Shown one piece after another: positions 1 to 64,000 of a stretch of DNA of 64,000 nt (positions are counted from its first letter, which is position 1; the number at the start of each line of letters is the position of its first letter). This stretch comes from Muricea muricata (lineage: Eukaryota; Cnidaria; Anthozoa; Malacalcyonacea; Plexauridae), in assembly GCA_963855995.1 (NCBI GenBank), contig OY979720.1, positions 17,318,430 through 17,382,429 on the forward strand. The letters are read 5' to 3'. Under the pieces are notes generated by a model. It worked only from the letters and a program-made list of their open reading frames with translations, searched no databases and had not been told where the DNA came from. A program made the position numbers and the translations under genes.

Positions 1-137
1 ATTCTAAAAGTAATATACCTAGTCAATCTTTTTCAAAAGTACTTGGGACACTAGCAATTTTTCGTGAAAAATCAAGGTACACCGTTGATATGTGTATAAA
101 ATCCACATTTCCCCTCCTCGCCTCCCCAATCAATGAA
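1..137. other. Unique AT-rich sequence, no gene seen
   Basis: No coding exon, RNA motif or repeat was recognised here. It is the left flank of the satellite that starts near 138. Confidence 0.5.
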
Positions 138-1885
138 AATGTTGGAAAATGTTATTACAAGGATTGAAGTTACTGTTTTCAGAGATTTTATAACTTTGGT
201 TAAATATACTTTGGTACAAATTTTGTCATTGTTTAACCAAGCCCATTATTACACGAATTATTGTGTCTTTAATGTTTAAAAATGTTATTATAAGGATTGA
301 AGTTACTGTTTTCCGAGATTTTATAATTTTGGTTAAATATGTACAAATTTTGTCATTGTTTAACCAAGCCCATTATTACACGAATTATTGTGTCTTTAAT
401 GTTTAAAAATGTTATTATAAGGATTGAAGTTACTGTTTTCAGAGATTTTATAACTTTGGTTAAATATGTACAAATTTTTTCATTGTTTAGCGAAGCCTAT
501 TATTACACGAATTATTGTGTCTTTAGTGTTGGAAAATGTTGTTGTAAGGGCTGCTGTTAGTGCTGTATTGTTTTCAGAGATTTTATGAGTTTGGTTAAAC
601 ATGATCAAATTTTGTCATTATTTAACCAAGCCTATTATTACACGAATTATTGTGTCTTTAATGTTTAAAAATGTTATTATAAGGATTGAAGTTACTGTTT
701 TCAGACATTTTATAACTTTGGTTAAATATGTACAAATTTTGTCATTGTTTAACCAAGCCCATTATTACACGAATTATTGTGTCTTTAATGTTTAAAAATG
801 TTATTATAGGATTGAAGTTACTGTTTTCAGAGATTTTATAACTTTGGTTAAATATGTACAAATTTTGTCATTGTTTAACCAAGCCCATTATTACACGAAT
901 TGTTTTGTCTTTAATGTTTAAAAATGTTATTATAAGGATTGAAGTTACTGTTTTCAGAAATTTTATAACTTTGGTTAAATATTTACAAATTTTGTCATTG
1001 TTTAGCGAAGCCTATTATTACACGAATTATTGTGTCTTTAGTGTTGGAAAATGTTGTTGTAAGGGCTGCTGTTAGTGCTGTATTGTTTTCAGAGATTTTA
1101 TGAGTTTGGTTAAACATGATCAAATTTTGTCATTATTTAACCAAGCCTATTATTACACGAATTATTGTGTCTTTAGCGTTTAAAAATGTTATTATAAGGA
1201 CTGCTGTGTTGTTTTCAGAGATTTTATAACTTTGGTTAAGCATGATCAATAATTCGTGTAATAATGGGCTTGGTTAAACAATGACAAAATTTGTACATAT
1301 TTAACCAAAGTCATAAAATCTCTGAAAACAATAATTTCAATCCTCATAATAACATTTTCCAACACTAAAGACACAATAATTCGTGTAATAATAGGCTTGG
1401 TTAAACAATGACAAAATTTGTACCTATTTAACCAAAGTAATAAAATCTCTGAAAACAATAATTTCAATCCTTATAATAAACATTTTCCAACACTAAAGAC
1501 ACAATAATTCGTGTAATAATAGGCTTGGTTAAATAATGACAAAATTTGTTCCTATTTAACCAAAGTCGTAAAATCTTTGAAAACAATACAGCAGCCCTTA
1601 TAATAACATTTTTGAACATTAAAGACACAATAATTCGTGCAATAATAGGCTTGGGTAAATAATCACAAAATTTGTTCCTATTCAACCAGTCATAAAATCT
1701 CTGAAAACGACAATAATTTCAATCCTTATAATAACATTTTCAAACACTAAATACATGATAATTCGTGTAATAATAGGCTTGGTTAAACAATGACAAAATT
1801 TGTTCCTATTTAACCAAAGTCATAAAATCTCTGAAAACAATAATTTCAATCCTTACAATAACATTTTCCAACACTAAAGACACAT
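138..1885. repeat. Inverted satellite array of about 127-bp monomers
   Basis: Monomers of about 127 bp repeat in one orientation from about 138 to about 1250. They then repeat in the opposite orientation to about 1885, with no spacer at the head-to-head junction (around 1247-1252). The period is visible from the phrase GTTATTATAAGG recurring at 284 and 411 and its variant at 538. Each monomer contains a small hairpin (GGTTAAA ... TTTAACC) and the phrase ACACGAATTATTGTGTC. Short ORFs here simply read the repeat and are not genes. Confidence 0.9.
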
Positions 1886-4847
1886 GCATGGCCACAATAA
1901 CCATTTGAACTTTGAAGTAAAGATAAGAAATCAAGTGGCATGCATGCAAAAACCGAGTTAACATATAACCAAGGCCAGATTTTGGAGAAATTGTAAGGGA
2001 ATGTGGGGGGTTTTTTGGGGAGGTGTGCACCTCTCCTATTCCCAGGGAAGGCGCGCACCTCTCCCAAAATTCGGTCTTGTATACAACTACATTTATGTAA
2101 CCATGCATTTTGGACAGGGAGAATATTATCTTAAGCGCTTAAGCGCGTACTAGGCTAGTAGCGAGACAAACGTTTGTTGAAAATTGAATAATATATGTAT
2201 GAGGTTAGCAAAAGTATATGGTACATGCACTGTTTTTCGTAATAAGATTATTATATTGTATTTTGATTTATAAATAAATCTGAACACAAGATAAGAAGAA
2301 ATTATTTATTAAATTCTATTATTTACAAAAACCGTATTCGTTTGACTAATTACGGTATATTTAGTAGAAGATAAATGAACATTTAATTAGACCTGATTTT
2401 GACTAGCAAGATGAACATAAGCACACGGTTAAAAAACAAAGAAATCAACAGTACCGAAATGTGCAAAGGAACAAAAACAAATTTTAAAGAAAATTCTTTC
2501 AGCATTTTTTCGCAAAATTCACTGGAAACGTTACCCCTTTTTATTTTACTGATGCTCATGCTGCCAACAAAAACCACGTCATATGCGCAGTATACTGGCG
2601 AGTACACAAGCCAAAGTTTATAACGAATTAGAAAGAGAAATGTCAATTAATTGACGATTTTATGAACACTTTCATGGTTCGTGGATATGACGTCGTATAT
2701 TAGCATAGAATATGAGAGACTGGCACGTATCCAGTTGCACATCTGTTTATCCTTAATCTATGGGTTTACAGCACATCCATTGTGTGTCTTTTTAAAGTTC
2801 CTTTCTTTTCCTAAAACAGCTTCCAGACGTTTTGTTGGAATTTATGTTGTGCATTTTCGTGGATGACTGAATTGTCCAAATATGACTGTGCAGGCCAGAT
2901 CCTTTGGTGAATGCATACTTTACAGGACTGAAATGTTGGTCCAGCCAAACAATATTTACCATGCAGGCAATTGTGTGAATTTGTTTCTCAGCCTCAGAGA
3001 CTAAAAATAATTATCAAATATTAATTACTGATAATTGGGGGGGGGGGAGGGTGCATGCTCATATATTTCCATTCTGCACAATCTCTGCACAGACTAAATC
3101 TCATGAAGTTTTTCAAACGTTTTTTATGCCCCAGGTTTAGCTGCTAGAATGATGGCATTGTCACAGCCAAGGAGACAAAAACATATAGGTCCCAACATGA
3201 GTGAGACTTATTGTTGGCTATTCTCTACCAATACTGAAGTTCCAAAGTATATAGTGACCAAACATTACTAAAGATTTCTGATTAAATAAACATTAAATTT
3301 CTGTGGATGGCTAGATATTAAATTAACCTTAATAAGGCAGTTACTGAATGTTGCAAAAAGATGGCATGGGCAGAAGGATAGTATACAGGGAGTGATAAAA
3401 AATAGTCCACTTAACTAGCTTATTTTCAAACTAGCCACAGTCGGTTGCATTATTTTCACATTTTCCAATGTTTCAAACAACAGTCTTGTACCCACAAGAA
3501 ATCAATAATGTTGATTGTTCGAAAATTTTCATGTTTATGAACCTGCAGTCCAGACTGGAAAGATTATGTGCTGAGATTTAAAATATTTAATAGAAAATAT
3601 ATAGGGACTAAAATATAGGCAATTTAATAGAAGACATTTAATAGAAAATTTATTAGAAGACATCAAAATTGCAGCCCAATACTGTATCTTGGCTGTGCAG
3701 TACAAACAATCCACTTTGATAGGCAGTCAGATACTGTAGACTGATGACCTAGACTGGAAAGTATGGCTGTTTTTAACAAGATCTCGGGTTTCAAAAATTT
3801 CAAATGTACAGTGTGCAAACATGTGTCAAATGCACTTCAGTGTGCATGTTAGATACCTAGCACTGGCCATATTCACCATATTGAGTATTAAGCCAAGTAT
3901 GCAAACCTGAACACAACAAAAATTCTTGAGTGGCTAATTGCCATACTTTCCAGACCATACCGGCTGATTACAAAATAAAGTCAAAAGAGACTTACTTGTG
4001 GGTTTTATATAGGACTATAATTGTAGGTTGAATACAATCTCGAATTTTTACCTGCCTGTTTGCCATCACATGATCACTACATGCAATGAATTACTAAACT
4101 TTGTGACTAGACAGACTATAGTCTATCAATACTTATTATTTAAAGTACAGTGCTTCATAAAGATTTCCAGCACTGATAAAATTGATAATCTCAAATGCAA
4201 GATCATGACATGTGAAAATTATCGCTTTTCAAACAATCAACTATGGCAACTAATAGAACTGGATATTTTATATATATTAGTAGAAAACACTGTAGTTTAT
4301 ATAATAAACAGAGAAATACATGGTGCTAGGAAATGCCCTCGTTCGCTGCACTCACTCTTAGGATATCATGTTCAACACTCGAAATAAATCTGGTATCTCT
4401 GTGACTCCGCGCACCATTTTCATATTATTAATATTATCCAATATCCGTACGTATATTAAACTGGTGAAATTCATAAACAAACCACGTAGTCGTACAGTCT
4501 GTACTCCAATTCTATTTACCTCGCTACTTTCCGTCGATTCATGAATATTCAAGCCCTCATTATTAGAAAGCTCATCCATATCTAATCCATATCATCCAAT
4601 ATCTTCCATATTCATATTTTGACTCTTGTTAGAAAAGGAAGCCATGTTGAAATTACTTACCAGTACCTTTGATCGCGTTTAGCTTAGTAACCATGCCTTG
4701 GTTTCAATTGTTGGTTTTTGAACAAATTTTGTCTGAAATAATATCTGGCGTGAAACGTGTAATTCGGCTGGAAATGTGTCAAACATGGCGGTCTTGAAAT
4801 AACAAAACAACATTGATAGTTCACAAGAAAATGAGAAAATAAGCGGA
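1886..4847. other. Intergenic region left of WDR11
   Basis: No convincing gene was found in this 3 kb. It is AT-rich, with a poly-G run near 3039-3048 and only short ORFs. Near 4500-4694 on the minus strand are two ATG-led stretches that end at good splice donors, one at about 4656 followed by GTAAGT and one near 4523 followed by GTAAAT. One of these paths has an in-frame stop. They could be the first exons of a transcript divergent from WDR11, but no product was recognised. Confidence 0.45.
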
Positions 4848-7800
4848 ATGAAGTTAACTCCGAAATTGATTCCTGGATCACTCCATGTTCAAAATAAAGG
4901 ATCATGCGACTGGTAGGTATAGAGACGAATCTTGCTCATAATATGCGCACAGATACAAGTAATATAATAATACATCACAAATAATAGTAAAGTAATAATG
5001 ATTTATTGTGTTTTATGTCGGAGCTTCTATTTAAAGAACTAGTAAACCAATTTGTTAGATTAGCACTAGATCAGGCTCTCAAATATTCCAGGGTGCAAAT
5101 GTGTTTGTGTTGTAACAATATTTATATGAGTATATTGTAACAATATTTATGTGAGTCATGAGTATAGTCAAAAGAACGAGCCGTCCAACAAGGTGCTTTA
5201 CATCCTCCTTGTCCCCCACCCCCTCGCCACCCGCCATGCACACATAACCCCCCCCCCCTTATTTGCCTGTGCATAGTGTTGCATATATTCAAATAACTTA
5301 TTTTTCTACACTTTCATTTGAAATGACATATACTCAGAGTTGATGGTATTTGAAGGAAGTTTCATTGATGTATATTGTAGACTGCAAACTTCGACATCAA
5401 TGATGTGCCATGACAAATACCAATTAGCTAGCATTGCAGAACTAAGTCAGGGGGTGACATTTTTTGCCAGTGATCTCATGAATTTTATTTAAATCAACAT
5501 CATTGACCTTGTGCATTTATCAATCCAGTAACATGGGCTGATGATGAAAAAAATTATATTGGAACAGATTTGAAACAAAGGCCAATTCAAATTGAGAGAT
5601 ATGCTATCTAACTATCTTGATGAATTATTTTGGAAAAAGCAAAATGGTCCAGACAAGTTGTGTGGGATTTTAAATGTAATTGAATACACAGTGTAGATAA
5701 GACCAAAGAAAAGAGTAAAAAAATATCTCAAAGATTTATTAAACAATATTAAAGTGCTTGCCCTAGTTTAGTAGGGGAGGGTGAAAATCCTAATGATCAT
5801 TTAGTCTTATAGTAGCATAGCAGGTTTCATTCTTGCCAGAATGATGTTGTTGAATGACCTGTTGTCTTTGAAATGATGTCTTTTTTATCATTCAGGGGAT
5901 GGCAGTCAATGTTTGCATATGGATGTCACAATTTTGTTGTTGTTGTTGACCCTGAGACAGTGCAGGTGTGACCATTTTGCTAATTTTATGCTTAGGATCC
6001 AAAATGTTTTGCCTTTCTGCATGTGTTTTATCTTTTGAAAAATTCACCAAAGATCACTGATTTTCACCTACAACTCTAACCAATTATTTAGATAAATAAG
6101 TAATATTTAATTACTAATCACCTTTAGAATTTATTTATTTCCATTTTAGATTATTCAGACGTTGGATCTTCACCAAGCAAATGTGGTGAAAGTATGTGAT
6201 ATCTGCTTGTGCAGAATGATTTGGAATTTATTTGTTATAATTATACCAATCCTGTACATTCAATGACTTCTACATGTAATTGTCCTGACCCTGACTGTGT
6301 ACATTTAAAGATCTTGGCTTTAGCGAAGTTAGCCTGACAATTTGAGCATGCCCTGCAAATACGGTATTTCTATCTATCAGTATAACCATGGAAACAATCT
6401 AATAAACTGGGGTTTCATTTCACTTTCAGTCTCATCGCTGCCCACTCTTGAAATTCTGATGTTTTAAACAAGTGAACTTTAAATAGAAGTTAGAATATTA
6501 AATACGTGGTCTTAAAATTGTGTTTTACAGTGAAGAGTTTATTTTTATCTTGAAAGAAAGAGTATTTAAATGAGAGGATGATTAGCGGTTTAAAAATGCC
6601 TTGTCATACTAACTGATGATTATTTTTCGTATCTCCGACGGTAAATGAATGGGAAAAATACTTTTTGCGAAACTGAACGAGACCACAGCGAGATCAAATT
6701 TTAAAACGAGTTCTATTTGACTAGTTTCATTCAAAAGAACGAATAACGAATGGTGCTACTTTCTAAAATAAGGAAGCCCCTAAATGAGTGACGAAATTGA
6801 CGGGCACTGGTCTCAACTCAGTTATACCAAAAACGCCTGTCTTTATTCTTCTCAGGTAAAATGGTGTCGCGAAAACTATCATCATGACCTAGCCTGTCCA
6901 TATAGCCTCCGTCTGGCGTCCGCTGACCTCACGGGACGTGTTATTATTTGGGACGTAAGTCAAGGCATATCGCTGAGTGAATTCTCGGATGGCTCCAAAC
7001 CCATTCTGGACCTACATTGGTTGTGGACTCAGGATGCTTCGCACGATCTGCTGGCTGTTTTGCACGCCCCTTCGTCGCTCGTCTTGTGGAATGCCGACAC
7101 TGGTATTAAGTTGTGGAAAAAGACATTTCAAGAGAGTCTTATTTGCTTTGCCTTTGATCCGTTCAGCCCTGCTAAAGTCACTCGTATGTAATTTAAGGTG
7201 TTAATAAAAACAGCTAAATTAGGGCCTCTTTCGCTTGCGAGATTGTTTTGGCGCTGAGTAAATAACAACGTAGATACTCTTGCTCGTTGCTTTGTGGTTC
7301 TACATCTTCTATTTCTCTCTAAATAATACGCTTATCGTTGCCGATTGATTACGATAAATGAAACTAGGCTGAAAAACTGGATTGAATTGAAAACTGTTAT
7401 TTAAGTAGGGTAATCCAATCAGTCACGCGAAGAAACTGTTATCAATCTGGGGTTGGTTGTACGAAAGTTAAATAGCGCTATCTACCGGATAGTTATTTTT
7501 TCAAACTTTCTAAACATGTAATTGGTAACCAGTGATTGGTTAAACCCATATCAAAGTTCAGCACTTTCAATTTGAAGTCACTTTTTATCTCTTACGGTTT
7601 CAATCGTGGCGTCATTACTTTTTACGCCTTTCTGTGGCAGTTGAAAAAACCACTATTTGGTTGACAGCACTATCTATTTCTCGCACAACCTACCCCAAGT
7701 TTTTGCAGCGAATGAGAATTAGGCGTTAGATTTCCAAGTTAAATCTGTCCACCTTTCGACGTTGCCCCTTTAGAAGCTTTCAGTTGTATCATTTCAGAGC

Positions 7801-10800
7801 AGTTATGATCTTGTTACCGAGGTAAAAGCTTTCTATTTTTTTTTATCTCGTAGTGATGTCTCAAGAGTATCTTGTGTTTCTCAATGACTTCTCCGTTAAC
7901 CAAGCCCCCGAAGGAAATGGTCGAAGATTTTATATGACAAGCTCCGAGGGAAAGTCTGGATCAAACAATAGCTTAGTCAGTGCTGGAACCAGTACCAACA
8001 CTTCCAGAACTCCATCGAAATCCGCATTTCAGAGAGTGAAACTTTGGGCTGCCAATGAGAGCAAAACTAGGCGAGTAAGATTATGAAACTTACCACGTGT
8101 TCCGAAGTTAGGCTGTGATTTAGGTAGAATGATGTATGAATCAGTAAATTACGGCTATGTCCTTCGTGTTGGGCCATCTGAAAAGAATGCAAATGCATAA
8201 GATGTTTCGCAACCTTAACGATACACTCGCGATAAAATTGATCGAGTTGTTGCAACGTTGTTCGCCAAACAACGCCTGAACAGTATTGCTATTAAAGTTC
8301 AACTACAATTGTTCAATTGACAACATTGATGAATATTGTTGGATCAATGGTAGTTCGATGTTGGCAAAGAACAATAGTTGTTACAACAAACTTGTTGACG
8401 ATTGTCATAACAATGGTGTTCAGTTTAGAACAATGATTGTTAACAGTGAACAACCGTGAAAAATGGTTGTTGACGACAATAGTTGTTGACAGGAGGCAGC
8501 ACAACATTGTGGCAACCTAACCTAACCTAACATTGATTAAGTTCTTCATTTTTGTGCGTGTATGTTGCATTCTCGTGATACTCAATCATGTTCCTTGTAA
8601 GCCATGAATTGGTATAGTGGTATTGGAAGTCAAACCTGACCTTGCTAGGTTACCTCGTCAAACTGCTCTATTTTGTGAACGGTTTCTGATGTATTATGTG
8701 ATATTTCAATCTTTCAGAATAGAAGAAACTAACGTTGCGTTGAGCGAATGCCTACAGTTGGTCTATCACCCATCATGCAGGCACCTCATTCTCTTGCTCT
8801 TCCCTCGAGAGATTCTCTTCATCGACACAGCTATCAACCAAGCCATCGGCTCCATTTTCCTCGAGCGAAATAGTCCCTCGTTTACCCACGCTGTCTTGCC
8901 GTGTTCCCAGCGTGACGTCATATACACTCTCCATGACAACGGCAGCATTACGATGCGTTGTCGTCGTTACGTCACCGCCAACCCGTATCCCACTGATCCG
9001 GCAGAGATCGAGGACGCATGTCCGGATATTGTTTACGAAAACAAATGTCAGTCAGATACATTTCGGTTGAGCAAATCCAACTATGTCAGCGGTTTCGTGG
9101 TTTGCCCTGTGTCCGAAACGAAGGTGATTCTGCTATTGAGCGATGGACGATTATTAATCTGGAATGTGAAGTCGACTGGGGAGTCATTGTCAGACACTAT
9201 GTTGATGTCAGATGATTGTCTCAAGGCTTCACTTCCTTCCGCCGGCACGGACACTTCCCTCATAACAGCGATGATGTCCCCCCCGGAAATGACCCTCGCC
9301 GATATACTTCCACCATCCATGCAGCAGGGGGGTGCGAAGAATGCTTTTAGATTTCTCTTAATAGGATTGCTAAGCAACGTTCAAGCATCGCCGACTTCTG
9401 CAGCAATGTGTCCACCAATGACGACCAAGAATTGGCCAGAGTATAAACCATTGGTGGCTGTTGGTAAGTGTGCCTATTGAGCAAGCCCCGACCTTTAAAT
9501 CGTGGTGGAAAGTGTTCAACTCTTTCCTGACTGACCAGAAAACGAAGGTTTTTGGCGGACTATTATAAAATACCCATTATTTTGTGGCATTTCAACCAAT
9601 TTTTCTCATTTTTGTTTACCCTGAGGTCAGTGCAGTATGGTCTGACAAGCGAATATCTTCTTTTAGGCAGCACCTCTGGCTCGGTGCAAGTTTTTGACAT
9701 ATCTGTTAGCCTGATGATCAGAGAGTTTAATCTCCACAGCGCACCCGTTAGGTATGATAAGGAACTCTTAAACAAGTTCAGTAGCGTAGCCAGTCCGATG
9801 GTTTAGTCTCGCTATGCAAATATTTTCCTGTTCATGCATTGACTATGAAGACAATCAATTTCCAAAGAAATGAATAATGATAATAACTTAAAGATAACCT
9901 GAAGTTTGCATATATAGCGGGACTAAATTGTCGGTCTGGCCACACCACTGAACATGTTCCTGTTTGTTGTAGTGAAGGTAGTACTTTACAGCCAAAAACT
10001 GATGTTACACAGAACGATTTTTAACAAATTAGCAGAAACATACGTTGTGTACATAAGTTCTAAACGAAATGCGATCGGTTAGACGACCATTGCGAATCGT
10101 CGTTAATTAGAATTTGAAAATTGTTCCGTGAACCATCTGCGCAAAAGCCCCCGGGCCGGTTGTTTAAAAGCTGGTTAGCTTAACTTTGGGTTAATGCAAT
10201 ATTCAAAGTAATTTTCACAGCAGCTTGTTTGTAGATTTGAAAAAATTTCTCCAGAAATCTGGTCCGCCACTTGTAAACGCGTAGAAATAACGAGACTAAA
10301 GCAATGGATTAAACGTTAACCCTGGATCAGCGCTTACCCAGTTTGTTTATTTATTTATTTAGCTTTGCCAACTAACATGCAACATTTTACAGTAAATTTA
10401 CGACAACACTTAATATATCTTACAATGGCAAGGTGCACGCCACAGTTTTCACCAATTACAGCGGCCCCATGGACTATGCTTATTTATAATATAGCATTTG
10501 TAAATTCTGAACGCTGATTGGCTAACAGCCATGTTGATATAACTGTATAGTCAACACGGAAAATTTCCCGCCACTCTTCTGTTGAAGTTCTTTGTGCTAT
10601 ATTATAAAAGAAATATAAAACATTTTTTCCGTATTGGTATACAGTTATATCAACACTCGTGAAAATTGGAAAAACTCGAAATTGTGTGAAAACACTCCGC
10701 CCTGCGGGCGTCGTGTTTCCACTCAATTTCTCGTTTTTCCAATTTCCACTCGTGTTGATATAACTGTATATCAACACGGAAAATGTTTTATATTTCTTAA

Positions 10801-13800
10801 ATACTATACAAAGCACACAAATCTAATAACAACACGATATTTGTGTGTGTGTGTGCTTCTGAACAAATGGCCAGCATAGCTCTAATAGACAACAGCAAAG
10901 TTGTGTCCAGCTAATAATTTCGGCAGTCTGTGGCGACTCTGATAAATGTTGTGTTTATGGAGTGTCGCTAATATTCATTCTTTGTGTCTAAAAATTGAAT
11001 GATTAATCAATAATATCGTAACTGTGTTCGCAGAGGTGTGGTGTGGTGTAGTTTGAAGAGTTTTTTAAGTTGGTCTTACTGGTCTCATAGCAGTAGCGTA
11101 CGAAGTGAAGTGTTTATGGTCGACCTTAAGACAGGTAAGTTTATCGTAGACTAGAGATTCCTACATATGAAGTACAGACCTCGTGTATTATCCAGTGTTT
11201 TCACGTGTAATAAAAACATGCACGGATTTTGAAGAAACAGGAAATGAACAACTTCTCAATTTACAACGACCATATTATACTTGTACATAATTCTGTTTCT
11301 CGTCCTTGGCCTTTATAGGTTAATTGGCAACACTTTTTGAGTTGTGTTTTCGAGTGTTGTTGATATTCCAAATTTCAGTAGCTTTCGCCTTTATGTTCTT
11401 GTTGTAATATGTCTAATTCCCAGCATGCCACTTTTCTTTGACATTTAACTCCGTTCCGTAGGTCAAAGCACTCCACTTCCTTTGTCAAAGAATTCGGAAG
11501 AGAGGACAATCTTGTCAATAAAAGTATCACAACTGAAGTAAGTAACACTGTAAGGATAGAACAGTTCTTGTCATCTCGCTATCTCCTTTATACTTTTTAT
11601 CCGGTAGATTATTGAATGATCCTGAGACAAACGATTTATCACTAAAATAAGTCTATGACAATATATTCTGTGTTTGATGTGAAAATGCATGATGTTTGTG
11701 TTGTTACTAGCTCTGAGTCTATATATGTACATCGAACAAACTGAATAATATGCCTGACACAGTGGGTATCGAACCAACGACCTTTGAAATGCCAGCCCAA
11801 TGCTCTGCCAACTCAGCTACGCGGCCAGGTCGGTTCGAGCTTGTGATATTTCGAGTCGATATCAACGTAATCTTAAGTGTAATCAAGGTTTTTCGCAACG
11901 GGTGGAATGGCATTCTAAAGGTCCTAGGTTCGATTCCTACTCTGACCAGACCTGATATTTTTCGATCTCTCAGAGTAACACTTCCATCATGACAGTATTT
12001 GAAATGTTATTTTATGAAAAGTGTCCCCAAATGAGCCATCCAATGCTGTATTCTTGTGTATTTGTAGGCAATACTTTGCAGTCGTTTACAAAGAGAAACC
12101 TCTAGAAATATGGGATTTGAAAAACCTCTGTCTCCTTCGCGAGATGTCCCCGCACTTTCCACTTATCTCAGCGTTGGTAAGTGTCTTTCAGGATTGGCTT
12201 GTTTAAAACGCTCAATTTATAATTTGTGTCTTTCGACACGTACACTTTTATGTTCCTTGCATCCTAAGTTTGCCCACTCCAAATCTTCGTTAAGGCGGAG
12301 AGAAACTATAGCTTGGTTTAATACTGTAAAGGAATTATTAGAATCTCAACTCCGGCGTCAGTGTTCGCAACACAAAGACGTAGACTCGCTACCTGCCGGA
12401 GAACCTGTGGTTGATGATGAAATTTTCCCAACTGTCCCCGACTTGTGTCTCATTTCCATTCAGGATTAACCTTTAGAAATTATGTATCCATCGTCAAATT
12501 AAGTTTTTTCGTAAATTTTTCCCAACGTTGGTACTCGAGTAATTCAAATCTTTCCCAGGATTGCGCAAATTAGACTAGTAAGCCCGTGTCTTTGACAAAA
12601 CAAGAGAAAATTACTATCTTTCAACTTCCATCAAACTAGGAATGGTCTCCCAGTCACTATTCAAAACAAAAAAAGAAACAAGCGCAGCTGGCTGAAGACA
12701 AGAACTCGCCTGCTGAAGGTTCCGAAGAAAAGGCTGCAAACGTTTTGGACAGCGGCAAAACTGAAGTCGCAACCACGCCGGTAAGGACCAATGTATTTAC
12801 GACTTCATGTAAGAAAAACACAATAGTGTTTCCAGTTTCTTCGAGATTATATGGTTTAGTGAATTTGAATATTTTTTTCGTTCCTAGATGTGGCTAAAAG
12901 AACATTTCATCTTCACGAATACAGACGGAATGTTGTTTCACTATGTTGTTGAAGGAACGTCTGTTAAAGACAGCAGCAAAGTTCCACCTGATGTGAGTTA
13001 GTTGACATTTAACAGACTTCAAAATTTTTGCCAAAATTTGTTCCTGTCTTCTTGCAGGGCAGCATGGGTAATATTACAAGTATCACGTGGAAAGGCGATA
13101 CCGTGATCCTTGGCGATGCTGATGGTAATTTTAGCATCTGGGAACTTCGACACCGTTTGTCAAGGTATGGTAATATCTTCTAAATAAAGGTCCTGTTTTC
13201 CTGTCAAAACACTAGCGAACTTAAGATACAGGACGGCGACGCGACGAAGACCCTAAAATAACTTTAAACAAAATTTAAAAGAGTATAAGATGTCGAGGAC
13301 ATGACCTTTATGCGTCAGGGGCTGGTTGTACGGAAGGTGAATAGCGCTATCTGCTTGATAGCGACATTTAAAAATGTTTCCGAACATTTTCTGTAACAGG
13401 TTAAACTTATATAAATGTTGAGCATTTTCGGGTTTCAGGCTATTATTCCTTAGCATAATTTTTCTCCCTATTCTCTTCACTAAGATGGTGGATTCTTGTT
13501 GTTTCAGAAATCAAAGTACAAACCGTGGCGCAATAAAAAAGATGAAGTTCGCTCCGGGACGTGGAAATGTCAAGTTGATGTTGCAGTTTAGTGACGGAGT
13601 GGAAATCTGGGACCTAGGAAAGGTATAGATTCCGTCTGTAGTTAAAGGTAAACTTAATGTGATAAATCAAAGGTAAACTTAAATAGATTTGATGATTCGA
13701 TTTCTTCATTTGGTGACAAAAGTTCCCTTTTGTATGATATGCATATTTCAAATCCATTCGTGTAATATTTGTCAAAGTACATAAATAATCAGGTGGCTAT

Positions 13801-16800
13801 GCCAAAACCAAATATTAATACCCAATTGCATGCCTAAACAAATTACATGTACCTCGGGGCCGTTCATTTTTTTACCTGGGAGGGCGGGATTGGTTCCCGT
13901 GACTGGTTATGCTTGCATGCCATTTGGGCATGAGGTAGTAAAGTGACTGAAATACTGTGTGTCCGTATTTATTTGCAGTCTGAACGGACAAGCTCAATGA
14001 GAACCCAACGAGATTCTGTTTCAGTCGTAGACATCGAATGGTATTCCTCTGAAATTCCTCTCCTCTTGTTTTCAAACGGCACGATGAGAATGATGGAGAT
14101 TAACTTGAAGCGTTCGTGTTCACCGATAACAGAGCAAGATTTGACAGGTAAAAAGACGTGCTTTCAAATGACGACAGAACTTTTTTTCTTTGCATATTTT
14201 TAAAACAAGCTTCAAGCATTTATTTTTAATCAATGATTGCAATGATTTTGCTTTGTAGATTCTTTGTGGTGCCCTTATCTTTTACCTCCGAAGAAAGCGC
14301 TTATGTTCAAATCAGTTCTACAGAATCAAGCGTGGAATGGAGAATACACTTTAGACATGGATGAACTGTAAGCTTTTTATCAAAGTATCACTCTTTCATT
14401 AACCATAAATACGAATTTCAGTCTAAGGACAGTAGAAAGTTTTTTTTCATCCAAGAGAGAAATCTTCCCGAAAACTGACTGAGTATATAGTAACAGCTTG
14501 TAGCGAACTTAAAGTTAGAATTTTCCCGTGCATGTAAAGTTAATAAGTAAACAAAGGAGAACTTATTTACAGTTTATTGATAGCTTTTGCGTTGGAAATC
14601 TTTTACGAAGAGAAAGTTCCACAATGAAATTTCATTGCATGTTTATTATTATAAAATTAATGCATCTTACATTTCCTCACATAGCTTCATAGAGTTTCAC
14701 TATATTTGTAATTAGTTGGGATTTAAGTTGTTTGTTTAAGAACGTTTAAAAACATGCTTGGTTATTTCCCTTTTGTTTGCAGAAATGTTTCGTCGCAGGA
14801 GAAAAAAGATCAAATATCAGAACTTCTTGGTAATTTGCCTGAGTAAGTTAATTCATTGATAAATTTGTTTCAATATTGATAAGTCTTGATATGCCTGGGT
14901 TGTAAGAACCTCAGTGATGACCACAACACAGCTTGGAAAGATTTGTGACCTACTTGATTCTCACAACGATGTTGAAATTTTGCTCACATGCTACCTAGTT
15001 AATTTAAGAAAAATTTTGTTTAGTTTATTTGCTTTAGTTTTATAAGTTACCGTCAGTTTCAGACCTACGACAACTCGTGTGCAAGTGACATAATATAAGC
15101 TGTCATTAAAAAGCATGAAAAAGGCTGTGAGCTGTATAACTTAGTATATACCCAGGTTTTTAGCCAGGAGGGCATCCGGGCGTCCTAGGACGCCTTTTAA
15201 CGAGAAATCGACGCCTTTGGACGCCCAAAATGTTGAAGGGAAGACAATTACTAGCGTAATTACGTAATAAAGAAGCTTTGACTTTTAGTATTATCACACA
15301 ATTACACAAAATCTAACGTAAATATAAGATCTAACTCACTCAAACTTCAAATTTCAAGTCAAAACCCACATAATACATATATACTTGGATTGATCTTCTT
15401 CAATGAACGAGGGACCTTACACGCCTCCCCCCTTCCTTCGTGACCATATTCGCCCCCATATGAAGGGCACCACTGTTCCTGGAATTGGACGCCCACTTTC
15501 AGAATTCTGGCTAAAAGCCTGTATATACCTATCTGTCTCGAAGTAACGTTGCCTGCGTAGGTAGTGCAGTTTATAGTACACAAGAACGTCGATTTGTGTA
15601 TCTATGTACTATACGATTATTAATTTCATTTTTAGAGATATAAAGGAGTTTTTACCAGATGCTCCACTTGGTATTCCACAGCGTTGTTTACTGGCCGCTC
15701 AGTAAGTGTGAAGAACGTTCCTTCTCAAGTATATCAGTACGATACCATTTAATCATTGAAAATGGGCCATAGGGTCTTTCTCCTTATGCTGTGTTTCGGT
15801 GAATTATTATTGAATATTTTACAACCATCACAAGCAAAATAACATTGAAGTCAAGAGCGAAGCCAAATATAGCGGAAATTGAACGAGCTACAAGACTTTA
15901 ATCTTAGACCGTCTTCATTTTCCGCCATCTTTGGCTTCACTTTAGGCCCTAACTTCACATAATATGGAGCTCAGTGCAAAATAACAAGAGTTCCAAGTGT
16001 AAACATGACGTGACGTATTCGAAATGCTTTTCAGACTTTATGGTGATGAAGCAGAAATCAAATTTTGGTCAGTTACATTGCATTACCTGAGGCGGGAAAA
16101 ATGCCGTAGAGCCTGTCCTGCACATAAGGTTAGAACTTTTTCCTCGTATTTGAGAGGTTATACGATGACTGACTATAGAAACGATAGTTGAACGGAAAAA
16201 GCTTGACTGAACTCAACTCAAATGAAATGAAATGAAATGAACTAAACTAAACTAAACTAAACTAAACTAAACTAAACTAAACTAAACTAAACTAAACTAA
16301 ACTAAACTAAACTAAACTAAACTAAACTAAACTAAACTAAACTAAACTAAACTAAACTAAACTAAACTAAACTAAACTAAACTAAACTAAACTAAACTAA
16401 GGCCAAACAAAATAAAATGTTGGTTTCAGGTTTCGGACCGACCTGTTGAAAATGCGACCGACCATAAACATTTTATTGACATTTTCTTTCTAGTATTTTT
16501 GCATTTTTATGATTTTACACAAAGATGATTTTACGCGTGACAATTATTCATAAACAATGGCGGTATGGTACTAAGAAGAAGTGATGATTTTGGGAACTTA
16601 AACGTTTAGACTGGACATTAATTAATGTTGGCTTTACACATTTAGTTGTTGTTAATAGTTTCTATTGTTAAAAGATTAAAGCAATGAAAAATCTAAGAGT
16701 TTGTAATGAGTTTTAACTTGCTTACACCATTCCTCCAATTTACTTCAAACTTCCAGAGATAAAATATTTTTAAAAGAATAAAATGTTTTCCGACCGACCT

Positions 16801-19800
16801 ACCCATATAAAATTGGGCTATGAAACCTGAAACCAACATTTTATTTTGTTTGGCCTAAATTAAACTAAACTGGCCTGACCTGACCTGAGAACTCAACTGT
16901 ACTGAACAGATTGAAATAAATTTCCAGAACGGCAGCAGCAAGAACTCCCGTAGCTCATCTCGTCTTGACCCAGAACAAACAAGTGAGACGAGGCGACCTC
17001 GAAGAAAAAGTTTGGATCTGTTGTCTATAGACGATGATCTAGATCTCAATATACCACTGGACAGCGATAGCGAAAATACAGATCCATGTTATTGTTTTCC
17101 ACTGGTGTTGGACACAAGTTATGATATTTTGGGTGATTCTCGGACATTTCAGGTATGGTATAGGATACATATGTATAAAAAACTCACCTGTAGTATTCTA
17201 GTTATCTATCACAAGTTCTTTACTTTATAAATCGTGTTTATACAATTAGCTCTCTCTCTCTGTCTAGCCTGTTTGCGTTCTCACTTCGCTGGTTGCCCAA
17301 AAATCTGCTTTTCTTCGCCATGCGTTGTTGACCTTACGTGTCTGTAGATGCTCATTATTGCTAGATATCACACTGTCTTGAGTTAGTGGGACTACTAATT
17401 AGACACCTATTGCTTGAAAGCCCTCTTCAGTTATCTCATCTGCTTTTTAGACACATCAGCTAAACCGTGTGGCATTACATGACAGCAAGAGATCGACTTA
17501 TGAACATACCAAGAAATGCGCCGAAACATTAGTGTTGTTGAAACAGGTATACCAAAGAAATCTCATGCTCAACTGCTGTCATTTTATACGTGTTTTAGTA
17601 AAGAAATTATACTAAAACAATTATTCGCCGCAGGCTCAGTGAGAGATAGATTATTTTGCGAGTCGACGAGTCGTGCAAGTCATGCGAGTGATGCGAGTTA
17701 TGCGAGTGATGCGAGTCGTGCGAGTCATGCGAGTGATGCGAGTCGTGCGATTAAATAATTGATGTACTCACCTTTTGCAAATATCCATATTTAATAACTC
17801 CGGACGATCACACGGAAGTAAACACTGAGCCCATACAAAACTCGCACGACTCGCAGACTCGCAAAATAGCCGACCTCGCTCAGTGATTGTTGTGAATAAC
17901 CACGAATGATCAATTTGCCTACGGCGAATAATTAAAAATTATTAGATGAGGCTGAGCAGGATACTCAGAATTATTCAGTCTGAGTCTGGATAATTCTGAT
18001 ATCCTGCGAAAGCCGAATTCAATAATTCTTTTGTTATTCATTCCCCAAGAAGAATCGGCGATGCGAATACAAATCAAAACAGACAAAAACCTCAAAGATA
18101 AATTTCTTACACCAAACACGCGGGCACCGTATGGACATGACAAATACGACATTTATTTGTCAAGGTCAAAATTTGACGAACTTTTTTTATTGAAACAAAC
18201 CTCTGCTGGATTACATCGATAAATATTCACCAAAAATTGAATTTAAGACTCAAACCGACTGTGCGTGCGTAATTGGAACTTGAGGCTGATTTCTCCTCCT
18301 TTTTAACTTTGCTTACAGCACCTGCTGCGCATAATTTATAGATATGCGCGGGCGTTATCGATGCTACTGTAAATACACTCGACTGAATATCTTGTCGTTG
18401 AAACCTCCTGTCGGCCCAGTGTCTGTCGACCTAATACTTGTCAGCCAAACGTCCGCGCGCCAATTTCCACAGCAAAACATTGTTCTTTCATAAATATTGC
18501 CCATCGTTACCAGTCCAAATCATTCTCCAAAACAAAATCGAGAATCCTACCTTGGAAACAACAATATTTTCTTTGAGCCATGCTTGCACAATTCACGCTT
18601 ATTTCCAGGTGTTCACAAGTGTGTTACGTATTTTTTAATTCATGATCAAATCCGTTTAGTCTGATTCGCCCGTGCCATCAGTTTCATAGCTACATGCACT
18701 AATATTCTATATAGGTGGGGAAAATGTTCAGAAAAACACCAAAAAAACTTTTGAAAAAATTCTCTCTCGAGATCATAAATTTAGTCGAGATAAATATCTC
18801 AAACTTTCGGACGGCTATCCCATTGTCATATAGATAAATAGATAGATAGCTACTTCCTTGTTCTCTACATTTACATTAGACCGGTTGTATACAAAGCTCT
18901 TAACTACATTATTTTTAACTTCTGCTAAACTGCTAGTAAAAGCCGGTTCCTTACACGGTTGTGATACGTTAATTCTCTCACTAACTACAGTTAAATTTAA
19001 CTACTTTTTATACAACTTGAGGCTGTTGTGTAGGTTATCTTTTGTATCAAATCTGCAACTCAGATAACTCGCAACATTCTAGTAAACGTGCTCTCTGCGT
19101 TCAGTGCATGGTCGTATGGATAAAGTGTGTTCGTTTCCCCTTGAACAGCATTTCTTGCTCGGGGGAGTCGAGGTACTTGGCATCCTACCTTTCTTTTGAA
19201 CCTCGTCTTCACCGCGGCTGAAATGTCTTCGTTTCTCAGCATGTAGAGAAAAATATTTAAAAAACAACTTGTGAAAAAGATCGTGTTCGTGAGGTATTCC
19301 ACTTGGATCGAGAATGCCGACTGCGACCACTGCAATGCCAACCAAGGTAAAGTCGACGCAAGCAACGTCGCAATAAGATGAACGGACGTGATGTTCTTTT
19401 TTTGTTTTATACCGAGGTGCCGTGAGTTGTGGGCTATCTTTCGCTTGTGGCATGACGCGATGTAGCCCATTCTACCATAGCACAAGACTGTTGAGGCGAT
19501 GTGAACAGTAAGAATTGATTTGGAAGCGAAGCAAAGCTCCTTGAGAAAGGGCCAATGAGTTACCTTTACTTCTGATGTTAAAGGGGTCGCCAAGATTATT
19601 CCGTAAAACCACGATGCGATTGCGATGTAAACATGTCGGTCGAAAGTCAGGAGCGCTTGGTAGCGATAGGGATAGAGCACGGATAGAAATCTCTGGTAGC
19701 TGATCAGACTCACGATCACAATCGTCATACAGAAGCACAGGCGATTCAGCACGAACGAAACATCGTAAAGCGTGCACCAAGTATTCCTGCCGACAAAGCT

Positions 19801-22800
19801 CAGAAGGAACGCAAAATACGCGGGAATTGCCAGCAAAGCCGTTAGGAAGTTCAGGAAAACGAAGTTAATCGTAAAGATGTATCGCTTCTTCCAAAGCTGG
19901 CGCGTAGAATAAAACACATAAGCGACCGGGACGTTTCCAATTAGTGAAACAAATGAAGAATTAAAAAGTGTCAGCAGAACCGGAATCACTGAGATGTAGT
20001 CCAGGGCATTTCCTTCGAAGACGTACGGGAAGTTTCGGCAGCTCTCTTGAGTCTTGTTCAACATTATATTGAGCAACACCTGACTGCAAAAGGCCGACGT
20101 TTAGACTTGGAGGCCGGCTTTGAATTAAGTTTTATTAACATGTTGAAATTGCTCATATATGCACGCTTTATAAAAGTTTTCCAAAAACCAGATGTCTCGG
20201 CTAGGCGGCTCTTGTAATCGTCAGTTTCCAGTGGCACTTTATAGAAGTTAATGAGCTCATGAATAGAATGCCCGTTAATGATGTTCAGTATAAGAAAAAA
20301 GTTTTTTGTACTTTCTTGTAAACATTGTGTAAACTGTATGTGGTTGTAGTATTTCGATGCAGGCTGCATGGATTATGAATTATGAATTACTCGAAATCTA
20401 TAGCTCTGCAATATATTAATTGCCTTATGATTTTCATTCTTTCCCAGTCCGACCGTGCGGTACAGCTGTTTTTGGAGACTGAGGCGAATAATACAAATTA
20501 CTACACGGATTCGTTAAGGTAATTATGGCTTCTTTTAAGATGCATACAAACAGGGATGTCTTCTCCTGGCGCGAGCACGTTTTATTTACCGGTTAAACGA
20601 GTCAAAGAACTAAAAATTTTGTTTATTTAAGCCTGTATTTTAACATTTTTGTATCCTGTTTTCAAGGAACTGGTCAACTTGTAATTTTGCCGTGCAAAAT
20701 AACGGTTTAAAAACACACACATATCACTTATTTATGTTAGAATATTATAACATAATATATTATATTATGCATGACATACTATATATACCCCCATGTTATA
20801 ACATCTCGAACTAACGTTGCCAGTGTAGGTAGTGCAGTTAATAGTACACGAAAGGTACAGGTTCTTTCACTACCTGAATACTAACTTCACTAACGTTGCC
20901 AGTGTAGGTAGTGCAGTTAATAATACACGAAAGGTACAGGTTCTTTCACTACCTGAATACTAACTTCACTAACGCTGCCAGTGTAGGTAGTGCAGTTAAT
21001 AGTACACGAAAGGTACAGGTTCTTTCACTACCTGAATACTAACTTCACTAACGTTGCCAGTGTAGGTAGTGCAGTTAATAGTACACGAAAGGTATAGGTT
21101 CTTTCACTACCTGACTACTAACTTCACTAACGTTGCTAGTGTAGGTAGTGCAGTTAATAGTACACGAAAGGTATAGGTTCTTTCACTACCTGAATACTAA
21201 CTTCACTAACGTTGCCAGTGTAGGTAGTGCAGTTAATAGTACACGAAAGGTATAGGTTCTTTCACCACCTGACTACTAACTTCACTAACGTTGCTAGTGT
21301 AGGTAGTGCAGTTAATAGTACACGAAAGGTACAGGTTCTTTGACTACCTGAATACTAACTTCACTAACGTTGCTAGTGTAGGTAGTGCAGTTAATAGTAC
21401 ACGAAATGTATAGGTTCTTTCACTACCTGAATACTAACTTCACTAACGTTGCCAGTGTAGGTAGTGCAGTTAATAGTACACGAAAGGTATAGGTTCTTTC
21501 ACTACCTGAATACTAACTTCACTAACGTTGCCAGTGTAGGTAGTGCAGTTAATAGTACACGAAAGTACAGGTTCTTTGACTACCTAATACTAACTTCGCT
21601 AACGTTGCCAGCAAGGCCGTAGGAAGATGAAAAAAGTTAGGGGGGCTCTTCGACCGCTGAAGGCACAAGTGCTGCTAGGGGGTCCGGGGACACGCCCCCC
21701 AGAAATTTTTTCTATTTTTAGCACGCTTAAACATGTTTTTCTGCACTTTTGAGGTTAGTTTTACCATAATTATTGGATTAAGACATGTGTAAGACTGTAA
21801 ACCATTAAAAACGTGCATTTACTTCTAGACTCAACGATGATTTTTAGGGGGGCTCAGCCCCCCTGCCTTTGAAGTTAGGGGGGCTCGAGCCCCCCTTGCC
21901 ACCGTGGTTCTTACGGCCATGGTTGCCAGTGTAGGTAGTGCAGTTAATAGTACACGAAAGGTACAGGTTCTTTGACTACCTGAATACTAACTTCACTAAC
22001 GTTGCCAGTGTAGGTAGTGCAGTTAATAGTACACGAAAGGTATAGATTCTTTCACTACCTGAATACTAACTTCACTAACGTTGCCAGTGTAGGTAGTGCA
22101 GTTAATAATACACGAAAGTACGGGTTCTTTGACTACCTAATACTAACTTCGCTAACGTTGCCAGTGTAGGTAGTGCAGTTAATAGTACACGAAAGGTACA
22201 AATTCTTTGACTACCTGCAACGTAATCTGAAAATCGTCGTCTCGAGCGCTGGCTCTTCATCGGGAAGACGGTAGAGATTAGTAGAAACGTTGTCTTTCAC
22301 TTTATCGTCTCCGATAAGTATAGTAAAAGAACCCATACATTTTGTGTGCTGTCCGCGGGTTACTATTTTGTTCAGTCCTACTCTCGTAATTCAAACGATT
22401 GAGAATTCAATCTAATGGATTGAATTTTCAATCTTTTTGGGATTGTTTTTTGGGATCATACGTTTTCTATTGAAAAGTAATCTAACTGAGTGACATATCT
22501 CAATCGATTGGAATACTGAAAGATTTTCCCTCAATCTATATTCAATCTATTAGATTAAAAAATAGTCTGTTAGATTGAACAATTCTTCAAACTTTTGAAA
22601 GATTGAAAAAAATCCCTCAAGCCAATATTTTAAATAAAGAGAGTAGACATGCAACTCCGTGGGATCCAACAAAGTACTCTCAATTTCCTTGTCTGACATG
22701 TATTAAATTCATCATGTAATTCGATGTCTTTCATTTTCCAGGGCGTGTCTGGTGGCAGCCATACGCTCATCGGGTGCCTCGCAAAGTACGATCAAGTTAG

Positions 22801-25800
22801 TGGCGACAAATCTCATTGCTAATGGCAAACTTGACGGTAAAGTTGGCATGGTTTAGGCTCCGTACAGACGAGCGAGTTTTCCTTGACAAGTTTTATTTGC
22901 CCGTGTGTACGCGAAAAAATTGACAATTTTTCTTTGGTTTAAAAGCTAGTCGTACCAGCTTTTCGACAAGAAAACTTAATTGCTCGCGTGTACGTGCAAC
23001 AAGGAACAGTTGACACTTGACAAGGGAATTTTTGTTTACGTACTTCATGCGGCCTCGTAAGAAAAAATGTTATCAAGGAAAACTTGCTCGTCTGTAAAAC
23101 TCTGTTACTTGCATACAACTATATATACTCGAATTCAATTATTTATTAAAGTTTGCGAAATATTTTTCCAGTTTCTGTTGTGACTCGAAATATCCACACC
23201 GGGCAAGGTGAAAAATATGCCTGATCTCGGCAGGATCGAACCAACAATCGGATTGCTAGCCTAGTGCTCGCACGGCAAAGGTCCTGGTTTGGGCTATCAA
23301 TGCAAACTGCAAAGCTCGTAGACTCGATTCCCACCGTGGTCAGACATATTTTTCAGCTTGTCGGCGTGGATATAGAATTCAGAGTAACAACACAAACGTC
23401 AATTTCACCTGGATGTGATAACGAAGTAATCTAATCTTCCTGCCTCGCGCCTTTTTTCGCGCCTTTTTTCGCGCCTTTTTTTCGCACCTCGCGCCTTTTT
23501 TTGCGCCTTCCGCCTTTTTTTCGCGCCTCGCGTCTTTTGGTGCCTTTTTTTCTCGCCTCGCGTCCTTTTCGCTAAAAGTTCATTAAATTATTCTTAAAAA
23601 TTACCCATTATCATCTTTCAATGAATATGGAGAAAGAAAGTTGCTAAACAAGTGACTTTATTATTCTTTAACTGGAACGATAACTCAATAACGCCGGTTT
23701 TTCACTAGCGAATTTTGTCCGGCAATTGTTTTATCTTGTAAGCTCTCAACTAGAACAAATTAGATTTTTAATAAATAATTCATTTCAATTTGGGTAGTGC
23801 CGTACACATTTCACATCGCGCCAAAGCAATCGCCAGCAAAAAATCGGCTTAAGAATGCTGTGTATTGAATCTCACAAGCGTAAGTTACGTCCAAAGTCAT
23901 GTGTCATTAGTCAAATGTCTGAAAATAACATGGGCAGAGACAAGAACAAAACATTGGAAAGACGAGGGTCATTTCAGGATGCACATCTATAGTTAGCACC
24001 GAGGAAGAAGATTTTTGAAATTTAGGCTCCTGGAAACGACCCTACCGTCCTTTACGGCATAGAGTATTATAAGGAATGTTTAAAAATCTAGGAAATGAAT
24101 TGCATGTTGTGAGCGAACAAACTAAAATGAACTAATAACGACGTCTTGCCCGAAAAATTAGGCGGGGGGGGCAGAATTTCATCACAATTGATAACACAAA
24201 TTTTCCCAAACTCGTCGGAATTTCCAATCTACTGTCGAAATTGAAAAGAATCATTAAAAATCTAGTGGACAATTTGCATGATAGACTAAAGGTCGAACTA
24301 GAAAGGAAGAACGAAATTTTTACCACAGTTAGAAAGAGCATCTTAGAGTTAGTAGAATTGCAAAGTTTGGTTGCGAAATGTTGAAAAATACGGAAAATAT
24401 AGCCCTGGGAAGTCTGCAAATTTTGTATATATTTTTATTACACGCGCGAAAAGTTACCATTTTTGAGCTAAAATTGCGGAGAAAATGGTAATTTTTTTAG
24501 TACACATAAAAATCAAGATGAATTGTCTAAATTCTGAATATAGGTTTCAAGGGGTAAAGGATTTATCGTCATGAAATTAACCATGAGTGAAAGAACTATA
24601 GATTTCTGTTTGATAACGTGGGCCTTGGAACGTTAAAATAAATAGAATAAGATCAGAATTATGTTGAAATCGCATTTACCCTGATTGCAATTGCGGTTGG
24701 TAGAAAGGTATGTTCATATGTTTTCGTGTGTTCATTTAGAGGGTGTTCAGTTGCTGTGTATGATAGATAAGGGTTTAGACGCCTGTCGATATTTACAGAC
24801 TTACGGCAAATGGCACCAAGCAGCTTGGCTAGCCAAGGTTTGTGACTGATTGTAAAAATTACTGCAGTGAAAAATGCAATTGCTGTTCCGAAGTGGTGAT
24901 TATTACAAAGTATTTTTGTTTTAAAGGGATCATGATAGTAATAATTATATTAATTTTGCAGTTGTTTTTTAACAAATGGCGTTACCCGACCATTGTAGTT
25001 TGTACGATCCTTCATAGAGAGTTGTGTGTATCTTCTTTGCTGAGTGTATTTGTAAAAGAATCGTTTTGTCTTTCATAATAGGCCACACTGGATTACAACG
25101 ATTGCGCAGAAGTGATGCGCAGATGGATTGAACATCTTTCTGGCACTCAGATCAGCCAGCAGGTATTATGCGCAGCTAAAGTCGACATTGTTATTTTTGT
25201 GTTTTGTTTTCGCATTACATTTGTCAGTTGATATTTTGTTGTTTGCTTCAAGAGTCGCGGATTGCTGCTTCACGTGTCGCTTGGACAGTTCAAGAAAGCT
25301 TTGCTCATGATATTTGGGTAGGTTTTTGTCTAAAAATATAGACACTCACTATTTGTTGTTATTTTGTTGTTGTTGTTGTTGTCGTTGTCGTTGTCGTTGA
25401 ACAACCTGTTTAGGGTTGTTCAAGGTTGATGAAATTAAACAGCATTGAACAAAGACTTGCTGCCAACTTTGCTCAATGTTGTCAACAGTATTATTCATTT
25501 CAAAACTTGGCCGATCGACTATCCAGTAGCAAATGACAAGACACTGACCAGATACTTGCTTCTTTTCCAGGATGCGTTTCTTTGATCGTGCCGCTCTCTT
25601 TGCCGAGGCTTGTTTAGAGTATGGTTTGTTGGCAACGGATGATAGCTCAGTGTGTATCCTTTTTACGCATGCGTCGTCCACCGCTGAGGTCCGTAAGATT
25701 CGATCCTGGTTCTGACTGGCGACATAAGCACAAGCTATAAAAGACGAGTGGCGAAACAACGAAGTATAGTGAAGTGTACGACATAAACACAAGCATAAGA

Positions 25801-27099
25801 CTATCAGCATAAGCTTTGGTAGAACGAAAGCAAACTTAGTGTTTATGCAACGAAATTTCACCCCGACGTTTTTTAAACCCCAGTGTAAAGACAGTGGCGG
25901 ATCAAGGGTAAGTCAAAATAAATTGTAGCAGCTCAATTTTAAATTCAAAATAACTTTATAGCAATGTCATAGGTTATGAATTTCAAAAGAATAAAATCTA
26001 ACCAATGAAGTTGCTTTGAAGGTATTTTAAAATGTAAATATATCCTAGAATGAGCTGTGGTAATTTATTTTGACTTACGTTGTATCCGCCACTGTGTAAA
26101 GATAACGTAAAATGGGTTGGTAACTTCTTTTACAGAAGTTCATTGTCTGGCTTCTTTCGTGAGAAATTTAGCTTTGAATAATATGCAAACATACTTATGA
26201 CATCACAGTACATAACGAATTTTAAAACGACATAGTTTTTTTGAACAATTTAATTTTGTCGAACAAAACTCCAAAATTATAACTTACAAACTCCGATTTG
26301 CTGTATTTTAGTGTATTTTCAACTTTTGGAAATTTATCATGGATACTGTTAGAGAAATTCCTACAGCACTAAAAACTCATTATGCACTGTGATGTCATAA
26401 GTATGATATTTGCATATTATTCAAAGCCAAATTTCTCGCGAAAGAAGCAAAATGATGAACTTCTGTAAAGGAAGTTACCAAACTATTTTACGTTAACTTT
26501 ACACTAAAGCCATCAAACTTTGGGGAGAAATTTCGTTGCATAAACACTTCTTTCTGCTTTGGCTTCGTAAACCTCTGAGGAAAAATTATCCTTTGTTTGC
26601 CTATATTGCTTATGCTTAAGACGGTAGTGAGGATCATACAGGCTTTATACAAACGACATTAGCTAAAACGTCCTGAGTCCCAACCCTCTCGTGAAAGTCA
26701 CGCGTTTTCTCTTGGTATATTGGGTGGTCTTTTTTGACAGGGTGGCTAGAATTTCATTAATTCTTGGAAGGTTTAGATCAGACATCATTGCCTTTCCTTT
26801 TGTCAGTCGTGTGTATGGTAAAAAAAGAACATCTCTGACCAAAAGCAATGTTGTGCTGCCCACGTTGTTCACAGTTCAATATTGTTGTTCAGGGTTGCTT
26901 GCACTTTACGTTGTGTGAATATAGGTGCTATTAGGAATTACAATTGTTTTCTTTAATACGTGAAACAGCTTTGCTGCTTGAGTCGGTGTTTACGGAGTAT
27001 GCCCGTCACCTCTACACCATCGGATTACTGAATGCGGCGAAATATTACTGCACCAAAGGGGGAGAAGAAGGGAGACGACTTCTAGATGATATATCCTAA
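4848..27099 (+). CDS. WDR11: WDR11, WD repeat-containing protein 11 (28 exons, complete)
   Basis: Vertebrate WDR11 acts with FAM91A1 and C17orf75 in tethering AP-1 vesicles at the trans-Golgi and is linked to Hedgehog signalling. The model gives 1249 aa (human 1224): two WD40 beta-propellers, then a helical C-terminus. Diagnostic segments are RENYHHDLACPYSLRLASAD (exon 4), LHWLWTQDASHDLL, CLQLVYHPSC, EWSPSHYSK, IANGKL and MRFFDRAALFAEACLEYG. Exons: 4848-4912, 5896-5965, 6150-6191, 6856-7183, 7854-8070, 8718-9463, 9667-9751, 11034-11134, 11462-11537, 12068-12176, 12640-12780, 12888-12992, 13058-13164, 13508-13622, 13979-14147, 14259-14367, 14783-14842, 15636-15701, 16035-16128, 16928-17152, 17451-17546, 20448-20518, 22742-22836, 24740-24837, 25082-25162, 25253-25317, 25571-25653, 26969-27099. 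All phases join and total length is 3750 nt. Intron 5 uses a GC donor. The donor at 25653 (GTATCC) is weak. The ATG at 4848 is chosen because it gives the family N-terminus, ending in an Asn-Lys then Asp-Trp pattern. Confidence 0.95.
7448..7695. mobile_element. MITE-like element in WDR11 intron 4
   Basis: The ends are inverted: GGGGTTGGTTGTACGAAAG on the left and CGCACAACCTACCCC on the right, with AGCGCTATCTA and TAGATAG further inside. Related ends occur at 13318-13360 in another WDR11 intron and near 62505-62530 in the PANK intron, so it is a dispersed family. No coding capacity was seen. Confidence 0.6.
8280..8530. repeat. ACAACAATTGTTG-rich repeat in WDR11 intron 5
   Basis: This segment is built from imperfect, palindrome-prone repeats of ACAATTGTT and ACAACAATAGTTGTTG. 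It ends with three CCTAA units at 8512-8528. It lies inside the GC-AG intron. The three-unit tract is too short to be called telomeric. Confidence 0.5.
10147..10350. repeat. Dispersed repeat, GGCCGGTTGTTTAAAAGCTGG type
   Basis: The left end is GGGCCGGTTGTTTAAAAGC and the right part reads GTTAACCCTGGATCAGC, which look like partly inverted ends. A related copy lies at about 27286-27525, 3' of WDR11. This is a non-coding, probably MITE-derived repeat. Confidence 0.45.
10588..10816. repeat. Long palindrome (fold-back) in WDR11 intron 7
   Basis: The arms run from about 10588 inward to about 10690 and from about 10715 outward to about 10816. Matching arm segments are AGAAATATAAAACATTTT against AAAATGTTTTATATTTCT, and CAGTTATATCAACAC against GTGTTGATATAACTG. 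The centre is a GC-rich hairpin, CCGCCCTGCGGGCG. A further partial copy of the GTTGATATAACTGTATA end lies at 10530-10560. Fragments of ORF here are readings of the arms. Confidence 0.75.
11750..11945. mobile_element. tRNA-derived SINE heads, opposed pair, in a WDR11 intron
   Basis: On the minus strand (about 11753-11828) an A box, TAGCTGAGTTGG (11808-11819), and a B box, GGTTCGATACC (11765-11775), have tRNA-like spacing. On the plus strand a second B box, GGTTCGATTCC (11928-11938), lies in a truncated tRNA-like segment. Adjacent phrases TGCCTGACAC and CTGACCAGAC mark the ends. No complete tRNA cloverleaf was resolved, so these are read as SINE heads rather than tRNA genes. A related pair is at 23190-23360. 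Confidence 0.65.
12240..12469 (+). other. Coding-like ORF inside WDR11 intron 10, unassigned
   Basis: An open frame of about 70 residues before a TAA at 12467 has coding-like composition (SSLRRRETIAWFNTVKELLE, ending LCLISIQD). It is not in the WDR11 frame; the authentic next exon (EWSPSHY...) is at 12640. It could be an alternative 3' exon, a fragment of another gene's last exon, or chance. I do not recognise the protein. Confidence 0.25.
15145..15527. mobile_element. MITE-like element with GGCGTCC/GGACGCC interior
   Basis: The ends are inverted: CAGGTTTTTAGCCAG near 15153 and CTGGCTAAAAGCCTG near 15507, both flanked by TATATAC. The interior begins with GGGCGTCC and ends with GGACGCCC. A possible relative with GGACGGCC and CCTGGCTAACACCCTG lies around 32880-32935 in the mitoferrin gene. 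No coding capacity was seen. Confidence 0.5.
15545..15583. repeat. Single copy of the 79-bp satellite monomer core
   Basis: The segment AACGTTGCCTGCGTAGGTAG and the following GTGCAGTTTATAGTACAC match the start of the tandem unit at 20813-22220. The upstream phrase TCTCGAA is also shared. It appears here once, in another intron of the same gene. Confidence 0.6.
16240..16400. repeat. (AACTA)n microsatellite in WDR11 intron 19
   Basis: About 32 nearly perfect AACTA units follow a few AAATG units (16219-16240). A MITE (16401-16855) has inserted into the array, because a few ACTAA-type units continue beyond its right end (16856-16870). Confidence 0.9.
16401..16855. mobile_element. 455-bp MITE with 33-bp TIRs and TAA duplication
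   Basis: The left terminal inverted repeat begins GGCCAAACAAAATAAAATG. It is perfectly complementary over about 33 bp to the right end at 16823-16855. Both sides are flanked by TAA (16398-16400 and 16856-16858), as expected for a PIF/Harbinger-type target duplication. A second inner inverted motif, GACCGACC, is also shared. The interior has no transposase ORF. Confidence 0.85.
17632..17885. repeat. 9-bp GCGAGT-type minisatellite within inverted arms
   Basis: Units such as GCGAGTCAT and GCGAGTGAT repeat from about 17657 to 17755. The left flank CTCAGTGAGAG...TTATTTTGCGAGTCG is partly inverted at 17838-17885 (CGACTCGCAGACTCGCAAAATAG...CTCAGTG). This suggests a fold-back element whose left arm has expanded into a minisatellite. 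Confidence 0.6.
19060..20064 (-). CDS. Class A (rhodopsin-like) GPCR, intronless, nested in WDR11 intron 21
   Basis: The protein has 334 aa from the ATG at 20064 and seven hydrophobic segments. TM1 holds SLIGNVPVAYVF (Asn1.50 retained). TM2 has Asn at the usual Asp2.50 position (FLNFLTALLAIP). A TM3 Cys follows GRNTW. The DRY motif is replaced by ISYQRF, keeping Arg3.50. TM4 has ASWFYG (Trp4.50). TM7 has FLNIFLY in place of NPxxY. An N-glycosylation site (NKT) lies at the extracellular N-terminus. The ligand cannot be assigned. It is transcribed opposite to WDR11 and lies wholly between WDR11 exons 21 and 22 (17547-20447). Cnidarian genomes hold many intronless GPCRs of this sort, often with altered DRY and NPxxY motifs. 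The upstream GTG at 20079 would add five residues but is not needed. Confidence 0.88.
   Translation of the reverse strand: MLNKTQESCRNFPYVFEGNALDYISVIPVLLTLFNSSFVSLIGNVPVAYVFYSTRQLWKKRYIFTINFVFLNFLTALLAIPAYFAFLLSFVGRNTWCTLYDVSFVLNRLCFCMTIVIVSLISYQRFLSVLYPYRYQALLTFDRHVYIAIASWFYGIILATPLTSEVKVTHWPFLKELCFASKSILTVHIASTVLCYGRMGYIASCHKRKIAHNSRHLGIKQKKNITSVHLIATLLASTLPWLALQWSQSAFSIQVEYLTNTIFFTSCFLNIFLYMLRNEDISAAVKTRFKRKVGCQVPRLPRARNAVQGETNTLYPYDHALNAESTFTRMLRVI
20807..22228. repeat. 79-bp tandem repeat array in WDR11 intron 22
   Basis: The monomer starts at AACGTTGCCAGTG; starts at 20813, 20892 and 20971 give a 79-bp period. About 14 units are present, with few differences. Each contains a potential hairpin (AGGTAGTG ... 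CACTACCT). The array is interrupted by a hAT-like element at 21612-21921 and resumes in register after it. The high identity indicates recent amplification. Confidence 0.92.
21612..21921. mobile_element. 310-bp hAT-like MITE with 8-bp target duplication
   Basis: The element is flanked by the direct repeat GTTGCCAG (21604-21611 and 21922-21929), which is part of the satellite monomer. Its ends are inverted with mismatches: CAAGGCCGTAGGAA and the reverse complement of TTCTTACGGCCATG. The interior carries GGGGGGCTCAGCCCCCC-type palindromes and no transposase. An 8-bp duplication is typical of hAT elements. Confidence 0.8.
22857..23098. mobile_element. MITE with TACAGACGAGC ends (copy 1)
   Basis: The left end CGTACAGACGAGCGAG...TTTTCCTTGA is the reverse complement of the right end TCAAGGAAAACTTGCTCGTCTGTA, with few differences. 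A second, longer copy is at 60075-60428 in the PANK intron. No coding capacity was seen. Confidence 0.7.
23190..23360. mobile_element. tRNA-derived SINE heads (second locus)
   Basis: A minus-strand B box, GGTTCGATCC, lies at 23233-23242, next to TGCCTGATCTCGGCAGG. A plus-strand B-box-like GACTCGATTCCC follows at about 23321. The flanks AAAATATGCCTGA and GGTCAGACATATTTTTCAG match those at 11750-11945, so the two loci belong to one family. Confidence 0.55.
23448..23575. repeat. GCGCCTTTTTTC low-complexity repeat
   Basis: Irregular units of CGCGCC followed by T-runs, with CTCGCGCC variants, fill this stretch of WDR11 intron 23. It is non-coding. Confidence 0.75.
25830..26540. repeat. Large palindromic element in WDR11 intron 27
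   Basis: The left arm GTGTTTATGCAACGAAATTTC (from about 25839) matches the reverse complement of GAAATTTCGTTGCATAAACAC (to about 26541). Further in, AGTGTAAAG...TAACGTAAAAT, GGTAACTTC and ATTATGACATCAC-type segments are also inverted (26090-26220 against 26370-26505). The arms total roughly 200 bp. A hAT-like MITE (25892-26094) splits the left arm. Confidence 0.75.
25892..26094. mobile_element. hAT-like MITE nested in the palindrome
   Basis: Ends are CAGTGGCGGAT and ATCCGCCACTG, with a longer imperfect inverted repeat through AAGTCAAAATAAAT. The element is flanked by the 8-bp direct repeat TGTAAAGA (25884-25891 and 26095-26102). It is 203 bp long with no ORF. Removing it and one copy of the duplication restores the palindrome arm. 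Confidence 0.85.
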
Positions 27100-29131
27100 A
27101 TTTTTGAGCAAGATGGGCTGTGCTACCATGCACAACAGGAGAAATTTGATTAAAAACTGGATATGCTAAAACAAGGGAAACGACTTAGGGAACCTGATCG
27201 TGTGAGGCTACTTGGAAAGGCTAGCCTATGGCTGATAAAATTGAATGATAGGATTTCTATTTCTGTTTTAAACACAACATCTGCAGGGAAAGTTGTTCAA
27301 AGCTGGTTTAGCGTTAATCCCGGATTAAATTTAACTGACTGTTCATGTTTGTGTATCTCACTAGATCCATTTCTTGTAAGATTTGAGACGAGAAAACTTC
27401 AATGGATCCAGGCAAGATTTTTGAAAAAAAATATTTGCAAGTTTAGAACTAGGCTCTCAGAAAATATGCCTTAAATTTTGAGTTACCCAAGGGTAAAGAA
27501 CCTGTTTTTAAATAACTGGCCCCTGATTTTTAATTTTCAAATCGATATTGATTATTCAGCATATTTTTTCCTCTTGGCGGCTTGATCAACGCTGACGGAA
27601 ATGTTTCTCGAGCACTAGAAAATGTCCCTCGCCACATGAAAGCATTGAAAATGTACAAATAAATTGAATAGAAGAAGAGATGTTGATTGGGCTTTAAACT
27701 GTTGATGTGGAACTTTACAAAGGCGATGTACTGTTTCCACGTTTTATACAGTAAATTTATGTCAGTTTCATTTGACCAAATATGCTCTTATTTTTGTTTT
27801 ATTGTCCGCCCTCGCATAAAACAGGAAACCTAACAGGAAGTCAAGCGATATACAACAATACGTGGCCGCACAAATAATAATCGTGAGGCAATCATTAAAT
27901 GCATATTGTTGGAAAGTTTCAGTAGATTTTGGCCGTCACCTGACATTGTAGTAAACTACATGTATTTCATTGAAATAAAAACAGTCAAAACACTCGTTAG
28001 TTTGTTTTTTCCTGTGACAATTCATGTGACTGGCAACTCTTGTCAAATCCTTTCTCGCTTCACCCGGCCTTAAAATCTTATTTTTTCCACGTCCTTTGAA
28101 TCTTATTTTCTCCTGAGCTTTGAAGTGACAAACACAAGAGATCAGTATTTTCTGTAATTCTTATCCTTCCAAGGTTACGAAGATGTTGTTTCTATTTGTG
28201 AATTGATCAGTAGTAAAATTTTTCAGGTCACGATGGGTTGGCATTGAGGGAGCAGCAAGTGGTCAGACTATATGAGTGGGAAGGTGAAATCATAAAGGAT
28301 CGGGACCGCCCTAATGAGGGGGACCGCCTTAATAAGCGATAAGTTTTCCTCGTATGAATACTTTAAGAGGATGCCGACTGAAAATACGTAAAGATCATTG
28401 AATAGCATGTTCCACAAAAAGACATCGCTGCAAGCTCCTTCAGTTATTGCGGGTTTAATTAACATCTTTACCAAAAGGATCGAGTTCATTTGCAAAGTTA
28501 GCAGCTGGGGAGAAGACCCTGAGAATCAGGTTGTTGTAAAGTCAGTCTTTGTTCGTCTAAATAATTTTTTTGTGGTAATACGCTATATACTTTTAGTTTC
28601 TTAATAGAATTGGTGCGTTTGAATAATCTCTAATACTCCAGTCAGGCGTTCCAATTCTCGGGTTTCGCGTGACGTCATAGATTTCATAATCGAGAGACAC
28701 AAACATTGATGTTCATTGTATACGTTGGCCTCGTGTTTGGTAGCAAAAACGTGCAATTTCATATCGTAATTTGTTAGAAGCGCTTGTATGCATGTGCAGC
28801 AGTACCACTTGAGTTTGGCCCAGGCCCCACCAGGACCCCACCCAGATTCATCTCACATGGCGTAGTGAGCCAAGATAAGGAAGATCTGGATCCTTATTTG
28901 GGAGATCTCCCCAGCAGTCCTATTATATAATTATACCCCAACATGGAAATTAAATTCAAAAATTATATAACATTCTGTGTGTGAGGTAACTTCCTTTGAT
29001 TAAAAGGTTGCCGCGGCAACAATGACGAATCCGAAAGCCCTCGCGGGTAAATACACGTGTTGAGCAATCCTGCACACGCATTCGACGATTTGGGCGAAGT
29101 GGGCACTGATCTCGATCCCTCGCAAAAACGC
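27100..29131. other. Intergenic region between WDR11 and mitoferrin
   Basis: No gene was recognised. An AATAAA at 27658-27663 is a candidate WDR11 poly(A) signal. A dispersed repeat with inverted ends (GTTGTTCAAAGCTGGTTTAGC and TTTAAATAACTGGCCC) occupies about 27286-27525 and explains the 103-residue ORF there. The mitoferrin leader, including a small upstream ORF, is at the right end. Confidence 0.55.
29022..29063 (+). CDS. Upstream ORF of 13 codons in the mitoferrin leader
   Basis: An ATG at 29022 opens [13 protein letters not shown] and a TGA. It lies 68 nt before the mitoferrin ATG and in another frame. It would be the first ATG met if transcription starts upstream of 29022. It could reduce translation of the carrier; this is inferred from position only. 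Confidence 0.35.
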
Positions 29132-32100
29132 ATGGACGAAGAGAACGTTAGCCAATATGGTTTACCATTTCGACAATGGAAACTGAAAGAACTGGTGAAC
29201 TTGAGCGAGCAGATGATGGAGGAATCCGAGTATGAATCTTTGCCAACGGAGAATATTGGCGTGCACATGATGGCGGGAGCTTTTGCTGGAATTATGGAAC
29301 ATTGTGTAATGTACCCAGTGGATTTTGTCAAGGTACTAAATACTGCCTCGGTTTGTTTGCATGATCACGTTTGATCGATTTCCTAACGAGTCCGCTTATG
29401 GCAGTCTATTGCATAGGCGAATTCATGGTTTGCCGAGGCAAAAGGTTACATATATCACCGTTATCTACGAATTCGTGATGTTCCACGAATGATTTGCCCT
29501 CTTAATTACAACTTAAGTCTTGATATTTTAATGTGCAAATGATATATTATTTAAAGCTTGTTTATCTTAAACTTGAACCTGCTTCCCCCAATTTGATACC
29601 TTGAGCTTTGAAAGTTCTAATTTAGGCACATTTCCCCTCTTTGTGATCACAGTATGTGATACATATAAATTAAATGTTTCAAAATTTATCATATTGCATT
29701 TAAGAGTTACGGAATGACACTGCTAATTTTATAATACAAAGCTGCAATTTAACCAAAATTATAATGGCCATTGTTAAAAACTCTATCAATTCCATGTTTC
29801 TATACTTGTATCATGGTTGTAAGATCATTTACTGAATAAAACTGGGTGCTCAAACAAATATTTGAAAAATTACGTAACTATATTAAGAATAAATTACAAC
29901 CACATTTTGAAGCAAGAAATATGTTTTAGTTTAGACTGTGATTTTTAGTTGTGATGAGCGATAAACATTCTTGTATGTAGCTAAACTGTGATTATGTTTT
30001 AAATGTAAATATCAGTAATCCTTGAAGTCACACTGGATGGGCTAATTTGGTCGACTGAAGAAAACTACTTACTGTAATAATTAAGGTTCCATTCACAAGA
30101 AAGGCACCTGTATACCTGTATATTTCTCTAACAATACCCTTGCCTGGATAAAGTTGTCTTATTGTTTCATTTTGACAATCCCAGTTGAAGAGTTTTACAT
30201 GTATGATAAAATCTCAAACATTGTTGGTGATGGTAGATGCAGTTAAAGCACACAAACTTATTGTAAGGATATTTCACCACCTAGATGATGTAAACAACTC
30301 TGAATGAAGCTCTTAATGGCTTAGCTGGTGTAATAACCAATTGTGCGAAGAATGGTACATGTATACATGGTTTTTATATTAAAAGTATGAATAAAGATAT
30401 AAAGTAGAAAATAGAAACCCTCGTTTAACATTGCTGTTTCAATAAATGCTAGTAAATAATTAATTGTTGAGTGCTAGTAGCAGTGAAGTGATTGCATTTT
30501 ACATTGCATTCATTAATGTTTAGCAGGTACATGTTATCAGCCACTCGTAAATTTATTTCAATATATTTATTTCAATATATTTCGTATATTGGCTTGGCAA
30601 TGCTATATATATCTGATCAATATATATGAAGAGCCCTCTTTGGGTGAATTCTGACAATTGATATTCCAATGAATAACATTATTCCAATGAATAATAACAT
30701 AGCTATTCACATCCTGTGACTAATGAACCAAATTGATTTTGATATTCACTAAATATGAATTGCTAAGACTTGCAGCATATATCAGCCCAAAAAACCATGG
30801 ACAAAATCTAGGCATGATAATATTCTGGTTGCAAGAAATGCGCCAGGCAAAAATCATATTGTGTGATTACTGGAGCTGAATGGGACAAGTTGTACACATG
30901 ATGTTTTTTGTTTTGTATATAATTAAGAAATAGATTTTATTTTTGCATGCATCTGTACTGTAGTTGATCGCAAATGACATCATGGCATGCAAAGAACAAA
31001 AAAGTACTGCGCAAAACGAAATCTAGTGCCGTGACTTTTTGTTCTTCACGTGCAAAGATGTGTTCTGTAATCTATTACAATAATCTACCCTGTAAAAATG
31101 AGAGAAAAACCCTAAGTACATAAAAAAGTACATCATGCCATCTGGGGACGTCAACGCTGTGTGTGTACTAAAGAAAGAGACAGCTCCCGACGAATGAATA
31201 TACTGAATGAACTCTCATTATTGTATAAAAATATATAAGATGTGAATATAATTTTCTATGAAAAGGATGAATGAAAGGCATTCATTGCTACAAACGTTTT
31301 TGGAAATGTATTTGAAACCAATGTTTCCATTTTTAAAAACTAAAATTCATTTTAAATTTTTAAAAAGGAAATTTACAAAGAAAACAGGTTATTATAATGT
31401 TGCTGTAAGCATTTATATTATTTTATTGTGCTTGTTTAGACTCGGATGCAAAGTCTACGTCCGAACCCGAATGCCATTTATCAGAATGTTGTCCATGCAC
31501 TGAAGACAATCACAAAGAAAGAAGGTGGGACAACTGTAATCCGTGGAATAAATATCGTGATGGCAGGCGCTGGTCCTGCCCATGGCGTCTATTTTGCTTC
31601 GTATGAAGTTGCAAGGAAAGCTCTTGGTAATGTGAGATCAGCATCTGGACAAAATAGTGCTGTAGCAAATGGTATGTTTACAAAGAAAACACAGCTGTGC
31701 AAAACACTGCTTGAGAAAAATGCCCCAGGATTTGTTGAGTAAATTTGTTTTTATTTCTTTTCTTTCAGCGGTTGCAGGAGCAGCTGCAACACTTTGCCAT
31801 GATGCTGCAATGAATCCTGTTGATGGTAAGAAATCCTATGAACTTTGTTCATTATTCACTGTGAAACACCACTAATCAAAAATATCTCTCTCGCTCTCTC
31901 TCAGTGAAACATATTTGTATACCCAATTCAAAGTCCACCAACTGCGTACCATGATACAGGGTACTAAATGCATTTGTTTATCATTAGTATTGTGTACTCA
32001 ATTGTACAAACCAGAATACTAATGGTATTGTATTGTTTTATACCAAATGACAAACTAAGAATATTTAATCCATGATATTCACTGTATTCTGTATGAAATA

Positions 32101-33570
32101 ATAAATAATTTTGAATATAACTTAAAAGTTATGTTAGTATTCTGCATCAAATCTATAGAGAATGGATTATTAGTGTTCTGTATTAATGACCATAGTAATG
32201 ATGGAATAATTTTTTTCCTTGCTGCTGCAAGCAAATACTGTGAAGAAAATGTTGCTGCAGAACTATAGCTATTGAGAAAATATGACTGTCCATATTTAAC
32301 AAAATGCTTTTGTATGTAGCAAGTTGTTCTCATAGTCTTGTGTAGGACCTCCATGCAATTTCCTGCAAGAGCTCGTCAATTTCCTGTGCTTGTTTATTTT
32401 CCCCACAGACTTAATGCAAGCTGTGGATGTTAATGGCCTGATTTAAGTTTGTCGTCAACTTGCATCAAGCCAGTTGACAACTTGCAGCAGACTTGTCATC
32501 ATCAAGCCAGAGCAAGTGATGCGAACACATCCTGACATCGGTTTGATGACTGCCTGCAACGGCCGTCCGACCGTCCTAGTGACACCTACTTCTGAATTTA
32601 GTCGGCTATAGTAGACGGCCACGGACGCCAAAGGCACTATTTTCTTTAAGATAGAAAATTACAACTTGTAATGTTTGTTGAATACCTCGATTTATAGTCA
32701 TATGCTGTTCATATAACTTATCAATGGTATATATTTTTATTTCTTATCCTTTTGAAAACACAGTGTGCCTAAATATGACTGACGGAATTAAAATGTAACT
32801 CCGTAAAAACAAAAAATTGCGGCAACATCCCAAAACACATGCTTTTGTCCGACCACGCCCACAAAAATACGAGACGACACCCACAAACATATTTGGACGG
32901 CCAGATTTGGAATCCTGGCTAACACCCTGACTGCAAGGTAACAATCCTGCATCAGACTTGCTGCAAACTTCTACTTTTTTGCAATTAAAAAGTCTCAAAT
33001 GTCTTTTTTTAAATTTCTTTGACAGTTATAAAACAACGAGTACAAGTGTATGACAGTCCTTATCGAGGGGTTGTGGATTGCACAAGGCATGTGTGGAAAA
33101 CTGAGGGCATTACCGCATTCTACCGGAGCTACACGACGCAAGTAACAATGAACATTCCGTTTCAAAGTTTGCACTTTGTCGTCTACGAGTATATGCGGGA
33201 GTGGTTGAACCCGCAACATAATTACAATCCAAAGACACACCTGGTTGCGGGTGGTACCGCGGGCGCGTTTGCTGCAGCGGTCACAACCCCGCTCGATGTT
33301 GCAAAGACATTACTAAATACCCAAGAGCAGGACGCTGTGGGCGCCATAATGAGCCAAGGACATAAACAGCCTTTTGTTACAGGTATGATTGATGCAGTTA
33401 GGACTATATACAGACTGCAGGGGTTCCGTGGTTACTTCCAGGGGCTTCAAGCAAGAGTTCTGTACCAGGCCCCGTCGTGCGCGATCTGTTGGTCCTCGTA
33501 CGAATTCCTGAAATTCTGGTTCATTCCTGAAGACGAATGTCAGCGCATGGAAGTCGAAATTAGTTCCTGA
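29132..33570 (+). CDS. SLC25A28: Mitoferrin, mitochondrial iron carrier (4 exons)
   Basis: This inner-membrane carrier imports iron into mitochondria for heme and Fe-S cluster synthesis. Exons are 29132-29332, 31440-31671, 31769-31825 and 33026-33570, giving 344 aa (human paralogues are of similar length). Three mitochondrial-carrier repeats are visible with signatures PVDFVK, PVDVIK and PLDVAK. Mitoferrin-type segments include [46 protein letters not shown] and [15 protein letters not shown]. The frame is open upstream of the ATG to a TAA at 29048-29050; no earlier ATG exists in frame, so 29132 is chosen. It is the single mitoferrin here, and SLC25A28 versus SLC25A37 cannot be separated outside vertebrates. 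The first intron is 2.1 kb and AT-rich. Confidence 0.93.
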
Positions 33571-35923
33571 GGAGTTTCCTAGAAAGGCGTATTAGATACA
33601 GGAAATATACTACTTGGGAAAAAAATCGTAGAATTTTTATTATAGAATACTAGAAAACTGAAGGTAATATGTGAGCGACCTTGTACCTTGTACCCAGGGC
33701 ATTGAATGTCAGAGTATTGCAAATGAAAACTTGCCATTAAAAAGTAAATTGGCAGCATCTCAATTTTAACCGATTGGTTGTGGTACAGGAATGAACTGAA
33801 AATAACTGGAACCCTCGAATCATAAACAGTTGAAACACTCGATTCGAGACACTCATCGCTGGATATATAGTTATAAAAAATGAAGCTAACTATCAATGCA
33901 AACGAACTGAAATTTGTGACTATATCGCAACCAGGTATATAATCCGACATAAGGTCGTGAGTTTCAACATCAGACCACCCCTGATGAAGACACTAGACCG
34001 GAGTGTCGAAACGTTGGGTCGTGAATGTAATCTTTGTTCGGTGATTTCATTCATTTAACAAAAACCAGAGTAGCACTTATTATGTCGGTATCAATGCAAA
34101 GTTTACTCCCGCTGACCACCGAGCTAGTGTCGTAAAATTTGCGCGATACATCGCGGGCAAAAGGCAAAACGCAATTTTGAATTATGTCCAAATTAGGACT
34201 TGTTTCATGACAATGAACATAGGTAAATTTAAACTCTACCAGTGAGCTTGCAGAAAAAGACTGGGACGGGCTCTCAAGTTTGGCTTTATATTTCCAGTCG
34301 TCGATAACGTTCCGGTTATTTTCAGTTCTCTGGGTAAAAGACGGATCAATCAGAGCTGGTTTTGATATAATAAGTCAGTCCGGTACTCAAATTAAAATAT
34401 TCAACAAACGAACAGCCAGACAGGTTGAATACCCAGGAGCCAAGGCATATTGGTGCGTGGGGGGGGGGGGGAGAGTAAGAATCAAAGTTAGTCGGGTGGG
34501 AAAGGTGAGTTGAATGTTGAGTAAGTAAACCCTGGGTTTTCTCGATGTTTATTATCACCGGTAGTACGTCTTGACATCTCTGGGCATCATCCTCGGCGTG
34601 CTCGAAAGGTTCAGATGGTTGTTGGAAGTCCGTACTCTTAGAAATACAAACCCTGTTACCGAAGCTAATAATTCAGCGTTCAACACCTCTCGTGCTGCCA
34701 ATCGAATCGTCCATCCTCGTATATCAAGCTAGCTCGCTCCTAACATTATGTGGCCGTTGAAGAGCTAAAGGACTTATTAGCTGGCTTTGGATTACAGTAT
34801 GTGCATTTGTACGCGGAAGACTGCTGTTACTCATCGTGAGACATGTGGAAAAACGAAGCTGGAGGTCATGTGTATTCACGGCTGGCGATGTCGTACACTC
34901 TAGCTGGCGTCTGTCCAGACACGCTGGTGTCTGTCGAGACATGCTGATATAGACGCTGATATCTGTTCTGCGACCAAAGAGGTTAGTGGTATGAAAACTG
35001 TGTTTTGAAATCATTGATAATTCCTGAGCACCAAGTCTCTCCATTTTTCTCACACGATGACACTGGGCAACTGGTGAATGAATACAGTGAAGTAGTGCTG
35101 GGACTGGGCAAAAATATATTCAACAGCCCTATGATATTAAATTATGATATTATTAATGCTTTGAGATTATTTTCAAACCAAATATTCGGATTAGAAGAGA
35201 TTTCAAGTTCTTGCAATTTGCTCCATTGCCTCGTCTGGGGCTAAGACACGCTGCTCGGATTTGAGATCAGTGCAGATATTAGAGACTTTAAAAAATGTTG
35301 GAACAGTGAATTCGGTTAAAACGGTAACTGGTTAGTAGCTTTCCTTGGGTCAACAGAATTCCAGTAGCCAATTTCGTACATGCAAAATTTGCTCTATGCA
35401 TGTCAATAACGACCGTTATGCTACGAGGTACACGGCATTTTGATGGAAGTTGAAATACACTTTCAGGTATGGATTTAAACCTGTTTCTCATTCGCTTCAT
35501 TGTAAGTGCCTGCTGTAAACGTGTCAAGGCGGTGCGTTATTAACATTTCAGTCCTAGTACAGCCACACTTTACAGCAAGAAATATGATTTCGCATCAGTT
35601 TCATTAGCGTTACGACAAATGGAACCAAGTTTTATTTCAATACTAAAATTCGGATGATCATCTAAGTGCACAAACATTTAAAAAAGCTAAAAAATATTCA
35701 CAATATATATACTTAAAATTCCAAGTGCTTAATTTTACAGAATTATGATACAATTTCCTTTGGTCGAGACTGGATTCTATTTTAATGCCTACATCTGTAC
35801 TGTTTGGTGTTGATTTCCAAATACTCGTCTTCCCAAAATGATGAAAAATCCATGGGAATTGTCATGCTGTTATGTTAGCCTTAAAAATACAGCATACGCA
35901 TATCTAGTTTCTAATGCTGAGGT
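33571..35923. other. Convergent intergenic region between mitoferrin and SUFU
   Basis: Both flanking genes end here. No further gene was recognised. It contains a hammerhead-like motif (33975-34030), a G-run at 34460-34472 and AT-rich DNA. Small ORFs have no family resemblance. Confidence 0.5.
33975..34030 (+). ncRNA. Hammerhead ribozyme-like motif, probably retroelement-derived
   Basis: The core CTGATGA (33981-33987) is followed by a stem, GACAC (33989-33993) pairing with GTGTC (34003-34007), then GAAA (34008-34011). A very short stem III, AC...GT, and the cleavage triplet GTC (34018-34020) follow. This order fits a type I hammerhead with minimal stem III, as found in Penelope-like elements and retrozymes. 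Weak points are an extra A before stem II and poor stem I pairing, so activity is doubtful. No reverse transcriptase lies nearby. Confidence 0.5.
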
Positions 35924-38900
35924 CTATTCGTCCGGTAAAACGACAATCCTCAAGCAGGCTTCGGGCCAACTGTATTCTCGAGGAAGTTGAACCTAAAAAC
36001 ATACAAAAAGACAATACATTACTTTTGCGACGGTTGAAGACTTGTAGCGTATTTTACTGGTCTCTTATGGTAATGGTTATTCTGAAGTACTTCATCTTAT
36101 TGTGCTTAATCTTTGTGGTGCAGCTGTGTTATGCTTGAATGAAGGACTGGGTTATTTTAGGGCGAGTTTTTCCATCATGCTTGGCTTGGAAGTAGGGATT
36201 TGGCTTATTACTAGTTTTGTTTTTCCTGCTGGTGTCTCCAACATTGTCTTAGTTTTACACCTGTTTGTGTGTTGGCAACTCTGAACTTATTAAAAAGGTA
36301 TATTTATTCAGGACGTTGAAAAATAGACCAAATGCACCCTAGGAAGTTAAGGTTTTCAGGTTTTGTTTAATACCATTTTAATACCTCTTCTGGATGAGCG
36401 AGTTCATCAAGATCTTTCTCAAGTTTCCCAATTAATTCGTCGCCTACAAAAAGCTAAAAAGAGCGAGTATTCAGGAGCTAGTTTGAGATTAAGCTGATAA
36501 GTTCTTGAATTTGGAAACGAAAAATGGAAGATCCTTGGTGGATGATGATGATGATTTAAATGTCAGTAGGTTTTCGTCTATCGTTGATCGATGAATTACA
36601 ATATAAACTTATGTTAGCAATTACCTGTAACCAATTACCACACGCGGAGTAGGGATGTTCTTTGTTGGCTATTGCCCCAGTGACAGAGCCAGACACTAGC
36701 GTGATTGCGATGTCTGTGCTGGAACTTTGAAATGTGAAGTGTCTGCCATGTCGTAAACGACCTCTGCAAAATAAGAGTAATGCAGTCAGAATGACCTTCT
36801 AATAAGGTAGAATGAAACTGTCTTACAGATACACTGACTGTAGTATAATTTTGAACACCTTGGGTTTGGAGCTGGTCATCTTTATGTGTTGCGATAATTC
36901 CGCGTGTCTAAGTGGTATTTGGCGTATGAGCTGGCAACCGTCGAATTTCATTGTCTATTTTCAATATCAACGGCGTTTACTTTTCAAGAAACTTTGATGT
37001 TTTAAGCAAGTTGATTTTAATAGAAGTCACGATGTTAAATATGTGGTATTAATGTGTTATAAAAAGTTTATTTTTCTCTTGAAACGAAGTCTTTGAAAGC
37101 GAAGATTTGATTACAGTGGTTTAATAATGTCTTGTCATTACTAGCTGTTGATTACTTTGTTATATCTCTGCCGTCTTAAACTAGTGAAGACAATAAATGA
37201 ATAGGAAAATTTTCCAATACTTTTTAAGAGTTTCATTGAAATTTGAAACCACTACTATTTCACAGGTTTTTAGGAAAAAGAATGATAAAGAATGCTGCTA
37301 AGTCCAGTCCTTGTACTTTGTCGTGTGTTTTTTAAAACGTTTCTGCACTTCCTAAAGTTGAGGCCCCTAACTTGAGCACGTGAGTGATTGGACTTCAACG
37401 TCTAACGTACCTGAAAGCAAGCGGCAACAGACTTGCTGCCTCTATGTTTAATCTCACGCAGACACCTCGACATGATCGAGTTCTGCTGATCTCGCTCGTA
37501 GCAGAGCTACACGCCGAACTCCGGTCCATTGTCGCCTCTCCTTTGTAATGTTGTCTCGACATGGTACTCGAATCAATTGGTGGAAGAATTGAAAATTTGT
37601 TAAAGTTCTGATTTCTCATTGCATCAATCATTCGTGGTGGTTGTATAATGGAGGACGAATTGCTGTAGTTCGTTTCGTTCGAACTATTCTTGTCCTTAAG
37701 TTCTTCCCAGTAACATTTTGCATTCACCCCGCTCAGCGTTGAGCCTTCGCGTTCCAGTCCTCGAGTTACTTCTTCCTTAAAAAAGTAAAGTCACACACTC
37801 ACTTAATTACATGACATCGTCATAAATGTCGTCGGGCGAATTGAGTCGCAAACCTACAATCCTGGCAAAAAATTGTATAGAAAGAAAGCCTAGAAATATA
37901 TCATGGATTAAATTCGACTACCTCAATTTCTCTCATTGTTTCATCCTTTGGTCTTGGCTAAATCCACTCATTGATGAAGTACTTAGTTCTATTTTAATAG
38001 TTGAATACTTTCGCAGGCGGAACGATGATGAAAATTCAAACAGTTTTTTTATAGTGTTTTAAAGTTTTCGGATGACCGCATGTTCAGTAATGTGTTGCAG
38101 ACTTAATGTGATGAATCTAAATATGAACAATATGCTAATTTAACATACTTTTAACGACGAGTCCAGTTCAAAAATACTCTCCGTCCTATCCATGTCGGTT
38201 ATGAGCCAAGGACCTCCTGCACTGAAGTTAAAAGACAATGACCAGATTAGGATAGGCAATTCGTTGCTAAATCATTCCTAAAAGCAAACGTCTTCTATAT
38301 TCTTTCACGACCCAGTTTTGGGATCGTGTTTGTAGTCTTCTCCCTGTCTGGCCATGTCAAAAGATTTGGTCATATACATGTACATACTGTACCATACTGT
38401 ACTACTACATACTGTAACAGTTATTTGAGATTCGAAGCCAAAGAAAAACATGTTCGATGTTTTTTCAAAATTATGTCTATTTTGAAAGAAACGGTAGATA
38501 TTTCTCCCAAAGGCAATGAACATTTGTGCTGAATCACCTACTAAGGAATTCGTCGTAAAAGTTCTAATATAGAAGAGCCATTCCATTGTTGGGCAGCGTG
38601 TAGTTCCTCGTCACATATTCCCACAATCTGTAAGCCAATAGCATAACAAAATGAGATAAAGCGGCATGGATACTGGTAAATAGTGTACTGAATGTTGAGA
38701 TGTTTAAACAACGCGTGAACGTTTGAATTCCCAAACATCGGAACTTAAAAACTCTCCGCAATAAAAATTAACTTGTCGCATAGTTCCATATGTACGGTGT
38801 GCTGTCATGCACCATCACCAACTCGTACTCACCTGGACGAAATGCAATGTGCCCAAACTTGATTGTGTTTTCGTCAGCTGTGCATCTTCTGCGAGCAATA

Positions 38901-40765
38901 TGTGTCTTATGTTCGAGTTACTGTAAACGTGCATTCGCGAATGCGTGCGATCCAGTGGGATGTTCCAGGAAACGTGATCGCCAATTTGTAGGATGTTATC
39001 TGAAAATACAGTTACAAAATAACGTTGATAGGCGAGTTTTTGCCTCAGCACATTTAAGGTCAAAATTTGCAAAGCACTGTACTCATGGGCAATCAGCGAT
39101 AATGGTCGTCGCCGACGCATGAGACCCAGGCATTATAAATAACGCTCCTGTCAACAGAGCTCTTACTTGTGCGAAAAACGTATTTTGCCAATTCTTGCAT
39201 GAGTTCAGCTGGCCAAGAGGGCGGCATCATTTGTCCAGGTTCTTTCTTAAGCCTGAATGTTAGCTCGAGCCCAAAACCACTCAAACCACGAGCGCCTCGA
39301 AATCTAGACGCAAATTGCAAAGTGAAACGACAGATTAATGTGCCATATTTTATTCTTTTTCCTTGTTAGGGGTAAGGTAAAATAGATAAAACTGAAAACG
39401 CGCTAATATTACCATTAGCGCGTTTTGAGTTTTTTTTTATCTATTTCTTTTGTGAGCTGCAAAACACTACTACGAATAACAAAGGCTCTGCGGATGAGGG
39501 CTAGAGAGATCAATATATGATACAAAAGAATATTTTGAGCGTATGATTTGTCAACAGAACATTTGACTAATTAATGTATCTACCATCTATACGTACAGAC
39601 AGTACAGTAAGTACAATGGTCAAAAGTTTACCAACCAAAGTAGTTAAAGAACTAGATTCGTATTAATCTAATCTATCTAGAACTAAATTCGTATGAATCT
39701 AGTTTGTCATATCTCTGAGGATGGTTCTGAAGTAAAGGTAGTTAAAACAGCTTTAATAACTTAGACCAGCTTATATATTGTTGCTGCAATGATGGTATCA
39801 ACCATTTGATATGCACAGTGTTTCCTACCACCAATACAAATGATGCTAGTGACTGTGGTACACTGTCTGAACTGGCATTACATGGTACATACTCGTGAAC
39901 TCTGCCATCTCCATGTAAATCCGAGAGCCCTGAGCTTACATAGTGCCAGTGAGGTGGAATCCCATGTAGAGGATTGCCAGGATTAGAAAACATGCTGATG
40001 AAGTCTAGAGGATCAGGACCACCTAACCTGTCCAGATAAAAGAAAAATACATCAAGGCCAAATGAAGAGAGGGAGCAACTCTTGGCCTATCTTTACATCC
40101 AGCCCACAAAACTAAATAACAAGATTCAGATTTGACTTCCATTACTGCTAGCTTAATCAACTGTGTTTAGCTACCCAATTCATCTGTCAGGTTTTTCCAA
40201 CGAGAAAGTAGTGGTAATGGAACTGAAATCCGATTATTGCTATTACTGAAGCAAATATTTTGCAGAATCTTTGTCGTAATTTGGGTAGCAAAGAATTTTT
40301 TATGTGATTATTTGAATAACTTATATTTTCTTTTTCATTTCAATTGATTAGATTTAAGTATAGATGATGTCCACATTTGAATATTATATCACTTTGCGGT
40401 TGCTATAGTAAACTAAGGAAAATATCACCCGAACCATAAAAATACGAGTCACAATGTTAGATATTGGACATGAACCGTATATAAACACGATCCTATTAAT
40501 TCATATATTTATGCATAAAATGCGCAATTAAACATTTCTGGGATTGCCGCTCTGTACGGCAACTAAATTGCGCATTATTTGAGTACGGTTAACGAAAGAA
40601 TTGTTATTTTCACTGCCATTACACGCACCAATATTGTACCTACCAATATTTTACGAGCGCTGTCACTTGTAGTGGATTGGACTGTTCCGGATACGCTTTG
40701 CGTAAAGTCGAATATATCGCTGCTAAACCTGGCGGAGTCGGCACGCTCGGTAGAGGAAGGTCCAT
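35924..40765 (-). CDS. SUFU: SUFU, suppressor of fused (10 exons, complete)
   Basis: SUFU binds GLI transcription factors and restrains Hedgehog signalling in cytoplasm and nucleus. Exons in transcript order: 40765-40644, 40027-about 39882, 39295-39167, 38999-38833, 38627-38542, 38221-38149, 37775-37411, 36763-36625, 36453-36385, 35992-35924. The model gives 454 aa (human 484). Matching segments include YPEQSNPLQVTALVKYW, GGPDPLDFISMF, HWHYVSSGLSDLHGDGRVHE, SGFGLELTFRLKK, PPSWPAELMQELAKYVF, GDHVSWNIPLD, AAQQWNGSSILELL, AGGPWLITDMDRTESIFE, RGRLRHGRHFTF and the C-terminal REYSWPE...VLPDE. The exon 7 linker is Ser/Asn-rich and variable, as in other animals. The exon 2 donor is uncertain (39882 best fits the family spacing; 39864 is an alternative). 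The start ATG at 40765 opens MDLPLPSVPTPPG directly before the conserved domain. Confidence 0.94.
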
Positions 40766-41161
40766 GGGAGATCCCGTGAGAAAAATATAAAAAGATCAAG
40801 ATTTAGAGCCAACGTTTCACCGTCAAAATGTCAATAAAATATTATTTCTTTGTTGAATTTTTTCTGCGCTGAAATTTGAGAGTGACGCGATGAGCTACCA
40901 CTTGTTGAACCTCATCTTCAAAAGTTCATTTTTAAAATTTCCATTTGATTTTATATTTATTTTCATCACACTGCGGAAAATTATTCTCACAAAAGTATTT
41001 AATAGTTCTATTCCCCGATGCAAAATGGTCATTGTAGAGAAAGCAGATAAAAATTGAGCAGAAAAATAACTTTCGAACTTTTTTGGAAAATTCCTTGAAA
41101 AGAGAATGTTTGTTTTTCTGAAAAGGAAGCGCCTTCCGAGAAGAACGCCAAATTTTCCAAG
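40766..41161. promoter_or_regulatory. Short divergent spacer, candidate bidirectional promoter (SUFU / BOD1L)
   Basis: The SUFU start codon (minus) and the BOD1L-like start codon (plus) are separated by only 396 bp, so both 5' UTRs and promoters must lie here or overlap the first exons. No clear TATA box or palindromic site was singled out. Confidence 0.5.
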
Positions 41162-44100
41162 ATGGCGGGTGTTTCAAACCCAACAGTTGAGCACGATGCA
41201 AAAACAAGAGGAATTATACTTCATATCGTGGAGCAGATCAAAAGTCAAGGAGTATTCGATAGGTTTAGACGTGACTGTTTAGAAGAACTTGATGGAAAGG
41301 TGGGTACACGTATAAAATAGCTTTACGTACAGCACAAAGTAATTGACCCACTTGACTAGCACTAGACACATACTCGAATTACGAAATACATGCGCCATCA
41401 AAAGACCTAATCAATGAACGGGAAACAAAAAATCAAAGCAAACGTTATTGCTTACTCCTATTTAGTATGAACGTTATTGCATTTGCATACTGGCACTGCT
41501 AGTAGTTACATAACTATTAATCTACTCTTGCCCCAGCCCCCAAGGGTGCAGACATAACCAGGGGCTTGACTGTTTAAGAAAGTTCTTGTCAATTATCCAC
41601 GCTTTTCTGTGTCTTGAAATAGTCCTTGGTTATGCCTCCACCCCCCCCCCCCTCTCCCCACCTGCCTCATTTGGTTATCACGGCTATGGGCCTGTCTAGA
41701 AAGCTTGTATTGTGCAACCAAGATCCGGTTGCACAGTTGTGATGTTTCCTGTACATTTTGTAGTAAATTTTTAAAATCTCAGGCACACAATTTGCAAAGT
41801 TAACTTTCCAGTCAGGGTTATGGGTGGAGTGATTATAAATGACACTAGATGTGTCTCATCAAGGGTGAAATTTGGGAACACAGCTATTGGAGGGGGGGGG
41901 GGGGGGCAGAGGTTCAAGTCCCAGATGTTCACAATGTTCATTTGAAAAGCACTTTATTTATTTTTCACACAACATTGACAAAATGACCTCAAACAACATT
42001 CTGGCTGCCCATTTTTTTTCAAGTTTTCTTGCTTTGGCTTGCCCACCCCTTCAAACACAGGCAACCAACATAGTTCCTCAGGAGGAGTTAATTCAGCTAA
42101 AAGGTGTTTGACTGGCATCGGGGTCCTGAATTTCTCCCAATACATGCTTTTCTTTTGTTTTTAAAAAACTAAAAAGTATTGCAGTGTTGTCTGTAGTGTT
42201 ATTCATAATCTCCATGGCCATGGTTCTATAGCTGCCCAGCTGTTGTATATACAAGAGTGTACCAAGTCCATTCTGTTTAGGGAGGTGTTCCTGTTTAGAC
42301 TTTTTGATCAGCTCAGCATACCAGTATCAGCCAGTATAGTAAATAGAGGATAGTAAATTGTGGCTAAGAACATGTTTGGCAAAAACATTAGTCTTAGCCT
42401 AGCTCTACTGCAATGCTATTTTTGTGCACTCTACAGGAACCTTACAGGCAACTAAAACAGCGAGTGGAAAGTCATGTAGCGACATTTTTGTCCAAGCAAA
42501 CATTCAGTGCAAATCTACCAAAGAATCAGCTCCGTACAAGCCTTAGGGCCAACATAAATCAGTAAGAAATAGTTTTATTGTTACTGTTAGTCAAAACCTG
42601 TCATTAAACAGCTAGTTCTCACAGGAAGTTATACTTAACATTAAGTTATATTAATGTTCTGAGGACGGAACATGACATGTAGTAATTTAAAAATATTTCC
42701 AAGTTTATAAAAAAGCTGTCAGCAAATTCTTTTTGTTAACTCAGGGTTTAGACTTGCTCAAATTCCTATGTTTCTTCAGTTGGTTTTATTTTATGTACAC
42801 TATATTATAAATAAAACCAAGAAAAATAGGGACTTAGAGTAAGTCTATCCAGGGTTGGGCTGGCCAATTTTTGGACTACTAGCTCCTGGAGATGAATGAA
42901 AGAGTGAACTGAATTAAAATCGATTACTCAAAGTTATTTTTGTAGTGCAACCAGATTATATTAAAAATAGTTTAACAAAGTGAGCAGTGTTCAGCTAACC
43001 ATGTAGAGTATGCAAAGCAAATGGTAGGTTTATGAAAAATGGTCTTTTCAGTTCCACTCTGCTAACACCTTGTTGATAAAGCCTTTCGATTATTTTAAAA
43101 GATATTTTTTATGCTTTGGTACAAGGTCAGAGGTTTTGTCAAAAGGCGTCGATCGTCTGCTAGAGCAAGTGTTGGTTGAAAAAAGCACTAGTTTTTACAA
43201 GGAAATTGAAAACCTGGTGGAAGAGCATCTTATAAGTACGGGTCATTACACTCGGTATGACAAGTCTCAGAAGTCAGATGGCCAACCAAGGTCTGAGCTC
43301 ACCAAGCTGAGCGATAAAGAAGTTGAAGATATCATTAAACAAGAGACAGACAGGCTTTTGGAAGAATCCAAAGAATCCGACAAAAGTTCCATGGCAGATA
43401 CCCCTCCCCCTGGAACAAGCGGCGAGGTGATTGAAGTGGAAACACTCATAAGTACTGTCAGTGACGAAAACAGTGTGACAACATCGCAGCATCTTGAGGC
43501 GGGAAATTTCTCTGGGGCTGAGAGCTTGAAATCTGGAGTTTCTACGGAGAAGACAAGCGCAGATAAGCCGGAGTATGAAGAGTCTTTTGTGAAAGAGACA
43601 ACCGAAGAGAATCTACAAAATGATGAGCTGAAGCCTTCGAATACCTTAAGTTCCAAAGAGATTCCTCACACACACGCCCACAAAGGTCAAGAGATGGTAG
43701 CCAAACCGTATATTTCATTAGGCGCAAACTCTGATGTGACAAGCCAAATATCTGTTCCAGAAATAGTTGCTGAATCCAATCAAGGAAGGTCGTCAGTATC
43801 TGTCGATGATAATCCTAGACAAGCTATGGATATTGAACCTGAGGCTTTGAGTCCTGATCAAAATATAAACGAATTGCCTGGGAAAATCTGTGAAAACAAA
43901 ACGCAAAAGTTAGAAGCGTCTGCTGAAGCAGCTGTGAAAATAGGTCAAAGTGCAGAACAACACGTCTCGTGCACACAACAAATCTCGAAAGGTGATACCA
44001 CTGTGGAATTAGATTTGCAAGCAGTTGCTCCCAGGAGTAAACTGGGAAAAGGCAGAGAAAATACAATCCCTACAGCAGAAGTGAAGAGCGCAGAAATATC

Positions 44101-45881
44101 TGAAGCTATGGTAGATAATCAAAAACTTTCTCAACCGGAGCGCGATGTCGCTAAGTCCGGAAATGGGGAATTCGAAATAGAGAAACCGGAAAAAGCGGAA
44201 GTTTCGAAGCTAAAAGTGGTCAAGATAGGAAACACGGAATTATATAAAGCGGAAGTTGTGAAGCCAGAGGTAATTCAACCGGAAGGTAGCAAGTCGAAAG
44301 TAAAACTGCAAGAGGAGTCCAAGGCTCAAAAGAAGCAGAGTAGATTGAGCTCAAAAACAGTGACAAAAGCAACTGCGAAGAAACCAATTTCAATGCCAAA
44401 TATTTTCTCAACAGATGAAGAAACTGACGAAGATCTTGTAATCTCAGCAGCTAAAATACCAGCAAATCAGCACGACGACCGGAAGCCAGAATTCAGCGCA
44501 GTTGATATTGCGGAACTGTCTGATTCGGATATTACAGTGAGTTCAGTTCATACCAGTGATCTTTCCTCGTTGGAGGACAGCGATATGGAATATGAGGACT
44601 ACCAGGAGCTTGTGCTGAAGAAAAGCCAAGGAAAACAATCTAATACGACTACCAGTGGCAAAAATAGTGAGTCTATCCCTAAGGAACCTGATGCTAATAT
44701 AAAAATGGATGAGGAGAAAAATAAAGGTGAAGCGAAACCCAGTGAATGTAGTTCAGAAGCCGAGGGAAAAGTTGATATGGTAATTAAGAAATTTGATATC
44801 AAGGAGGAGGAATCTGATGGTTTTAGTAGAGTTGCGAAAGAGGAAGCCAAGGAAACTAAATCTGTTGCAGCCATGGATACGCGTATTGACGGTGAATCTG
44901 GTGGAAGCGAGGAGAGAAAAGTTGATGATGAAGTTGTTTGTAAAAATAAGAACAGTGAAGAATCCGATGCAAGTTCAAGCAAGGAAAAGGATGAGGAGAA
45001 TGTTGATGATACAAACACAACCGCGTCGAGTTTTGCACATGATTCGGCCGCTGTTTCTCTACAGACGACCGAGCCAAATCGTTCTGAGGGGGCTCAGAGT
45101 ACCTCAATTGGGCAGACGGAAAAAGAGCAGACCAGTCCAAAAGACGAAAAGCCAACCTGTTCACAAGTGGCCATATTGCAGGTGAGCGAGGCAGCGTTGT
45201 TCAGGCCAATTGTCCCGGAAGAACCGCACGATGAACCTGCTAGTTCACAGGATAGTGAAGCCGGTCATGTACAGGCCTGTAGCCCATCAGATAATGATCA
45301 TGAAACTACCGGGGAAGACTCTGATGTTGGAAATATGAAACTCGGTAAGTAGACTGACCTATAACTATTACATTCTCGCTCCCATTCTAAGCCCTTTGCG
45401 TTCGACCTGAAAACTCCACATTGCTTAAGAAGTGTAAAAAACGGGATGCAGTTAGATAAAGCTAGTAATTTTATGTTCAGGGAAACGAAGGCGTTCTAAT
45501 CGTATTTCTACGGAGCAGGAAAGCGAGAGCTCCAATGACGCCCCGATTCCTACCGAAGAACATAGAGAAGCATCGTCACAACGCCGCTCTGCAAGAGTTG
45601 CTTCGAAAGAAAAAACGAAGCCGGATCAGAAAGACGACCACGGTCAAGGTAATAATGTTCGTACAGCTGAGGATGCCGGAGACCAGTCGGCAAAGCAGCT
45701 GCGACGTACGCGGTATTCGCAAGACAGAACAGACGAATTAAAGGCCCCGAAATCCAAGGAGGAAAAACGAACGGAAAAACGCGCATCAAGCGACAGCACA
45801 GATTCGGATGTGAGACCTTCCAAGAGATCAAAGCGTACTGTGAGACCGACGCGATGCTACTCGCCGAGCGAGAACAGTTGA
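41162..45881 (+). CDS. BOD1L1: BOD1 / BOD1L1-like protein (4 exons)
   Basis: BOD1 proteins regulate PP2A-B56 at kinetochores; BOD1L1 protects stalled replication forks and shares the Shg1 fold of COMPASS subunits. Exons are 41162-41296, 42437-42561, 43126-45344 and 45481-45881, giving 959 aa. The N-terminal 130 residues match the family: IVEQIKSQGVFDRFRRDCL, EPYRQLKQRVESHVATFLS, then SEVLSKGVDRLLEQVL. The large third exon encodes a Glu/Ser/Lys-rich, probably disordered tail. The C-terminus is basic with RR/KR patches (GKRRRSNR, RRSARVASKEK, RSKRTVRP) suitable for nuclear import or DNA binding. The long tail favours BOD1L1 over BOD1, although human BOD1L1 is about three times longer. The third exon must start at 43126, using an AAG acceptor, because the frame then joins Q-SEVL. 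A candidate poly(A) signal is at 46290. Confidence 0.88.
41640..41906. repeat. C-run and G-run pair in BOD1L intron 1
   Basis: A C-tract at about 41641-41652 and an almost pure run of about 18 G at about 41889-41906 lie in the same intron. Long G-runs can form quadruplexes, and their length may vary through slippage or assembly error. Confidence 0.6.
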
Positions 45882-46289
45882 GAAGAGTTTAGAACCTTTC
45901 TGAGACATTTAAGCTTGGTAAACTTACAACATGGCCACGAGACTGACAACGGATTGGTTGAGAAAAAACTAGAAAGCATCATAACGCTGCCTTTTTGAAC
46001 TTCTCAAATTTTAAATTGCATTTTAGCGTTCAAGCGTCTGAAGGCACCAATAATATTGGTGGAATTTCAATATACGGTCTCCTGTTTCACATGTTTAGTG
46101 TGGTACCTTTCGTCTGCCGAGCGCAGTTTCCTGCGGTGCTTCTCGAGTGCCAGGCAGAGTCGTGAGTGGCTGGTTAGTAAATATGATAGTGATGAACCGA
46201 AAGATCAATCAAACACATTATTTTATTTCAAGTTATTTTGAAAGAAAGATTCGAGTACTTTTACGCCGAACGCATTCTGTCTCGTAATC

Positions 46290-46295
46290 AATAAA
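46290..46295 (+). terminator. Candidate poly(A) signal of the BOD1L-like gene
   Basis: AATAAA lies about 410 bp after the stop codon at 45879-45881. It is the clearest canonical signal before the AT-rich intergenic stretch. Confidence 0.5.
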
Positions 46296-46587
46296 GATAT
46301 TTTGTGGAAATATTAAAATATGTTTTGCCAGCAATGCTTTCTAGTTTTTCCATCCGCTAGTATTTTAAACTCTTTCGGTTTTGTTGTTGACATAGACGTA
46401 GACCACAAACAAATGATCAAAACCTTGACGTAATTTTATATAATTTAGATTTTAGCATGATTTACATTGAGAATTATACTAGTCTAGGTGTACAAATTTG
46501 TTTGATTATAAATCTTAAATAATCGAAGCTTTACGTTTGACGACTCATCACTGCGCACATTACTTCTTAGCGTAAATAGACATTGCA

Positions 46588-46722
46588 ATAGACCTTAGAA
46601 GTGCTTACGTCACGCGGTTTTGAATGCATATAAATACAAGGTAATTTTTCCCACATGTTTCCCACATTGCATTGCAATTCATTGTTTAACTTTGGCGTGA
46701 CGTAAGGACTTCTAACGTCCAT
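46588..46722. mobile_element. Short MITE with GACCTTAGAAGTGCTTACGTCACGC ends
   Basis: The left end TTAGAAGTGCTTACGTCACGC is inverted at the right end as GGCGTGACGTAAGGACTTCTAA, with two mismatches. The element is about 135 bp and has no ORF of its own. Confidence 0.65.
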
Positions 46723-47161
46723 TGAAAACAGGCGGCAACTCTTTTGGCCACAGTTTTGGTATAGTATTGGCGAACACCACAGACATTGAATAGAAGACAT
46801 GGTTTCAATATATAAGTCATATGACTCTGTGTTTGTTAGACTTACATAGTAATATGTAAGATCATATTTCTGCATAAACGTTGTCCTTGAGTAATATGAC
46901 TGCAAGGATTTTATAAACTGTATCTTCTATCAACCACCGTAACACTTCCATTAGAATAATTTTTTAACCTTAAAAGCTTAATTTTTTATCCTTAAGGAAG
47001 GACCTTATAAATCAAACAATTGTTGATAATCCAAAGATCAAAACATTGAGATCTCCATGAAAGGCAGGTGCGCAATGCAACATAACTGATGCAACACAAA
47101 TGTTTTGCTCTTTACAGACATTTCGATATAAATACTGATCTACAAGCTCTTTTAGCTCCAG

Positions 47162-50100
47162 TTACTGTAAAATGCAAAATGAACTTTTTTGTTGAGTCGA
47201 AGGTCTTGCAGGAATCTCGTTGTTGGCATATTGGACTACGCCAGCCTTGAGTACTTGCTGAAATGATGTTAAGGATTCAATACCAAACAATACATTAGAG
47301 CGATTACAAATCCTACACAATAGACACTGACATTATATAATAAAAAGAACAAATAAATTATTAACTCAGTTTATTAACATCGTTTTTAGCAGATTTGATC
47401 ATTTTTGGGTTGTTTTTGTTCTTCAGTCCAATGACTTAGTAAAGGCACCCAAGTTTTGATTATACGAGATTTGTTCCAAATGGGGGTGCAACATCGAAAT
47501 CCTTGACAGCCCTGATTCATTTTTTCTTATTCCGAAATTGAGAGGTTTGCAAAAGGATACGGTCGTTTTTTCCAGTTCGTTTTTCGTCAATCTAATTCCC
47601 AGAACATCTGCAGCAACTTTCTGGAAACAAAGTCTCACCTAGAAAGAATTATGACAGAGTTGATGTGGGGTGTAAGAAAGTAATTTTGAATTAATTGTAC
47701 GAGCACTGGATTTGTTAATTCACTCAGTTGTTCGTAATACCTTGAATTTCCATTATGAAATATTTGTATGATGTGAAATGTGCATAAACTCAATACTGAT
47801 AAATACAGCATTTTCTACCTGATCTCCAGATTTTGCTGACAAACAATGACTACAAAGAATAAGTTCAAAATAATTATCACGTTACAGTCTTCATTGAGAG
47901 ACCTGAGACAAACGCAGGGCTGTAAGCTGTTGCTGGGAGTTGGAATTTTTCAGATGATGACGTTCACTCAGAGGAGATTGTACGGTTTTGTTATGAAACG
48001 GTTAAAAGTTAAAAAGGCCAGCCTTATATCCTACCCTCTCATAGGTCATGGCTTTATAGGATACCCTAAAGGTCGAAATGTCGAGAGAGCACTGGGTTTC
48101 TCACTCACTGGGACTGTATCTACCTCACCAAATTTAGCTAAAGAGGGAGCGCGTAGCGCGACAATCATTACTCGCCCTTCGGGCTCACGCTTTAGCTAAA
48201 TTTGGTGAAGTAGATACAGTCCCAGTGAGTGAGAAACCCATGCTCTCTCGATATTTCGACCTTTAGAGTATCCTATAAAGCCATGACCCTCTCTCATAGC
48301 TAACCTTGTCATCCCATGATCCTGTGCAAACTTCGCATGCCGTTCCTGCTTCACAACACGCATATGTTCTAGATCACCTGAAAACATGTCATAAGAGTCA
48401 AAAGAAATTGTATATAATACAGATGCTTAAAGATCAGGTTCACAAATTACTGCTTTCTAAAAAGTATTTATATTTATTTCACAAGTTTGAATGAGCAATG
48501 CAAAACAAAACTTATCAGAAGAAAAATAGGAAATGAGTAGTGCTCTCTTTGACAAACCTTTGTTAGCAACGAGGGCAAAGCTTGGCAATGTATTGGGTTC
48601 TTTTCCCTTGAAACTACTTCTAACTGTCTCCCACCAGTCTTCAAGATTATCAAACGTGCTCTGGTTTGTTATATCGTAAACAAACAGAATAGCCTGCAAA
48701 AGGAGAGAGGTACAGTTGTAAATAACCCATTTATAGCATTCATATACACACAACCCCTTTACCTCACCATTCAACTGAATGTTACAGCTATGTGCCTTCA
48801 AGCACAAAGCGCAAACATTTTCGCGAGTTTTTACGTTTGTACCGTGACGTTTGCCCTTTGAAACGCAACGTATGCCATTATAATTGTTACTGTTTAAACT
48901 GAGTCCGTTTTGTATCATTTGAAATCCTAAACAAGCTTCTACGCCACGAAATTGGTATGTTTTATGATAAAAAATGTTAAAACGTGCATCAAAACACGAG
49001 ATAACATGACATTCGCAGTTGCAGAACTGTCCGGTTTTGCATCTAAATGGTTTCCGTTTCAAACGGCCAAACGTCACGTTACAAACGTAAAAAAGTCACG
49101 AAAATGTTTGCGCTTTGTGCTTGAAGGCAACATGACCATTCTTTTTGCAATTCGGTGGAGAAACACCTGTGGAATGAGGCCTTTACTCCTACCTGTGCCC
49201 CTGAGAGATAAGTCTCGATCATTTTACCACCAATAGTTTGTCCACCAATATCCCATAGCTGTATGGAGACATTTATATTACCTGCCACGAAGAGTGCATT
49301 TATTGGATAATGGACATCATAAAAAAATCGGTGTTTGTATAGATGTATACACAGTGAAAAAACCTACCTGCTAAAACAATCCTTTTTAAAAAAAAGTCCA
49401 GTCCTATTGTCTGTTTGTATGCTTGCTCAAAGTTTTCTGAAGTATATCTAACTGCTATTGATGTCTAAAAATTAGGAAGGCAGGCAAATTGTAACTTTTA
49501 TACAATCATGGAGTACAGCTATGATGGAAAGATCAGCTACGGGCTGTTCCCAAACCAGCTCTGTCTGTAGAGTGAACCAAAGTACATGGCAAAATGCCAA
49601 CTCAAAGTCAACATATCCATAATAAAATACTTTGATCTTACTGCTTTCCAGCTTGTGGAGTATGGCATTTTCAACAAGATCTAGGCTAACTTGTGATGCT
49701 AAAATGAAGCCAAGTCACTTGCCATAAAATGTATAAATTTGTAGCGGATTGAACTTTTTACACCATGTGATTTGGCCTCATTTCAACATTGCGCATTTTT
49801 GTTACATTGTACAGATCTTAGGTGTGCAAGATATATTCGTTTGTGCAGTTTTTGAGAGTATTCTGTATCAATTAACCGAGTGTTTGACTGTTTGTCAATT
49901 AATACCCAATAGCCCCTTCGTTTTTACCCCTTGTTTGTGACAAGCAAACATGAAAACACCGCTTAACAATGACGCTTCATAGTGTTGTTGTTCTGCATTG
50001 TATATTGCTCCCTCAAGAGCTTTTAACAGCGTTTTCGTGCGAGAGAAAACATTGACAACGCAGGAGTGTATTGTTTTGTATTGAAACCAAGCATTGAAAA

Positions 50101-50211
50101 AAAAAATCAAACGCTTGTGAACAGCACTTCTACCTTTCCCGCCGTACCATCTCCGACTAAAACAAATTTAAGCTGGTGCTCAGTCGTTTGTTCATCCTCG
50201 GAGTCGGACAT
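47162..50211 (-). CDS. RAB28: RAB28 small GTPase (8 exons, complete)
   Basis: RAB28 is a divergent Rab that works at cilia and in photoreceptor outer-segment shedding in vertebrates. Exons in transcript order: 50211-50134, 49464-49368, 49281-49193, 48693-48558, 48377-48305, 47849-47819, 47638-47561, 47257-47162, giving 225 aa (human 221). Nucleotide-binding motifs: P-loop GDGTAGKTS, switch region YKQTIGLDFF, G3 WDIGGQTIGGKM, G4 NKGDLEHM and G5 SAK. The RAB28 hallmark DIGGQ (not DTAGQ) is present. The C-terminus is CILQ, a CaaX box predicted to be farnesylated, in contrast to the double-cysteine ends of typical Rabs. Exon 6 is a 31-nt microexon holding the SAK motif. All exon phases join. Introns carry two fold-back elements. 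Confidence 0.95.
48034..48299. mobile_element. Fold-back element, copy 1, in RAB28 intron 5
   Basis: The inner core (about 48099-48233) has ends TCTCACTCACTGGGACTG and CAGTCCCAGTGAGTGAGA and continues as an inverted repeat through TTTAGCTAAA. Its centre is GGGAGCGCGTAGCGCG...CGCCCTTCGGGCTC. Outside the core a second inverted repeat of about 65 bp continues (TCATGGCTTTATAGGATAC and its complement). The whole is a 266-bp palindrome. Its right edge ends 5 bp from the donor of RAB28 exon 5. The core recurs at 58264-58414. Confidence 0.85.
48798..49126. repeat. Inverted repeat with about 75-bp arms in RAB28 intron 3
   Basis: The left arm CCTTCAAGCACAAAGCGCAAAC (from 48798) is inverted at the right as GTTTGCGCTTTGTGCTTGAAGG (to about 49128). 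ACGTTTGTACCGTGACGTTTG and GTTTCAAA segments also pair. The loop is about 175 bp. The 206-residue minus-strand ORF across it is a mixture of the RAB28 exon and this element. Confidence 0.7.
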
Positions 50212-50910
50212 TTCATTGAGAAAACTCCAATGTTTATATATGTTTATGTACCGTTAGCCGGCCGCCATGTTTCCAAGGTACGGTGCTGTGGATATCTCGC
50301 TACATAGGGGGATATAGTAACTAAAGCTAAGTGGAAGCACAACTGTTGTTTTGAGTTCTTGGTCTCATCTTTTGGGATAAAGACCGAAAAATTCGCTGTT
50401 TCTAAAGCACGGAATTGTTTCCAACTGCAGTTTGGTAAGTTTCTGTGGCGTATTTACTGTTTTAAAGAGGTTTTAGTGATTGTAACAAAGTATTTTGACA
50501 ACTTAAGACCGAACCTGGCGAATTCCGGACGATTCCGAAGAAAGCACGATTGCTCGGAGATTATCATTGATAAAAACAAACAACGTATAAAAATCACGTA
50601 AGTGTCTTTTGCACGAATAATCGCCCAGTGTATATTCTTTGTATATCTTTATATAAATCGCTCTATTTTGAAAGTGTGATAAAATTACTGAAGTATTTTG
50701 AAAATATATCCAAGTAATTTCGCTTGGCGAGAGTTTCCGAACAATTCCGATTGGCTTCGGCAATGCTACGTCATCACAGCCATTGATACCTCATGGTCGA
50801 ATCATGTTTCGAATTGAAAAGAACGGAATGGAAAGTGGATTTGTAATTTATGAATGAGTAAATGGTTTCTTAGGATATTTAAATCAATAATTATAATTCT
50901 TGCAAGAAAT
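50212..50910. promoter_or_regulatory. Divergent spacer between RAB28 and MOGS
   Basis: The start codons of RAB28 (minus) and MOGS (plus) are 699 bp apart. Both promoters and 5' UTRs must lie here. The stretch is AT-rich with no canonical TATA placement I would defend. Confidence 0.4.
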
Positions 50911-53900
50911 ATGGCGCCTCGAAAAAGACAATCCGACAGGAATGCAAAGCATCAAACTGGCAAAAAGTCCAAGGGTTCTTCTACCAAAAGCAAGTTTAGA
51001 CGAAAGCTGCCTAACACATCAACAATGTTGATCCTAGCTGTGATATTTTTATGCTCCATCGTAGTCGGTTATGCATGGTGGAGACATTATGTACGAAGTC
51101 GGCTGTACACGCCAATTGTGGCACGGCGGATGACGTCAAGGTCTGAGCTGGGTGATATGGGTGATATTAGAAGGTGGGTATTTGTCAATCTTGATTCCAT
51201 TCCCGCCATGAACACACCAGTTTGTCACAAGTTCAGCTTGTATATAAGTATAATGTATATATATAAGTTTAAACTTCTAGTTGAATCCTGTTTGTATCAG
51301 TCACTCTTAGGTAATGTCATGAGTTACATTCATTTACCAATATATTATTAATGCATACATGTAACATGCTGTACATCACTATTGTTCACTGCAGGGTGCC
51401 CCCAAAGGTTGACACCCCCCCCCCCACTCTAAACAGACACACTTGCCTATAAGAATGTGCACTGAAAATGTGCCCTCGATTGTGATGTTTAAAGCAAAAT
51501 GCCGCCGCTGATCTTGTTCATGAACTCAGGTCATATAACAGCTGTGTGTTGCATGAACTGTATCTATATGTAGCATGAAAACTTAACTTGATAAGACCGT
51601 ACTTAGTTTACTAGTAACTGGTCCTAAATTTTAGACCTGAATGAATGTAATATGTGATCTAGTCTTCCCCACATCTCATCATATTAATACTTTCTCCCTG
51701 TGCTGTGGCTTCTCAACACACCTTTTGACCAAAGATAGTTTAAATATATTGTAACTGTCTTATAATTTCCCCAATCCTCAGAACCTTTCCAGTAAATTGT
51801 ATTAGATATATTTTATTTTAGGTTTTGGGGTTCATATCGCTCCAATCTGTACTTTGGCCTTCGGACTCGCAGTCCGAGCTCTCTTATGTTGGGCCTTATG
51901 TGGTTCTCAGGCCAGTCGCACGATGGCAATGTTCACATTAGGCATACATGTGAGCAGAGCGATAGACTGCCGAGATATGGCTGGATGAGACATGATGGAA
52001 TCAATTTTGGAATGCAGGAGATTGTTGATTATGGCTACATTTTGAACACGGATTTTGTTAAGAGAAGTGGTGGCGACCATGGTGGAGACTGGAGTGCTCG
52101 AATCACTGGCCAAGTGGTGGAAAACGTTGGCAAACAAGTTAGTGGTAGCATTCTTTCTTTAAATAATAAAGTTGTCTGGCATTTTAGACAGAGTAAAACA
52201 TAAAGGAAGGCTTGTTAGGTATTGTTACAGTGTGTCTACCATAACTGGGACTACTTTGATACCTCTTATGTATAGTCCACCATGATGGTCGGTGGGGAGG
52301 TTTTCAGTTGCAGCAATAAAAGCGTTCCAAAAATATTTGACTAGTTCATTTCCGCAAGTTTAGCAGTTGCTCTGAGCAATTCCTCCCATGATTCCTCAAA
52401 TTTTGAAAAGTTTGTTGAAATGTTGACGACCTGTTTATTGACCAATCAGAATGATCGCGAATAAGATATAGCATTCTGATTTGTCAATTTACAGGAAGTT
52501 GTGAAAATTTTTAGGAACTTCTTCAAAACTTTGAGGAATTGATCAGAGGAACTGCTAAACTTGAGCAATTAAATATGGTCAATTAAATATTTTCGGAATG
52601 CTTCTATTGGTGCGACTGTTAATATGGAAGCATGCTGCCTAAAGGCTGAGAACAGGCTGTCAGTGTATGACCATTACAGTTTATGATATATAATAGTTGG
52701 TTGGTTGACTTTCAAATTTTATGCTTGGTACTAGTATGCTTATTTTGAAATTGACATTGTTTTTGCGCTATACTGTTTGATTAATGCGTCATTTTGAACG
52801 ATTTTCTATTTTTGTTTATCAGTGTGATTGGTTAGTGGTGTCTACAGTGGCAACAATTATAACAGATGCCCTGTAATGGAACTGAAATATACCCTGTACC
52901 TTCAACAAAGTTAACTAAGCAAGCTAATTCTCAGCAAATTGAAACAATATTTCGCGTTTACCATTGCTGGTTGCTGCATGAAGCATTAAGTTATGATTAC
53001 AATTGAAAGCACAGTCTCGTAGGCAAACTGGCATTGCACAACTAAAGCCTTTCATGCAGGATTTACGATTATTGTTTTACTGTAAAAGGAATTTTATTTT
53101 GATTGTTTTAATATGTTTGCTTAGAATCAACGAGTATCTGTGATGTTCTACGTCATGAACGACGGTCCTGGAAGATTGGTACCGGAGACCCAAAGCGGAA
53201 TACTTTCTTCAGTCTCGGGGAACAGCCCCGAACTAGGAAGTTATAAAATCTCTTTCTTTGACGGCGAAAAAAACCTGTTGTCCACATACTTGAGCACTCA
53301 CTTGGACAAAGTACACAAGGCTAAAGATGTTGTCATGGAAAATTTGCGCCATTTTAAGGTGGGAGAAAAGGGAAAGATGCAGTTACTTGGTTTGTCTGGA
53401 AGAAGAATGAGCGGCGAGAATGAAAACAAGGATGAGAATTTTGTCGTGTTTAGTGGCGTATTTGAACTGCCTTTTACGCTCGAGATTGCTTTTGAATCCG
53501 GTAGCATGAAAGATAGGATAAACCAACTGAAAGGCTCGGTCTTCCAAGAGAATCTCATGAAATACAGCGACTACTTTGAGAAGAAATTCGAACAAAAGTT
53601 CAAACTTCGCAAGAATGGATACAGCACAGATGAGATTTTGTTCGCCCAAGCGACGCTTGGCAACGCTATCGGTGGTATCGGCTACTTTCATGGCAAATCA
53701 CTGGTCATCTCCGATCTTATTAAGGAACCGGTTGATTACTGGGAGAGTTCCCTGTACACGGGCGTTCCATCCAGGTCGTTCTTCCCGAGAGGATTTCTCT
53801 GGGATGAGGGATTCCATCAGCTGCTGATCAGCCAATGGGATAGTACCATCAGCACAGATGTCATTGGATATTGGCTGGACCTGATGAACATTGAAGGTAA

Positions 53901-55240
53901 TGTTCCCTTGTATTTAAAGCCGGTTCACGCATTTGACGGAAAAACAAAAAAGGCGGCCAAACCACATACGAACATAGCAATGATGTGAATTTAAAGTTTT
54001 GATTGCTGGATTACTCAGTTGCGTTTTATATTCATGTTAATTTGTGCGAATTGGTTGACGAAAGATTAGGCTGGATTCGATATTTGTTTTTGTTACTGCG
54101 GTGTCTTCCCAACTTTAAGTTTCAAAAATGGGACTTGACAAAAGTATGTTTGATTTGATTTTAGGCTGGATCCCACGTGAGCAGATCTTAGGTGATGAAG
54201 CGCGCACGAAGGTGCCGGCAGAGTTTGTGGTCCAACACAACAAGAAAGCGAACCCTCCCGCGTTATTCCTGCCTATCAAAGCCATGCTTCAGAAGGGTTT
54301 GCTGGATGGCGACTACACGCGCAAGCTCTTCCCTCGTCTTCGCGCTTGGTACAACTGGCTGAACACAACGCAGGTCGGTAAAGCGCCATCTACCTACCGT
54401 TGGCGAGGTCGGGATGAGACAACGGACAAGGAGTTGAATCCAAAGACCCTCACCTCTGGGCTTGATGATTACCCGCGCGCCTCTCACCCTTCGGCCAACG
54501 AGCGCCATCTTGATTTGCGCTGTTGGATGGCTTTTATATCCGGAGTCATGGCAGACATCACCGAATCAATTGGTAAACGTTCTAAACGCTACAAAGAAAC
54601 TTATGAGTATTTGAAAGACGAATCTGTCCTCACCGCATACCATTGGTCGGAGGAGACGAAAAGTTTTGCGGATTATGGAAATCACACTAAATACGTGACT
54701 CTACGTCAGGTTGCTACGAAACCAGGCTTGCCTATGAGGGTCGCTCGCACCGTGTACAAAACGGGTCCGCAGGAAAAGTTTGTTGATAACATTGGATACG
54801 TTAGTCTGTTTCCATTCCTCTTGCAGCTACTCGATGCGAACTCCAGCAAGTTGGGGGATACTTTAGAACACATTAGGAATCCTGATGAACTTTGGAGTGA
54901 CTACGGGATACGATCCTTATCAAAATCTGATTCGATGTACGGCAAACACAACACTGAACACGACGCGCCGTATTGGCGCGGAGCCATCTGGATTAACCTT
55001 AATTTCCTGGCCGTGCGCTCCCTGCATTACTACTCTCAAATCGAAGGACCTTACCAGAAGCTATGCGCGCAGTTGTACGAAGATTTGCGTAAGAATATAA
55101 TCAAGAATATCTTCGATAACTACCGTAGGACAGGTTATGTTTGGGAGAACTATGACGACAAGACCGGGGCGGGTAAGGGGTGCCACCCTTTCACGGGCTG
55201 GTCTTCCTTAGTTGTTTTAATGATGGGGGAAATGTACTAA
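50911..55240 (+). CDS. MOGS: MOGS, mannosyl-oligosaccharide glucosidase I (GH63)
   Basis: Glucosidase I removes the outermost alpha-1,2-glucose from Glc3Man9GlcNAc2 in the ER, the first step of N-glycan trimming. Exons are 50911-51173, 51822-52137, 53125-53896 and 54165-55240, giving 808 aa (human 837). It is a type II membrane protein: a basic cytosolic tail of about 38 residues, one membrane span (MLILAVIFLCSIVVGYAW), then the luminal GH63 domain. Family blocks are FWGSYRSNLYFGLRTRSP, RHTCEQ, GGDHGGDWSARI, RSFFPRGFLWDEGFHQLL, GWIPREQILGDEAR, NPKTLTSGLDDYPRASHP, ERHLDLRCW, FADYGNHT, GYVSLFPFLLQLLD, EHDAPYWRGAIWINLN and HPFTGWSSLVVLMM. These include the two regions carrying catalytic acidic residues in GH63. 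The ATG at 50911 is preferred to an in-frame one at 50854 because it starts the basic tail. Confidence 0.95.
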
Positions 55241-55340
55241 GGTTGTTTGGCAATTTAGGTTATAAATTTTAGTACAGAATAACTGTGTTTTGTATGCTTG
55301 TGTTTGTACTGTACGATTGTATATGCTTGTGTTTGCAGAC

Positions 55341-55346
55341 AATAAA
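55341..55346 (+). terminator. Candidate poly(A) signal of MOGS
   Basis: AATAAA lies 100 bp after the MOGS stop codon, a typical distance for a short 3' UTR. A second AATAAA overlaps a few bases on. Confidence 0.65.
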
Positions 55347-55664
55347 AAATAAACTGACCACGTGCAAAACTTTTTTGTTCTTCTTAAAATACCTTGCTTT
55401 CTGCATGTGCCTATATCAAAGGCTTTGAGCAAGTAGCAGAGGAAATCATCGTGCAATTATTGAAAGGCTTGAATCACTCAAAACTGACCAAATAAAATAA
55501 ATCACATGTCGATATGAATATGCCGGTACATTAGTGAAAGCACCCAGGAAAACGTCGTTTAAATCAAGGAAATAATTCATGTGAATTGTCACTCTGTTTC
55601 CGCCAAAAATAATTCTGTTTTCGCCACTCCTGCACACGTAGAAACGCACAAACTTGCAAACAAC

Positions 55665-56045
55665 TTTTAAGAAGTTTTTTCATAAGCTGTTGACAAGTTG
55701 TGTTCGCACTGCTTGTTTAAAGTTTTTAGAGCAAGTTTAGAACAAGACGTTAACAACTTGTAACAAGATTGACTATCAGACGTGTAACAAGGTTGTTCCA
55801 ACGAGACTGGTACTATCATGATATAACAACATTGTTACAGCCTTGTGTTGTCAACTTGCGACAATCTTGTTACAACAGGTCTGTATAACACAGTTGTTGG
55901 GACAACCTTGGAACGTGTCTGATATTACCGTCAAGCTTGTATGTTGCAAGTTATCAACAAGTTGTTCAAACCTGTTGACAGGTTGGCACGTGTTGTGTGA
56001 GCGCAACTTCTTCACGGCTTCTTGACAGATTTGCTACAAATTGTG
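55665..56045. repeat. Diverged dispersed repeat rich in CAAGTTGT
   Basis: The unit is full of short AACAAGTTGT and CAACTTG words. Its ends look loosely inverted: GACAAGTTGTGTTCGCACTGC on the left and GTGTTGTGTGAGCGCAAC on the right. It is probably a decayed transposon with no coding capacity. Similar words occur at 32440-32560. Confidence 0.45.
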
Positions 56046-56785
56046 AGGAGTGTAACCATACGTGCAATTTTTTTACCAAAGCTGCTTAGATTTGGTGGGA
56101 CCACCCCCTCCTGTTTTTAATGTTGCAAATCTTTAAAGCAGGGGTGTCCAAGCCCATCCAACTAGATCTGATAAAGACGTATACCAGATCTGGTCACACT
56201 GATTGTGAGATTGTATGTGTGTGTTCTTCAAAGTTGAGATAGTCAAACGGTTCAGAACATGCAGTCATGTGATCCTGTTCTATTCCGCCCCATTAGTATT
56301 GCGAAAGTCGGAAGTGCTTCGAACAGTAACTGGAGCAGCCTGAAATTTGTGTTCCAACTCGAGTTATCTTTTCTGTTTATTTCATATTCTGTGGTAAAAA
56401 TCGTATTCTTAAGATAAAATTTCATATTTCAATCTATAGAAATATTTACAGGTCTACGTAAAAACTCGCGTTTATTTAATTTATGTTTATTTATGTGATC
56501 GTTAATTTTAAGCACTACGTAATTTTTATTTATCCTTAATTAAAAAGACCTTAACTTATTTTATAAAACACTAACTCATTTATATCAAAATAAAGCCGAT
56601 AGGTAAACTAAAAACATCAGTGTGTTCTTGTTGTGTTCAGATATCTTCCATTCTGCGTTTATTTCATAATTTTTTTAACCGCGGAGACCAGATTTGCGTT
56701 AATATAATCATGTTTTAAGACCTAGAGGCAATCCCGGTTAATTTATGTCGCGTTAATAATGTGCAAAAACCTTTACCAGCAGACA

Positions 56786-57035
56786 ACTTAATAAAATATT
56801 AAAAAAAACATACCCCGAAGAACAACATCTCTTAAACTCAAGATACAGCTATAAAAAGACAACAGTTTTGCGGTGATATTTCGACTTATTCTTATTAGAA
56901 TTATTCTAGTTTGACAATGACTTTGAAATAAAGTCGAAATATCACCGAAAAACTGTTGTCTTGTTAATAGCTCATCTTGAGTTTACAAGGTGTTGTTCTT
57001 CGGAGTATGTTTTTTCTTATATTTAATAATGTGCA
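56786..57035. repeat. Long palindrome 3' of the BTB-SPRY gene
   Basis: The arms are about 105 bp each. Left pieces AACATACCCCGAAGAACAAC, AAACTCAAGAT, AGACAACAGTTTT and GGTGATATTTCGACTT are inverted on the right as AAGTCGAAATATCACC, AAAACTGTTGTCT, ATCTTGAGTTT and GTTGTTCTTCGGAGTATGTT. The loop is about 40 bp. Confidence 0.8.
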
Positions 57036-57214
57036 TCGTACGTTAATTTCCTATAATAAAATTAAGGTGCATCGTTTAATTATATGTCCGGTTCAGCCCT
57101 TCTCATACGGCGCGGGCACAGGTCGTTGTAACCAAGGTATTAAATGGAAGAAACTGGGTCATAACTTGGTTGAAACTTGATACTCCACAACGTGATGTCC
57201 ACGTGATGATTTTA

Positions 57215-58126
57215 TTAATCATTCATAATGCGTATTTTTTGGCCTCCCCCACTAAAATATACATTTAATCTCCAGTCAGTTTTGGACCTGGGAATATCCA
57301 TGAGAAATTCCTTACCAGTAGCCAAATGTAATGATAGCTTAGATGCATGGCAGTCCAAGACTAACGTAATTGTGTCATCTTGTTTGACCAGATTCCGGGG
57401 GGTTGGTGGATCATTGTCACTGGAAGGAGTAATTATGCCGTCCTTCCATACCACATGATGGTTTTTCCCCATTGCCCATCCGTAGGATCCAGGCCATTTA
57501 AATGAAGCATTGATTTTTTGCTGCGCAATGCCTCCTGTTGCTATGCCACAGAACATGGATTTTATATTATTGAAAGACTCAAACCTCAACTTAATGCGCG
57601 TTTCTCCCCGGCTGTAAAGATTGTTACCAAGAGCATATGTGAAACCTACACCTGGGCCAGTAACTGCAACTTGCCCGCTTTCTTGGAGAGTGACACCTTC
57701 GCTGTGCATATTAAATTTCTCTCTTACCACAGTCCCGCCATCAGAGTGCGCCACTAATTCATCACTTAAACCCAGATACTTAACAAGAATATTGAATTCT
57801 GTCTTCTGGTCTTCAGGAACGTTGGGCAATGGTGCGGGATCCTCTGGACTCGAAATTTTCTTCACGCGAAGATAATTCAGAATAACACTGAAATGTTGAG
57901 GGTTAAAATCAAGAAAGACGGCGCCATCTTGGTCACGCTGTACCGAATCTTCCCAGCGTCCTCTGAACATGGAAGCCAACAAGGAACCTTCTACTTGACA
58001 CAGTGTAGATCTTGTCGTTGTCATTTTAAGTCCACCGATGTTAAGATGTATTATATCATCGTCACGAACTGAAACTGTCGCCATTCTTTCCTTCTCTGTA
58101 TTGTAAGCTTCAACTTCCGCTTTCAT
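57215..58126 (-). CDS. BTB/T1 (KCTD-like) plus SPRY-like protein, single exon
   Basis: The ORF encodes 303 aa. Residues about 22-120 form a potassium-channel tetramerisation-type BTB domain (DDDIIHLNIGGLKMTTTRST, EGSLLASMFRGRWED, AVFLDFNPQHFSVILNYLR). Residues about 150-303 resemble a SPRY/concanavalin-like domain (SMFCGIATGG, KWPGSYGWAMGKNHHVVWKDG, TITLVLDCHASKLSL). The first 20 residues look like the end of a coiled coil. Such BTB-SPRY proteins may act as substrate adaptors for cullin ligases, which is inference. An in-frame TAG precedes the ATG, but a splice acceptor (GGTAG) also lies there, so an upstream exon cannot be excluded. No ortholog name is assigned. Confidence 0.82.
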   Translation of the reverse strand: MKAEVEAYNTEKERMATVSVRDDDIIHLNIGGLKMTTTRSTLCQVEGSLLASMFRGRWEDSVQRDQDGAVFLDFNPQHFSVILNYLRVKKISSPEDPAPLPNVPEDQKTEFNILVKYLGLSDELVAHSDGGTVVREKFNMHSEGVTLQESGQVAVTGPGVGFTYALGNNLYSRGETRIKLRFESFNNIKSMFCGIATGGIAQQKINASFKWPGSYGWAMGKNHHVVWKDGIITPSSDNDPPTPRNLVKQDDTITLVLDCHASKLSLHLATGKEFLMDIPRSKTDWRLNVYFSGGGQKIRIMND

Positions 58127-58160
58127 TCTTTTGAGGATTAACTACCTCACCTTCACCGTC

Positions 58161-58675
58161 CTCACGGGCGTTCTTTGTGGGTGACGTCAATATTTTTGGC
58201 ATGCGGTTGTTCATACAAATTCGTTATTTCTTCGTAAATAATCGTAACGTGTTCGTATTGAGACTATTCTCACTCACTGGGACTGTATCTACTTCACCAA
58301 ATTTAGCTAAAGAGGGAGCGCGTAGCGCGACAATGGACAATCATTACTCGCCCTTCGGGCTCGCGCTTTTGCTAACTTTGGTGAAGTAGATACAGTCCCA
58401 GTGAGTGAGAATAGACTTAAATATAATACCTTTTGCTAGTAAAGTTTAATATACCAAAACAGTACGTTTACGTCTAAGTCCACTGTGACATATTTGCTAC
58501 TTTGCTAGTGATATGAGTATGGGGATACACAAAACACGAGGGTACCCATATCACTGTGACACCGTTTTGCAATCCCAATACGAACACGCTACGACTATTT
58601 ACGAAGAAATAACGAATTTGTATGAACAACCGCATGCCAAAAATATTGACGTTACCCACAAAGAACGCCTGTGAG
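58161..58675. mobile_element. Fold-back element, copy 2, with 100-bp outer arms
   Basis: The outer arms (58161-58260 and 58576-58675) are about 93% identical inverted repeats containing GACGTCAATATTTTTGGCATG and CGTTATTTCTTCGTAAATA. Inside the left edge sits a core at 58264-58414 that matches the RAB28 intron core: CACTCACTGGGACTGTATCTAC ends, TTTAGCTAAAGAGGGAGCGCG and TCGCCCTTCGGGCTC centre. A 161-bp segment (58415-58575) separates the core from the right arm and has its own small inverted repeat. The outer arms share nothing with those of copy 1. Confidence 0.85.
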
Positions 58676-58679
58676 ATAG

Positions 58680-59306
58680 TCAATCCCTTTCCCCTCGCTC
58701 GTTCTCGATAATATCGTTGAATTCCTGCTTGAATCTCGCGACCATTTCGTCAAATCTTGCCAATAACTCGCTGCTCATTTTCTCAGGCTGTAATTGCACT
58801 ATTTCGTAAAGAACGTCAATCCAGTTGAAGGAACCACTGCAGTCCGAAGCTCGTCTTCCTGATAAAATCAGTGTAGTTCCAGGAAAATAATATTGTGAAA
58901 TCTATGCATATCATATTACGTGTTTGATCCAATGATCATTATGGCGATCGTATCAGATGCGCAGTACGGGTATCCCCTTACACTTTACCGAGCATAAGCC
59001 TAATACGTATCTGATTGATTGACGGACACATCGATTTCGACCAATGGGAATTTTGCGTTGTGTCCAACGCGTATTTCATTTCTTTGTGTGTTATCTGCAG
59101 TCCCTCGTCTCCTCAACTTCTTTAATTTGCTTTAGAGACTTGCAGTCTGATATTTTGGATATTTTGCTCAAAATATTAATGTCTCAAATCTCAATCGATT
59201 TTTTCCTGTCGAGCATTAACTTACCTAGCAACCTGGCTATATCAGTCGTGGGTTTAGAAATCTTATGATTGAAGTGCGCAGTGGTGATTTCCTGTCCGTC
59301 ACTTAA
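58680..59306 (-). CDS. Two coding-like exons of an unrecognised gene (3' end)
   Basis: Exon 59306-59225 ends in a strong donor (CTAG followed by GTAAGT). Exon 58858-58680 follows an acceptor (TTTTATCAG). The frame joins in phase: ...KPTTDIARLLG then RRASDCSGSFNWIDVLYEIV, continuing as a Glu-rich helical tail (SSELLARFDEMVARFKQEF) to a TGA at 58682-58680. I do not recognise the protein. It may be the last part of a minus-strand gene starting near 59.6 kb, where a 45-codon ORF starts at 59598. It could also be former 5' exons of the BTB-SPRY gene, whose N-terminal coiled coil it would suit, now cut off by the fold-back element. No start codon is fixed. Confidence 0.45.
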
Positions 59307-59609
59307 CTGGTGACATTCACGCGCAGACAATTTGAAATGTATTTAAAATATTTACGCAATAGACCGAGACACGTCAAGTATTGCACAATATTTTAGGTAA
59401 ATAAATAACGCTTCGACCAATAGAAAGTCCGGACTTATATCATTGCTGACTGTGTATTAACTATCTTGCAGTGCTTTCTGCGTGATCGATGGATGAACTT
59501 ATAAGCTCGTAAAGTTGTCCAGAAAGATATGATTGACAACACTTAATGGCATGGAATCCTGGTACGGCGTGGCACAAAGAACTCCAGTTAGTTCCCATTT
59601 CTGTCTCGA

Positions 59610-62600
59610 ATGGCCGACTCTGATTACCCCGTGTCAAGTAAATGCAACGCTACGAAAAGCAGTTGTAATACCGAAGCTGAACTAATGTTTCAAGGTGAGG
59701 TCTGAGAGGAATTACCCCTTTCGTACAGCTTAATGTTTGCATAAAATCTAAAAAACCACACACGTATTAATTTTTAGCATGTTATATAAATTGTTACTTT
59801 TTAATTTCATTAAAGCTGTACTGTTATAAAAGCTGTGCAGCAATTAATGTGCAAATTTCCTGTTCGTATGTGTTGTAATGTTGAAAATTTTAGCAATAAT
59901 TTTGCTGAACGCGTTCATATTTTTAGCTCTCCCGTCTTGTTTACTTACATTCTGCGGGTGCCCCTGTGTGTGCCTATTGTAATTTGGTACGTCTATAAAT
60001 ATTTAATTACCAGCCGTATTGATCAACTATCAATTTGCTTTAATTACTTCAAAAATCCGAAGGGCTCATAAAAGCGACGTACTGACGAGCAAGTCTTCCT
60101 TGACAAGTTTTATTTGCTCGTGTGTACCCAAAATAATTGACAATTTTTCCTTGACAAGAAGCCTGGTTTAAAAGCTAGACGTGCCAGCTTTTCAACAAGG
60201 AAACTTGCTCGTGTGTACTTACAACAAGGAACACTTGACAAGGGAATTGTTTGCTTACGTACTTAACTCATGCAGCCTCGTAAAAGTTGTCAAGAAAAAA
60301 ATATTGTCAAATTTCGCGTACACAGGAACATATAAAGCTTGTCAAGGCAAACTTGTTCGTCGTACAGTCGCGTACGTAAACTTGTCAAGAAACTTGTCAA
60401 GGAAAACTTGCTCGTCTATACGGGGCTTAAGAACCATTGTAACAAATATCAATTTCAGAAACTTAAACAGATATACAAGAGGTGTAAATCGCTAAATGTT
60501 AATTGGCCATCTGTTGTTTGTCCACTCATTGGGACCTCGTGTGAGGTTTCCCCTTCCGCTAAAGAGGCATAGTACAAAACAAGAACTGGACTAGTGGACT
60601 TGTGGACTTGTGGACTTATGGACTCGTGGACTCGTGGACCCGTGGACTCGTGGACTGACTTTTTTCTAAATTTTACTAAAATGAAAAAAAAGCATCGCGG
60701 CACTGAATATGATTTTCTTGTTAATATGTACCATGCCGCATTGCCACGCTTTAGGGACCATTCATTATTTATGGCCGGGGGTGGGCTGGTAATATCTATC
60801 ATAAACCAAGAAGAAACTTCTTGACCCCTCTTATGTAAAAAACAAAAAATCCATAACCCCCCCTCCCTTGATGAAAATACAAATATATATTAAACCAGCT
60901 AGCCTGTTTGCAGCCTGAAATTTTCAAGGTGGGAGGGAAAATTACTTATTTACTTATTAATTAATTACTTATTCATTGTAATTTTCCCTCCCACCTTGAA
61001 ATTTCATGCTGCGAGCAGGCTATAAACTAGCCCGCCATTTCGTATTTACATTTTTAATAAATATTAGCTTTGATGAACATATCACTGAACAAATTATTCA
61101 ATAGCAGGTGATACCCCCCAACCTACTGGCATATTTTATATGACCCCCCTCAAATTGCCTAAAATTTTGGATGCCCCCCCCCTACATTCTTACTAGCCCA
61201 CCCCCGGCCATAAATAATGAATGGTCCCTTACCAGAAAGAATGATTTGATATATTCCTTGAGCTTTGTCTTATAAAATATTTATTCGTTGTATTGGGTTT
61301 CAGGTAACATAGATTTCTGTGTAAGTGAAATAAGGCCCCGTCTACTGGTAAACAGATTTATTTGTATCCGCAAACATTTTGTTGCAAAAACCATACGAAT
61401 ACGCTATAAATGCTTACAGTGCATCAGTAATGCCCTGTAACGAATGATGAACCCGCTATGTCGCTGGCTCTGTCTCGCCGCGTACTGGTGCAACACGCTC
61501 TCTTTTATAGTTTGCCTGTTTGTTTACTAAACCAAATAAAAATTAAATATTCATGATACGGCCTGCGTTAGAACTTTATATAACTTGATTAAGTATTTTT
61601 CAGGGCATGATATAAACGTTGCCCTTTAAACATTAGTGAAAAACCATAAATGCATATAATTTTAGTCAGTTGTATTAAATGAGTTAATCATTTATTGACA
61701 AGCATGTTCGGTAAAAAAGACAGAAACTATTTATATTAAAGCAATTATACTGTATGTTACGTTGAATATACCGTAATATAAAAAAGCAAAGTATAAACAG
61801 TAAATTTAGCGTACTAGGCCTAGTTCTGTTCAAAGGTAAATCATGCATTTAACATTTCGCGCTATTGCGCAATTTTGTACACTTTTGCGCACTATTGCGC
61901 AATTTTGCGCGCTTTTGCGTGATTTCGCGCACTTTTGCGAGATTTCGCGAGCTTTTGCTCGATTTCGCGTCCTTTTGCGCGATTTCGCGCGCTATTGCGC
62001 ATTTTTGCGCAATTAATTTCGACGGGAAATTAGATTTTGTTTCACATCAACTTCTGTCAAATTGCAAGAATGCAATGATGCTAGTTTGAATTTCAATAGG
62101 TTTGGGGTTTTTTTACTCGCCCTGTACTGTGTATTAAGTCACGATCTGTGCTCAGTAACAAGAAGGAACGCAAGTGACAAGAAGGAATGGCAAATTTGGA
62201 ATGATCAGTTGCGAAGCCATACGACCAATAGGCGCCTCAATAAAGTTTTGAATTACACAACACTTTTTAACTTTGTGGCTTGTTATACTTGCAAACGCTT
62301 TATTTTAAAACAGTCTATATCAGTGTATCACAAATGTTTTTTAAATTGGCATATAGGCAATGACACTAGGAATATTGAAGAAATGAAAAGATATAAAGAG
62401 ATAAAAAGTGATTTTGAACTGGAAAATGTCAAATTTGGTATGGGTTTTGCCAGTTACAGAACATGTTTAGAGTTTGAGAATATCACTATCCGATGAGCAG
62501 CGCTATATACCTTTCGTACAACCTGCCCCAGATCCTGACCTACCAGTCCTTAGCCTCTCAAAGTTTCTCTAGTAGAAAACCAAAGAATCGGAAACCCATC

Positions 62601-63644
62601 TCCTGGGTTTTTGGTCTTTAAGCTTTACCTATAACAGTGCCTTAAAAAGCATCTAGGGAATAATCCCCGACATCTCGAGTCTTAGAATTGTCAATATATG
62701 TAGTTGAGTTTATTCGAATGACATCTTCATTCACATTTCATCATAGGAAAAACATTGCCTTGGGTTGGCATTGATATTGGTGGAACTTTAGCGAAAGTCG
62801 CGTATTTTGAATACTACGAAAACGGTGATAACATGAAGCAGCTAGGAAATGGTCACACCGCTGTGCAGGACTTCATCAAATCTGCTTATCAGTACGGCTC
62901 AGATGGAGAACGGGATGCCAGACTCGAAATCCAAGATGTCCAGTTGGGAACAAGAAAAGGAAATTTGCATTTTATCCGCTTTCCTACGTCCAGGATGGAT
63001 GCGTTCTTTGAACTTGCGGAAGAGATGAGAGCGGAAGAATTTTTACAAAAAAAAGTGTATGCTACCGGTGGTGGAGGATATAAATTTGAAAAAGAGTTTA
63101 AAGAGGTAGGCCTATCCCGCACCCCCTCACCCACCTACTTCATCAGTTTTGTGGGAAAACAGAAATCTTGGAAAACGAAGGATCCCATTGGATCATTCGT
63201 CGTGCCAAGCGCCCTTGGCTGCGGTGACGACTATATGATTGTTCTATAGTTTTTTTTAGGGAGTTTAGGGATTTAGAAAGCTTTGGAATCCCTTTGAATT
63301 TTTGGTTGCAGAATCGTTTGTGCTTTCTTTGTATATCAAACAGCGGTAAATGGTTTAAAACTAAGTGTTTGAACTTTTTTTATAATTTTTAAGGTCCTGG
63401 ATCTTCAACTGGTGAAATGTGACGAACTCCATTGTCTCATTCAAGGAATTCATTTCATAGACGCGAACTTTGTCGGCGAATGTTATTACCTAAAATTCTC
63501 CGACGATTCTGCCAAACCGGAAAAGATAACGTACGATTTCCAGTCAGCGTGTCCGTATCCATTTATTGTGGTTAATGTTGGCTCTGGCGTCAGCATCATG
63601 GCTGTGCGTTCTTCGAGCGAATTTGACAGAATCACGGGATCAGC
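59610..63644 (+). CDS. PANK: Pantothenate kinase (exons 1-3, continues past window)
   Basis: Pantothenate kinase phosphorylates vitamin B5, the committed step of coenzyme A synthesis. Exons seen: 59610-59694 (MADSDYPVSSKCN..., a variable N-terminus), 62747-63105 and 63394-63644. The joints are in phase (CAA-G / GA-AAA gives Q-G-K). Conserved blocks: WVGIDIGGTLAKVAYFE (nucleotide binding), GNLHFIRFPTSRMDAFF, ATGGGGYKFEKEF, KCDELHCLIQGI (its Glu matches the catalytic base Glu138 of human PANK3) and VVNVGSGVSIMAV. The donor at 63645 is GTAAGT, so at least half of the catalytic domain lies beyond the right edge. Animal PANK1-3 cannot be distinguished from this part. Intron 1 is 3 kb and full of MITEs. 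Confidence 0.92.
60075..60428. mobile_element. MITE with ACGAGC/GCTCGT ends (copy 2)
   Basis: This is the second copy of the family at 22857-23098, somewhat longer. Shared phrases include TTTTATTTGC(T/C)CGTGTGTAC, TTTAAAAGCTAG and CTTGACAAGGGAATT. The right end reads TCAAGGAAAACTTGCTCGTCTA. The ORFs across it are spurious. Confidence 0.65.
60586..60658. repeat. 10-bp GTGGACTYGT minisatellite
   Basis: About seven units of GGACTTGT or GGACTCGT in tandem (with GGACTTAT and GGACCCGT variants), in the first PANK intron. Confidence 0.8.
60754..61228. mobile_element. 475-bp MITE with about 35-bp TIRs and TTA duplication
   Basis: The left end GGGACCATTCATTATTTATG continues through GCCGGGGGTGGGCT. 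It is matched almost perfectly by the right end at 61189-61228 in reverse complement. TTA flanks both sides (60751-60753 and 61229-61231), which fits a PIF/Harbinger-type insertion. A second fold-back (60898-61024) lies inside it. Confidence 0.8.
60898..61024. repeat. Inner palindrome nested in the TTA-flanked MITE
   Basis: Arms TTTTCAAGGTGGGAGGGAAA and TTTCCCTCCCACCTTGAAA extend to GCAGCC and CTGCGAGCAGGC-type flanks, for about 45 bp per arm. The loop is TTACTTATTAATTAATTAC-like. This may be a younger insertion into the MITE. Confidence 0.7.
61855..62012. repeat. TTTTGCGC / TTTCGCGC 12-bp minisatellite
   Basis: Alternating units such as GCACTTTTGCGC and GATTTCGCGC repeat about 12 times in the PANK first intron. 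The RNF/ARF-rich ORF reading here comes from the repeat and is not a gene. Confidence 0.8.
62062..62496 (+). other. 144-codon ORF in PANK intron 1, unassigned
   Basis: An open frame from ATG to TGA in AT-rich DNA just before PANK exon 2. It has scattered Cys and aromatic residues and no motif I recognise. The right end runs into a MITE end (TTTCGTACAACCTGCCCC, about 62505-62530). It may be a transposon remnant or chance. Confidence 0.2.
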
Positions 63645-64000
63645 GTAAGTAGTATATCAATTGAAGGAACATCGAATCTTTGGGACCCAGGAGAATAGAC
63701 CTTGACAATGTGGCCATGATTTTTGAGTATTTTTCTGAAAAAAGGAATGTTTAACTGGGATAGTCTACTAGTAATTTTGATTATTTTTTAACGATGCGCT
63801 TCTTTAGAGAATGCCTTTCGGCACTTTGGAATTTTAGCAAAAAACAGTGACGTTTTGGGAAAACGACTTCAATAGTGTAAAATTACAAAGTTTGTTTCCA
63901 AGCTCGTTTCGACTATTGATGATAGCTTGGTTCCAGTTTCGGTGCTGCTCCCGCGGGATGTTGTTGGTGATCATCGAAAGTCAATGAAGAATTGATTTTT
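63645..64000 (+). other. PANK intron 3, cut by the window edge
   Basis: Non-coding sequence following the GTAAGT donor. No further PANK exon was found before the end. Confidence 0.6.

Follow-up and report, generated by a model that had tools for sequence, protein, structure and literature searches.

The 64-kb stretch of Muricea muricata DNA analysed here (the window) contains, in an intron of RAB28, a long fold-back whose inner core recurs elsewhere in the window in quite different surroundings, raising the question of where the inverted sequence around the core comes from. An earlier note regarded this outer palindrome, taken to span 48034..48299, as specific to the locus, and proposed that the element either targets pre-existing hairpins or copies its flank in inverted form upon insertion.

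The fold-back itself is real. A near-perfect palindrome occupies 48044-48288, with 54-bp arms flanking a second palindrome (in the window copy, 48044-48098 and 48234-48288 are 91% complementary), and DNA folding of this segment gave -122.2 kcal/mol, whereas 200 shuffled versions averaged -26.7 ± 3.9 (z -24.6). Its assignment to RAB28 also holds, with both neighbouring exons matching the Rab-28 structure 2hxs: for the minus-strand exon beside the fold-back this was the best of 28 matches (E 3.8e-7), and for the other exon flanking the same intron it was the sole match (E 0.0029). The inversion is, however, shorter than first proposed, ending at 48044 and 48288; the outermost 10 bases on each side form a direct repeat (CCCTCTCATA and CTCTCTCATA, 9/10 matching), and the splice donor GT, read from the bases at 48304-48303, lies 4 bases past the right-hand copy. 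As previously recognised, the core is nearly repeated at 58264-58414 (the match to the first copy spans 58267-58411 at 92%), and the sequence around this second core is unrelated to that around the first, the arms being different. The features of the two loci are:

48034..48043, no strand: left target-site duplication, CCCTCTCATA, 9/10 match to 48289-48298
48044..48288, + strand: complete 245-bp palindromic MITE of family F1, ends GGTCATGGC and GCCATGACC, with 40/40 scored copies running end to end
48044..48097, + strand: left arm of F1 (the outer arm of the earlier note); the 54-bp arms of the consensus are perfectly complementary
48098..48235, + strand: common core, 138 bp, TTCTCACTCACTGGG...CCCAGTGAGTGAGAA, 137/138 between the F1 and F2 consensus sequences, with sharp edges and recurring in other families
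48236..48288, + strand: right arm of F1, 1 base shorter than the consensus, delimited from the palindrome arms and by comparison with the consensus
48289..48298, no strand: right target-site duplication, CTCTCTCATA, 9/10 match to the left duplication
58160..58687, + strand: second MITE, of family F2, containing the second core; 34/40 scored genome places cover at least query 42-568
58264..58415, + strand: core copy inside F2, 92% to the first core copy

Family F1

A search of the 453-Mb genome from which the window derives, using 48034-48299 as the query, produced 1337 first-look candidates; 40 were scored, and all of these were taken with about 200 bp of flank, one of them being the window copy. 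Every one matches across the whole 245 bp, core and arms together, with an identity of 95-98% apart from the self-match, and their 246-bp consensus has two 54-bp arms that are perfectly complementary. The arms are thus specific to the family rather than to the locus and, because they are common to all 40 scored copies, form part of one element.

The flanks lead to the same view of the RAB28 locus. A 10-bp target-site duplication (at least 9/10 matching at exactly 10 bp) borders 34/40 copies, a result never approached in 500 re-pairings of left and right flanks (mean 0.0, maximum 0), and no inverted similarity between the host flanks was found in 36/40. The remaining six copies comprise one with an 11-base repeat (L017), two with imperfect repeats (L019 and L020), one with none (L032), and two, discussed below, that have no 10-bp duplication (L038 and L040). 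With direct 10-bp repeats at its ends and arms present in 40/40 copies, the RAB28 fold-back does not owe its arms to host flank inverted at insertion, and that proposal is rejected for this locus. Copies differ from the consensus by 1.1% on average, a divergence that is biased low because the scored copies are the best matches to the query.

F1 combines small size and terminal inverted repeats (TIRs) with a duplication whose length stays constant from one unrelated site to the next and many homogeneous, dispersed copies, all characteristic of MITEs. Mutator-like elements (MULEs) are described as having 8-11-bp target-site duplications and long TIRs (PMC6446971), and F1 (10 bp) and F2 (9 bp) resemble them in both respects. 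Judged on that anatomy, 48044-48288 is an ordinary MULE-type MITE. Seven further F1 copies (L129-L134 and L140) have identical flanks and an identical 10-bp duplication (CTGGTTTTTT); from these sequences they are taken as a single F1 insertion that later spread inside a larger repeat.

Core-less palindromes and a probable composite origin

When the two F1 arms were joined and used as a query against the same genome, 962 candidates were obtained and 40 scored; at 13 of these the two arms lie within 91-111 bp of sequence that lacks the core. The consensus loop of these palindromes is GGGTTAGGGTCCC or its complement. Across the 13 places the mean distance from their consensus is 9.2%, more than in F1, and in a scan across many end positions a direct repeat of 9-10 of 10 bases abuts the ends of four copies, and none abuts those of the other nine. 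The arms of F1 therefore also form a palindromic MITE by themselves, of greater divergence and here designated F0, and F1 is best read as a composite because these older core-less palindromes carry its arms. The simplest order of events would place F0 first, followed by entry of the core into its loop, and then the F1 burst. F0 could instead represent old deletion products of core-bearing elements rather than ancestors, but no trace of the core ends was seen in the F0 loop.

Taken together, F1 is very probably a palindromic MITE of 245/246 bp, its 54-bp arms and 10-bp duplication placing it with the non-autonomous DNA transposons that MULE transposases mobilise, and its origin would be composite. 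An older, core-less F0 would have been present first; the core would then have entered the F0 loop, replacing the short loop to give F1; the composite would have spread by ordinary cut-and-paste transposition via its outer ends; and one copy would have landed in the RAB28 intron, duplicating 10 bp.

The core in other families

The composite reading is favoured by the second core, which lies in a MITE with other ends. In the window copy of F2 only about 5 bp adjoining the core are inverted, and the long arms (58161-58263 and 58573-58675, about 103 bp) lie further out and are unrelated to those of F1. A search with 58120-58720 against the same genome returned 1445 candidates, of which 40 were scored, 34 covering at least query 42-568. 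The F2 consensus is 531 bp long, with TIRs of about 115 bp and ends GGGATTGAC and GTCAATCCC, and 29 aligned copies lie on average 2.7% from it. Both ends were found in 26 copies from 30 fetched loci, and a 9-bp duplication (at least 8/9) borders 16 of these; the window copy (L049) has no recognisable 9-bp duplication, its left end being degraded in the last few bases. F2 thus differs from F1 in its ends and in its 9-bp duplication, yet the two consensus cores are identical at 137/138 positions, and the local alignment between them stops at the core edges.

Further families were met with two search patterns that excluded the sequences usually found next to the core edge in F1 and F2. These gave 275 and 428 exact genome matches, in overlapping sets that count core ends rather than elements, and 62 loci (L079-L140), partly picked for unusual neighbours, were inspected as a pattern-chosen sample rather than a census. 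Families F3 and F3b are longer elements that have the ends of F1 with longer arms, and duplications that mostly match at 9-10 of 10 bases. The F4 group has ends GGTGAAGGC, and its member L090 is 348 bp long with 8 of 9 duplication bases matching, ends and duplication being taken from this one copy. A single copy, L093, is a 462-bp palindrome with ends ACATGCAGC and a duplication of 7 of 8. Two elements (L111 and L118) contain only half a core, with a 9-bp duplication, and two others combine one F1-type with one F3-type arm, L086 having a perfect 10-bp duplication and L127 none. The length of arm held in common outward from the core also varies, being 84 bp between F2 and L093 and about 150 between F2 and L128.

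This sample contains 37 distinct full cores, 13 with inverted flanks and 24 without, and 71/74 core ends belong to ten flank types that had been named beforehand from earlier comparisons, one of the ten having been defined from L124 itself. On this sequence evidence, a whole clan of MITE families has the core as its interior, with ends that differ between families. Three of the elements (L128, L093 and L138) are palindromes centred on the core, with the inner flank of F2 on both sides, and F2 resembles a core-centred palindrome of this kind after a deletion in one arm.

Two of the half-core elements (L118 and L095) also hold, by eye, a stretch resembling the A and B boxes of a tRNA (TTAGCTCAGT...GGTTCGAGCCC); ARAGORN found no tRNA in either locus and, over eight half-core loci, gave matches in L111 only, three in number and outside the element.

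Palindrome centres and alternative origins

Four of the 40 F1 copies do show inverted similarity between their host flanks. In L013 and L041 this is short and off-centre. In L038, an outer palindrome with 82-bp arms surrounds F1, there is no 10-bp duplication, and a 9-base direct repeat with one mismatch can be seen by eye around the outer palindrome. In L040, the outer arms measure 87 bp and start two bases off on one side, their inner 66 bp are perfect, and the 10-bp duplication is again absent. These two copies (2/40) count against the preferred reading of F1, as plain transposition does not explain elements that lie in inverted flanks with no duplication. Palindrome centres with 40-bp arms number two in the 64-kb window, one being the F1 fold-back itself, and one in 151,800 bases of flank; by our own arithmetic, leaving out the fold-back and allowing ±2 bp, about 0.002 F1 copies in 40 would be expected at such a centre, against the two observed, which were noticed after the fact. 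Because of this disparity, insertion at, or copying around, palindrome centres may have occurred.

Hairpin targeting or inverted copying, the pair of mechanisms suggested at the outset, thus fares differently from place to place. At RAB28 both fail by the tests that the note itself set, given non-inverted host flanks in most F1 copies, arms in 40/40 copies and duplications in 34/40; among the 37 full cores, 24 have no inverted flanks. Elsewhere, the diverged core-less palindromes fit a core that entered a pre-existing hairpin, and L038 and L040 sit at palindrome centres far more often than the 0.002 expected.

It is possible, if somewhat improbable, that the palindromic MITEs of the clan are preferentially incorporated, without duplication, at the centres of other palindromes, for example when a hairpin tip breaks and an excised MITE is used in its repair, such that the core in F0 would give F1, and F1 in further palindromes would give L038 and L040. 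This concerns the origin of the elements and is compatible with the composite transposon favoured above. It would account for the two F1 copies at palindrome centres with no 10-bp duplication, such centres being rare, and for the existence of core-less F0 palindromes, and it has a parallel in two insertions reported close to the middle of a palindrome of 180 bp at human Xq27.1 (PMC11947168). Set against this, the clear cases are two only and were recognised in retrospect, and the other sets examined are less suggestive. Among 26 F1/F3-type elements in L079-L140, seven of which represent the single insertion that spread within a larger repeat, inverted similarity between the flanks is seen in three, lying off-centre in L094 and L112 and, in L121, forming a palindrome around a perfect 10-bp duplication, as in plain transposition; in the 26 F2 copies there is one weak, off-centre inverted flank. 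An extension of this idea, which we consider doubtful, is that palindromes grow outward like Russian dolls, a hairpin MITE joining a palindrome centre without duplication and the composite then transposing by its new outer ends. If so, MITE families would acquire new ends around a single persisting ancestral core, and if palindrome centres really attract such elements, this target preference would be relevant to genome stability.

A second alternative, which appears unlikely, is that the hairpin core causes repair or replication to fold back and so to produce an inverted copy of the adjacent arm; this would found palindromic families and occasionally invert host flank. Fold-back inversions mediated by single-stranded hairpins have been described in yeast (PMC7467729), and the inner 66 bp of flank at L040 are perfectly inverted. 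In addition, F1 joins the core at the same base on both sides; in the F4 group the same block beside the core is lacking from both arms (L090, L136 and L139; in L114 from one arm only); and in L093 both arms match F2 for 84 bp and then diverge from it together. Such matching junctions on the two arms are easier to account for if one arm served as template for the other than if the same event took place twice. The 40 F1 copies, however, contain 89 pairs mutated in one arm and 0 mutated in both, so arm copying has not proceeded at a noticeable rate since the F1 burst, and ongoing arm conversion is rejected; direct duplications in 34/40 copies and the lack of inverted flanks in 36/40 likewise speak against inverted copying.

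It also seems improbable that the core is an independently transposing MITE with a short duplication of its own (TA or AT), inserted into several other MITEs. Its edges are constant across many contexts, some of which read TA|core|TA (F2 and part of the F4 group) or AT|core|AT (F3), but F1 has no TA or AT duplication at the core, and none of the 37 distinct full cores lies clearly in unique DNA on both sides, a result that, coming from a pattern-chosen sample, only weakens this reading. In L124/L125, a TA microsatellite adjoins one side of the core and the other side is a stretch seen only in these two loci; because their flank type is confined to them, they could be one lone core insertion, subsequently duplicated. 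Lastly, a chance hairpin or an assembly artefact is ruled out by the folding energy (z -24.6) and by the 40 scored full-length copies at different places.

Relation to known elements

The closest precedent for the composite transposon proposed here is provided by the CMITE and CMITE-IN elements of Acropora corals, in which several MITE families have a common interior that is more conserved than their ends (PMC2872659). CMITEs are about 100 bp long, with TTAA duplications of the piggyBac type, and CMITE-IN arose as a new element when a CMITE inserted into another repeat (PMC2872659). F1 and F2 share this organisation, in that their cores are 137/138 identical and the alignment stops at the core edges. 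They differ from the elements described there in having duplications of 10 and 9 bp rather than TTAA, in that the common part is a 138-bp palindrome, and in that F1 is palindromic from end to end. The origin of the CMITEs' conserved interior was left open in that study (PMC2872659). Here the order of events is testable by a full census, because the core survives in differently ended families alongside older core-less arms and chimeric arm combinations.

The Tm1 Mutator/Foldback family of root-knot nematodes is presented as a single family with composite ends (PMC3169594). It resembles the present elements in its fold-back ends, its mostly 9-bp duplications, its MITE-like members whose TIRs enclose inverted sequence, and its nested elements (PMC3169594); it differs, as far as that account describes it, in that here one core is common to families with different ends. 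The human Xq27.1 palindrome is similar in that it twice took up foreign DNA close to its centre, but these were chromosomal insertions of 58 and about 169 kb with duplications of 14 and 13 bp, and not transposons (PMC11947168).

Across the window and 153 loci, the published 60-bp internal consensus of the CMITEs gave two weak partial matches, both outside F1 and F2; these lie at 52167-52198 of the window (84%) and at 454-491 of L047 (79%), with an E of 0.001. Two core strings were not found in a text search of the literature, and a 39-base core string had no exact match in viral_contigs or genome_contigs, whose virus and prokaryote records say little about an animal genome. Near the start of the window, positions 200-1900 are occupied by a dense array of long, mutually inverted repeats with arms of up to 240 bp.
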